A stretch of 44,161 bases of DNA from Fimbriimonas sp. (GTDB lineage: Bacteria > Armatimonadota > Fimbriimonadia > Fimbriimonadales > Fimbriimonadaceae): positions 1 through 44,161 of the forward strand of contig JAUJNV010000008.1 in assembly GCA_030447945.1 (NCBI GenBank), written 5' to 3'. The notes under the pieces were generated by a model, which searched no databases, was not told the DNA's origin, and was given only the letters and a program-made list of their open reading frames with translations. This document shows positions 1 through 44,161 of the stretch, piece by piece. The position numbers and the translations under genes are program-made. Each line of letters opens with the position of its first letter. The stretch's first letter is position 1.

Positions 1-79
1 AGTAATTGGAGTTATAGAGTGTGTTAGTATTTGATGTGGTGTGGTCTTGCCGGTTTGTGTGTGTGTCGTATCTTTGGTG

Positions 80-244
80 TTACTTTTGTGCTTTCTTTCG
101 GATCTCTCGAATGATGTCGCCGGTGAGCGCGTCGCGCAGGGCGACGGCTACACGCCCTGCGGGCGCAACAATCCGACGAGGGAGGTCTAGCAAGCCCCGG
201 TGCAGGCACGTCGCGAGGGCGGCGACCGAGGCGGACTCCCCCAC
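80..244 (-). CDS. Small hypothetical ORF downstream of the ECF membrane protein
   Basis: A 54-codon frame opens with GTG just past the stop codon of the 251-1804 gene and ends at TAA near base 80. Its C-terminal part reads RVAVALRDALTGDIIREIRKKAQK, a plausible soluble protein sequence, but I recognise no family. No clear ribosome binding site is visible. It could instead be the 3' remnant of a longer gene broken by frame changes, since other frames here are also open. The last 80 bases of the window edge are strikingly GT-rich and lower in GC than the rest and hold nothing I can name. Confidence 0.25.
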   Translation of the reverse strand: MGESASVAALATCLHRGLLDLPRRIVAPAGRVAVALRDALTGDIIREIRKKAQK

Positions 245-250
245 ACCCTA

Positions 251-1804
251 CTAGTTGTCGGGGCGGGAGAGGTAGTACATGGGCTCGTTCGCCACGAGCT
301 CGTAGAGCGTCTTGGCGATCTGCCGATCGAGATACACCACGCCGGGTCCCAGAAGGACCCCGAAAAGGAGGCCGGCGCAGCCTAAATATGAGCCGAACCT
401 GCGGAGCGTGAGGCCAAGCACGAAAGGTGAGGGCAGCCGCAGGGCCGTCGCCCACATCGGCACCACAAGCAACAGCAGCGCGAGAATAAGCCCCGCAAGG
501 CCGACGAAGAGGGTAGAGCCGCCGAAGTACTCCGGCGTTACGCCCAGCGACGGCAGCAGCCACTGGGCGGGCCAGGTAGCTCCTAGCAGGAACGCGCCGG
601 CGATAACGACGAAGGCTAAGGTGAGCGAGGCGAGGGTAAAGGAATACATGCACCCAAGGTCCGAGGGAGGAACTCGGCGGCCCCGCTTGGGACCGACGGC
701 GAGGAGGACAAGACAGACGCCGCAAGCCATCGCAGTGAGCCAGGCGCCGGTGATGGCGTACACGGCGATCCCGACGGCGATGCCGCTCGCCACCACAGGC
801 AGGAGGCCGAACTTCTCGTGACGGCTCAAGAAGGCGTCCACCAACCTGCCGCACAACCAGACCGCCCCACCGAATAGCGCCAAAAGCAGCAGGGCACTTA
901 CGGCGGACGATGTCACGACGGCGGCCAGAGAAAGCGCCCTAATCTCCTCCTCTTCGTCATCCTCGCCAGTGAGCGCACGCCACCCGTCGTTGTCACGAAA
1001 CGCCGCGTCGGCCCGCGCGGCTTCGTCCATCAGGTTGAGCCGCCGCAGGCCGTTGAGAAGCGTGTGTTGCGCCAGAATCAGCCTGCGCGGACTACGGTCG
1101 GTGGCGAGGTCGGGCGGATATGGCGCGAGCTCGATGATGTTGGCGCCGTACTGGCCGACGTGGAGCGAGCGGGAGCCGTTCCTCAGGAGGAGCCCGTTCA
1201 AGAGCGTAGCGAAGCGGAGCCGGAGGCCGCGTTCGCTCTCCGTGTCGATCTTGCGCACGAGGGAGCGCGCGTAGTCCTGGATGAGCCTTGCGCAGGCGTC
1301 CGATCGGTCGTAGTAGACGAGACCGAGCTGCCACGCCTGGTTAGCACCCGCTTCGGCCGCGATCTTCGACTGGGCGAGGAGCAGACGCGCCGACTGGTAG
1401 TCGTTCCATCCGGCGCAATGGGCGGCCCTGATCCACTCGGCTTCCGCCTCGGCACCGCGACCGGCCTTTGCGAGCAGGGCCGCCCGCATCTGACCGGGAA
1501 ACGCGTTGTCCGGCTCCCGCCGTGCCGCGGCTTTCGCGATGCGAAGGACGCTGTCGACTTCTTTCGCCGTGAGCGGCTTCCGGGCCAGCGTCCGCTCGGC
1601 GGCGGTTTGAAGCCACTGGCTTACCGCAACCATGTGGCTGGGCGGAGGCAGGGATGTTGAGGTAGGGTCGACCGCAATCGCCCGCTGGCTCGCCTCGCGG
1701 GCCATGAAGACGCTCAGTGCGTAGGGGCGGGAAACGGGATGTGCGGCCAAAGTGACGGCGGAGCCCAAGAGGGCGCCCAACGCGATCCGGCCCGCCGGGC
1801 TCAT
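251..1804 (-). CDS. Membrane protein encoded third in the ECF sigma operon
   Basis: 517-residue protein of unknown function. The start is ATG at 1804, inside an ATGA overlap with the anti-sigma stop; a longer upstream reading frame is only a shadow of that gene. An N-terminal hydrophobic stretch (about residues 6-22) looks like a signal or anchor. Residues about 70-300 are hydrophilic and alpha-helical, with alanine-rich paired helices (AALLAKAGRGAEAEAEW) like TPR repeats. An acidic patch (EDDEEEE) precedes a C-terminal half with about five or six membrane segments. The overlap with sigma and anti-sigma genes implies translational coupling and suggests it is a product of, or accessory to, that signalling pathway. 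This role is inference. Confidence 0.75.
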   Translation of the reverse strand: MSPAGRIALGALLGSAVTLAAHPVSRPYALSVFMAREASQRAIAVDPTSTSLPPPSHMVAVSQWLQTAAERTLARKPLTAKEVDSVLRIAKAAARREPDNAFPGQMRAALLAKAGRGAEAEAEWIRAAHCAGWNDYQSARLLLAQSKIAAEAGANQAWQLGLVYYDRSDACARLIQDYARSLVRKIDTESERGLRLRFATLLNGLLLRNGSRSLHVGQYGANIIELAPYPPDLATDRSPRRLILAQHTLLNGLRRLNLMDEAARADAAFRDNDGWRALTGEDDEEEEIRALSLAAVVTSSAVSALLLLALFGGAVWLCGRLVDAFLSRHEKFGLLPVVASGIAVGIAVYAITGAWLTAMACGVCLVLLAVGPKRGRRVPPSDLGCMYSFTLASLTLAFVVIAGAFLLGATWPAQWLLPSLGVTPEYFGGSTLFVGLAGLILALLLLVVPMWATALRLPSPFVLGLTLRRFGSYLGCAGLLFGVLLGPGVVYLDRQIAKTLYELVANEPMYYLSRPDN

Positions 1805-2244
1805 CGCAAGATCGGCACGTCGCGGTCCAGCTCGAGGCTTTGACGTACAGCGGGTTCCGCTACGCGCCGGGCTTCCGCCCGGGGGAGGCTGAGCGGCTTC
1901 AAGTCCGCGGGGCGAGCGATCATCTGCAGAGCCGCGATGAGCGCCAGGCACGCGGCGCCGGCGCCCATTAGAGCGGGCGTCCAGTAGACCATGCCGTCCC
2001 GGACTGCCTGAACCCGCGCCATGCGGGCGACGCGGTCGTCGAAGTGCGGCGCTACCTGGGGCTCGAGGGCCGCGGACCGCAGCATGTTCAACGCCATAGC
2101 CGAGCTGCGCTCGCTGCGTCGGCACGGCTCGCAGGCGTTGCGGTGGCGGTCGAGGAACTTCTCCTCGGCCGGCTTCAGGTCACGGTCGTCGCGCTCGTCG
2201 ACGAGCCACAAAAACCGTCGACAGGAAGGGTACCGAAAGTTCAC
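1801..2244 (-). CDS. Zinc-finger anti-sigma factor (ZAS type)
   Basis: 147-residue single-pass membrane protein. The N-terminal domain carries H34-x3-C38-x2-C41 (HRNACEPC), the core of the zinc-binding anti-sigma fold that clamps ECF sigma factors at the inner face of the membrane. A hydrophobic segment follows at about residues 88-108, then a short extracytoplasmic tail. The start is GTG at 2244, overlapping the sigma stop as GTGA. Its stop overlaps the next ATG as ATGA, so all three genes are translationally coupled. By family knowledge it should hold the upstream sigma factor inactive until a signal triggers release or proteolysis. The identity of the signal is not visible. Confidence 0.8.
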   Translation of the reverse strand: MNFRYPSCRRFLWLVDERDDRDLKPAEEKFLDRHRNACEPCRRSERSSAMALNMLRSAALEPQVAPHFDDRVARMARVQAVRDGMVYWTPALMGAGAACLALIAALQMIARPADLKPLSLPRAEARRVAEPAVRQSLELDRDVPILR

Positions 2245-2816
2245 TCGCCCACCGCCTCAAGCCACAGCTTCCGAAAGCGCTCCCTCGCCGTGTGTAAGCG
2301 AGAGCGGACGGTTCCGATGGGAACGCGCATAGCTTCTGCGACTTCTTCGTAGCTCAGCTGTTCCATCTCCCTCAGCACAAGCGTTGCGCGGAGGTCGGGC
2401 GGGAGCTGCGCCAGCAGCTTTTCGATCACGACCCGATTCTCGACGGCTCCGCCCTGGTGCGGCTCCGCCTTGTCGAACTCCACGACCTCCGCCCGCTTCA
2501 GCCGCAGACGGTCCATGCAGAGCCGCACGCAGATCCGGTAGAGGTAGCCGGAGAACGCGCGGTCATCTCGCAGCTTGGCGATCTCACGGAACGCCTTTAA
2601 AAAGGCTTCTTGGGAAACATCCTCGGCCTCATGACGATCACGCAGCAGGTTCGTTGCCGTCCGCACCAGCCGGTTTCGGTGCCGCGCGATCAGGCAGCCC
2701 AGGGCGACTTGATCGCCCTCGCGACACCGCGCCACCCACTGCCTTTCAAGGGCTGGGTCCACTGCCGGGGCGGTGGTGACGGTGGCGTCGAACATGGCGG
2801 TCGGTGCGAGGCTCAT
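2241..2816 (-). CDS. ECF-family RNA polymerase sigma factor
   Basis: 191-residue sigma-70 family protein of the extracytoplasmic function group. Region 2 spans about residues 35-105, with the typical DVSQEAFLKAF segment and the 2.4 area SGYLYRICVRLCMDRLR. Region 4 is at about 130-185, with the helix-turn-helix LSYEEVAEAMRVPIGTVRSRLHTAR. There is no region 1 or 3, as expected. ATG at 2816 is used, and a second Met eight residues in is possible. It is first in a three-gene overlapped operon with its anti-sigma. Such genes often drive their own promoter, but I see no clear -35/-10 pair in the 80-base gap upstream. Confidence 0.93.
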   Translation of the reverse strand: MSLAPTAMFDATVTTAPAVDPALERQWVARCREGDQVALGCLIARHRNRLVRTATNLLRDRHEAEDVSQEAFLKAFREIAKLRDDRAFSGYLYRICVRLCMDRLRLKRAEVVEFDKAEPHQGGAVENRVVIEKLLAQLPPDLRATLVLREMEQLSYEEVAEAMRVPIGTVRSRLHTARERFRKLWLEAVGE

Positions 2817-2897
2817 GGGTCAGTGTACACGACGGGACCAAGACCCACTGAGTTCGAGACCGGGTAAGGGTCACTCGCAGCGGTAAACTCTCTCCCC

Positions 2898-4470
2898 ATG
2901 CCCGTCCTGTGGACCGCCCCGCCGCCTCCTCAAGACGGAACGCCGCCGCTGGCCTTCCAGCGCATCGATCAAGACCTGGAGGTTGCGGCGGAGACTTGGA
3001 GCTACGACCGCACGACGGGAATCTGGGAATTCACCGGGCGTTGTGGCCCGGTTCGGCGTCACGACAATCCAAACGGAGCACCTGATCGTGAGGACGGCGG
3101 AGGCCGACCAGAGCGCGACCGCCGAGGGAACGGTCCTGCTGACAGACCCTGAAGGGACGGTCCAGGCCGACCGGCTCGAGTTCGTGTGGAAGCCCGGCCT
3201 CCAAGCGCGGTACGGCCGAAAATGCCGTGATCAGAATCGCCGGTGTGACGCTTAAGGCTAGGCAGACCGACATCACGCCCGAGCGGTGGGAGCTGACGGA
3301 CGTGTACGGCACCAGCTGCGAATACAAGGCCGCTTTACGCCGTCAGCACGCCCAAGGTCATCGTTTACCCGGGCAAGCGGGGGACCGTCGAACGGCCCCG
3401 GCTCTCTATCCTGGGCATCGACCTGCCGGCTCTCCCGAGCCGGAGCTTCAACCTCGACCCCCGCACACAGGGCATCCGCTTGCCGGGGCCGGTGTACCGG
3501 CAGGACGAGGGACTGGGAGTCACCTGGGACGCGGGAACCCTCGTGGACGATCGCACCGGAGTCACCGCCGGCCTCTCGTCCTTTCCGGGATCGCTGCCGG
3601 GCTACTTCCTGCAGATGACCCGCAGCGCGGTCCCCGCCGCCCAGGCGCAGCAGCTTATCGCCCCGCGATCCGAGCTGCGGGAGCGATTCACGCACGGCTA
3701 CTTCGACAATATCCTCCGAGAAGACCCGAGGGGGAAGCAAGCGACCTGCGGGAGCCCCGGCAGTCGCTCAGTATCGGCCTGTTCTGGCATCAAGGGGCGA
3801 GTGCGGTGCCGACGGACAGGACCTTCAGCAAGCCCCTGGAGTTCGTCGCCGAGCGCGGCGGTCAACTTGGCAACGCGGGCCTTCTTGCGCAGTTCCGTCT
3901 CCAGAACATTCACGAGGAGCAGGGGCCGAGCGCGACGAGAGCCGTGGCGGGCGCATCGCTCGGCCTTCCCCCTTTGAAGTTGAGCCCTTGGCTGCACGGC
4001 CTGGTGCGCTTCGATGGCGCGGGCCACGTCGGCACCGGTGGCTCCTACGGGTGGGCGCGAGCGCAGATCGGAGCTGTGGTCCGGCCGACACCGTGGCTGA
4101 CGCTGGGCGCGGCGTACATCGGGTCCGTCGAGGGGGAACGCCGGACTTTTCCGTCGACCGCCTCTACGCGACGAACGGCTATCACCTTCGGGGCGACCTC
4201 AACTTGGGCCCCACCCAGATCAGCTACCTGCTGAAGTACGACCGGGGGCGGGGCAACTACGACCGCCAGTACATCATCTCGCAGGTCGTGGGATGTCTAG
4301 AGCCGTACGTGCTTTACCGTAAGTTCCCGGACGACTACAAGATCGGGGTGCGGCTGCGAATCGATCGTTTCCTGAGGATGCTTTCGAGCCGAGAGTTCAA
4401 GCGGAGACGGCCCGCTCAACCGGTGGAAAGCAAGACATCGGCTCCGATACCTTCCTCGCCTAGCGGATAG
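2898..4470 (+). CDS. LptD/OstA-like outer-membrane protein, broken by frame changes
   Basis: Reading across frames gives one protein of about 520 residues. The N-terminal part (2898-3330) alternates short beta-rich stretches (HLIVRTAEADQSATAEG, VQADRLEF, GVTLKARQTDITPERWEL) typical of the OstA/LptA jelly-roll. The middle (SILGIDLPALPSRSFNLDP) and the rest look like a beta-barrel ending near YVLYRKFPDDYKIGVRLRID. LptD inserts LPS into the outer leaflet, but an LptD-like protein in a deep-branching diderm could serve another envelope lipid. The path uses frame 3, then 1, 2, 3, 2 and 1, with changes near 3040, 3220, 3330, 3755 and 4140. Because neighbours are similarly broken, I favour sequence error over pseudogene. 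It is divergent from the ECF operon. Confidence 0.6.
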
Positions 4471-5947
4471 GCACGGTGAAGGAGAAGGTGCTCCCCTCCC
4501 CAAGTTCGCTCTCCACCCAGATGCGTCCGCCGTGGGCCTCGACGGCCATCCGGCAGAAAGTCAGGCCGAGTCCGGTGGAATTTCGCTTGCCCGCCTTCCT
4601 CGTCTCGACCTGGCCGAACTTGTCGAAGATCCGGTCGAAGGCGTCCTGGGGGATTCCCTCGCCGCTGTGCTCCACGCTGAACAAAAGCTCGTTGCCGCCC
4701 TTCACCGCGATGCGGATCGACCCGTTGGGGGGCGTAAACTTGATCGCGTTGCCCAGAAGGTTCACAAGGGTCCGGCGCAGCTTATCGCGATCGGCCGCGA
4801 GCGGGGGCAGATCCTCGTCAACCTCGCGCGTCATCACCAAGCCCTTTTCCTCGGCGAGCGGCTCGACCTGAGCGAGCGCCTCATCCACGAGGCCAGGCGG
4901 ATGCACCGTCTCGTACTGCAGAGCGAGCGTTCCGGACTCCATCTTGGAGATATCGAGGAGATCGTTGATCATCCCGAGGAGCGTGTGCCCTCCCTCCAGC
5001 GCGAAGCCGTAAATCTCGCGCTGGTCGCCGTGAAGCTCAACCATCGCTTCCAGCGTCTGGAGGCTGGAGATGATCGACGTCAGGGGAGTGCGGAGATCGT
5101 GGACGATCATATGCATGAGGTCGTCGCGGAGGGTCTCGAGGTCTTTCAGCCGCTGATAGCTCGCCTCGATTTGGCGCAGGAAAAGCTGCTCCTGGTCATG
5201 GAGCCGCTTCCGCTCAAGGACCGCGCTGATCCTTGCCCGCAGGATGGCGGCCTCGAACGGCTTGGTGATGTAGTCTTCCGCGCCCAGCTCAAGGCACCGC
5301 ACCACGGCATCCATCCCACCCACGGCAGAGAGCACCACGACCGGCACGTTGCGGAGCTTCTCATCCGCCTTGATCCGCTGGAGGACGTCGAGGCCGTTCA
5401 TGTCTCCCATCAGGATGTCCATCAGGACGAGATCCGGCGGCTCCGTCGCCATCGCCTCCAGAGCCTCGATTCCTCCCGTCGCGGTGGAGACCCGGTAGCC
5501 GTCCCGCTCCAGCAGCCGGACGAGGATCTCCCGATTAGCCTCTTGATCGTCCACAGCGAGGATGGTGCCGCGCCCTTGAGGGGGGAGGGCTTGGCCGTGA
5601 TCCGGATGGAGGCTCCCTTCCGGCAGGCCGACGCGGTGCAGATGGGCGGTTACGGCGGGAGCATTCAGAGCCGCCGATGCGGCGGAGGGCGCTTCCAGGC
5701 TGTCTTCGATCAAGTCCAGCAAGTCGCGTCCCGCCCTCTGAATGCGCCGCAGATCCTGTTCCGGATTCTGCAGCGGGCCATCTTGGGCGTCCTCGATAAG
5801 AAGCTCGGCGTAGCCGATGATCTGGTTGATCGGCGTCCGGAGAGCGTGCCGCAAGCTGCGCGCACCGGGGCTGACGGAGCTCGTGCCGGGTTTCAGCACG
5901 GAGCCCGGACCGTCCTCGGCGAGAAGCGACTCAGACTCTTCAGGCAT
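4460..5947 (-). CDS. Hybrid histidine kinase with order HisKA-REC-HisKA-HATPase
   Basis: 495-residue soluble kinase without membrane segments. Residues 31-85 resemble a dimerisation/phosphoacceptor helix pair, with H34 in SLRHALRTPINQIIGYAE. A receiver domain at about 127-245 has acidic residues D133/D134, phospho-acceptor D177 (LVLMDILMGD) and K229 (TKPFEA). A short coiled linker leads to a second HisKA with H283 (MIVHDLRTPLTSI). The HATPase follows, with N box LVNLLGNAIKFTPPNG, a GEGIPQDAFDRIFDKF segment and G box STGLGLTF. It starts 8 nt inside the preceding response-regulator gene, so the two are co-translated. The extra N-terminal H box ahead of the receiver is unusual. Input signal unknown. 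Confidence 0.92.
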   Translation of the reverse strand: MPEESESLLAEDGPGSVLKPGTSSVSPGARSLRHALRTPINQIIGYAELLIEDAQDGPLQNPEQDLRRIQRAGRDLLDLIEDSLEAPSAASAALNAPAVTAHLHRVGLPEGSLHPDHGQALPPQGRGTILAVDDQEANREILVRLLERDGYRVSTATGGIEALEAMATEPPDLVLMDILMGDMNGLDVLQRIKADEKLRNVPVVVLSAVGGMDAVVRCLELGAEDYITKPFEAAILRARISAVLERKRLHDQEQLFLRQIEASYQRLKDLETLRDDLMHMIVHDLRTPLTSIISSLQTLEAMVELHGDQREIYGFALEGGHTLLGMINDLLDISKMESGTLALQYETVHPPGLVDEALAQVEPLAEEKGLVMTREVDEDLPPLAADRDKLRRTLVNLLGNAIKFTPPNGSIRIAVKGGNELLFSVEHSGEGIPQDAFDRIFDKFGQVETRKAGKRNSTGLGLTFCRMAVEAHGGRIWVESELGEGSTFSFTVPIR

Positions 5948-6317
5948 GGGGCGTTTTAGGCATCAGCGCCTCGATCTTGGCGAGCAGACGGAGTAATTCG
6001 ACCGGCTTGGTGTCGTAGTCGTCGCAGCCCGCGGCGAGGGCTTTCTCCCGATCGCCGGCCATTGCGTGGGCTGTTAAGGCGAGGACCGGAATCCGGGAAG
6101 TTTCGGGGAGTGACTTGATGATGCTCGTGGCCTCCCAGCCGTCCATAACCGGCAAGCTCATGTCCATGAGGATGAGGCTGGGCATCTCTCGCATGGCCAT
6201 AGCGATGGCTTCCTCCCCGTCTACGGCGATGACGACCTTGAAGCCGCGGCGCTCCAGGCGACGGGACAGCATGTCCCGATTGGCCTCGTTGTCCTCGACC
6301 AGAAGGAGCTTAGTCAT
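5940..6317 (-). CDS. Single-domain response regulator
   Basis: 125-residue stand-alone receiver domain. Conserved acidic pair E-D in LLLVEDNEAN (residues 4-13), phospho-acceptor Asp in LILMDMSLPVMDGWE, Thr in LALTAHAM, and Lys in DDYDTKPVEL are all present. It has no output domain, so it likely passes phosphate to or from the overlapping kinase gene, or acts by protein contact. The start chosen is ATG at 6317, because the upstream extension of the frame has no domain content. It is first in a two-gene operon with the 4460-5947 kinase. Confidence 0.92.
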   Translation of the reverse strand: MTKLLLVEDNEANRDMLSRRLERRGFKVVIAVDGEEAIAMAMREMPSLILMDMSLPVMDGWEATSIIKSLPETSRIPVLALTAHAMAGDREKALAAGCDDYDTKPVELLRLLAKIEALMPKTPHA

Positions 6318-6625
6318 AGGAAAAGAGCCCCGTGAAGTTCGGATGTAGAGGAGATGCGGCCATACGGCCCCGTTCCGGGCAACGACTCCTCTGCCGCTGC
6401 CGCGGAGCAGGATTCGCACCACCCCCAGGCATTGCGGTGAAGTCGATTTTGCGGCTGTCCATCGCCTAACTTCCATTAGACGACGGAATGGCCCTTCGTG
6501 TTTTGGGGAGACGACGGGCCTCTTCGGGTGTGGAAAGCTGTGCGGCGAAGTGCAGGGGCCAGCCGTCAGAATAGAGGCGGCCCCCGCTCCCCCTGGCGGG
6601 GGTCTTCTCGGCCCCGAGCCCGCCT
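6318..6625. other. Divergent intergenic region, response regulator / dnaE
   Basis: 308 bases between divergently transcribed genes. Open frames here are short and biased like non-coding shadow. A short GC-rich stem (CCCCGC near 6587 against GCGGGG near 6596) lies shortly before the dnaE start. I could not identify convincing -35/-10 pairs for either gene, though both promoters should lie here. Confidence 0.4.
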
Positions 6626-9600
6626 ATGTGCAAGTCGTTCTGCCACCTCCACAACCACACGGAGTACTCCTTGCTCGACGGGGCGAACCGGATCCCGGAG
6701 ATGGTCGCGCGGGCAAAGGAGATGGGAATGGACTCGCTGGCCATCTCCGACCATGGCGTGATGTTCGGCGTCATGGAGTTTTTCTGGGAGTGCAAGAAGC
6801 AGAGCATTAAACCGTTGCTCGGGGTCGAGGCCTACGTCGCGCCCCAGGGGATCCACAAGCGAGGCGGCCGGGCGGATAACGAACAGTTCCACCTGCTGCT
6901 GCTCGCCAAGGACCTGGAGGGATACAAGAACCTCAGCCGCCTCTCGACGATCGCCGCGCTGGAGGGCTACTACTACAAGCCGCGCATCGACCACGAACTT
7001 CTGCGCAAGCACAGCCAGGGCATCATCGGCACCAGCGCCTGTCTCGGCAGCGAGGTCTGCCAGGAGCTGATGAAGGGTAACTACGAGCGGGCGCAATACA
7101 TCGCGGGGATGTACTCCGAGATCTTTGGGGAAGGGAACTACTTCATCGAGCTCCAGGACCACCGGCTTCCCGAGCAGGCGGCGATCAAGGACGATCTGCT
7201 CAAGATCTCCCGCCAGCTGAACCTTCCCTGATCGCCACGAACGACGCCCACTACCTGTGCAAGGGGACGCGCAGCCCCACGACGTCCTTCTCTGCATCCA
7301 GACCGGCGAGCTCGTGGCGAACGAGAAGCGGATGAAGTTCGCCACGGACGAGTTTTATCTTAAGTCCCAGCAGGAGATGTCCGCTCTGTTCGCTGACACG
7401 CCCGAGGCGCTGGAAAACACGGCGATGGTAGCCGCGATGTGCAACGTGGAGCTGGACAAGCAGCGCGCGCCAATGCCGCAGCCCGACGTCCCCGAGGGGA
7501 TGACGAGCAAGCGGTACCTGCGGCACCTCGCCGAAAAGGGACTGAAGGAGCGCTCGAAGGAGCCCGAGGCAGCTTTGGCGCGCCTCAACTACGAGTTGGA
7601 GGTTATCGAGAAAACGGGCTTTGAGGACTACTTCCTGCTCGTGAAGGAGTTCGCCCAGGCCACCCGCGACCGAGGGATCTACTTTCGGGTGTCAGGGTTC
7701 CGCGGCCGGCTCGCTCGTGTCGTACACGATCGGGATCACCGACGTGGACCCGATTGAATACGATTTGACCTTCGAGCGGTTTCTGAACCCCGAGAGGATC
7801 TCCATGCCGGACATCGACATGGATTTCGAGGACGCGCGGCGTGACGAGATCATCCAGTGGGTGACCGAGAAGTACGGCAAGGACAAGGTCGCGCAGATTG
7901 TGACCTTTGGGACCCTTGGCGCGAAGGCGGCCATCAAGGACTGCGGGCGCGTCCAGGGCTACACCCTGCAGGAAACGGACCGCCTCTGCAAGACGATCCC
8001 GACGCTCCCCGGCTGGAGCATCGACCGTGCCTACAAGGAGATCGCGGAGTTCCGCTCGATGGTCGATGGCGACCCAAGGCTGAAGAGCCTGGTGGAGACC
8101 GCCAAGTCCGTGGAGGGGATCTCGCGCCACGCGGGCGTCCACGCGGCAGGGATCGTCATCAGCCGCGAGCCACTCGTCGAGTACGTGCCACTTTACCGAG
8201 GGAACGACGGGCAGGCCATTACCGCGTTCGAGATGGGCATTCTCGAGAAGATGGGTCTGCTGAAGATGGATTTTCTGGGCCTGTCGAACCTGACGGTGCT
8301 CGCGAAGTGCGTCGCGAACATCAAGCGAACCCGGGGGACCGACGTTAACATCCAGAACATCCCCGAGGACGATGCCAAGACGTTCGACCTCATCGGACGC
8401 GGCGAGACGACGGGAATCTTCCAGCTAGAGGGCGGCGGCATGACCCGCTGGGTGCAGCAGCTCAAGCCGAACACCATCCGGGAGCTCGCGGCGATGATCG
8501 CGCTCTACCGTCCTGGGCCGATGGAGCACATTCCCCGCTTTATCGACACCAAGTACGGCCGCCTGAAGGCGCAGTACCTGGACGAGCGGATGCGGCCCAT
8601 CCTGGAGGAGACGTACGGGATCATCGTCTACCAGGACCAGGTGCTTAAGCTCGTTCAGGCCATCGCCGGCTTCAGCCTCGGCAAGGCGGATATTCTTCGC
8701 CGCGCCATGGGGAAGAAGGACGCCAAGGCGATGGCGAATATGAAAGTGGAGTTCCAGGACGGCACCACCGCCGCGGGGATCGACATCGAGGCCTCGGACA
8801 AGATCTGGGAACTGCTCCTTCCGTTCGCCGGATACGCCTTCAACAAGGCCCACGCGGTGTGCTACTCCATCCTCGCCTACCAAACGGCGTACCTGAAGGC
8901 GAACTTCCCGGTGGAGTACATGGCGGCTCTGCTCGCCGTGTACCGTTCGAAGGAGGATAAGGTCACGAACTTTATCGAGGAGTGCCGGCGGCAGAAGATC
9001 CCCGTGCTGCAGCCGGACGTGAACTGCTCGCTCGCCGACTTTTCCATCGAGACCTTAGCTAGTGAGAAGTCGTTGCCGGGGGCGGCCGCGATTCGCTTCG
9101 GGATGGCCGCGATCAAGGGAGTGGGCGAGGGGGTCGTCGAGGCAATCATTAAAGAGCGGGAGGAGGCCGGACCGTTCCGTCACCTGTACGAGTTCTGCGA
9201 CCGCGCGCGGCCCCTTGGCGTCAACCGGATGGCCCTCGAGGCGCTGATCCGAGGAGGGGCGCTGGACGGCATCGACCGCAACCGACGCAAGCTTCTGGAC
9301 ACCGTGGAAGGGGCTCTCGCCTACGCCGAGTCCCAGAACCGCTCGCGGCTCGCCGGCCAGGACTCCCTCTTCGAGGGGGACAGCAAGACGACCCAGGTGG
9401 CGTATCCGGTCCTGCCCGATACGGAGATGCCGACCAGGAGCGAGAACCTGGCGATGGAGAAGGAGGTGCTCGGCATCTACGTCTCGGACCACCCGCTGCG
9501 CGGACACGAACGTATGATCGCGCAGAGCGCGAGCCACACCTGCGGACTCGTTTCGGAGCTTGAGGAGAACACGTTCGTGCGACTCGCCGGCGTCATCGCC

Positions 9601-10155
9601 GCCTTTCGCACCATCGTCACCAAAGCGAAGGGCGAGAAGATGGCTTCGCTGGTCTTGGAGGACTTCAGCGGGCAGGTGGGCCTCATCGCATTTCCCGCGA
9701 CCTACGCCAAGCTCAAGGACGCCCTCATCAAGGACACCGTCGTCACCGCGGCGGGTTACGTCATGTTTCGGGAGATGCGAGGCGAGAGAAGCGTCGAAAT
9801 CCGCCTGGAGGAGGTCAAGCCGCTGGAGCCCACCCTCGAGCTCGGATACACCGGAGGTGGGGGCGCGGCCGGAACCGTGCGGCTCTCCATCTGGCGAGCG
9901 ACTGAAAAGCAGATGCACCGTCTCCGGCAGCTCGTCGAGGCTCACCCGGGCGACTACGAGATGGTCATCCAGATCATGCACCCCGGGGGCATGGTTCCGA
10001 TCTTCCTCACGCACCATGTCAATCCTACGGAAGTCTTCAGAAAGGCGGCTTGCGAAGGGCTGGCGCGGTGCGAGATGGAGGTCGAGCATGGGGAGGATGG
10101 CCCGGGAAAAGTCCCACGGGCGATGGAAAGGCCACCTGAGCGCGTACCGGTATAG
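6626..10155 (+). CDS. dnaE: DNA polymerase III alpha subunit, with three frame changes
   Basis: Replicative polymerase catalytic subunit, about 1,175 residues once frames are joined, normal for DnaE. The N-terminal PHP domain begins FCHLHNHTEYSLLDGAN. The palm holds the catalytic Asp pair in SMPDIDMDFEDAR, followed by the thumb/finger region. The helix-hairpin-helix region around 9060-9300 and a C-terminal OB fold (FVRLAGVIAAFRTI) are present. The frame breaks near 7230 (before IATNDAHYL), near 7264 (before DAQPHDVLLC) and near 7695-7705 (inside FRVSGSAAGSLVSY). Each lies in a highly conserved stretch and each is a single-base change, so an assembly error is far likelier than a split gene. 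From 7717 on, 812 residues are uninterrupted. It ends 6 nt before the next gene. Confidence 0.93.
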
Positions 10156-10161
10156 AGAGCT

Positions 10162-10866
10162 ATGAGAAAACTGTTCCTGCCCCTTCTCCTCGCGCTGACC
10201 CCTGTTGGTCTCGCCCAGAAGCCGAACACGTTCGATCTGCACGCGGCCAACGTCGTTCTTCTGCAAAGCAAGCCTATCCAAAAGGAGATCGGTCTCACCC
10301 AGGCGCAACGGGACAGGATGAACGTCTTGCCCGCGCGCACAAAGCCAAGGTCGATGCCTACGTCGAAGGCCCGAAGGCGAACAAGCCGGCCCCCGCGACG
10401 CCGGCGGATCCACGGCTGCTCGCCCTGTTTCAGGAGCTCAAGAAGAACGTTCTCGCTCAGCTCAGCGCGACGCAGCTCAGCGCCTCCGGGAGGTCTCGCT
10501 CCAGCAGGTCAAGCTCACGGCGCTCATGGACGCGGTTGTGGCTCGCCGCGTGGGCATGAGTGACCCCCAGCTTAAGTCGTTCCGCGCCGCTTACGGCGCC
10601 GGGCAGCAACAGATATACGCCGTGGAACGGGCGGCGGCGGCTCCGATCTTAAACAAGTACAAGGGCATGAAGCCCAAGGACCAGGCCGAGCGGGACCGGA
10701 TTACCAAGCAGGTAACGGCGGAACTCAAAGCGGCGAGCGCCAAGATTCGGCCGAGGATCATCGCCATCATCAAGAGCACGGAGAAGAAGCTCCAGGGAAT
10801 CATGACGGCCCCGCAGAGGAAGACCTTTTTGGCGCTCCAGGGAAGCCGTTCGTTCTCAAGGCCTAG
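10162..10866 (+). CDS. Exported helical protein, copy 1 of three tandem relatives
   Basis: Starts with a signal peptide (MRKLFLPLLLALTPVGLAQ) 6 nt after the dnaE stop. The mature part is charged and helical, with an LTQAQRDRMN element near the N-terminus and a matching C-terminal block MTAPQRKTFLALQGKPFVLKA. These LTxxQR/LxGKPF elements recur in the next two genes. The style resembles Spy/CpxP-like periplasmic proteins and other LTxxQ-repeat proteins, but I cannot assign a function. Frames must be joined near 10325, 10470 and 10840. Confidence 0.55.
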
Positions 10867-10880
10867 TCGTTTCCACTCCT

Positions 10881-11589
10881 ATGAATCGTCTATCCATCCT
10901 CGTCCTCTTCCTGTTCTTCGTCGCCGCCGCCGGCCACGCGCAGACGGAGGAGAAGGCGTACGCGCGGTTCGACCGGGCCGGGGCCATCATGGCGGTGCGC
11001 GCAGCGTTCAGGCGGAGCTCAAGGTCACCGCGACGCAAAGCGTGGACTTCCTTGGGCCTACACACCAGCTACCGCGGGATCAGCAAGGGGTGTACGAAGC
11101 GTGGACGAAGGACATCGAGCCGGAGCGCGCCCCGCTCTACCAGAAGCGGCTTGAAGGACTGAGCACGGCTCTCGCCGACGCTGTTCTGAAGATCCTGAAC
11201 GATGAACAACGGCTCCGACTGCGTCAGATCGTTCTCCAACAGACAGGCGCCGAAGCTCTGGAAGACAAGTCGCCCACAAGGAGCTTGGACAACGAAAGAG
11301 CAGGCTCTGCAGGTGGCCGGGCTGTTCGAAAGCTGCGCAAGCAGATGGCGGACTACGAGGCCGCAGTTCAAAAGAGCTCGATGCGTTTCCCCAGCCGACG
11401 AGCTTTGAGGAAGCGCAGGCGTACCAACTCAAGCGGATGGAGATCGAGGAAGGCATGACGGCCGAAGCCGCCGCCGGGAAAGTCCCGCCGGGACACGGAT
11501 GTCGTGCGGCGCTGGCCGTGCTCAAGCCAGCCCAGAGGGAGAAGTGGAACGCGCTCTTGGGCAAGCCGTTTAGGCTGTCGCAGCGGTAA
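10881..11589 (+). CDS. Exported helical protein, copy 2 of three tandem relatives
   Basis: Begins with a signal peptide (MNRLSILVLFLFFVAAAGHAQ). Joined frames give two similar halves: LKILNDEQRLRLRQIVLQQTGAEAL followed by a LGLTKEQALQVAGLF-like element, and a C-terminal block with LAVLKPAQREKWNALLGKPF. The C-terminus matches copies 1 and 3 (W/F-x-x-L-x-GKPF), so the three genes probably arose by tandem duplication. Several frame changes (near 11000, 11270, 11340, 11450) break the reading frame. Function unknown; likely periplasmic by its signal peptide. Confidence 0.5.
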
Positions 11590-11630
11590 AACAAACGCAA
11601 CCCGCACAACGGATCGCGCGTACCAGGTTC

Positions 11631-12385
11631 ATGTTGCTACCGAAGCTCGCCTTGGCGTTAGCCTTTGTCGCGTCGGCAGGTGCGTCATCGGCGGAGCCCC
11701 GAAGCAAGCACGCACGGCCGGTAACTGTTCAGCTTCCAGAGACTCGTCGCGGGAACCCTGGGCAGGGAAGACGTCAGGCGGGAACTTCGGGTGACGGCGC
11801 GCCAGTGGAAGAGCATGAGCCCGCAGTCCCGCGGCGCCAAGGCGATGATGAACGAGCTGTACGCCGGCATGGCGAAGAAGCCTTACAGCATTACCGATGC
11901 GCGTCGGCTTCAGATCTTGGACGCGGTAGGCGAAGAGGGGGCGGGGCGCGCCCTCGCCATCCTGACGCCGGGCCAAAGGAGGCGTCTTGAGGAGATCACG
12001 CTTCAGTTGTATCCGACCATGTCCCTGGTGCGCGTCGTGGTGGCCGCCTTGGGCTGAGCCCAACTCAGCAGATGAGATGTATCGATCCGAAAGTCTCTCG
12101 TCGACAAGATAAACAGAGACCAGGCGCGGATTGCCAGTGCCCGCCTGCGCGACGTTCGACGTGAAATGCGGCGCTTAAACCCGCAGGACTCTCTTACGTT
12201 GCCCTTCTACTCGCCGGCCGAGTTGAAGAAGCGGGCCAACCGTCATAACGCGACGGTGGAAGCCGCCGATCGACGGGCCTACGCGAAGATGCTCAAGGGT
12301 CATGACACCCGTCCAGCGGGCGAAGTGGACGCAGCTGCAGGGGCGCCGCTTCAAGCACAGCGGGAACCTCTATGTGAAATACTGA
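11631..12385 (+). CDS. Exported helical protein, copy 3 of three tandem relatives
   Basis: Starts MLLPKLALALAFVASAGASSAE, a signal peptide. The middle block reads RELRVTARQWKSMSPQSRGAKAMMNELY, then RALAILTPGQRRRLEEITLQLYP. After a frame change near 12057 it continues to a C-terminal block MTPVQRAKWTQLQGRRFKHSG ending at TGA 12385. That last block aligns with the ends of copies 1 and 2, which shows that the apparent stop at 12057 is not the natural end. Function unknown. Confidence 0.5.
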
Positions 12386-12427
12386 TTCGGGGGCCGACCC
12401 CGGGGCGGAGAGGTACCCTCAGCTGTA

Positions 12428-13800
12428 ATGTCGCTCGCCCACAAGATCGCTCCAGTCTCGCGTGCAACCTCGACTTCGAAGACCTGCCGGCGGAGGCCAC
12501 GCACGAGGGTTAAGCGCCGCCTCATCGACTCGATGGGCTGCGCGATGGGCGCTTGGACCGCCGAGCCGGTCAAGATCGCGCGCTTACCTTCGCGAGCGCT
12601 ATTCCACGAGTGAGATCGGAGCGACGGTCGTGGGTACGCGGCACGAGAGCACCCTGGAGCTCGCGGCGTTCGCCAACGGCACGATGTTTCGGTACCTGGA
12701 CTACAACGACACTTACCTGAGCAAAGAACCCGCTCATCCGAGCGATACCTGGCCGCACCTTGGCCGTCGCCGACGCCTTTGGCTGGAGCGGGCGCCGACG
12801 TCATCCTCGGCACGGTCGTCGCCTATGAGGTGCAGTGTCGTCTTTGCGACGCCTACTGATCCGCCTCGCGCGGCTTTGGGACCACGTCACCTATGGCTCC
12901 TTCTCCACCGTGGCCGGCTGCGGCGCGATGCTGGTGTTCGATGAGGAGACCATGGTGCACGCGCTGGGGCTCGCGGGAGTGCCCATCAACGCGATGCGGC
13001 AGACGCGCGCAGGTGAGCTATCCATGTGGAAGGGCTGTGCGTTTGCCAACGCATCCCGCAACGGTTTCTGCCACGCTCCTCGCCCACATGGGGCTTACCG
13101 GAGCGTCTCAAGTGTTCGAGGGCAGATGGGGTTCTTTAACGAGGTCTGCGCCGGCGACGACTTCGATATCGAAATGTTTGGGGGAACGGCGAGCCGTTCA
13201 TGATCAACCGCACTTACATCAAGAAGTATCCGGCGGAGTACCACAGCCAGAGCGCCATCGACGCGGCGGAGGAGATTCCTCGCCGAACGCGGGCGGTTGT
13301 TTATCCCGGACGAGGTCGAGGATATCGAGATCGCAACCTTCAACGCCTCGTATGATCATCGGCGGCGAGCCGGAGAAGTGGCGGCCGCAGAGCCGCGAAA
13401 CGGCCGACCACTCGCTCCCCTACATCACCTGCGCCGCACTCGCCGACGGCGCGGTGACTCTCGAAACCTACGACGAGCGCCGCTTCCGCGATGAGAACCT
13501 GCTCTCGCTCGTGGCGAAGACGCGCGTCGTGCCCGACGAGGAGCCGAACCACATCTACCCGGAGGGGGTATCCCGAATCGCCTTCGCGTGAAGCTGAAGG
13601 ACGGGACCACCTTCGAGAGCCGAGTGGACGCGCCTTCCAGGCTTCGCCTGAACCCGATGAGCGACGTCGCGGTGGGGGACGAAGTTTCGCACCATGGCCG
13701 ACCGGCCTCTGGGACAACGGCGCCGACGAAGCCTTGGCCGTGATGTGGGACTTGGACGATCAGGATCTGGCCGAGGATCTTCGCGGCCATGGTGGTATAG
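12428..13800 (+). CDS. MmgE/PrpD family protein, broken by frame changes
   Basis: Joined frames give about 455 residues, the usual size for this family, which includes 2-methylcitrate dehydratase and cis-aconitate decarboxylase. Diagnostic stretches are VKRRLIDSMGCAMGAW, ESTLELAAFANGTMFRYLDYND, HPSDT, VTYGSFSTVAGCG, LGLAGVPINAMRQTRAGELSMWKGC and HSLPYITCAALADG. The start is ATG 12428. The end is taken at TAG 13800, after an AEIFAAMVV-like C-terminus. At least six frame changes occur. Substrate cannot be told from sequence, and no prpB/prpC neighbours are present, so methylcitrate metabolism is not supported by context. Confidence 0.75.
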
Positions 13801-14548
<748 letters not shown>

Positions 14549-14552
<4 letters not shown>

Positions 14553-14980
14553 TTCTCCTGCCGCCCGGCCCCTGCATGATCAGTGAGAGCGTCCGGCAGG
14601 CGGCGGCCATACCCGATCTCAACCCCCGGGATCGGTGCCTGCGCTCGGCGGTGAAGCAGAAGGAACAGCTGCTTCGGGTGTACGCGGGTACGGAGACGCT
14701 GGACGCCGTACTGATCAGAGGATCGGGAACCGCCGCCGAGCGAGGAGATGATCACCTACTGCGTTGAGCAGGGGCCCTGGCCGATCCTCGAGAACGGCTA
14801 CTGCAACCGGACGGCTGCCGGAGAATCCAGGAGCGAAGGTTTCCGCTGTCTACGGCGCAAGGGCGTCCTGCCGGAGCGCTTCTTCCAGGTGAGCAACGTA
14901 AGTCCTGCGGCGCTCCTCTGGACGCCTGACTCAGCGTGCTGCAGGATCTGGCCGCTTAGATCGGTCAGCCCACGAGGGCG
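14549..14980 (+). CDS. 5' part of a class V (PhnW/AGXT-like) aminotransferase
   Basis: ATG at 14549 overlaps the trpA stop as ATGA. The first 85 or so codons read LLPPGPCMISESVRQAA, PDLNPRD, LLRVYAGTETLDAVLIRGSGTAAE, then after a frame change MITYCVEQGP and ENGY. This is the N-terminus of fold-type I enzymes such as 2-aminoethylphosphonate or serine-glyoxylate aminotransferases. Such proteins are about 360 residues, but a convergent lipoprotein gene begins to occupy the DNA within about 430 bases. The gene is therefore truncated, or sequence is missing from the assembly. Bases 14830-14980 show no further convincing aminotransferase sequence. Confidence 0.5.
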
Positions 14981-15093
14981 AACTATTTCGGCGGGCGTAG
15001 AAGAACCTCGTCTTCCTGGAGCGGCTTGCCCGTGGGGATGCCGAGAACACTACAAGGACCTCCTCGTTCGACATATGGTCGATCTTCTTGCCG

Positions 15094-15735
15094 TTACGTC
15101 TCGCGTGCGTGATCTTCGCCCGCGTTGTTCGTCACCGATCCGCCCATCCTGGCGGAACTCGGCGCGAACGCCACGTGCCGAACGCCGTCCCGCTCAAGCC
15201 TGTCCGCTGGGTCGCCTTCGTCGTGGAGCCTGCCCTCCTTCATAGAGGGCAGACGGCCTGCGCCGTCGCCCCCGGTTGTGCGGTTGAACTCGCTTAACCG
15301 CCCGGCTACCGTGAACTGGTTGTCGATCTTCGAATTCCCCTTACCCGCGGTGGCTTCCGCCAGGGTCTGCGCCTGCTTCTTCTGATCCTCGCTCGGGACG
15401 CTGCCCTTCAGGGTTACAACCTTGGTGTCGCCGTTGGTGTCTACGTCGATGTCCGTGATCTTGAGATCCGCCGCGTTGACGAGGGCGGTCTTGACCTTGA
15501 GGGTCATATCGCCGCCGGAAATGGCGTCGCCGACTGGCTTGACCGCTTCCTTCGTCTCCTGCTTGATCTCCGAGCCGACGGCCTCGGCGGTTTCACCGAC
15601 CTTTTCGGCACCTTCCTCTACCTTCTCGACGTTACGCTGTGTGTCCTCGGACACACCTTCGGCCGTCTGCTTGCAGCCGACGAGCCCAAGGGCCATGATC
15701 GCCACTAGGGCGGCGATGTAGAACTTAATGTTCAT
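15094..15735 (-). CDS. BON-domain lipoprotein
   Basis: Signal peptide with lipobox LGLVGC gives a mature lipid-anchored Cys at residue 21 from ATG 15735, which has a strong AGGAGGAG ribosome site 6 nt upstream. A helical, Glu/Lys-rich segment (about residues 25-75) precedes one BON domain (LKITDIDVDTNGDTKVVTLKGSV, about 95-145). BON domains bind phospholipid and are common in envelope stress proteins such as OsmY. Past residue about 145 the written frame turns atypical. A neighbouring frame running to TAG at 14983 reads NGKKIDHMSNEEVL and GKPLQEDEVLLRPPK, so the true C-terminus may lie at 14983 after a frame change. Confidence 0.75.
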   Translation of the reverse strand: MNIKFYIAALVAIMALGLVGCKQTAEGVSEDTQRNVEKVEEGAEKVGETAEAVGSEIKQETKEAVKPVGDAISGGDMTLKVKTALVNAADLKITDIDVDTNGDTKVVTLKGSVPSEDQKKQAQTLAEATAGKGNSKIDNQFTVAGRLSEFNRTTGGDGAGRLPSMKEGRLHDEGDPADRLERDGVRHVAFAPSSARMGGSVTNNAGEDHARET

Positions 15736-15857
15736 GTGATTCTCTCCTCCTGTTGTAAGTTGCCTCCGCAAGCGCTCTTGTTCGCTGCGGTAGAGAACAT
15801 TCTAGCACCGGTTCAGAAGCCTGATGGCGGTCGACCGTACCACCCACACAACCTAAC

Positions 15858-15884
15858 GCGGGCCCGGACGGGTACCGGGCCCGC
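15858..15884 (-). terminator. GC-rich hairpin after rpsD
   Basis: A perfect 10-bp inverted repeat GCGGGCCCGG / CCGGGCCCGC with a 7-nt loop lies 16 nt beyond the rpsD stop on the minus strand. The following tract is GT-rich rather than a clean U run, so it is a candidate terminator or transcript end stabiliser separating rpsD from the BON lipoprotein gene. Confidence 0.5.
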
Positions 15885-15899
15885 TCGGCGAGGTGAGAA

Positions 15900-16508
15900 T
15901 TATCGGGCGTAGTATTCGACGACCTGCTGCTCTTGGAAGAACTTGGGGAAGTCCTCGCGCTCCGGCAGGGCGATGATCTTTCCGCGGAAGTTCTGCACGT
16001 CCGGCTCGATGTAGGCGGGAACGGCCGCGCCCTCATAGTGGTTCGTCCGGGCCATGCTCCGGCTTACCTCCCGGTCGCGGACCTCCAGCGTGTCGCCGAC
16101 CTTCAGCAGGAAGCTCGGGATGTTCACCACGCGGCCGTTGACCAGGATGTGGCAGTGGGAGACCATCTGGCGCGCCTGGAAGATCGTGCGGGCGTAGCCC
16201 ATGCGCCACACGGCCGTGGCCAATCGCAGCTCCAGCAGGCGAAGGAAGTTCAGGCTGGTGTTGCCCGACATCCGCTGGGCCTTGCGGAAGGTGTTGGCGA
16301 ACTGCTTCTCCAACATGTTGTAGTACCGACGGATGACCTGCTTGGCGAGCAGCTGCTCGCCGTACTCGGACTGCCGTCGATCCTTCAGGTTGGGGCCGTG
16401 CTGACCCAGGGGGTAGGGGCGCTTCGTGCTGGGGCACTTGGGCATGCCCCAGATGCTGAAGCCCACAGTGCGGCTAATGTCGGTCTTCCTTCCTCGGTAC
16501 GTCGCCAT
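15900..16508 (-). CDS. rpsD: 30S ribosomal protein S4
   Basis: 202 residues, intact, normal S4 length. It starts MATYRGRKTDISRTVGFSIWG at ATG 16508. The S4 RNA-binding domain is clear: LELRLATAVWRMGYARTIFQARQMVSHCHILVNGRVV. The N-terminal segment has only one Cys (MPKCPSTKR), so it lacks the four-Cys zinc site of C+ S4 paralogues. S4 binds 16S rRNA early in 30S assembly. It stands alone here rather than in the alpha operon with rpsM, rpsK and rpoA, and a hairpin follows it. Confidence 0.97.
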   Translation of the reverse strand: MATYRGRKTDISRTVGFSIWGMPKCPSTKRPYPLGQHGPNLKDRRQSEYGEQLLAKQVIRRYYNMLEKQFANTFRKAQRMSGNTSLNFLRLLELRLATAVWRMGYARTIFQARQMVSHCHILVNGRVVNIPSFLLKVGDTLEVRDREVSRSMARTNHYEGAAVPAYIEPDVQNFRGKIIALPEREDFPKFFQEQQVVEYYAR

Positions 16509-16567
16509 AATATCCGGTTTCCGCAAGGCGCAAGGCTCTGCAGAGCCTTCATAATACCTTACGTCTC

Positions 16568-17606
16568 ATGACCCCACTTCTCCTCGCCGCCGCCATCGCT
16601 GCGCAAGCGGATTTCGTTTCCGTGATCAACCGCCCGATCCTCTTTCCGAAGCCCGGTCAGGAGACGGTCCTGGAGTTCCCGGACGTGCGGAAGGGGGGCG
16701 ATTTTCAGGAAGCGATTCCCTCCTGGAACGTCGAGTCCCCGCTGCGGGGCGCGCTGAAGGTGGAGATGCGCGCGCGGGGCGAGGGGTTCGAGACGAAGTG
16801 GTACACGCTCGCCCAATGGTCGGCCGACGGAACTTCGGCTCCCCGCGTCAGCGTGGAAGGGCAGAAGGACGACGACGGGAACGTCCTGACGGACACCCTG
16901 CGCCTGAAGAAGCCTGCCGCTAGCTGGGACTTGCGCGTAACGCTGCGAACTCTATCCGAGGGGCCGCGCCCCCGCCTGAAGCTCCTCACGGTCGCGCTGT
17001 CCGGCGCGGAAGACGGAGCGGAAGCAAAGCCGTACAAGGCCGTCTGGGGGAAGGTGATCGAGGTTCCGCAGCGCGCGCAGGGCAACTACCCCGGCGGGGA
17101 AGTTCTGTGCAGCCCGACGTCCCTCTCAATGGTTCTAGCGCACTGGTCGAGGGTCCTGGGCCGGCCGGAGTTGGACAAGGACGTGCCCGAGGTTCAGGCG
17201 GGCGTCTGGGACGCCGTCTATGAAGGAGCGGGTAACTGGCCCTTCAACGCGGCGTACGCGGGCTCGCTGCCCGGGATGCAGGGGTACGTCGCACGCCTGC
17301 GCTCCATCGCGGAGCTCGAGGGCTGGATCGAGGCGGGCATCCCCGTGATCTGCTCGGCGCCCCTGTCGCTGCTCCGCGGCGAGACCCCCGGTCGGGACAG
17401 CGGACACCTGGTCGTCCTCGTCGGCTTTACCAAGACGGGGGACCCGGTGTTCAACGACCAACCGGCGGTGCGGTCGTGGTCGTGGTCGACGCCGGTGGGG
17501 CGGTGGTGGTCGTACTGGCGCAGTTCAGACACACCGTCTGCCTCGTCTGCCGGAGAACGCGACCGTGCCGAAGGACTCCGTCGTCCGCGGGACCGCCAAG
17601 CGGTAG
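16568..17606 (+). CDS. Exported C39-like cysteine peptidase family protein
   Basis: Begins with a short hydrophobic leader (MTPLLLAAAIAAQA). Residues 15-160 form a beta-rich domain of unknown type. A peptidase_C39_2-like domain follows with Cys181 in GGEVLCSPTSLSMVL, His280 in RDSGHLVVLVGF and an Asn-Asp pair (FNDQP). This gives the Cys-His-Asp layout of papain-like C39 domains, which cleave peptides or act as pseudo-enzymes. After about 17470 the frame drifts into low-quality sequence. A sister frame restores LPENATVPKDSVVRGTAKR and ends at TAG 17606. It is divergent from rpsD with a 59-bp gap. Confidence 0.75.
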
Positions 17607-17632
17607 CCCGACTACGACCAAGGAGGGGATGG

Positions 17633-17710
17633 CCAGCGGCGCGCGGACTTGAACCGCGGACCTAACAGGTATGAACCGTTCGCTCTAACCAGCGGGCTAC
17701 ATGCCGCTGG
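17633..17710 (-). tRNA. tRNA-Met (anticodon CAT), slightly irregular
   Basis: On the minus strand, the anticodon stem AACGG/CTGTT encloses loop TTCATAC with anticodon CAT. The T arm CGCGG-TTCAAGT-CCGCG is perfect. The termini pair as CCAGCGGC/GCCGCTGG, and GCCGCTG-G-CCA suggests an encoded CCA. The segment between acceptor and D arm and the D stem (GCCC/GAGC) contain an extra base and a mismatch, probably sequence errors. The anticodon arm resembles elongator tRNA-Met. With acceptor paired throughout, it does not look like the initiator. Confidence 0.75.
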
Positions 17711-17920
17711 CTCTGCTCTGGTATGGAACGTTGAGACGCTTTGCCGCAGCGGGCATACTTGCTCAGTGCTCGCTAAGCGCGGCTTCTATACGCTTCAAAC
17801 GCCACCCTCTGTCGCGCGGACCAGAGCGCGCTCCCCGCGAGGCGAGGACGCGTTGAAGGGCTAACAGCGCTGCTCAGCCGCTTCCCCGGGGATAGGAACC
17901 CGCCCGGGTTCTGCGGACGG

Positions 17921-20200
17921 GTGGAGCATACGACGTCCCCGGCCGCCTGCAGGTGGACTGCTCAAGAGCTTCAGGCGCCGGGCAGGCGCGCGCTACGTTG
18001 TCTGACGACGGCGCTCACGAGTCAGGACGTCGGCGAGTTGGTCTTCCGAGAGGGACGGAGCAGCTCCTGTACGTGCGGGCAAACGATCTCGGTGTCCGGA
18101 TCGCGCACCACTCGTTCGACCTTGCTTTCGACGTGCCGAACAAGAAAGCGACGATTCGAGATGCGCGTCCTCTCCGAACCGGCTCCCGCGCCGGTGTCTT
18201 CCTCTTCCGCATGAGCCCGGTCTATCGTGTCTCCAGCCATCACGGACGAGGCTGGCGCGCCTGTTACATTCAACAGGCCGGTGGCACGGTAATGCTGGGC
18301 GATCCTTCTACGCGTCCTCTCTCACCCCCGCCCGCTCTGGCCAGTGGGTGAAGTGTCGCGCGTTCGGCATTCAGCACCCTCGAGATGACCCTCAGAGTCG
18401 AGGCAGCCATCATCGGTCCTGCCGCAGGCACTGCTCACCATCGACGTCGTCACAGACGAAGCGGGCGCGCACCGTCACGTTGGTGGCCGGATCGATGAAA
18501 GTCCGTATGGCGAAGGGTAATCGCCGTCAGTCTCAAAGCCATCGATCCAGGCTGTCGACTCGCGACAAGGTCACCGTCCCCAGCCGAACAACTGCGTACA
18601 CCCGTCACCCTGCTCGGCGGTCGTCCCGACAAACCGGGCTACGCCGGGATGTCGAAAGCCCCAAGGGCGACGCTCACCAACGACTACTGGTACCCGATGA
18701 TCGCGCGCCAGCCGCGCCTTGCACGACATCCGCGATCCGCTCGCCAAAGGCTGGACGGCCGTGGGCCAGGGGGAGCAGGTTTCGATGGAGGAGACCGAAG
18801 CCGGCCGCGTCACCCAGTACCGCATGGACCTGCCCGTCGTCTACCAGCATCTCGGCTGGGCCGTACCACACGTTCTCGCAGACCATCTGAGCCGGCGCTT
18901 CACCGTCTGGAGCCCGCGGATGACGGAGGAGCAGATGCGGCTCCAGACGGAGCTATGCCGCGCCGATCTTGCAGTTCTGCGAGGAGAAGTTCGGGAAGTA
19001 CCCGTTCAGCAGCTGCGGCGCGCTCGACAGCCCGAACTACCGGCGGCGGCGCGCTGAGCCTGCTCTATACGCGACATGCGGCAGCGGTCTCCCGTCGGAA
19101 GACGCCCATGGGCCAACCCACGTGGTGAAGGCGGGATCGTGAACAACACCTATCTCGACAGCTTCTGGAACGAAAACATGCGTCTTCTCCCGACGGCCTG
19201 TACAACCGGGAGGGTCCCGATCGGCAAGGTGGAGGAGAAAAGCTGGCGTTCGTTCAGGACGGCGCCGCGGATGCTGCGTACCATGCCGTCGCCCGAGCAG
19301 GTGCCGACGCTGGCTTCGATCGCGAAGCTCGCTGAAGATACGGCAAGGGCAAGGTGCTCCAGATGCTCGAGAAGACCTTATCGGCACGGAAAACGTCGTG
19401 CGCGCAATGCGCGGCGGGCCCAGGCGGAAGCGGGGAAGGCGAGCGGGTGGCCACCAGTTCGAGGCGGTCGTTCTCAGCTCTTCTGAAAGAATCTGCGCGG
19501 GTTCTTTAACGATTGGATCGAGAACCCGGCGCGTCGTTCAACGTCGGCGACGTCTCCGGCTCGGGCGCGGTGACCTTCCAGTTGCGGTTCAAGGGCACTC
19601 CTTCCGCCAGCTGCGCTCGACGTGATGCTGGAGTACCCCGACGGCAGCGGGCGTTTCACGCGCTGGACGTTCAGCAGGGCACCCTCTCCGTGCCTTCCGT
19701 CCGTAAGCCTGTCCTGCTGTCTGTAGACCCGTGGCGCGGCGCTGCGCCAAGTGAACGGGGACGAGGCTCCCCGGAGGCTCGGGACCTACCGCCAGAACGC
19801 TCGGCGGTCCGGTAGACCCGGCGCAGCCTTACTGCCTCATCGGTTTCGAAGAGCCAACGGGCATCGTCAGAAGTTCCAGTCGACCTGAACGGCACGTTCC
19901 TCATCAGCCGCGACACCTTTCGATCGCAAGTCCCTCTGCGACAAGGTCGGCTTTGCGGTGGGGACAGCCTCGCCTACCGGGGCGCCGATCGGCCTCCGAA
20001 GGAGCCGCTCGCCTGGTGGACCTTGGCGGCAGCAAGCAGTGCGCCATCGGAATGGGCCCGGACCCGACGGCGACCCCATCCAGGGCGGGCGCGGCTGGCG
20101 CTGACCCCGGACGACCTTGGTCGGTTCCTCGGGGGCGTGACGGAGCTAAGCGACAAGGGCACTCATCGTTCCGGCTCCTGGTTCGCTGCCGTCCGGTTGT
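17921..20200 (+). CDS. M1 (aminopeptidase N-like) family protein, heavily frame-broken
   Basis: No single frame is long, but joined segments form one protein. The N-terminal beta domain (RANDLGVRIAHHSFDLAFDV, GVFLFRMSPVYRVSS) is followed by YWYPMIARQP, LPVVYQHLGW, FTVWSPRMTEEQMRLQTE, EKFGKYPF and GALDSPNY. Then DAHGPTHVV near 19108 precedes NNTYLDSFWNEN. This is the order of M1 peptidases, where HExxH-x18-E binds zinc. Here the motif reads H-G-x-x-H, so the catalytic Glu is written as Gly. The remainder (FFNDWIENP, LDVMLEYPDG) matches a C-terminal region. Ends are approximate. It may be a real gene in a poorly sequenced stretch. The start is not identified, and bases 17711-17920 show no clear gene. 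Confidence 0.55.
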
Positions 20201-21614
20201 TCACCAGCGGCGAGGGCTGTCGAACCGCGCTCCAGCGTCCAATCGCCTCGCTGCCGGTCCTCAGTTCGAGACCTCGCCCTGCGCCCGCGCTTCGGCCAGC
20301 GTATCGAAGTCGAGGTCGGCGATGACGACGCCTTCCTCGTTGAGGAAGGTCTCACAGGCTTTGCAGCTTCCGGCCGAAGGCAGCTCGACGCTCGCGCGAT
20401 GATGGCGCGGAACCGTAGGTGGTTGGTACCGGCTCGCGCCCCAGGTCCCCGACGAGCGAGGAATGGACGACAAGTTCTGGTTCTCAACGGCCGTGCGAGA
20501 CGGCTCGCGCACGCGCTGAAGCCTCTTCTTGTTCCGTCCAAGAGGGAACGCGGTGGATCAGCACACCAGTTCGCCAACACCGCCCGCCTCGAAGAACTCA
20601 CTGTCGTAGCAGACGGTGACGCCTAGGTTTGCGGGGAGGCGTGCCAGACCCCGGCCCCGGGGAAGCAAGCCAGACGTCTGCTCGTGGCCGCGTCGAGTTG
20701 TTCTTCTCGGCGAAGGCAAGCTCATGACGAAGACAAACGGCACTGCGTTCTTGATCCTCATCGGTCTCCTTGAGCAGGCCCCCGACGATAATCGTACTTT
20801 ATTCGGCTGATACGGCGTACCCGGTCCTCGATTCGCCCCGCATACTGCGCCAGATATTTCGCCGCATCTTCCGTCTCCAGATCGGGGGCCAACGGAGAAG
20901 CTCCATCACGAAGCTCCGGAAATACCACGACCTGCGCCTCGTCGTGCGCCTCGCGAACGAGGTCGTGAAGTGCGCAAAAACACTTGCTGTCACTCCGCGT
21001 GGCGGAATCTTCGGGCGACGATGCGACACAGGCTCATGGGTTCCCGCCAAGACGGCAACAACCGACTCCGGGTCCGGCATAGCTTCTGAATCACGCCCCC
21101 CGGGAGCAAGCCGTACCGCAGCAGGGCGTCGAGGTCCCGATCCGTCGTCTCGCCTCACTGCCGATTCTACGTAACCCTCCGCCGTGGCTATCCCTGATGC
21201 CGCGAAGCGGATGCAACGAGCCGTTCGTACCGGTTGAGACCGGGTCGCCGGACGGTGAAGCGCCGCTCGGCGTAAGCTGACAACGCCCTGCCGCAGAGCT
21301 GATGCCGTGATGTCCAGGCCGTAGAGCGTCGTGCCGTGCATGTGATTACGAAGGACCACCGACGGTCCGCCCCCATGAAGTGCGACTGCCAGCGCTCTTC
21401 GGAAATCACCTCAGTTGCTGCAACTTCCACGACTTGCTGCCGCCAGCTTCGGCCACAAACTGGCCCTCGGGGAAACAGGCGGACGTGCGTCCTTAGGTGT
21501 CAGGGTCCCAGTGCAGGTCTTCGGAAAAAGGGGAGGAAGAACTATCCTTCTGCAGGGCGACAGCAGCCTCACCATCATCCCGCGCCGCATGGGGCGAATC
21601 AGGACTTCGCTCAT
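20201..21614 (-). CDS. GNAT acetyltransferase-nitrilase fusion protein, frame-broken
   Basis: Joined frames from ATG 21614 (MSEVLIRPM) give a GNAT domain: PPFPEDLHW, FPEGQFVAEAGGKVV, EVISEERWQSHF, MHGTTLYGLDI, then YAERRF and NRYERLVAS. A carbon-nitrogen hydrolase domain follows: VVFPEFVMELLRWPP (catalytic Glu), LGVTVCYDSEF (catalytic Cys), AVENQN, and NEEGVVIADLDFDTLAEARAQGEV near the end. This two-domain layout is known for GNAT-carbon-nitrogen hydrolase proteins of about 500 residues, which are probably amidases of unknown substrate. It follows parB on the same strand with almost no gap. The end is set near a TGA at 20201 but could be 20146. Many frame changes. Confidence 0.6.
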
Positions 21615-21616
21615 AA

Positions 21617-22424
21617 CCGAACGCCGAGTCTCAAGCAACCGTGCGGGATCTTCCTCGTCCGTACTCGACGGTGATACGTCCGCCGCGAATCACAGCCGGA
21701 GCACCGAGATGCTCACGCAACGCTTCCTCAAGCACATGGGTGTCCGACCACCGGCTGCGGAGCCGGTCGCGGCGACGCCGGCGGTTTGAGCTTGGCCGCG
21801 CTCGACCTCGCGCACGGAAGGCCCTTTTCAGGTGCCGTCGTAGACGCCGGCAACGCTGTCCTCGCGGTCGAGGGCGAGGGTGCGCGCGCGCGTAGCCCTC
21901 GGTCCGCCGCTTCTTCGAGGTCCCTGCTGGATGCGCTCCAGGGCGGATGAGCCGCACCGTGTTCGCGACGGCGGTGCGCGGTTGCCTACCTTGTCCGCCA
22001 CCTCTTCCTGGGTCATGCCGAGCTTTCAGTCCATCGGCCGCCGATAGGCCGTGCGCACTCCATCGGATTGATGTCCTCGCGCTGGATGTTCTCCGGCGAG
22101 CGCGATCTCCAACGACGCTTGACGCCTGCCGGCCGAACGGAGGGTAATGGGGACGACCTCTAGCCCTGCCAACTGTGTGGCCCGCAGGCGGCGCTCCCTG
22201 GCGATGAGCTCGTACTTGCCCTCGCTCAGGGGGCGCACGACCAGCGGTTGAAGGATGCCGCACTCCTTAATCGACTCGGCGAGCTCGGCCAGCGCCTCGT
22301 CGTCGAAGTGGGTCCTCGGCTGGCGGGCGTTGGGCACGATCGCGTCGATCGCCGCTTCGGCGGGCGCGGCGTCGTACTGCTCGGCGATGAGCTGGGAAAG
22401 TCCTTTACCTAGCGAGCGGCGCAC
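21617..22424 (-). CDS. parB: Chromosome-partitioning protein ParB, frame-broken
   Basis: Start is GTG 22424, overlapping parA by 16 nt. The frame to 22026 is intact: RRSLGKGLSQLI, the N-terminal domain IVPNARQPRTHFDDEALAELAESI, and the CTP-binding segment LIARERRLRATQLAG (usual motif GERRxRA). Beyond, joined frames give ECARAYRRLMD, the HTH stretch FGMTQEEVADKVG with NTVRLIRL, and a C-terminal block LEEALREHLGAPAVIRGGRITVEYG. ParB binds parS sites and slides as a CTP-dependent clamp. The stop is not clear, because the last frame runs into the next gene near 21617. Confidence 0.85.
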
Positions 22425-23194
22425 TCTTGAAGCACCTCATCCACGAATTGGAGATAGGCTCCCGCGCCCTTGGAGGCGGGGAAGCGGCTGACGGCAGGCT
22501 CGCCGAAGCTGGGCGATTCGCTCAATCGTACGTTGCGGGGGATCACGATCGTGGACACCTTCTCTCCAAAGTAGTCGCGCACCTCCTGCGCCACCTGGCC
22601 CGTGAGCCGGTTGCGGGCATCCACCAGCGTCAGCAGGACCTTGGCCACGCGGAGCGGGGGGTTGATCCGCCGCCGCACGACCTCCACGGTACGCAAAAGC
22701 TGACTGAGGCCCTCCAGCGCGTAGAACTCGCACTGCATCGGAACGAGCACGCCGTCGGCCGCGGCGAGAATGTTGATCGTGAGCAGCCCAAGAGACGGCG
22801 GAGCATCCATGACGATCCAGTCGTACTCGTCCCGAACGTGGGCGAGCGCTTCGCGCAGGATCGTCTCCTTGCCCACCGCCCCCAGCAGAATCGGCTCCGC
22901 ACCCGCTAGGTCCAGCGTCGCGGGAATAAGGTGGAGATGGTCGCTCGCACGTACGATCGCGCGCTTCACGATATCAGGATCGTCCGGATTGTCTACGGCG
23001 TGCTCGAAGACGTCGTAGAGCGTTGCCTGGACGCTGGCCTTGTCGACACCGAGGCCGGTGGTGGCGTTCCCCTGCGGGTCGCAGTCCACGAGCAGCGTCC
23101 GCCGCCCGCGCAGGGCGAGGGCGGCGGCGAGATTGACCGCGGTGGTGGTCTTGCCCACGCCCCCCTTCTGGTTCACGACCCCCCAGGCTGGCAC
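22409..23194 (-). CDS. parA: Chromosome-partitioning ATPase ParA/Soj
   Basis: 261 residues. The deviant Walker A motif NQKGGVGKTTTAVNLAAAL is at the N-terminus. The A' box LLVDCDPQGNATTGLG and Walker B-like WIVMDAPPSLGLLT follow. It is the short Soj-type ParA without an N-terminal HTH, as expected for a chromosomal copy that positions ParB-parS complexes on the nucleoid. GTG 23194 is chosen because the frame upstream of it contains only the repeat element. It overlaps parB. No gidA/mnmE-type neighbours are seen, so the usual origin-proximal cluster is not visible in this window. Confidence 0.94.
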   Translation of the reverse strand: MPAWGVVNQKGGVGKTTTAVNLAAALALRGRRTLLVDCDPQGNATTGLGVDKASVQATLYDVFEHAVDNPDDPDIVKRAIVRASDHLHLIPATLDLAGAEPILLGAVGKETILREALAHVRDEYDWIVMDAPPSLGLLTINILAAADGVLVPMQCEFYALEGLSQLLRTVEVVRRRINPPLRVAKVLLTLVDARNRLTGQVAQEVRDYFGEKVSTIVIPRNVRLSESPSFGEPAVSRFPASKGAGAYLQFVDEVLQECAAR

Positions 23195-23210
23195 GACTGG
23201 ATTATGACTG

Positions 23211-23286
23211 AGGGAGAGGGCGTTAGGCGTTGGGGCGTTGGGCGTTGGGAGGGAGCTTTTTCCCCAACGCCCTAACGCCCTCTCCC
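23211..23286. repeat. Hairpin of heptamer units (element A)
   Basis: Left arm GGGAGAGGGCGTTAGG continues with repeated GGCGTTG units. The right arm CCCCAACG CCCTAACGCCCTCTCCC is its reverse complement with one extra base, giving about 24-bp arms around a spacer GGGAGGGAGCTTTTTCCCC. It fills the gap between the end of the 23287-23907 gene and the parA start on the same strand. It may terminate the first transcript. It shares its architecture with the elements at 31793 and 37244. Confidence 0.7.
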
Positions 23287-23907
23287 CTACGCGTCCGCTT
23301 CGACGGGCTCTTCGGCCTCGGGCGCTTCGGCGACGGCTTTGGCGACCGGCGCCTTGCGCTTCTTGGGCGCGCCGGTGCCGGTTTCGATGCCAACGGCGCC
23401 TTCCGTGAAGGCGGCCTTGACCTTGATGCGGCGGCTGGTGTCCCCGCCGGCGATCGTGGCCCAGTTCGCGCGGTCGAGCGCCCACTGCCAACCGATGTCG
23501 GTGCTGGCATAGGAGAACTCGACCCCTTCCTGGAGGATGTCGCTCAGGAGAGTCTTGAGGTCGTTGCGACCTTCCAGGAGGGCTTCGCCGGCGCTCAGGT
23601 TCGGCATGAGGCCCAGCGAAATGGCTACCGGTTCCTCTTCCGCGGCGGCGGCCTTGGTCGGCTTCTTGGTCACCGCGCCCTCCAGGGCCTCGGTAACGGA
23701 CCTGATGTGGGGCACCATCGCCATCGTCAGCTTCTCGTAGTCTTCGGGCCACGTGTACTGCTCGCCTTCGTAAAGGGCGAGCGCGTGACGTCCGGTTAGG
23801 GTGAGGGCGGTAACGAGAAGTGCGGCGTCGGCAGGCGGAAGGTTCGAGTGAATCTTCCGTAGGGCGTCGAGGGCGCTCTCGAGCTTAGTGAGCTGGCAGG
23901 TAAACAA
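23287..23907 (-). CDS. Hypothetical protein upstream of parA
   Basis: 206 residues if translation starts at TTG 23907, which lies 6 nt after a perfect AGGAGG; the frame extends upstream but without a better start. No signal peptide. Helical N-terminus (LTKLESALDALRKIHSNLPPADAALLVTALTL), a central segment, and an Ala/Glu/Pro-rich acidic tail (APEAEEPVEADA) that looks disordered. I do not recognise the family. It lies upstream of parAB on the same strand but is separated by a hairpin, so co-transcription is uncertain. Confidence 0.75.
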   Translation of the reverse strand: MFTCQLTKLESALDALRKIHSNLPPADAALLVTALTLTGRHALALYEGEQYTWPEDYEKLTMAMVPHIRSVTEALEGAVTKKPTKAAAAEEEPVAISLGLMPNLSAGEALLEGRNDLKTLLSDILQEGVEFSYASTDIGWQWALDRANWATIAGGDTSRRIKVKAAFTEGAVGIETGTGAPKKRKAPVAKAVAEAPEAEEPVEADA

Positions 23908-23985
23908 ACGGAGCCTCCTTGCGAAAGGCGGCACGCGGGGGCACGTGCGCCATAATGCGACAGTTTACCTTCGGAGGGTTGCAGC

Positions 23986-24993
23986 TTGAGAAAGGAGCAT
24001 TTGGCGTGGTTCGTGTTGGCGGCGTTGGTCGCGGGATGTTCGCCGCCGGAGTCGGGGAAGGCGGGGCAGGGAACAGGATCGGGTAAGGGGGCCAAGGGTC
24101 TCGTTGTCGGCATCGTCTTCGACAGCGGCGGCCGTGGCGATAAGTCGTTCAACGACAGCGCCTGGGCGGGCATCGAGCGTGCGTCGAAGGAGCTTGGGGT
24201 CACGGCAAAGCCGGTGGACAGCCGGACGGAAACCGACTACGAGAACAATATCCGAACGATGGCCGAAGGGGGAGCGAACGTCGTATTCGCGGTGGGCTTC
24301 GCGCAGCAAAGGGCGGTCGAGGCCGTCGCGCCGCAGCACCCGGGCGTCAAGTTCGCCATCGTCGACGCGGTCGTAGAGGCGCCGAACGTGCGCTCGCTCG
24401 TCTTCGCGGAGGAGCAGGGAAGCTATCTCGCGGGCTACCTCGCCGCCCTGGTGAGCAAGACCGGCAAGCTTGGCTTTGTGGGAGGCAAGACCGGCCCTCT
24501 CATCAAGAAGTTCGAGGCCGGCTACACAGCGGGAGCCAAGGCGGCAGACCCGGACATCCAGGTGCTGCCTCCGAAGTACACGGAAAGCTGGGATGACGTG
24601 AGCCTCGGCAAGCAGGCCGCCAACGTGCTGTTCGACGGGGGCGCGGACATCGTGTATCACGCCGCGGGACGCTGCGGACGCGGCGTGATCGACGCCGCCA
24701 AGGATAAGGGGAAGTACGCCATCGGCGTAGACAGCGACCAGGACCACCTAGCACCGGGCCGAGTGCTTACGTCCATGATCAAACGCGTGGACGAGGCGGT
24801 CTACCAGACGATCGAAGACGTCCAAACGGGGAAGTTCACCCCGGGAGTAAAGCGTTACGACCTTAAGTCGAAGGGCGTCGGGCTCTCCGAAATGAAGTTC
24901 ACGAAGGACAAGATCAGCCCGGACATTCTGAAGAAGGTCGAAGAAGCGTCCGCGAAGATCGCTTCAGGCGAGATCAAGGTACCCGCCGAGTAG
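23986..24993 (+). CDS. BMP-family (Med/TmpC-like) substrate-binding lipoprotein
   Basis: 335 residues starting at TTG 23986, 7 nt after CGGAGGG. A signal peptide with lipobox LVAGC puts the lipid anchor at Cys18. The mature protein matches the basic membrane protein family: GIVFDSGGRGDKSFNDSAWAGIE, a YENNIRTMAEGGANVVFAVGF segment, EEQGSYLAGYLAAL, GFVGGKTGPLIKKFEAGYTAGA and YAIGVDSDQDHLAPG. Members bind purine nucleosides for ABC importers in several bacteria. No permease or ATPase gene is adjacent, so its transporter must be encoded elsewhere, if it has one. Confidence 0.9.
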   Translation: MRKEHLAWFVLAALVAGCSPPESGKAGQGTGSGKGAKGLVVGIVFDSGGRGDKSFNDSAWAGIERASKELGVTAKPVDSRTETDYENNIRTMAEGGANVVFAVGFAQQRAVEAVAPQHPGVKFAIVDAVVEAPNVRSLVFAEEQGSYLAGYLAALVSKTGKLGFVGGKTGPLIKKFEAGYTAGAKAADPDIQVLPPKYTESWDDVSLGKQAANVLFDGGADIVYHAAGRCGRGVIDAAKDKGKYAIGVDSDQDHLAPGRVLTSMIKRVDEAVYQTIEDVQTGKFTPGVKRYDLKSKGVGLSEMKFTKDKISPDILKKVEEASAKIASGEIKVPAE

Positions 24994-25099
24994 GGTCGGC
25001 ATTCCGCGGCCGAACCGGACGTCCTGCCCATCCCGTGAGCGACGCCCTCCGCGGTACAGCCGATTCGATAGCAGAGCACGCTCTGCCTTAGTGGACCAC

Positions 25100-25375
25100 T
25101 CAGCTCGGGCAAGCCTTGGGATCCGCAGCGGCCGCGGGCTCCGCTTTGGTTTCCGCAGCGGCGGGAGCGGGGGAAGCGGCGGTTGCGGGCGAAGGGGGCG
25201 AGTAGTCGTTGATGTGGAATCCTGCCCTTTGAACATGACGGCTGTCGGTTGGATCAGGCGCTTGACGGTTCCCCGAGAACCGCAGCGGCAGGTGTCCAGC
25301 GGCGGCTCGACGATCCTCTGCTCGGCGTCAAAGGTGCTCCCGGCACGCGCTGCACTCATAAACGTAGGTCGGCAT
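25100..25375 (-). CDS. FmdB-family zinc-ribbon protein, frame-broken
   Basis: Starts MPTYVYECSAC at ATG 25375. One frame change later it continues FDAEQRIVEPPLDTCRCGSRGTVKRLIQPTAVMFKG, the four-Cys zinc ribbon and basic patch of the FmdB family of small putative regulators. A second frame change leads to GFHINDYSPPSPATAASP and a tail rich in Ala, Pro and Lys ending PKACPS. About 92 residues in all. Role unknown. Bases 24994-25099 downstream of it hold no visible gene. Confidence 0.75.
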
Positions 25376-25433
25376 TCCAATTTGGTTCTACGGCGGAAGC
25401 GGTGGGCCGTGTGGCAGAATCGAAGCCCCTTCC

Positions 25434-26228
25434 ATGTTCCCCAACCAGACGTTCCACCCGCCAGACATCGGTGTCGTAGCCTTCCTCGTATTATTGGAGT
25501 GGGCTTTTGGCGCGGACAACGCCTTGGTGCTCGCGATCATGGTGCGGCACCTACCCAAGGCGGACAGCAGAAGGCGCTGCTCTACGGCTAGGCGGTGCGT
25601 TCCTCTTCGAGGGATCGCAATCCTTTCGCCGCCACGCTGATTAAGCTGTGGTGGCTTCAGGCCATCGGCGCGGCTTACCTGCTGATCCTCCTGATCAAGC
25701 ACTTCGTTGCCCATCGTCAGGGTGGTGATGCAGCCGGTCGGCGCCGGATTCTGGCGTACCGTCATCGCCGTGGAGGTGGCGGACATCGCCTTCGCCATCG
25801 ACAGCGTGTTGGTCGGCGTCTCGACGGTCGGGTTCCGTCCGGACAAGATTTGGGTCGTCTACGTGGGCGCGATCGTTGGCGTGGTCCTGCTCCGGTTCGC
25901 GGCAGCCGCGTTTATCCGACTGCTTGAGAAGTACCCGGCGCGCGACCACCTCACGGCCACGTGATCGTCGGCTGGGTCGGGGTCAAGCTCAGCTTCATGG
26001 CCGGCCATAACTTTGTTCAGGACCGCAACAAGACCAACCCAAGCTCGCCGTTGCCCTTCTCCATCCCTGAGATGCCGACGCCGATCTTCTGGGTGTGTTG
26101 CTGGGGCTGATCGTCCTGATCGGCGGCTATCTGGCTTTCAAGAACCCTCGGGAGGCTGGGCCTCGCTCGATCACGTGGCAGACCGCGCCGACGACGCCTC
26201 CGACCTGAAGATCGATCACCCTGCCTAG
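25434..26228 (+). CDS. TerC/YkoY-family integral membrane protein, frame-broken
   Basis: Joined frames give about 260 residues with seven or so membrane segments. Characteristic acidic motifs are EWAFGADNALVLAIMV near the N-terminus and VEVADIAFAIDSVLVGVS in the middle. Also typical are IKLWWLQAIGAAYLLIL, WVVYVGAIVGVVLLRFAAAAFI and a VIVGWVGVKLSF segment. TerC-family proteins include manganese exporters and tellurite-resistance proteins. No yybP-ykoY-like manganese riboswitch is visible upstream. Frame changes lie near 25555, 25595, 25730, 25965 and 26090; the exact C-terminus (26206 or 26228) is uncertain. Confidence 0.8.
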
Positions 26229-26320
26229 CCGGGGCATGTCCTTCCCTCGGCCGAACTACCTGGTGGCGCGCGACTGGAGTAACCTCTCCACCCCCCACCA
26301 GCGGGACACGGCTTTTCACC

Positions 26321-27458
26321 ATGGCAGAGAAACTCAAGATCGGCATCATCGGGAGCGGCGGCATCGCCCAGGGCTGTCACATGCGGGGGCTACGCGAGCA
26401 TCCCCGACCAGTGCGAGATGGTCGCGGTATGCGACGTGAATCCAGAGACGGCGCGGACGGCGGCGGAGAAGTATCACGTCGGCCGGACCTACACGGACTA
26501 CCGCGAACTTCTTGCCGATCCGGCGATCGACGCGGTCTCGGTCGCGACGCCGAACAAGTACCACGTCCAGCCCACGGTCGACGCCCTCCGCGCCGGGAAG
26601 CACGTCCTCTGCGAAAAGCCGCTGGGCATGAACGCCGACGAGTGCCGGCAGATGTGCGCCGCCGCGCGCGAGAGCGGCAAGATTCTCCAGGTCGCGCTCC
26701 AAATGCTTCAGCGGCCAGGCCCGGTTCCTGAAGGAGTACATCGACGCCGGCGGCATGGGCGATATCTACTTTGCCCGGGCGCAGGCCCTCCGGCGGCGAG
26801 GCGCCCGGCTGGGGCGTGTTTATCGACAAGGAGCAGCAAGGAGGCGGGCCGCTGATCGACATCGGCGTCCACATCCTGGACCTCACGCTCTTCTTCATGG
26901 GCTACCCTAAGCCGGTCAGCGCCTCGGGCAAGACTTGGGACACGCTCGGTAAACCCCGACCTTACAACGGCATGGGCGACTACGACCGGGGCAAGTTCAC
27001 CGTCGAAGACTTCGCGGTGGGGCTCATCAAGTTCGATGACGGCTCCGTAGTGTCTCTGGAGAGCTCCTTCATGGGGCAACCTCGAGGGGGACCCGTTCCA
27101 GACGCAGCTCTTCGGTACGAAGGCGGGTGCCCAAATCAGGGCTCGGGGCGGCGACGACGCGGTCAAAATCTTCACGGAGCAGAACCGTCAGCTCTACGAC
27201 CTGAAGCCTGTCAACGTGCCCAAGGTCGAATCCGCGCATGTGGCCGAGGTGCAGGCGTTCGTGGACGCGATCATCAACAACAAGCCGTCGCCCGTGCCGG
27301 GGGAGAACGGGCTTATCCTCAACGCGATCTTCGACGCGATCTACCGGAGCAGCGAAACGGGGCGCGAAGAACAGGTCGACGTTTCCTTCTTGATCAAAGA
27401 CGCCGGCGGCCGAGGGCGGTGGGTGAACCCAAGCCCGGCCCGGCAGTCGGTAGACTAA
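26321..27458 (+). CDS. Gfo/Idh/MocA family NAD(P)-dependent oxidoreductase
   Basis: Starts MAEKLKIGIIGSGGIAQGCHM with the Rossmann glycine motif. CEMVAVCDVNPETA, AVSVATPNKYH and the substrate-pocket motif LCEKPLGMNADEC follow. The C-terminal alpha/beta domain carries GGGPLIDIGVHILDLTLFFMG, whose His is the usual catalytic residue. The end ESAHVAEVQAFVDAIINNK...LNAIFDAIYRSSETGR is standard. About 375 residues after joining frames changed near 26395, 26710, 26785 and 27080. Family members act on sugars, inositols or related polyols; the substrate cannot be inferred from the neighbours. Confidence 0.87.
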
Positions 27459-27463
27459 AACCG

Positions 27464-27842
27464 ATGCGCAGCGACTTCTAAGCTCCTCTGCCTCGCCCTG
27501 ATCCTCCCTACGCTGGGCGGGTGCCTTCGGTTCAAGGGCTGGGAGCTTCAGCTCGACGATGGCTCGTTATCCTTACCAGCGGACCTGGAAGGGTGACCCG
27601 TACAGCTACGGCGGCGTGGCCGACGCGACCGGCGGGCTGCAGCCGAGGACGAACTACGGGTCCGGCGCGCGAAGGGACGAACGCGAAGGTCGACCCCTCT
27701 ACAACCGGCCCGCCAAGGGCTGGGACTTCATCCGGGGGAGAACTCGCCCATGGCGGCGACCGGCTACGGCCACACGAATGCGCCTTCGCTTCAGAGCGAC
27801 CCGGGCGCTTTGCAGAACCCAAGCGTCCGCTCGTCTCGCTAA
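27464..27842 (+). CDS. Small hypothetical lipoprotein
   Basis: Five bases after the oxidoreductase stop, ATG 27464 opens a frame that after one base change reads KLLCLALILPTLGGCLRF, a lipoprotein signal with lipobox LGGC. It continues WELQLDDGS, YPYQRTWKGDPYSYGGVADATGG, TNYGSGARE, GENSPMAATGYGHTNAP and ends at NPSVRSSR. The mature region is Gly/Tyr/Asn-rich and probably unstructured. The family is not recognised. At least four frame changes. Confidence 0.45.
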
Positions 27843-27913
27843 CCAGCGCTTCCCGGGCGAACCTCTTCCCGGAGGAAGTTGCACTACAATGCACTCCTAC
27901 GGTGGAGGACGCG

Positions 27914-28864
27914 ATGAAGCCGACCCATAAGAACTATCTCTCGACGCTGGGGCTAACGCTCGTCGTGCTGCTTGTGCTCGCGGTTCTCGCGGCCGTCCTT
28001 TTCCCCGTGTTCGCACAATCAAAGGAGGCCGCGAAGAAAACCTCGGCGCGGTCGGCGCGAAAGATGGCGCAGATGAACGGCGACCGGTCCCTCGTTGAGG
28101 AAAGTGGGGCGGCGACCCCGGTCCCGGGAGGGGCTCGACTCCATCCCGCCGTCTTCGTCCCGCAGCGCGAGGTCATTCGCGAGGCTTCGCTCGACGTTCG
28201 TGTTCCGAACGTGGAAGAGGCGGAGAGGAAGGTGAACGCCATCGTCGCCCGCCTTCGGGGCTACGTGGACAGCGCCAACAGCACGGACCTCGCCTCCGAC
28301 AGGCCGATGCTCATCGTGACCCTCCGGGTGCCGGTTGGAGCCTTCGATCGCGCGCTCGTGGAGTTCGAAGCGCTGGGCACGCGGCTGAGCAAGAGTGTTA
28401 AATCGGAAGACGTCACGGCCCAGATCGTCGACCTCGACGCGCGCCTGAAGACCAAGTCCGCGCAAGAGGAGACCTACCGAAGCCTCTTGAAGCAGGCTCG
28501 TAGCCTCGACAGCACGCTCCGGCTTCAAGACGAGTTGGAAAAGATTCGGAGCGAGGTGGAGAGCATGGCCGCTCAGCGAAAGACGATCGGGGGGCTGGCG
28601 GCGTTGTCGACGGTGGAGCTCACCCTTGGGCAAGAAGCGGTGCCTCACGCGGTTCCCGCTGACAAGAACTGGCTCGGACAGACCTGGGCGCAGGCAACGA
28701 CGTCCTTCGGAAGCGCGGCGCGCGCCGTGACCGTCGTTGCCACCTGGCTACTCGTCTTCTGCCCGTTCTGGATTCCCGCCGTGCTGGTGGTCCGCGCCCT
28801 GCTCCGAGCTTCGGCGCCGAAGCGGGTCGTATTAGCCCCACCCTCGGGCGATCCCTCACCATGA
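27914..28864 (+). CDS. DUF4349 protein, membrane-anchored copy
   Basis: 316 residues from ATG 27914. The N-terminal membrane segment (about residues 8-35) ends in LFPVFAQSKEAAKKTS. A DUF4349 domain follows: REVIREASLDVRVPNVEEAERKV, GGYVDSA-like RGYVDSANSTDL, RVPVGAFDRALVEFEALG, KSEDVTAQIVDLDARLKTK and a coiled coil with LLKQARSLDSTLRLQDELEKIRSEVE. A C-terminal membrane segment (WLLVFCPFWIPAVLVVRALL) completes it. Function is unknown; the family is an envelope protein with a central coiled coil. The next gene is a paralogue about 70 % identical over the core by eye. Confidence 0.85.
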   Translation: MKPTHKNYLSTLGLTLVVLLVLAVLAAVLFPVFAQSKEAAKKTSARSARKMAQMNGDRSLVEESGAATPVPGGARLHPAVFVPQREVIREASLDVRVPNVEEAERKVNAIVARLRGYVDSANSTDLASDRPMLIVTLRVPVGAFDRALVEFEALGTRLSKSVKSEDVTAQIVDLDARLKTKSAQEETYRSLLKQARSLDSTLRLQDELEKIRSEVESMAAQRKTIGGLAALSTVELTLGQEAVPHAVPADKNWLGQTWAQATTSFGSAARAVTVVATWLLVFCPFWIPAVLVVRALLRASAPKRVVLAPPSGDPSP

Positions 28865-28976
28865 GATCAGTCTGAAAAATCTAAGCCTAAGGCCGGCACG
28901 CGCACGGGGATCTTCGCGTTGAACGTTCCACGCGGCATGAGGCACACAATCCCCGGCCACACAGGAGGACCTTGCG

Positions 28977-29963
28977 ATGTTAGGGCAGAGACTGGCGATA
29001 GTCGGAGCGCTTTCCGCGCTGACTCTCATTTCTGGATGCAGTAAAGCCGAGGAGAGCGCGGACTACGGCAGCGCAACGGCGGGGGGAACATTAGGTCAGG
29101 AGATGAAAGCGGCCAGTGGACCGCTGTCAGGGGCCACCGATGCAACGCAAGCAGGTGGCCCACCAGCAGAAAAGACGGGCGCGGCGCGCTCCGGCTCTCC
29201 TCAGGCCAAAGTCACCAACGCGTCCTACATCCCTCAGCGCCAGGTTATCCGGAAGGCATCCGTTAGCGTGCGCGTGAAGAGCGTCGAGGCGGCCGAGAAG
29301 ACGGTCAACAGGATTGTCGCCCGCTTGGGGGGATACGTGGACAGCGCGACGAGCACCGACCTCTCTTCGACCAAGCCGGTCATCTCCATTACCCTACGGG
29401 TACCTGTGCAGAGCTTCGATCAGTCGCTGGCCGAGTTCGAGGCGCTGGGCAGTCGGCTGAGCAAGACCATCGAATCGGAAGACGTTACGGGGCAGCTCGT
29501 CGACCTGGAGGCGCGGCTGAAGACGAAGCTCGCGCAGGAGGAGACGTACCGGAACCTCCTGAAGCAGTCGCGGAGCCTCGACAGCACGATCCGGCTCCAG
29601 GACGAGTTGGAGAGCGTCCGCAGCGAGATTGAGAGCATGGCGGCCCAGCGAAAGACCATGGCGGGTCTCGCGGCCCTCTCGACGATCACTCTGACGCTGG
29701 AGCAGTCGGGCGTGCCCGCAGCGGTTCCGGCGGACAAGAACTGGTTCGCCGAAAGCTGGGCCGACACGACCACCTCGGTCGGCGGGTTCTTCCGGTGGCT
29801 GGTCGTCGCGGGGATGTGGGCGCTGCTGCTGAGCCCGTTCTGGATCGCCGCTCTCCTCGCCCTCCGCGCCGCCGCCCGGGCGTCGGCGCCGAAGCGGCCG
29901 GTGCCTCCGCCCTATCAACCGCATGCCGCGCCCGAGCCACCGCCTTACCAGCCGCCGGCGTAG
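28977..29963 (+). CDS. DUF4349 protein, lipoprotein copy
   Basis: 328 residues, with AGGAGG upstream of ATG 28977. The signal peptide ends in lipobox LISGC (Cys21), unlike the transmembrane anchor of the upstream paralogue. A Gly/Ala/Ser-rich linker to about residue 80 precedes the DUF4349 core (RQVIRKASVSVRVKSVEAAEK, GGYVDSATSTDLSS, IESEDVTGQLVDLEARL) and coiled coil (SLDSTIRLQDELESVRSEIE). A C-terminal membrane helix (WLVVAGMWALLLSPFWIAALLAL) ends in a Pro-rich tail with repeated PPYQP. The two copies are in tandem with a 112-bp gap. Confidence 0.88.
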   Translation: MLGQRLAIVGALSALTLISGCSKAEESADYGSATAGGTLGQEMKAASGPLSGATDATQAGGPPAEKTGAARSGSPQAKVTNASYIPQRQVIRKASVSVRVKSVEAAEKTVNRIVARLGGYVDSATSTDLSSTKPVISITLRVPVQSFDQSLAEFEALGSRLSKTIESEDVTGQLVDLEARLKTKLAQEETYRNLLKQSRSLDSTIRLQDELESVRSEIESMAAQRKTMAGLAALSTITLTLEQSGVPAAVPADKNWFAESWADTTTSVGGFFRWLVVAGMWALLLSPFWIAALLALRAAARASAPKRPVPPPYQPHAAPEPPPYQPPA

Positions 29964-30070
29964 GTATAGCCACGGCCAGGATCACGGACTTTACGCGCCG
30001 GTTCCGCCGGCCCTTTCGGGTGCGCTGGAACGACCTGGGGCCTCCTCGTCTGGAGGCCCAGGGCGCGAGT

Positions 30071-31144
30071 ATGCCCCGCGCATTCCACAAGTACGGTTCG
30101 CTCGTCGACCGGGTCACAAAGATCTTTTTCGACATGAGCCCCGCCACCGTCGAGCGGGTGCTGCAGACGTACCGAATGCGGTACGGCGACGGCGCTTACG
30201 CCTACGCGAAGCGGACGCTCGCCGGTTGGAAGCCGGGGCAAGTGCGGCATGTAGGGCAGACGGTGATGCGGCTGCTGGAGATCGTCCCGCTGTACGTGGA
30301 CCGCGACACCAAGTTCGAGCTGGTGCGCATCCTGCGCGAGGAGACGCTGCGACGGCTGAGGCAGTACCGGATCGTGTCGCCCTTGGCCGCGGATGAGGAT
30401 CTCTCTCGGGCGATCGAGACCGTTTTCGGGGCGGTGCGGGCCCAAGAGGGGATCGAGCTTCCCCCCGGCTATTTCGAAGTGCAGGCGTGGGTCACGGCCG
30501 GCGACGCCGCCGTCTTCCAGAAGATGATCCGCGACACCGAGCAGCAGCTTCTGCTCCGCCAAGGGGCGGACTTCGTCTTCCGCTTGGCGTTTCTCCAGAA
30601 GTTGCGGCGCGAGATAGAGATTCCGCTGGACATCCGGGCGGTGTTTGAAATACCTACGGCGCGGATCGAGTTCCGCGTCGTAAGACCAAAGAGGAGGCGC
30701 ATGACGAGCGACGGGCAGAACCCGCAAGACGACCACGGCCTGCTGGCCCAGTGGCAGGACTACGAGCTGGAGAGCCGCTTCAAGGCGGGCGAGGTCTCGT
30801 ACCCGGAGTACGTGCTGCGCAACATGGACGGCTTCTTTACCAAGGAGGAGCAGTCCGAGCTCCACAAGATCGCCGCCATGCACGGCTTGGAGCTGGAGCG
30901 GCTGCTCATGGAGATCCAGATCAAGAGCCGCACGAGCGAGCAGGACCTCCAGAAGCTCCTGTCGACGCTACGGACGCTTCAGGAGAAGGGGATCGCGGCT
31001 GACGTGATCTCCCGTCACGAGACCCCCAGCGGTCACATCGAGATCTCCGCCAAGAGCCGCCGAAAGCTCGGCTGCCTGCCATTTGCCCCGCTAGGAATGT
31101 TGGGTCTCGGCATACTCGCGGCGTTGATTCTCGGTCGTTTGTAG
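30071..31144 (+). CDS. Hypothetical protein with C-terminal membrane helix
   Basis: 357 residues if ATG 30071 (MPRAFHKYGSLVDRV) is the start. The frame is open further upstream (ITDFTRRFRRPFRVRW) but without a good start codon. The N-terminal two thirds are helical and charged (ATVERVLQTYRMRYGDGAYAYAKRTL, a REETLRRLRQYRIV stretch). A coiled-coil-like region (RLLMEIQIKSRTSEQDLQKLLSTLRTLQ) follows, then a single C-terminal hydrophobic helix (GMLGLGILAALILGRL), as in tail-anchored proteins. I recognise no family. It sits just downstream of the DUF4349 pair and may be co-transcribed. Confidence 0.7.
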   Translation: MPRAFHKYGSLVDRVTKIFFDMSPATVERVLQTYRMRYGDGAYAYAKRTLAGWKPGQVRHVGQTVMRLLEIVPLYVDRDTKFELVRILREETLRRLRQYRIVSPLAADEDLSRAIETVFGAVRAQEGIELPPGYFEVQAWVTAGDAAVFQKMIRDTEQQLLLRQGADFVFRLAFLQKLRREIEIPLDIRAVFEIPTARIEFRVVRPKRRRMTSDGQNPQDDHGLLAQWQDYELESRFKAGEVSYPEYVLRNMDGFFTKEEQSELHKIAAMHGLELERLLMEIQIKSRTSEQDLQKLLSTLRTLQEKGIAADVISRHETPSGHIEISAKSRRKLGCLPFAPLGMLGLGILAALILGRL

Positions 31145-31196
31145 GGGCCGCGCCACGCCTCGCGGAACCGCCGGCGGTCCAATAGCTTCCAAGGCT

Positions 31197-31273
31197 AAGA
31201 TGTTGTTGAGAGACTCCCGCCCCTTGCCGGGATGGTTCGTGCCGGGGAGGGGCGGGAGTCTCTCAACCATCTT
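31197..31273. repeat. Long near-perfect hairpin before the beta-barrel gene
   Basis: Left arm AAGATGTTGTTGAGAGACTC followed by CCGCCCC pairs with GGGGCGG followed by GAGTCTCTCAACCATCTT, about 25 bp with one or two differences, around a short CCGG-flanked loop. It ends 21 nt before ATG 31295 and so lies in the leader or promoter region of that gene. It could be a terminator of the upstream gene, a leader hairpin or a mobile palindrome. Confidence 0.65.
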
Positions 31274-31294
31274 GGAGAGAGGGAGGATGCACAG

Positions 31295-31789
31295 ATGAGG
31301 AAGGTTGCGATTCTTGCGTTGGCCGCGGCAAGCGGCGTGGCATCGGCGCAGGTGGGACTGCCGGAGCTGGGGCGGACTTCGGTGCGGGTCGGGTATTTCC
31401 TGCCCACGAACCGGGACGCCGACTCCGAAGGCGGCCTGGCTTTCGGTGTGGACTACCGGCTCCGGCAACTCGCGGTGCGGGTGCCCGCGACGAGCGTGCA
31501 GTCGTACCTGACGCTCTCCGGGGACTACTACCGCCGGGGCGACAGCTATAACATCCCGTTTCTGCTGAACTACAGCGTCCAGGCGGCGGGTCTCTTCGGG
31601 TCCGCGGGCATCGGCTTCGGCTACCACCACAACGCCTTCGATAACGAGGGCGGAATCGGCCTCAACGCTCAGATCGGCGTCGGCTACGAGTTCGCCCTGC
31701 CCATCAAGGCGTTCGTCCAGGCGAAATACTACTTCTCGCCCCGCGAGGAAATGCGAGGCATCGGCCTCTTCGCGGGCGTGAGGTTTTAG
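31295..31789 (+). CDS. Small exported beta-barrel outer-membrane protein
   Basis: 164 residues with a signal peptide (MRKVAILALAAASGVASAQ) and GGGAGG 8 nt before ATG 31295. The mature protein is a series of alternating beta strands (SVRVGYFLP, YLTLSGDYYRRGDSY, AGIGFGYHHNAFDNEGGIG, AFVQAKYYFSP) and ends in GVRF. A C-terminal Phe is the usual signal for BAM-assembled barrels. The size fits an eight-strand barrel of the OmpW/OmpX kind, but I cannot name the family. This supports an organism with an outer membrane. Confidence 0.75.
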   Translation: MRKVAILALAAASGVASAQVGLPELGRTSVRVGYFLPTNRDADSEGGLAFGVDYRLRQLAVRVPATSVQSYLTLSGDYYRRGDSYNIPFLLNYSVQAAGLFGSAGIGFGYHHNAFDNEGGIGLNAQIGVGYEFALPIKAFVQAKYYFSPREEMRGIGLFAGVRF

Positions 31790-31792
31790 AGG

Positions 31793-31858
31793 CGAGGGCG
31801 TTGGGCCTTGGGCGTTGGGCCTTGGAGAACACTCTCCCCAACGCCCAACGCCTTCTTC
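31793..31858. repeat. Hairpin of heptamer units (element B)
   Basis: Tandem 7-nt units GGCGTTG GGCCTTG GGCGTTG GGCCTTG are followed by a spacer GAGAACACTCTCCCC and inverted units AACGCCC AACGCC. It lies in the 69-bp gap between the convergent barrel gene and glnA and abuts the glnA stop. It may serve as a bidirectional terminator. It has the same layout as element A at 23211. Confidence 0.65.
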
Positions 31859-33280
31859 CTACGAGTCCGCGTACAGATAGAACTCGAACGGGTGCGGGCG
31901 CAGGTCGACCTGGTCGCATTCGTTTTCTAGCTTGTAGTCTATGTAGCTGTCGATCAACTCGGTGGTGAAGACGCCGCCCTGGAGCAGGAACGCGTGATCT
32001 TCCCGCAGAGCGCGCAGCGTCGCCCGGAGCGAGCCCGGCGTCTGCGGGATGTTCGACCGTTCCTCGGCGGGAAGCTCGTACAAGTCCACGTCCATTGGCT
32101 TCGGCGGCTCGATCTTGTTCAGGACGCCGTCGATGCCGGCCATCAGACAGGCGGAGAACGCCAGATAAGGGTTCGCCGTGGGGTCCGGAGCACGGAACTC
32201 GACGCGCTTCGCCTTGTCGCCTTTTACTACAGGGATTCGGATACATGCAGACCGATTGCGCTGCGAGTACATGAGATTGATCGGGGCTTCGTAGCCCGGG
32301 ACCAAGCGGCGGTAGGAGTTCGTGGTCGGTGCGCAGAACGCGAGCAGCGCGGGCGCGTGGCGCAGGAGGCCGCCGATGTAGTAGCGGGCCATGTCGGAAA
32401 GCCCGGCATAGCCATCGCCCGCCATCTGGGTCTTGCCGCCCTTCCAGATCGACTGGTGGACGTGCATACCGGAGCCGTTGTCTCCGAACATCGGCTTGGG
32501 CATGAACGTGGCGATCATCCCGGCCCGGAACGCCGTCATCTTCACGACGTACTTGTACTTCTGCATCTTGTCGGCCATGCTCACCAGCGTGTCGAACCGC
32601 ACGTCGATCTCCGACTGGCCAGAACCTCCGACCTCGTGGTGGTGAATCTCCACGTCGACGCCGACTTCTTGCAGCCGGAGCACCATGTTCGAGCGCAAGT
32701 CCTGCAGCTTGTCGTTCGGCGGGCATGGGAAGTAGCCTCCCTTCGCCTTCATCGTGAAGCCCGCGGTCGCCCCGCGGGGGTCCATGTGACCCTGACCGGA
32801 AGTGAAAGGCGCTTCTTGCGAATCCATCCGGTAGAAGGAGCTCTCGGGCTTGTTCTCGAACTCCAGCGCGTCGAAGACGAAAAATTCCGCTTCCGGGCCG
32901 AAGAAGGCGGTGTCGCCCAGGCCGGTCGTGCGTAGATATGCCTCAGCCTTCTTCGCCGTATAGCGGGGGTCCTTCCCGTACTCCTCGCCCGTGATGGGGT
33001 CTTCGATGTCCGCCATGATGACGGCGGTCGCATGCTCGTTGAAGGGATCCATGAACATGGTCCCAGCGTCCAGCCGAAGGAGCATGTCCGATTCGTTGAT
33101 GCTTTGGAACCCGCGGATGCTCGAGCCGTCGAAGGGAAGCCCGTCTTCGAAGGCGTCCGTCGTGAACTTGTCCGCGGGCATCGTAAAGTGGTGCCACGTG
33201 CCCATAAGGTCGGTGAAGCGTACATCGACGAACTGGGCGTTGTTGTCGGCGACGAAGCGGACGGCGTCCTGTGGTTTCAT
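31859..33280 (-). CDS. glnA: Glutamine synthetase, type I
   Basis: 473 residues, intact, normal GSI length. ATG 33280 follows GGAGAAACT; an upstream in-frame Met lacks such a site. Beta-Grasp N-terminal domain (FVDVRFTDLMGTWHHFTMP, FDGSSIRGFQSINESDM), catalytic region with FFGPEAEFFVFD, VEIHHHEVGGSGQSEID, the KPMFGDNGSGMHVHQS loop and RRLVPGYEAPINLMYSQRNRSACIRIP. The adenylylation-type Tyr is present in LYELPAEE, which suggests beta-type regulation by GlnE if the cell has it. It makes glutamine from glutamate, ammonia and ATP. No glnB or ntr genes are adjacent. Confidence 0.97.
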   Translation of the reverse strand: MKPQDAVRFVADNNAQFVDVRFTDLMGTWHHFTMPADKFTTDAFEDGLPFDGSSIRGFQSINESDMLLRLDAGTMFMDPFNEHATAVIMADIEDPITGEEYGKDPRYTAKKAEAYLRTTGLGDTAFFGPEAEFFVFDALEFENKPESSFYRMDSQEAPFTSGQGHMDPRGATAGFTMKAKGGYFPCPPNDKLQDLRSNMVLRLQEVGVDVEIHHHEVGGSGQSEIDVRFDTLVSMADKMQKYKYVVKMTAFRAGMIATFMPKPMFGDNGSGMHVHQSIWKGGKTQMAGDGYAGLSDMARYYIGGLLRHAPALLAFCAPTTNSYRRLVPGYEAPINLMYSQRNRSACIRIPVVKGDKAKRVEFRAPDPTANPYLAFSACLMAGIDGVLNKIEPPKPMDVDLYELPAEERSNIPQTPGSLRATLRALREDHAFLLQGGVFTTELIDSYIDYKLENECDQVDLRPHPFEFYLYADS

Positions 33281-33338
33281 AGTTTCTCCGAAGGCAGGGT
33301 GTGCCCCCGCCCGCTTCGTTGCAGGGGGATCGGGGCCA

Positions 33339-33367
33339 TTATCGCGCATAGGGCGATCCTTTGGGAA
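33339..33367 (-). promoter_or_regulatory. Candidate sigma-70 promoter for glnA
   Basis: On the minus strand, TTCCCA and GATAAT are spaced by 17 nt, matching TTGACA at four of six and TATAAT at five of six positions. The -10 lies 58 nt upstream of the glnA start. No operator-like palindrome is obvious. Confidence 0.35.
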
Positions 33368-33424
33368 GGGGCAAATCCGGCCACCAGAGGCGGGAGGATG
33401 CCCAGGGTACTATGCACCCCGGTG

Positions 33425-33500
<76 letters not shown>

Positions 33501-33546
33501 AGTGAGGATTGAGTGGCGTCCGAACTCAGCCCTTGACACCCAACTC

Positions 33547-34514
33547 TTACCTCGGCGAGCCCCACCGGCCCGGAGGCCACACCATCGCCGCGAACCCACC
33601 CACGATCTGCTCGCGCCGGACGAGACCCCAAGACCGTCCATCCGAGGAGTGGTTGCGGTTGTCGCCCATCATTAGATAGTGGCCCGGAGGGATCTTCTCG
33701 GGCGGGAGCTTGACGAGCTCGGCGTCCAGAGTTCCGGCGCTTTCCCCATGGCGGTCTGCAATCTCGCTTAGGTGGTACTTCGGCACGACCGAATACGGCT
33801 GCTGAAGTTCGCCAAAGTTGCCGGCCGGGTCGGCCGCGTTGACGTCGTTGCTCGTGTAGTTCAGGGGAATGAGCTCATCCCGGTAGCGGACGAACTTGAA
33901 GCTGGTTCTTCGTCAGCGCCTCCTTTTCGGCGTCGCTCATCTCCTGGTACCGGTTCATCGAAGGCTCATTGGAGAGGTGCTTGTACCACTCTTCGACCGG
34001 CTGGCCGTTCCGGAACATCTGACCCTCGCGGATCTCGATGAGGTCGCCCGGTACGCCCACGCACCGCTTGATGAAGTCGACCTTCACGTTCCCTTGTTCG
34101 TCTAGCTGCTCAGGATCAGCCGCCTCAGGCGGCGGGCGGAAGACCACGATGTCCCCGAACGTCGGGTCGGAATAGCGGTAGACGGACTTGTTCGCGACGA
34201 TGTAGTCGTTCACGTACAGCGTGGGCCACATGGACCCGGACGGAATCGAAAAAGCCTGGACGGCGAACGGCGGATGAGGAGGAATACAAAGATTCCCGCG
34301 TACACCAGCGCGTCGGCCGCCTCGTTGAGAAAGCGTGCGAGGCCGTAGCCCAGTCCCCGCTTGTGGACCGGGGTGCGGAGAAGGAACGGGTGTAGGGCCA
34401 GCTGGAGCACGGAGAGTGCCCGACGAACAGCAGCACTTGGCTCAGGGGAGTCCGCGCAAGCTGATCGATAAGCGTCTGCGTCGGGCTGGCCTGCGCCAGA
34501 AAGAGCGGGAGCAC
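33547..34514 (-). CDS. lepB: Signal peptidase I, frame-broken
   Basis: Joined frames give about 320 residues. It starts at GTG 34514, 4 nt from the rplS stop. The N-terminus has two membrane segments (QVLLFVG region, and [13 protein letters not shown]). The catalytic Ser motif is [11 protein letters not shown] with [12 protein letters not shown]. The Lys is in [15 protein letters not shown], and the late box is [17 protein letters not shown] longer than usual insert ([19 protein letters not shown]) separates these. It cleaves signal peptides of exported proteins at the membrane surface. Frame changes near 34435, 34265 and 33880. Part of a trmD-rplS-lepB run. Confidence 0.92.
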
Positions 34515-34517
34515 GGT

Positions 34518-34867
34518 TTAGCGGCGCTTTTTTGATGCGGGCGTCCTTGCCGACCTTGTCCCGCAGGTAATAAAGCTTGGCCCGCCGCACCTTGCCTCGA
34601 CGCGTCACCTCGAACTTCGCCACGTTCGGCGAGTGCAGGGGGAACGTACGCTCGACGCCGATGCCGCTGGCGATCTTGCGCAGCGTCACGGTCTCACCGA
34701 TGCCGCCGTTCTTCAGGGCGAGGACGGTCCCCTCGAACACCTGAATCCGCTCCTTGCCCGCCTCGCGGACCTTGACGGACGCGCGAACGGTATCCCCGGC
34801 CAGATCTGGGGCAGGTCCGTCTTACGGATTCCTGTGTGACGCTCTGAAGGATGGCGGCTCTCGACAT
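34518..34867 (-). CDS. rplS: 50S ribosomal protein L19
   Basis: Starts [12 protein letters not shown] at ATG 34867. One frame change near 34810 leads to [39 protein letters not shown], then [20 protein letters not shown] and [17 protein letters not shown]. The final codons should read KKRR-stop, but a run of A (T on the plus strand, near 34527) appears one base too long, so the written frame continues into lepB. This is a typical homopolymer error. About 115 residues, the normal L19 length, located at the 30S-50S interface. Adjacent to trmD as in many bacteria. Confidence 0.92.
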
Positions 34868-34889
34868 GTTTCTGGTTCCTACGTTACGA

Positions 34890-34955
34890 AGCGTTAAGCG
34901 CGATCCCCGAGCGTGAAGTTCCCGACCTCAGGCTGGAGACGCAGCGCTTAACGCT
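34890..34955. repeat. 12-bp inverted repeat spanning the trmD-rplS gap
   Basis: AGCGTTAAGCGC at 34890-34901 and its exact complement GCGCTTAACGCT at 34944-34955 are 42 nt apart. The latter contains the trmD stop codon. On the transcript they would form a stem just upstream of the rplS start, a position where L19 leader structures are known in other bacteria. A regulatory role is inference. Confidence 0.55.
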
Positions 34956-35661
34956 CCTTTGAGTCTAGCACATCCCGCCCCGCTCGCTCCACCAGCTCCG
35001 GCCGCAGCTCCCGGAGTCAAGCGAAGGGACTGCTCGTGCCTCCAGCGCGCGATCGCTTGCGGTCGCCGCTCAGAAGGACTTCGGGCACCCTCTCCCCCGC
35101 CAGACCTCCGACGTGTGAAGTTCGGCGCGCCAAGCAGGCCCTCGCCCGAGTGACTGTCCACATCCAGGCTCCCTTCGTTTCCCAGTACCCCCGGCAGGAG
35201 GCGAACAATAGCGTCTGCCATCACCAGGGCGGGTAGTTCGCCGTTCGTGAGCACGTAATCGCCGATGCTGAGAGCGTGCGTCGCGAGTTGCGTCCGCACT
35301 CGGTGATCGAACCCCTCGTAGTGCGGCCGCAGAGGAAAAATGACGTGGACCTCTCACTCAGGTCACGAGCCACGGATTGATTGAAGAGAGTGCCTGAAGG
35401 GTCGGTGAGCACTACCGCGGCGTCTTCGTCGGGCTGGAGCGACTCCAGGGCCAGGGCCACCGGCTCGGCCTTCATTAGCATCCCCGGGCCACCGCCGTAA
35501 GGAGAGTCGTCCACCTTGCGGTGCCGGTCGTAGGCAAAGTCGCGTGGGTTCACCGCGCCGAAAGCGACGCGCTGCCGCTCTTGAGCCCGGCCCAGCATGC
35601 TGTGCCCGAGCACGGGTAGCACCATCTCGGGGAAGAGCGTGACGAAGTCCACCCGGAGCAC
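34948..35661 (-). CDS. trmD: tRNA (guanine-N1)-methyltransferase, frame-broken
   Basis: Starts VLRVDFVTLFPEMVLPVLGHSMLGRAQE; GTG 35661 is preferred, and GTG 35652 is possible. Then RDFAYDRHRKVDDSPYGGGPGMLM, VVLTDPSGTLFNQ, a CGHYEGFDHRVR-like block split by a frame change near 35330, and ALSIGDYVLTNGELPALVMADAIVRLLPGVLGN. The C-terminal domain continues GLLGAPNFTRPEVW and VPEVLLSGD. Joining ends at DVLDSKER-stop, 34948. TrmD methylates G37 of tRNAs with SAM bound in a trefoil knot. It heads the trmD-rplS-lepB group; rimM and rpsP, often just upstream, are not here. Confidence 0.93.
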
Positions 35662-35748
35662 GACGCGAGGGTACCAGGGCCTCAACCGCGCTCCGGTTCC
35701 GAGCAAACGGCACTAAGCGTGTTACGATGAACGCAGTTATGGGGGCTC

Positions 35749-36658
35749 ATGGCGCTCCCCGCGTTGACCGAGGCCTCCCGACCGCTTGTCGCCGAGGCCA
35801 AGGTGGATCTTCGGCCCACGCCCGACGCTATACGTTGGCATCCGGACGGCAAGCGCCTGTACTTCGTCCAGCGGGACGAGCTTCGTGAATGGCCGAGCGG
35901 CAGAAGGATCACGCTTCCCACTGCAGACGACGGGCGGCCATGGTCTCCCTCTATTGGGTCCTCCATCCTGTTCAGCCAGGATGGAGGAAGCCTCCTCATC
36001 GATCGCAGGAGCGACGACCGGTTGCTAGTGGTGGACCTTCATCTGCTGCGGGCGCGTAAGGTTGCGAAGGCAGGAGTAGCTGTCTGGTGGCAGGGCAAGC
36101 GACTTGCGGGCATCGCCTGTAAGCATGGAACCAGTGCAGGTGATCGGGCGCCGCAATACCTCTTGATTGGGCGACGAAAGACGAGACTTCCGACCGCTCG
36201 ATGATCACCGGGGTCGATGAGGGAGGAGTGTGGGGCGGTGGGGCGGGAGTATCCGCACCGGAAGGAGAAAACCCGCTTTGTGCTCTACCGGCTCGACAGA
36301 AACGCCAAGATGCTCCGCGCCCACCGTGCCTCTGTGCTGAAGTGGTGGACCGAAGGTCTTGAGACCGATGTGGTCGCCTGGAACCCACGGCACCGGGTCG
36401 CTGCGCTAGGGCTCGGGGACGGATCGGTGCCCTGAACACCCTTGCGTTGTGGACACCCAGCGGATTTGGCGAGTAGCGGACGAGGTGCATCAGGGAACCT
36501 TCTTACACAGCCGTCCGGAGGCTAGGGACGCACTGTTAGCCGTCACCTACCGGTTTTGGGAGCGACAACAGGCGCCAGGTAAGGGTGGCGTGACCGCGCG
36601 GCAGTATGCGCTCGAGCTCATCCACCCCCGGCAACCGGCGCCGCCAGGTGCTGAATGA
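35749..36658 (+). CDS. Beta-propeller-like hypothetical protein, frame-broken
   Basis: From ATG 35749 a 151-residue frame has blade-like repeats: DAIRWHPDGKRLYFVQRDELREWPSG, SSILFSQDGGSLLIDRRSDDRLLVVDL, AGVAVWWQGKRLAGIA. Continuing after frame changes near 36165 and 36240: TRFVLYRLDRNAKMLRAHRASVLKWW, DVVAWNPRHRVAALGLGDGSV, LALWTPSGFGE. The WD40/TolB-like alternation suggests a six- or seven-blade propeller, but no exact family is recognised. It is divergent from trmD (gap 87 bp). Bases 36659-36862, up to gcvH, show no recognisable gene or glycine riboswitch. Confidence 0.45.
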
Positions 36659-36862
36659 TGCAGCATGCTCGGTAGAGCTGGAACCGGCGACGACCGGGAA
36701 GAGCCGGACTTTCCAAAAACTGGACCTGGCCACCGCCTGCCCAAGAAGCGCTCGGCTCGCCTACACGATCAGCGAGGGCCACCGGGTGACAACTCGTGAT
36801 CGCTCGCCTTCGTCTGCGGGTAGACCCGGAAAATTCCCATAGGCTAGGAGAGCCGCCCGAGC

Positions 36863-37226
36863 GTGAAGATTCCTTCGATCTCAAGTACACGAAGACCCAC
36901 GAGTGGGTCCGCGTCGAAGGCAACACTGCGACCGTGGGCATCACGGACTTCGCCCAGAGCGAGCTGGGGACGTGGTGTACGTCGACCCGCCGACGCCCGG
37001 GCGGGTCCTCCGTGCGGGGACCCCCTCGGGAGCATCGAGAGCGTGAAGACCGTGTCCGACGTCTACGCCCCCGTCTCCGGTGAGACGCCGAGAGGAACGA
37101 GGCGCTTGGCAGCCTGTCCGAGCTCGTTAATACCGATCCCTACGGCAAAGGGTACATGGTGTGCATCCGCCTCGACGGCCAGCCCGACGGCCTCTTGGAC
37201 GCCGACGCGTACAAGGCGCTGGTCGC
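36863..37226 (+). CDS. gcvH: Glycine cleavage system H protein, frame-broken
   Basis: GTG 36863 with AGGAG upstream gives MKIPS, then after one missing base [31 protein letters not shown]. After further changes near 36972 and 37017 it continues [23 protein letters not shown], with the lipoyl-accepting Lys codon at 37046. The end reads [36 protein letters not shown]. The H protein shuttles the aminomethyl group from GcvP to GcvT on its lipoyl arm. The natural stop is probably near 37226; a hairpin repeat begins within 20 bases. Confidence 0.9.
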
Positions 37227-37243
37227 TAAGGCGATCTTGTGGC

Positions 37244-37309
37244 TACGGTGTTGCGGCATTGGGGAGAGACTTCAATACCGCAACACCGTAATACCGCAAG
37301 ACCCTCCCC
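37244..37309. repeat. Hairpin of 7-8 nt units between gcvH and gcvPA (element C)
   Basis: ACGGTGTTGCGGCATTGGGG is followed by AGAGACTTC and inverted units AATACCGC AACACCGT AATACCGC, then AAGACCCTCCCC. The outer 12 bp (ACGGTGTTGCGG/CCGCAACACCGT) pair perfectly. The layout of tandem units, short spacer with CTCTCCCC on the minus strand, and inverted units repeats that of elements A and B, with a different unit sequence. It directly abuts the gcvPA ATG and so must be transcribed in its leader. Confidence 0.6.
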
Positions 37310-38640
37310 ATGCCCTACATTCCCCATACCGACGCCGATCGCGAGGAGATGCTCGCCCGGATTGGCGCTCTCTTCTATCGACGACCTTTTTCGGGAGATC
37401 CCGGAGAACCTGCGGGTGAAGGGCGAGCTCGACCTGCCGCCCGCCCTCGACGAGGCCCGGCTCATGGCGCACCTGGCCGAGATCGTAGGCCGCATGAACG
37501 TGAGCATGGCCGACGTGGTCTGCTTCTTCGGGCATGGCGCGTACGACCGCTACATCCTCCACCGTGGGCGCGGTGATTTCGCGCGGCGAGTTCCTCACCG
37601 CTTACACGCCGTACCAGCCGGAGGAGAGTCAGGGCGACTTCCAGACGATCTACGAGTTTCAGAGCATGGTCGCCGAGCTCTACGGCACGGACATTGCGAA
37701 CGCTTCGATGTACGACGGCGCGACCTCGATGGCCGAGGCGGCGATCATGGCGAACGGCGTAAACGGGCGGCCCAAGACCTTCGTCAGCGGCGCGGTCCAC
37801 CCCACTACCGGCGTGTGCTCGATACCTACCTGTGGTCGATGCAGCTCGGCGGAGACGCTTCCCGCGACCTGCGGGGCGACAGACGACTTCGACGCGGTCG
37901 ACGAGTCCGCCGCCTGCGTGATCGTCCAGTATCCCAACTTCGGGAACCTGGAGGACCTGAATCGGGCGCGCGAGGCCGCGCGTCGGACCGGGGCGCTGTT
38001 CATCGTCGTGGCCGATCCCGTCGCCTGCGCGCTGGTGCGGCCGCCTGGCGAGTTCGACGCGGATGTGGTGGTCGGCGAGGGTCAGCCGATGGGCATTGCG
38101 ATGGGCTTTGGCGGGCCGCTGCTGGGGCTGTTCGCCTGCAAGTCAGAGTTCGTGCGGCGGATTCCCGGCCGTATCGTCGGGCGCACCAAGGAGGCGCACG
38201 GGGAGCGGGAAGGGTACGTGATGACCCTGCGCACCCGCGAGCAGGACATCCGGCGCGAGAAGGCGACCTCGAACATCTGCACCAACCAGGCGCTCATGGC
38301 GCTCGCTTCGACCGTTTACATGAGCGCCTTGGGCAAGAACGGCATGCGCCAAGTGGCCGAGGCGACGGTGCGAAACACGCAATACGCCCTCGGCAAGCTG
38401 AAGGAGGCCGGGGCACGTCGGCGGTTCGACGGCAAGGTCTTTGGTGAGTTCACGCTGGAACTGCCGAGAAACGCGGCCGAAGTTCGGGACCGCCTGCTGG
38501 AGCAGGGCATTCTGGCGGGACTACCACTGGGGACGTACTACGAAGGGATGGAGAACTGCCTCTTGGTGGCGGTGACCGAACTTCGTACGAGAGAGCAGAT
38601 CGACGACTTTTCGGAGAAGCTGCGAGCCGTTCTCAGGTAG
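37310..38640 (+). CDS. gcvPA: Glycine dehydrogenase (decarboxylating) subunit 1
   Basis: Starts MPYIPHTDADREEMLARIG at ATG 37310. Joined frames give about 443 residues: [100 protein letters not shown]. The uninterrupted 3' half contains VIVQYPNFGNLEDL, GMGFGGPLLG-like AMGFGGPLLGLFACK and REKATSNICTNQALMALASTVYMS. It is the N-terminal half of the PLP-dependent P protein; it forms a complex with GcvPB. Frame changes lie near 37370, 37555, 37815 and 37860. Confidence 0.93.
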
Positions 38641-38649
38641 GCACACCGC

Positions 38650-38684
38650 TGACATGGCACGGGCGTCCCGCCCGTGCCATGTCA
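38650..38684. repeat. Perfect REP-like palindrome between gcvPA and gcvPB
   Basis: TGACATGGCACGGGCG and CGCCCGTGCCATGTCA form 16-bp perfect arms with a 3-nt loop, 10 nt past the gcvPA stop and 29 nt before gcvPB. Its core GCACGGGCGTCCCGCCCGTG is identical to the left tip of the element inside gcvPB at 39631. Confidence 0.75.
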
Positions 38685-38712
38685 AAGGTAGACTCGGCCC
38701 ACCCTCTGCACC

Positions 38713-40362
38713 ATGCCCACGAAGACCGTTCCGTCACCTCAGCTCATCTTTGAGAAGTCGCGCGCCGGGCGCATCGGGTGCAACGTTCCCGCCTGCGATA
38801 CGCCGGAAGTGGACCTCGATAAGGCACTAGGCGGCACGCGCCAGAGCCTCGACCTCCCCGAAATTGCGGAGCTCGACGTCATGCGGCACTTCGTGAATTT
38901 GAGCCACATCAACTACGGCATCGAGACGGGCTTTTACCCCCTCGGCTCCTGCACGATGAAGTACAACCCGCGGATCAACGAGGCCACCGCCTCGCTGCCC
39001 GGGTTCGCGCGGCTCCACCCGATGCAGCCGGTCGAGTCGGTCCCGGGCGCCCTCGAGATTCTCGCCGGCGTGCAGGAGATGCTGCAGGAGATCACCGGCT
39101 TCGACCTCATCACGCTCCAACCTCTCGCGGGCGCGCACGGCGAACTGACGTGCCTCATGCTCATCCGTGCCTACCACGAGTCGCGCGGGGAGGGGGAGCA
39201 GCGAACAGTGGTCTTGGTCCCTGACTCCGCCCACGGCACCAACCCGGCCTCGGCCGCGCGCTGCGGCTATACGGTGCGCTCGATCCCCACCGACCCCGAC
39301 GGCAACACCGATCTGGCGGCGCTGGAAAGGGCTCTGGACGACAAGGTCGCGGCGCTCATGCTCACGAACCCTTCGACGCTGGGCCTTTTCGAGCCGAACA
39401 TCGAACGGATCTGCCGGTTGGTGCACGACGCGGGCGGGCAGGTGTTTTGCGACGGCGCGAACATGAACGCGATGGTCGGCACCACCCGGCCCGGCGACCA
39501 CGGCTTCGACTGCATGCACCTGAACCTCCACAAGACTTTCTCCACCCCCCACGGCGGCGGCGGCCCCGGCTGCGGCGCCATCGGCCTCCAGACCCACCTA
39601 GACCCTTTCCTGCCAGTTCCCGTGATCCGCCGTAGCACGGGCGTCCCGCCCGTGGGTCCCGGGGCCGTCCCGGCCCCGTCTCCGGAAGAAGGCCCCGGGA
39701 CCCACGGGCCGGACGCCCGTGCCACGGTTGTGGCGGATTATGACCGGCCGCGGTCGATTGGGCGGGTGTCGCCGTTTTATGGGCAGTTTCTGATGGAGGT
39801 CCGTGCCTATACCTATCTCCGCGCGTACGGCAAGGAGAAGATGGCCGATATTTCGCGCCACGCGGTGCTCAATGCGAACTACGTCCAGGCGCGGCTGAGG
39901 GAAGTGCTCCCGCCAGCCCATGACCGGCCCGCCATGCACGAGTGCGTGCTGACGGCGGAGAAGTACAAGAAGGAGCATGGAGTGCGGGCACTGGACATCA
40001 GCAAGCGGCTCATCGACTACGGCTTCCACCCGCCGACCAACTACTTCCCGCTGATCGTCCCCGAGGCGCTCATGATCGAGCCGACGGAGACGGAAGGGAA
40101 GGAGACCCTCGATGCCTTCTGCGACGCGATGATCTCCATCTGCCGAGAGGCCCAGGAGGACCCGGAGCTTCTGCACGAAGCGCCGACCACCCAGATCGTG
40201 GGGCGGCTCGACGAGACCGCCGCGGTCAAGAGCCTCGATGTCCGTTGGAAGCGGTGCGGCGACATCGAGGTGGGCGCGGCCGCCCCGAAGAACAACCGGG
40301 AGGTTGCTCACGGTGAAGGGTTCGACGGTCAACGTGTAGACGAAGTCGCGAAGGCCGTCTGA
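38713..40362 (+). CDS. gcvPB: Glycine dehydrogenase (decarboxylating) subunit 2, with in-frame repeat insert
   Basis: 549 residues, one open frame. It has the conserved TGFYPLGSCTMKYNPR-type segment (IETGFYPLGSCTMKYNP), QPLAGAHGELTCLMLIRAYH, SAHGTNPASAARCGY and GQVFCDGANMNAM. The PLP Lys is residue 274 in MHLNLHKTFSTPHGGGGPG. The usual DYDRPRSIGRVSPFYGQF follows. GcvPB proteins are about 480-500 residues; this one is longer because about 31 residues (308-338, STGVPPVGP...GPDARAT) are encoded by a palindromic repeat between PFLPVPVI and ADYDRP. With GcvPA it decarboxylates glycine. It ends 1 nt before the lipoate-ligase-family gene. Confidence 0.96.
   Translation: MPTKTVPSPQLIFEKSRAGRIGCNVPACDTPEVDLDKALGGTRQSLDLPEIAELDVMRHFVNLSHINYGIETGFYPLGSCTMKYNPRINEATASLPGFARLHPMQPVESVPGALEILAGVQEMLQEITGFDLITLQPLAGAHGELTCLMLIRAYHESRGEGEQRTVVLVPDSAHGTNPASAARCGYTVRSIPTDPDGNTDLAALERALDDKVAALMLTNPSTLGLFEPNIERICRLVHDAGGQVFCDGANMNAMVGTTRPGDHGFDCMHLNLHKTFSTPHGGGGPGCGAIGLQTHLDPFLPVPVIRRSTGVPPVGPGAVPAPSPEEGPGTHGPDARATVVADYDRPRSIGRVSPFYGQFLMEVRAYTYLRAYGKEKMADISRHAVLNANYVQARLREVLPPAHDRPAMHECVLTAEKYKKEHGVRALDISKRLIDYGFHPPTNYFPLIVPEALMIEPTETEGKETLDAFCDAMISICREAQEDPELLHEAPTTQIVGRLDETAAVKSLDVRWKRCGDIEVGAAAPKNNREVAHGEGFDGQRVDEVAKAV
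39631..39726. repeat. Long REP-like palindrome inserted in frame in gcvPB
   Basis: 36-nt arms 39631-39666 and 39691-39726 are reverse complements at 34 of 36 positions, with a 24-nt middle that begins its own small stem (GGGGCC gtccc GGCCCC). The left arm starts CGTAGCACGGGCGTCCCGCC, sharing its core with the palindrome at 38650. Its length (96 nt) is a multiple of three and it has no stop in the used frame, so the host gene stays open. Confidence 0.85.
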
Positions 40363-40363
40363 A

Positions 40364-41011
40364 GTGCGGATCGCGCGGGAAGGACCCGCCGACGGCCCGA
40401 GCAACATGTCCCGCGATCAGATTCTGCTCGACAGGGCGGAGCGAGGGGAAGCCGGCTGCCGCGTCTACTCGTGGGGCGCTCCTTGGGTAACTCTGGGCCG
40501 CTACCAGAGCCCGGAACGCGACCTCTGTTCATCGGCCGACACGTCCTGGGTCATCCGGCCGACCGGCGGAAAGGCCGTCCTTCACGGGCACGACATCACG
40601 GTCGGGCTGGCCGTGCCTCTGAACCGGTTCAGCGGTCTGCGCTCGATCAAGTCGATCTACCCGGCCGTCGTGGCCCCATTGGTGAATGCGCTGCGCGCGT
40701 GCGACGTTCCCGCTGCCCTCGCCGAGGAGACACCCCACGCAGGGAAGGGGCAGCGCACCGCAGATTGCTTCGCCCATGTCTCGCCGAACGACGTCGTGGA
40801 CGTGCGCAGTGGTAAGAAAGTCTGCGGCTGCGCGCTTCGCGTGACTCAGACGGCGGTGCTCGTTCAGGCCAGCCTTCCCTATCGTTCACCGATTCTTGAT
40901 CCGGCTTCGGTGATGCGAAACGCGGAGAGCGCGCCGGTGGTTCCGTGGGATCCGACGGGATTTGGCGACGCTCTTGAAGAGGCTATCGCGTCCTGTATTC
41001 AATGGGAATAG
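40364..41011 (+). CDS. Lipoate-protein ligase A / octanoyltransferase family protein
   Basis: 215 residues from GTG 40364, one base after the gcvPB stop. The BPL/LplA fold motifs are CRVYSWGAPWVTLGRYQ, WVIRPTGGKAVLHGHDITVGLAVPL (substrate-binding RRxTGGxAVxH box), DCFAHVSPNDVVDV and GKKVCGCALRVTQTAVLVQASL, whose first Lys is the usual lipoyl-AMP contact. Family members attach lipoate or octanoate to lipoyl domains. The position directly after gcvPB points to GcvH as substrate. It is shorter than E. coli LplA (no C-terminal accessory domain), so it could be a LipM-type octanoyltransferase. Confidence 0.85.
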   Translation: MRIAREGPADGPSNMSRDQILLDRAERGEAGCRVYSWGAPWVTLGRYQSPERDLCSSADTSWVIRPTGGKAVLHGHDITVGLAVPLNRFSGLRSIKSIYPAVVAPLVNALRACDVPAALAEETPHAGKGQRTADCFAHVSPNDVVDVRSGKKVCGCALRVTQTAVLVQASLPYRSPILDPASVMRNAESAPVVPWDPTGFGDALEEAIASCIQWE

Positions 41012-41433
41012 CTAAAGAGTTTCGCGAATTCGCCGCTCAGGGGAACATGCTCGACCTCGCGGTGGGCGTGATCATTGGGGCCGCCTTCGGGAAGGTCGTG
41101 GCCTCACTAGTCGAGGATCTCCTCATGCCCCCGATCGGAAGGGTCGTCGGCAACACCGACTTCAAGGAGCTTTTCATCTCCCTCGACGGCAAGAGTTACG
41201 AAAGCCTCGCTGCCGCGAAGCAGCAAGGGGCCGCGACCCTGAACTACGGGATGTTCCTGACGAACGTGGTGCAGTTCCTGATCGTCGCCTTTGTCGTCTT
41301 CCTCATCATCAAGGCGATCAACCGAATGCGACGGCCGGCGGAAGCGCCCGCTGCCGGCCCGTCGGACGAGGTGAGACTCTTGACGGATATCCGCGACTCG
41401 TTGCGGACCGGCACTCCACCCGCGGTCCCTTAG
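41002..41433 (+). CDS. mscL: Large-conductance mechanosensitive channel
   Basis: 143 residues, intact. It overlaps the preceding gene by 10 nt. N-terminal amphipathic helix (GIAKEFREFAAQGNMLDLAVGVIIG) runs into TM1 with the pore-lining glycines (GVIIGAAFGKVVASLV) and the DLLMPPIG motif. A periplasmic loop (ISLDGKSYESLAAAKQQG) and TM2 (FLTNVVQFLIVAFVVFLIIKAINRM) follow, then a C-terminal helix (EVRLLTDIRDSLR). MscL forms a pentameric safety valve that opens under hypo-osmotic shock. Co-transcription with the gcv genes looks incidental. Confidence 0.97.
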   Translation: MGIAKEFREFAAQGNMLDLAVGVIIGAAFGKVVASLVEDLLMPPIGRVVGNTDFKELFISLDGKSYESLAAAKQQGAATLNYGMFLTNVVQFLIVAFVVFLIIKAINRMRRPAEAPAAGPSDEVRLLTDIRDSLRTGTPPAVP

Positions 41434-41442
41434 CAACCAAAA

Positions 41443-41476
41443 AAGGAGCGCCCGGCTTTTTGGCCGGGTGCTCCTT
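41443..41476 (-). terminator. Bidirectional terminator between mscL and the sigma factor
   Basis: AAGGAGCGCCCGGC pairs with GCCGGGTGCTCCTT over 14 bp (one G-U) around a TTTTTG loop. On the minus strand it is followed by a run of six T, so it is a classic intrinsic terminator for the sigma gene. It also lies 10 nt after mscL and could act on both strands. Confidence 0.85.
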
Positions 41477-41497
41477 CCGTGGGTCACCGCCTGCGGC

Positions 41498-42538
41498 TTA
41501 GTTCGGCAGCGGCGTGATCTGGAAGCCCTGCGCGCTGAGCTCCTGGCCGATGTGGCGGAGCTTCTTCATCGCGCGCAGCTCGATCTGCCGCACCCGTTCG
41601 CGGGTGACGTTCAGCTCGGCACCGACCTCCTCCAAAGTGCGCGAGCGGCCGTCGTCGAGACCGAAGCGGAGACGGACGACGTCGCGCTCCCGCCCGGTGA
41701 GCCGGCCCAGGATGCCATCGATCTCCTCGCGACGGATGAGCGTCCAGGTCACGTCGCCCGGATTCGGCATGTTGTGGCCCTGCACGAAATCGCCAATGCT
41801 GGAGTTGTCCTTCTCACCGACCGGAGTCTCCAGCGAGATGGGCTCGACGGCGACCCGCATCATTTCCCGCACACGGTCGATGGAGAGACCGACCTCGCGG
41901 CTGATTTCCTCTTCCGTCGGCTCACGCTGCAGCTCCTGCTGGAGCCGTGACGCCGTCTTCACCACCTTGTTGATCAGTTCGGCGACGTACACCGGGATGC
42001 GGATCGTGCGGCCCTGGTTGATGATGGCACGGGCGATCGCGCGGCGGATCCACCACGTCGCGTAGGTGCTGAAGCGGAATCCCTTGCGCCAGTCGAACTT
42101 CTCGACCGCGCGAATGAGGCCGAGGTTGCCCTCCTGAATGAGGTCGGCGAGCGGGATGCCGCGAGCGTTGTACTTCTTCGCGATGCTCACGACGAGCCGC
42201 AGGTTGCTCTCGATGAGCACCTTCTTCGCGTACATGTTGCCGGCCTGGACCTTGCGGGCGAGGTCGACTTCCTGCTCGGGCGTCAGAAGCTGGGCGCGGC
42301 GAGTCTGCCGCATCCACATCTCAAGCTCCTCAGAGTCGTCGTGGACGACCGGAGCTTCTTCCTCTTCCTCTTCCTCTGCCGCATCGAGCTCGAGCAGATC
42401 GTCTTCGGCAGGCTCGGCGGCGGGATCGTCCAGCACGGGCGCAGCCCCAGCCTCCACAAAAGGATGTCGACCGGGCGTGCGAACCGTAATGGCGCGGCCC
42501 CTTCTCGGCTGTGTGGCTAACCCGTTATCTGCTGGCAT
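41498..42538 (-). CDS. rpoD: Principal RNA polymerase sigma factor (RpoD/SigA type)
   Basis: 346 residues, intact. Acidic, Glu-rich N-terminus ([17 protein letters not shown]) instead of a full region 1.1. Region 1.2 is [17 protein letters not shown], and regions 2.1-2.4 hold [58 protein letters not shown]. Region 3 has [20 protein letters not shown], and region 4 ends in [20 protein letters not shown]. This is the housekeeping sigma family; a group-2 paralogue cannot be excluded. GGAGG lies about 13 nt before ATG, rather far, so the start could be slightly different. Confidence 0.93.
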
Positions 42539-42841
42539 AAGTGCTTCTTTACCTCCGGAGTCTTCTGGACTCTTCTTTTCCCGTGAGGCCCCGCAGCCGT
42601 ACCCCTCAACTTTGTTAGGATATGGTCAGCGCCTGATAATGTCGAAAAATGTCTACTGGACGCGCTCAACAGAAGCGTTTGCCTCGGCTGCGAGCCCTAT
42701 GGTGCACCCGTTGCCGCCTGGTGTCAAGGAGAATGTTGCCTGATGACTAGACGGCTAGTGTGCCGGTAATGTGTGGCACTTTGTGCGCCAACCGTTTTCT
42801 ACTGACGGTGAAGAGTGCTAGTTCCGTTGCACCTAATCGCG
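42539..42841. other. Intergenic region upstream of the principal sigma gene
   Basis: 303 bases with no believable gene. It contains a promoter candidate for the sigma gene (annotated separately) and the distal end of the cysteine desulfurase transcript. Base composition is lower in GC than the flanking genes. No hairpin with a T run follows the desulfurase stop, so readthrough into the sigma gene is possible. Confidence 0.5.
42617..42645 (-). promoter_or_regulatory. Candidate sigma-70 promoter for the principal sigma gene
   Basis: On the minus strand TCGACA and TATCCT are separated by exactly 17 nt, matching TTGACA at five of six and TATAAT at four of six positions. The -10 lies 78 nt from the ATG at 42538. 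Confidence 0.4.
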
Positions 42842-43903
42842 CTACCTCGTCAACTCTCTCAGGTTTTGCGCCGATTCGCGCAAGGTTCGCGCGAGTCCCG
42901 CCGTGGCCTCTGCCGTGTTAAAGCGGCCGAGGCTCACGCGAACCGTGCCCCGAAGCCACTCCGGTTCCAGCCGCAGCGCGACAAGGACGTGGCTCGGATC
43001 CATCGAGCCGGACGAGCAGGCCGCGCCCGCGCTGATGGCATAGCCCGCAGCGTCGGCGTCGATAAGCAAGGTCTCGCCTTCGACCCCGAGAAAGCTCAGG
43101 GAGAGAATGTAGGGCGAGCCTGCGGCGCCGTTGACGCGGCAGTCGGGAAGCCCTTTCAGTTCTTCCAGCAAGATGCCGCGTAGCTCGCGCGCTTGGGCCT
43201 CGTCCCCTTCCTGCTCATCCAGAGCAATCGCCGCCGCGGCGCCCAAGCCGACGATGCCCGGGACGTTCAGCGTGCCTGCCCGAAGCCCCAGTTCCTGTCC
43301 GCCGCCCGATAGAAAAGGCGGTAGAGGCTCCTCCGCCGTATAGAGCCCGCCAATGCCCTTGGGGCCGTACATTTTATGGGCGCTGAAGGAGGCATAGTCG
43401 AGGTCCTCGACGGATTCACCGAGCTTGCCGACCGACTGCGTCAGGTCGCTGTGAAGCCGATCCGCCCAAGGCCGCAGGAAACGGACGTCCCAGCGGTGCC
43501 CCGTCTCGTTGTTCACGCTCATCACGCTGACGAGGCTCCGGCGCTCGCTCGGGGGGCAGAGCTCCTCGTGTGCGTTCGCTAGGGTATGCATGCCGAGCCG
43601 AGCCGCAGGCTCCCGGACGGAGCTGTGTTCAAAGGGCCCCACGGTGCCATCGGGGTAGCTCCCGAGCACCCAGTTGTTCGCTTCGGTCGCGCCGGAGGTG
43701 AATGTGATCTGGGCCGGATCCTCCGCCCCGATGAGCGCCGCCACCCGCTCCCGCGCCAGGTCCACCGCCGCGTGGGCTCTTCTACCCGGATTGTGCAGCG
43801 AGTTCGCATTGCCGAAATCTTCGCCTAGGTAAGGCAGCATCTCCTGCAAAACGCGCGGATCGACCGGCGTGGTCGCGGCATTGTCGAAGTAGCGTTCGCG
43901 CAT
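42842..43903 (-). CDS. Cysteine desulfurase (NifS/IscS family)
   Basis: 353 residues from ATG 43903 (MRERYFDNAATTPVDPRVL). PLP-enzyme motifs: FGNANSLHNPGRRAHAAVDLARERVAALIG, ITFTSGATEANNW, VMSVNNETG, the PLP Lys in YASFSAHKMYGPKGIGGLY, RAGTLNVPGIVGLGAAA, and the active Cys in SAGAACSSGSMDPSHVL. It moves sulfur from cysteine for Fe-S cluster, thiamine or tRNA thiolation. The loop after VNNETG (HRWDVRFLRPWADRLHSD) is atypical and may hide two compensating frame changes. No iscU or iscR neighbour is present; iscS, nifS or a tRNA-thiolation role cannot be distinguished. Confidence 0.93.
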   Translation of the reverse strand: MRERYFDNAATTPVDPRVLQEMLPYLGEDFGNANSLHNPGRRAHAAVDLARERVAALIGAEDPAQITFTSGATEANNWVLGSYPDGTVGPFEHSSVREPAARLGMHTLANAHEELCPPSERRSLVSVMSVNNETGHRWDVRFLRPWADRLHSDLTQSVGKLGESVEDLDYASFSAHKMYGPKGIGGLYTAEEPLPPFLSGGGQELGLRAGTLNVPGIVGLGAAAAIALDEQEGDEAQARELRGILLEELKGLPDCRVNGAAGSPYILSLSFLGVEGETLLIDADAAGYAISAGAACSSGSMDPSHVLVALRLEPEWLRGTVRVSLGRFNTAEATAGLARTLRESAQNLRELTR

Positions 43904-44059
43904 GGAACCGAAAGACGCGCCCGCCTTGGGCGTCAAGTCCTTCTACGCGGTTGTCGCGATCTGAACCTCGCTTTGCCGGTGGGATGGGCGAGCTTCCGCT
44001 CCGGCTTTTGGGTTGCAACTCGCCACCGGCTCAGGAAGCCGCCCGTTTCTGCGCCGGAG

Positions 44060-44161
44060 CTAGGCTTTCGCGCGGAGCCCTTCGAGCGCCTCGTGAAGTA
44101 GTCGCGGCACGTCGCTCGTCCGATCGGCGACCGGCACCCCCGCTGCGTTCAGCGCGTCTAC
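44060..44161 (-). CDS. 3' end of a gene truncated by the window edge
   Basis: Minus-strand frame ending at TAG 44060 reads ALNAAGVPVADRTSDVPRLLHEALEGLRAKA. The pattern (aAGVPVAD...LLxEAL) resembles the C-terminus of succinyl-CoA synthetase alpha subunits, but 33 residues are too few to be sure. Bases 43904-44059, between this gene and the desulfurase, hold no evident gene. Confidence 0.3.
   Translation of the reverse strand, partial: VDALNAAGVPVADRTSDVPRLLHEALEGLRAKA

Follow-up and report, generated by a model that had tools for sequence, protein, structure and literature searches.

An in-frame REP dimer in gcvPB of a Fimbriimonas genome, and REP and RAYT sequences inside other bacterial genes

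REPs of the GTAG superfamily, their head-to-head dimers, the GTGG tags of O. terrae and the occurrence of REPs inside genes were described in 2013 (Di Nocera et al., PMC3733652), in a paper whose passages on intragenic copies state that REPs and REP dimers encode 20-30 residues, suggest loops and linkers as their sites, and relate intragenic repeats of R. conorii to RPE-4 and RPE-6. GTAG repeats are listed there for Proteobacteria, Cyanobacteria, Chloroflexi and PVC, and target ORFs in its Additional file 3; its main text has 0 occurrences of "armatimon", and its passages on intragenic REPs make no mention of gcvPB. REPs in general are described as mostly intergenic (PMC8266576). No report of REPs in Armatimonadota was found among the titles and abstracts listed in searches of the openly licensed literature. 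The gcvPB insert analyzed here is of a kind already known since 2013, going by the passages of PMC3733652 on intragenic REP dimers: it shares with those GTAG REPs the GTAG/GTGG tag, the short GC-rich stem, the dimeric arrangement, the spacer with complementary ends, the intragenic position and a coding contribution of 20-30 residues, but it belongs to Armatimonadota, outside the phyla listed there. With the REPIN/BIME and RAYT systems it has in common two inverted REPs, an asymmetric tag and, at one locus of a related genome (L175), REPs of the same family on both sides of a RAYT-like gene, whereas the dimer lies in frame within a conserved enzyme and not, as most REPs in the passages of PMC8266576, between genes. 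Rickettsia palindromic elements (RPE), compared by description only, belong to another lineage.

The window, i.e. the whole stretch of 44,161 nucleotides that was analyzed, contains the following features around the insert:

37534..38640, + strand: gcvPA, P-protein subunit 1, the upstream partner (Pfam GDC-P, 4e-98)
38650..38684, no strand assigned: 35-nt hairpin with a 16-bp perfect stem in the gcvPA-gcvPB spacer, a REP core without the GTRG tag (from sequence)
38713..40362, + strand: gcvPB (549 aa), coding for subunit 2 of glycine dehydrogenase (P-protein), with the in-frame insert (ORF; Pfam GDC-P, Aminotran_5 and GcvP2_C)
39632..39725, + strand: head-to-head REP dimer (REPIN/BIME), GTAG...CCAC, 94 nt (inverted-repeat search, fold and sequence)
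39632..39654, + strand: REP 1, GTAG followed by CACGGGCGTCCCGCCCGTG, the core common to 16/291 Armatimonadota genomes
39634..39726, + strand: codons for inserted residues 308-338, STGVPPV...DARAT (translation and alignment)
39655..39702, + strand: 48-nt spacer, its first 12 nt and last 12 nt perfectly complementary (from sequence)
39703..39725, - strand: REP 2, inverted, GTGG followed by CACGGGCGTCCGGCCCGTG, with 1 mismatch to the core (from sequence)
40364..41011, + strand: lipoate-protein ligase-like gene, downstream (Pfam LplA-B_cat, 7e-14)

The near-perfect hairpin that the first-pass annotation had seen in gcvPB is reproduced exactly, with 34/36 positions pairing between the arms 39631-39666 and 39691-39726 around a 24-nt loop. 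When loops of 6-60 nt are scanned, it is the top 36-nt hairpin of the window; the runner-up outside 39600-39760 pairs at 28/36 positions, and the maximum in ten order-1 Markov resamples is 25/36. An inverted-repeat search returns 40-nt arms that are 93% complementary, and the RNA fold of 39600-39760 reaches -112.5 kcal/mol (z -8.8; 0/200 shuffles as low). The host bases ATCCGCC (39625-39631) and GGCGGAT (39732-39738) are complementary too, and lengthen the predicted stem around the dimer. Rfam, at its gathering thresholds, reports a single tRNA and nothing else.

The same annotation had taken the palindrome for a REP-like element of 96 nt. Its nature is borne out, since it is a tagged REP dimer, and its hairpin arms stand as described; the element proper spans 94 nt at 39632-39725. 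An inverse pair of REPs joined by a short linker (GTAG-core-48 nt-core'-CCAC) is the arrangement of REPINs and BIMEs. REPs of the GTAG superfamily are marked by a conserved tetranucleotide (GTAG/GTRG) that borders a short imperfect palindrome at one end, as seen in both REPs of the dimer and in most of the copies examined in related genomes. The target-site duplication that, with terminal inverted repeats, defines a classical MITE is not apparent: by eye, the sequences beside 39632-39725, GATCCGCC and GGTTGTGG, show no direct repeat. As to the untagged hairpin at 38650-38684, it may act on the transcript.

The gcvPB frame, apparently that of an intact core enzyme, is stop-free throughout 38713-40362, and the insert is read as STGVPPVGPGAVPAPSPEEGPGTHGPDARAT, residues 308-338, in agreement with the roughly 31 extra residues noticed at first. 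The closest relatives of this GcvPB are 71-80% identical, and the named matches include Fimbriimonas ginsengisoli, a Fimbriimonadaceae MAG, an Armatimonadetes MAG and one MAG labelled Chlorobia; these relatives place the contig with Fimbriimonadales/Armatimonadota. Among the best 120 of 7999 scored GcvPB matches (24 and 102 of the 120 being aligned in A1 and A2), the inserted segment occurs in the window protein alone (P0001), and a search with its region (P0001 302-344), a query too short for the database, returned only itself among 11 candidates. Between P303 and R345 the window protein has 41 residues; of those best 120 proteins, 63 have 14 and 38 have 15. Apart from the window protein, 11 of the 120 have at least 20 residues there, with sequences unlike the window insert, and none exceeds 48. 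Relative to the commonest loop, of 14 residues, the net gain is 27 residues or 81 nt, and the dimer has 94 nt, which implies replacement or loss of about 13 nt, provided that the ancestor carried a 14-residue loop. Alignment with relatives, proposed as a check on a clean insertion, confirms in this way a segment exclusive to P0001 among the best 120, but from the sequences compared a clean 96-nt in-frame insertion appears unsupported. Neither does the length divisible by three, which had been suggested as the selected property, describe the 94-nt dimer; the frame would have been kept along with the loss of some bases of target or element.

An AlphaFold model of GcvPB of moderate confidence (mean pLDDT 69.7) places the insert between the strands 304-307 and 339-342 of a beta-hairpin, with pLDDT <50 for residues 311-335. 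Thermus GcvPB (1wyu and 1wyt) provides the second and third fold matches of this model, and has a short turn at the insert position in the sequence alignment. The same loop holds differing inserts, some of them simple repeats, in other proteins and loci (P0004, P0032 and P0071; L084 and L097), among them an SD-coding repeat in L084, a GATCAC repeat in L097 and SNSSDSN in P0032. To judge from these sequences, the loop may be a hotspot of tolerated insertion. The first-pass idea of selection for a surface loop is therefore kept as regards a length-variable loop and dropped as regards selection, survivorship being the simpler account because the same loop took up other inserts.

The REP core was found in 16 of the 291 Armatimonadota genomes, in 146 copies by the sum of the table (reversed control, 0), with as many as 35 exact cores in one genome and a single core in 7/16. 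The tag was counted in 100 of the 146 exact cores, duplicates removed: GTRG stands directly 5' in 79, and the mirror tag CYAC 3' in 7. A wider tagged pattern gives 110 copies in G168, 39 in G172 and 33 in G177 (control, 0), related genomes in which the element is dispersed in many copies. REPs are sparse in the close relative sampled most, G124, and as the first 800 kb of its contig C1 proved REP-poor, the intragenic census was carried out on G168, G172 and G177. A RAYT is not recognizable in the 44,161-nt window (best tblastn E 0.25), and RAYT-like genes adjoin these REPs in L175 as well as in L382, L391 and L399. At L175 (G168; 852-2333, + strand), TetR, a REP, the RAYT and further REPs follow each other in one open frame; the RAYT-like gene scores 34.2 with Pfam Y1_Tnp (cut-off 23) and 69.3 bits with NCBIfam REP_Tyr_transpos, missing the cut-off of 80. 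A similar TetR with a REP at its C-terminus occurs in G172 (L181). Y1_Tnp is present in 14/16 core-bearing genomes versus 167/275 other Armatimonadota genomes, a weak association (Fisher p 0.035).

The suggestion that the same peptides and element occur in other phyla holds for two of those searched. The exact tagged 23-mer is present in 9/343 genomes of Planctomycetota and in 9/337 of Verrucomicrobiota, named as in GTDB, which we take to be the phylum of a Lentisphaeria genome (controls, 0 in both cases), and TGVPPV or RDAxAT peptides lie inside other proteins of these phyla. The 23-mer is absent from 350 Chloroflexota genomes (0/350; control, 0), and Chloroflexota were rejected as its source. 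One genome of Verrucomicrobiota (G736) contains 64 copies; all 11 of those listed carry the GTGG tag and lie on contig C1, in keeping with the text of PMC3733652 on O. terrae.

Clustering of the REPs of the 16 Armatimonadota genomes gave 147 sites, 17 of them with a flank too short to judge, and a codon model flags 14 as intragenic. Out of 104 ORFs spanning REP sites, 50 were scanned with Pfam, and all 14 codon-model sites were scanned too. In eight genes besides gcvPB, Pfam and NCBIfam support the host family on both sides of an in-frame REP:

L250: smc, in the hinge
L183: metG, between the anticodon and tRNA-binding domains
L363: 2-oxoacid dehydrogenase E2, between the lipoyl and E3-binding domains
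L276: zinc alcohol dehydrogenase (ADH)
L292: SAM hydroxide adenosyltransferase (SAM_HAT)
L304: gspF
L130: cheA, between the Hpt and dimerization domains, unflagged by the codon model
L172: CCG/LutA-like protein of G124, unflagged by the codon model

The remaining sites came without two-sided host support, many ORFs of the scanned subset being without any Pfam family. The search for further copies and their frame, proposed with the first-pass annotation, thus led to REPs in related genomes and to a single codon phase shared by gcvPB and these eight genes (9/9), the one that gives (S/G)TG(V/G)xPV or xDAxAT (p ~0.001, a value that counts open frames across the inserts: 2 of 4 in six cases and 2 of 5 in three). 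In the other phyla, the two-sided cases L406, L415, L382 and L391 are in this favoured phase, and L376 and L378 in another, for a total of 13/15 over all phyla (p 0.002 versus an assumed 0.47); the reverse reading of the metG core, which lacks the tag, and a second, opposite-strand REP match of L382, out of the favoured phase, were excluded from the count. As a rough contrast, the 20 ORFs that are one-sided or ambiguous, and whose REP stretch is possibly non-coding, divide into 10 wholly or mostly in the favoured phase and 10 out of it or mixed. The bias may reflect selection on the peptide or the survival of the less harmful phase. REPs, "extragenic" by name, repeatedly enter protein sequence in Armatimonadota, and a single codon phase offers a testable rule for intragenic REPs.

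Whole transposase genes were also found in such positions. From 96 candidate ORFs in other phyla, 20 were scanned with Pfam, and three ORFs run from a host gene through a REP and a RAYT and onward in one frame:

L382:3-2888, + strand: alanyl-tRNA synthetase, with Y1_Tnp between the catalytic and second additional domains (P0121/P0124)
L391:1-3021, - strand: valyl-tRNA synthetase-like gene with a RAYT; Pfam class I I/L/M/V (P0122)
L399:3-2915, + strand: FAD oxidoreductase domain upstream of the RAYT, without a recognized domain downstream (P0123)

The host of L391 would be ValRS in our own reading, which goes beyond the Pfam class I I/L/M/V family. In genome G342, the sole match to the AlaRS catalytic family is the cassette-bearing gene, open over 1209 codons with no stop. 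A protein search with the RAYT part of L382, covering proteins of ~530-1680 residues and 7992 candidates sharing most words, gave 968 matches at E <=1e-3. In 106 of the best 120 of these 968, the RAYT lies >120 residues from both ends, with a REP-type peptide on at least one side in 51/106 and on neither in 55/106. The same best 120 include as hosts, by Pfam and our reading, 13 AlaRS, 27 ValRS-type and 3 LeuRS-type proteins (alignment A3 covers 12 of 13 AlaRS-type proteins), and UvrA, R-M and other host proteins carry an in-frame RAYT too (P0124-P0243), such as the HsdR of Schlesneria sp. DSM 10557 (P0198), encoded on a 7.07-Mb contig. For the ValRS-type hosts, 24/27 share one insertion site by pattern and two more by eye, and one differs. 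An HUH-like motif is present in 116/120 of the best RAYT matches, and a strict tyrosine-motif pattern in 72/120. The model of the AlaRS-RAYT fusion is poor (pTM 0.30), with pLDDT 70-85 in the RAYT block and low-confidence linkers. The titles and abstracts listed in searches of the openly licensed literature included no report of a RAYT inside tRNA synthetases. The alaS gene of G124 (L431) has its AlaRS split into four Pfam segments, and the translated part contains in-frame inserts of a different repeat family, HPHPEPLPRQGGG x2 and TPNP(F/L)PTT x2.

Tentatively, and with doubt prevailing, REP/RAYT could be regarded in Armatimonadota, Planctomycetota and Verrucomicrobiota as a coding element with one open harmless phase, whose dimers and complete REP-RAYT-REP cassettes are translated inside essential enzymes and retained. 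Such cassettes would be guarded from loss because an inexact deletion kills the host, which, if true, would amount to an intein-like lifestyle without splicing. From their sequences, the embedded cassettes would resemble inteins in placing a mobile enzyme within an essential protein, and they differ in that their flanks, where recognized, are REP-encoded peptides. Transposase genes within essential enzymes raise the question of whether a mobile element can persist as part of an indispensable host protein.

Returning to gcvPB, what is observed directly is an inverted pair of tagged REPs in an uninterrupted frame and a segment that the 119 other GcvPB proteins compared do not have; the REP family itself is scattered over related genomes, and in one of them directly flanks a RAYT-like gene. 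The insert is very probably a REP dimer of the small, mobile and non-autonomous kind, which a Y1/HUH transposase of the RAYT (TnpA-REP) type would have brought into a length-variable beta-hairpin turn of GcvPB. Its ~31 residues would be translated and persist as a loop that is disordered and roughly neutral, and copies would last only where frame and site leave the enzyme unharmed. The best-surviving rival, itself unlikely, makes the dimer the deletion remnant of a whole in-frame REPtron (REP-RAYT-REP): whole in-frame REPtrons do exist in alaS and valS of Planctomycetota, and loss of the transposase between two REPs leaves a head-to-head dimer. However, REP dimers exist on their own and the 48-nt spacer, with its complementary ends, bears no RAYT trace; the stretch between P303 and R345 has <=48 residues in all 120 GcvPB, so none holds a RAYT there.

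The insert could otherwise be removed at translation. Mitochondrial byp elements are hairpins skipped by ribosomes, and a similar bypass of the mRNA hairpin, from the ACG of T309 to the ACG of T338, would give VIRRST-VVADYDRP, with a loop near normal length (12 vs 14 residues) and matching ACG codons at both ends. This we consider very improbable, as the palindrome itself accounts for the repeated ends, and the nine inserts are all stop-free in the host frame and in one phase, neither of which bypass needs. The relocated REP dimer is likewise preferred to a non-mobile slipped or locally duplicated GC-rich stretch, a simple-repeat expansion that the repeat-like contents of the same loop in relatives (L084, SD-rich; L097, GATCAC; P0032, SNSSDSN) would favour, but which has hardly any likelihood left, since the window insert is an inverted pair of tagged REPs whose core recurs in 16/291 related genomes and in other phyla, and slippage cannot yield dispersed tagged copies. 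An assembly artefact at a repeat, for which a single metagenome contig with the REP core again 1 kb upstream might speak, has just as little, given that both flanks belong to the same gcvPB in exact frame and that same-phase in-frame REPs occur in three separately assembled genomes (G124, G168 and G172).

Elsewhere in the window, a direct repeat of 300 nt (28153-28452 and 29225-29524; 73% identical, spacing 1072) probably corresponds to tandem paralogous genes.
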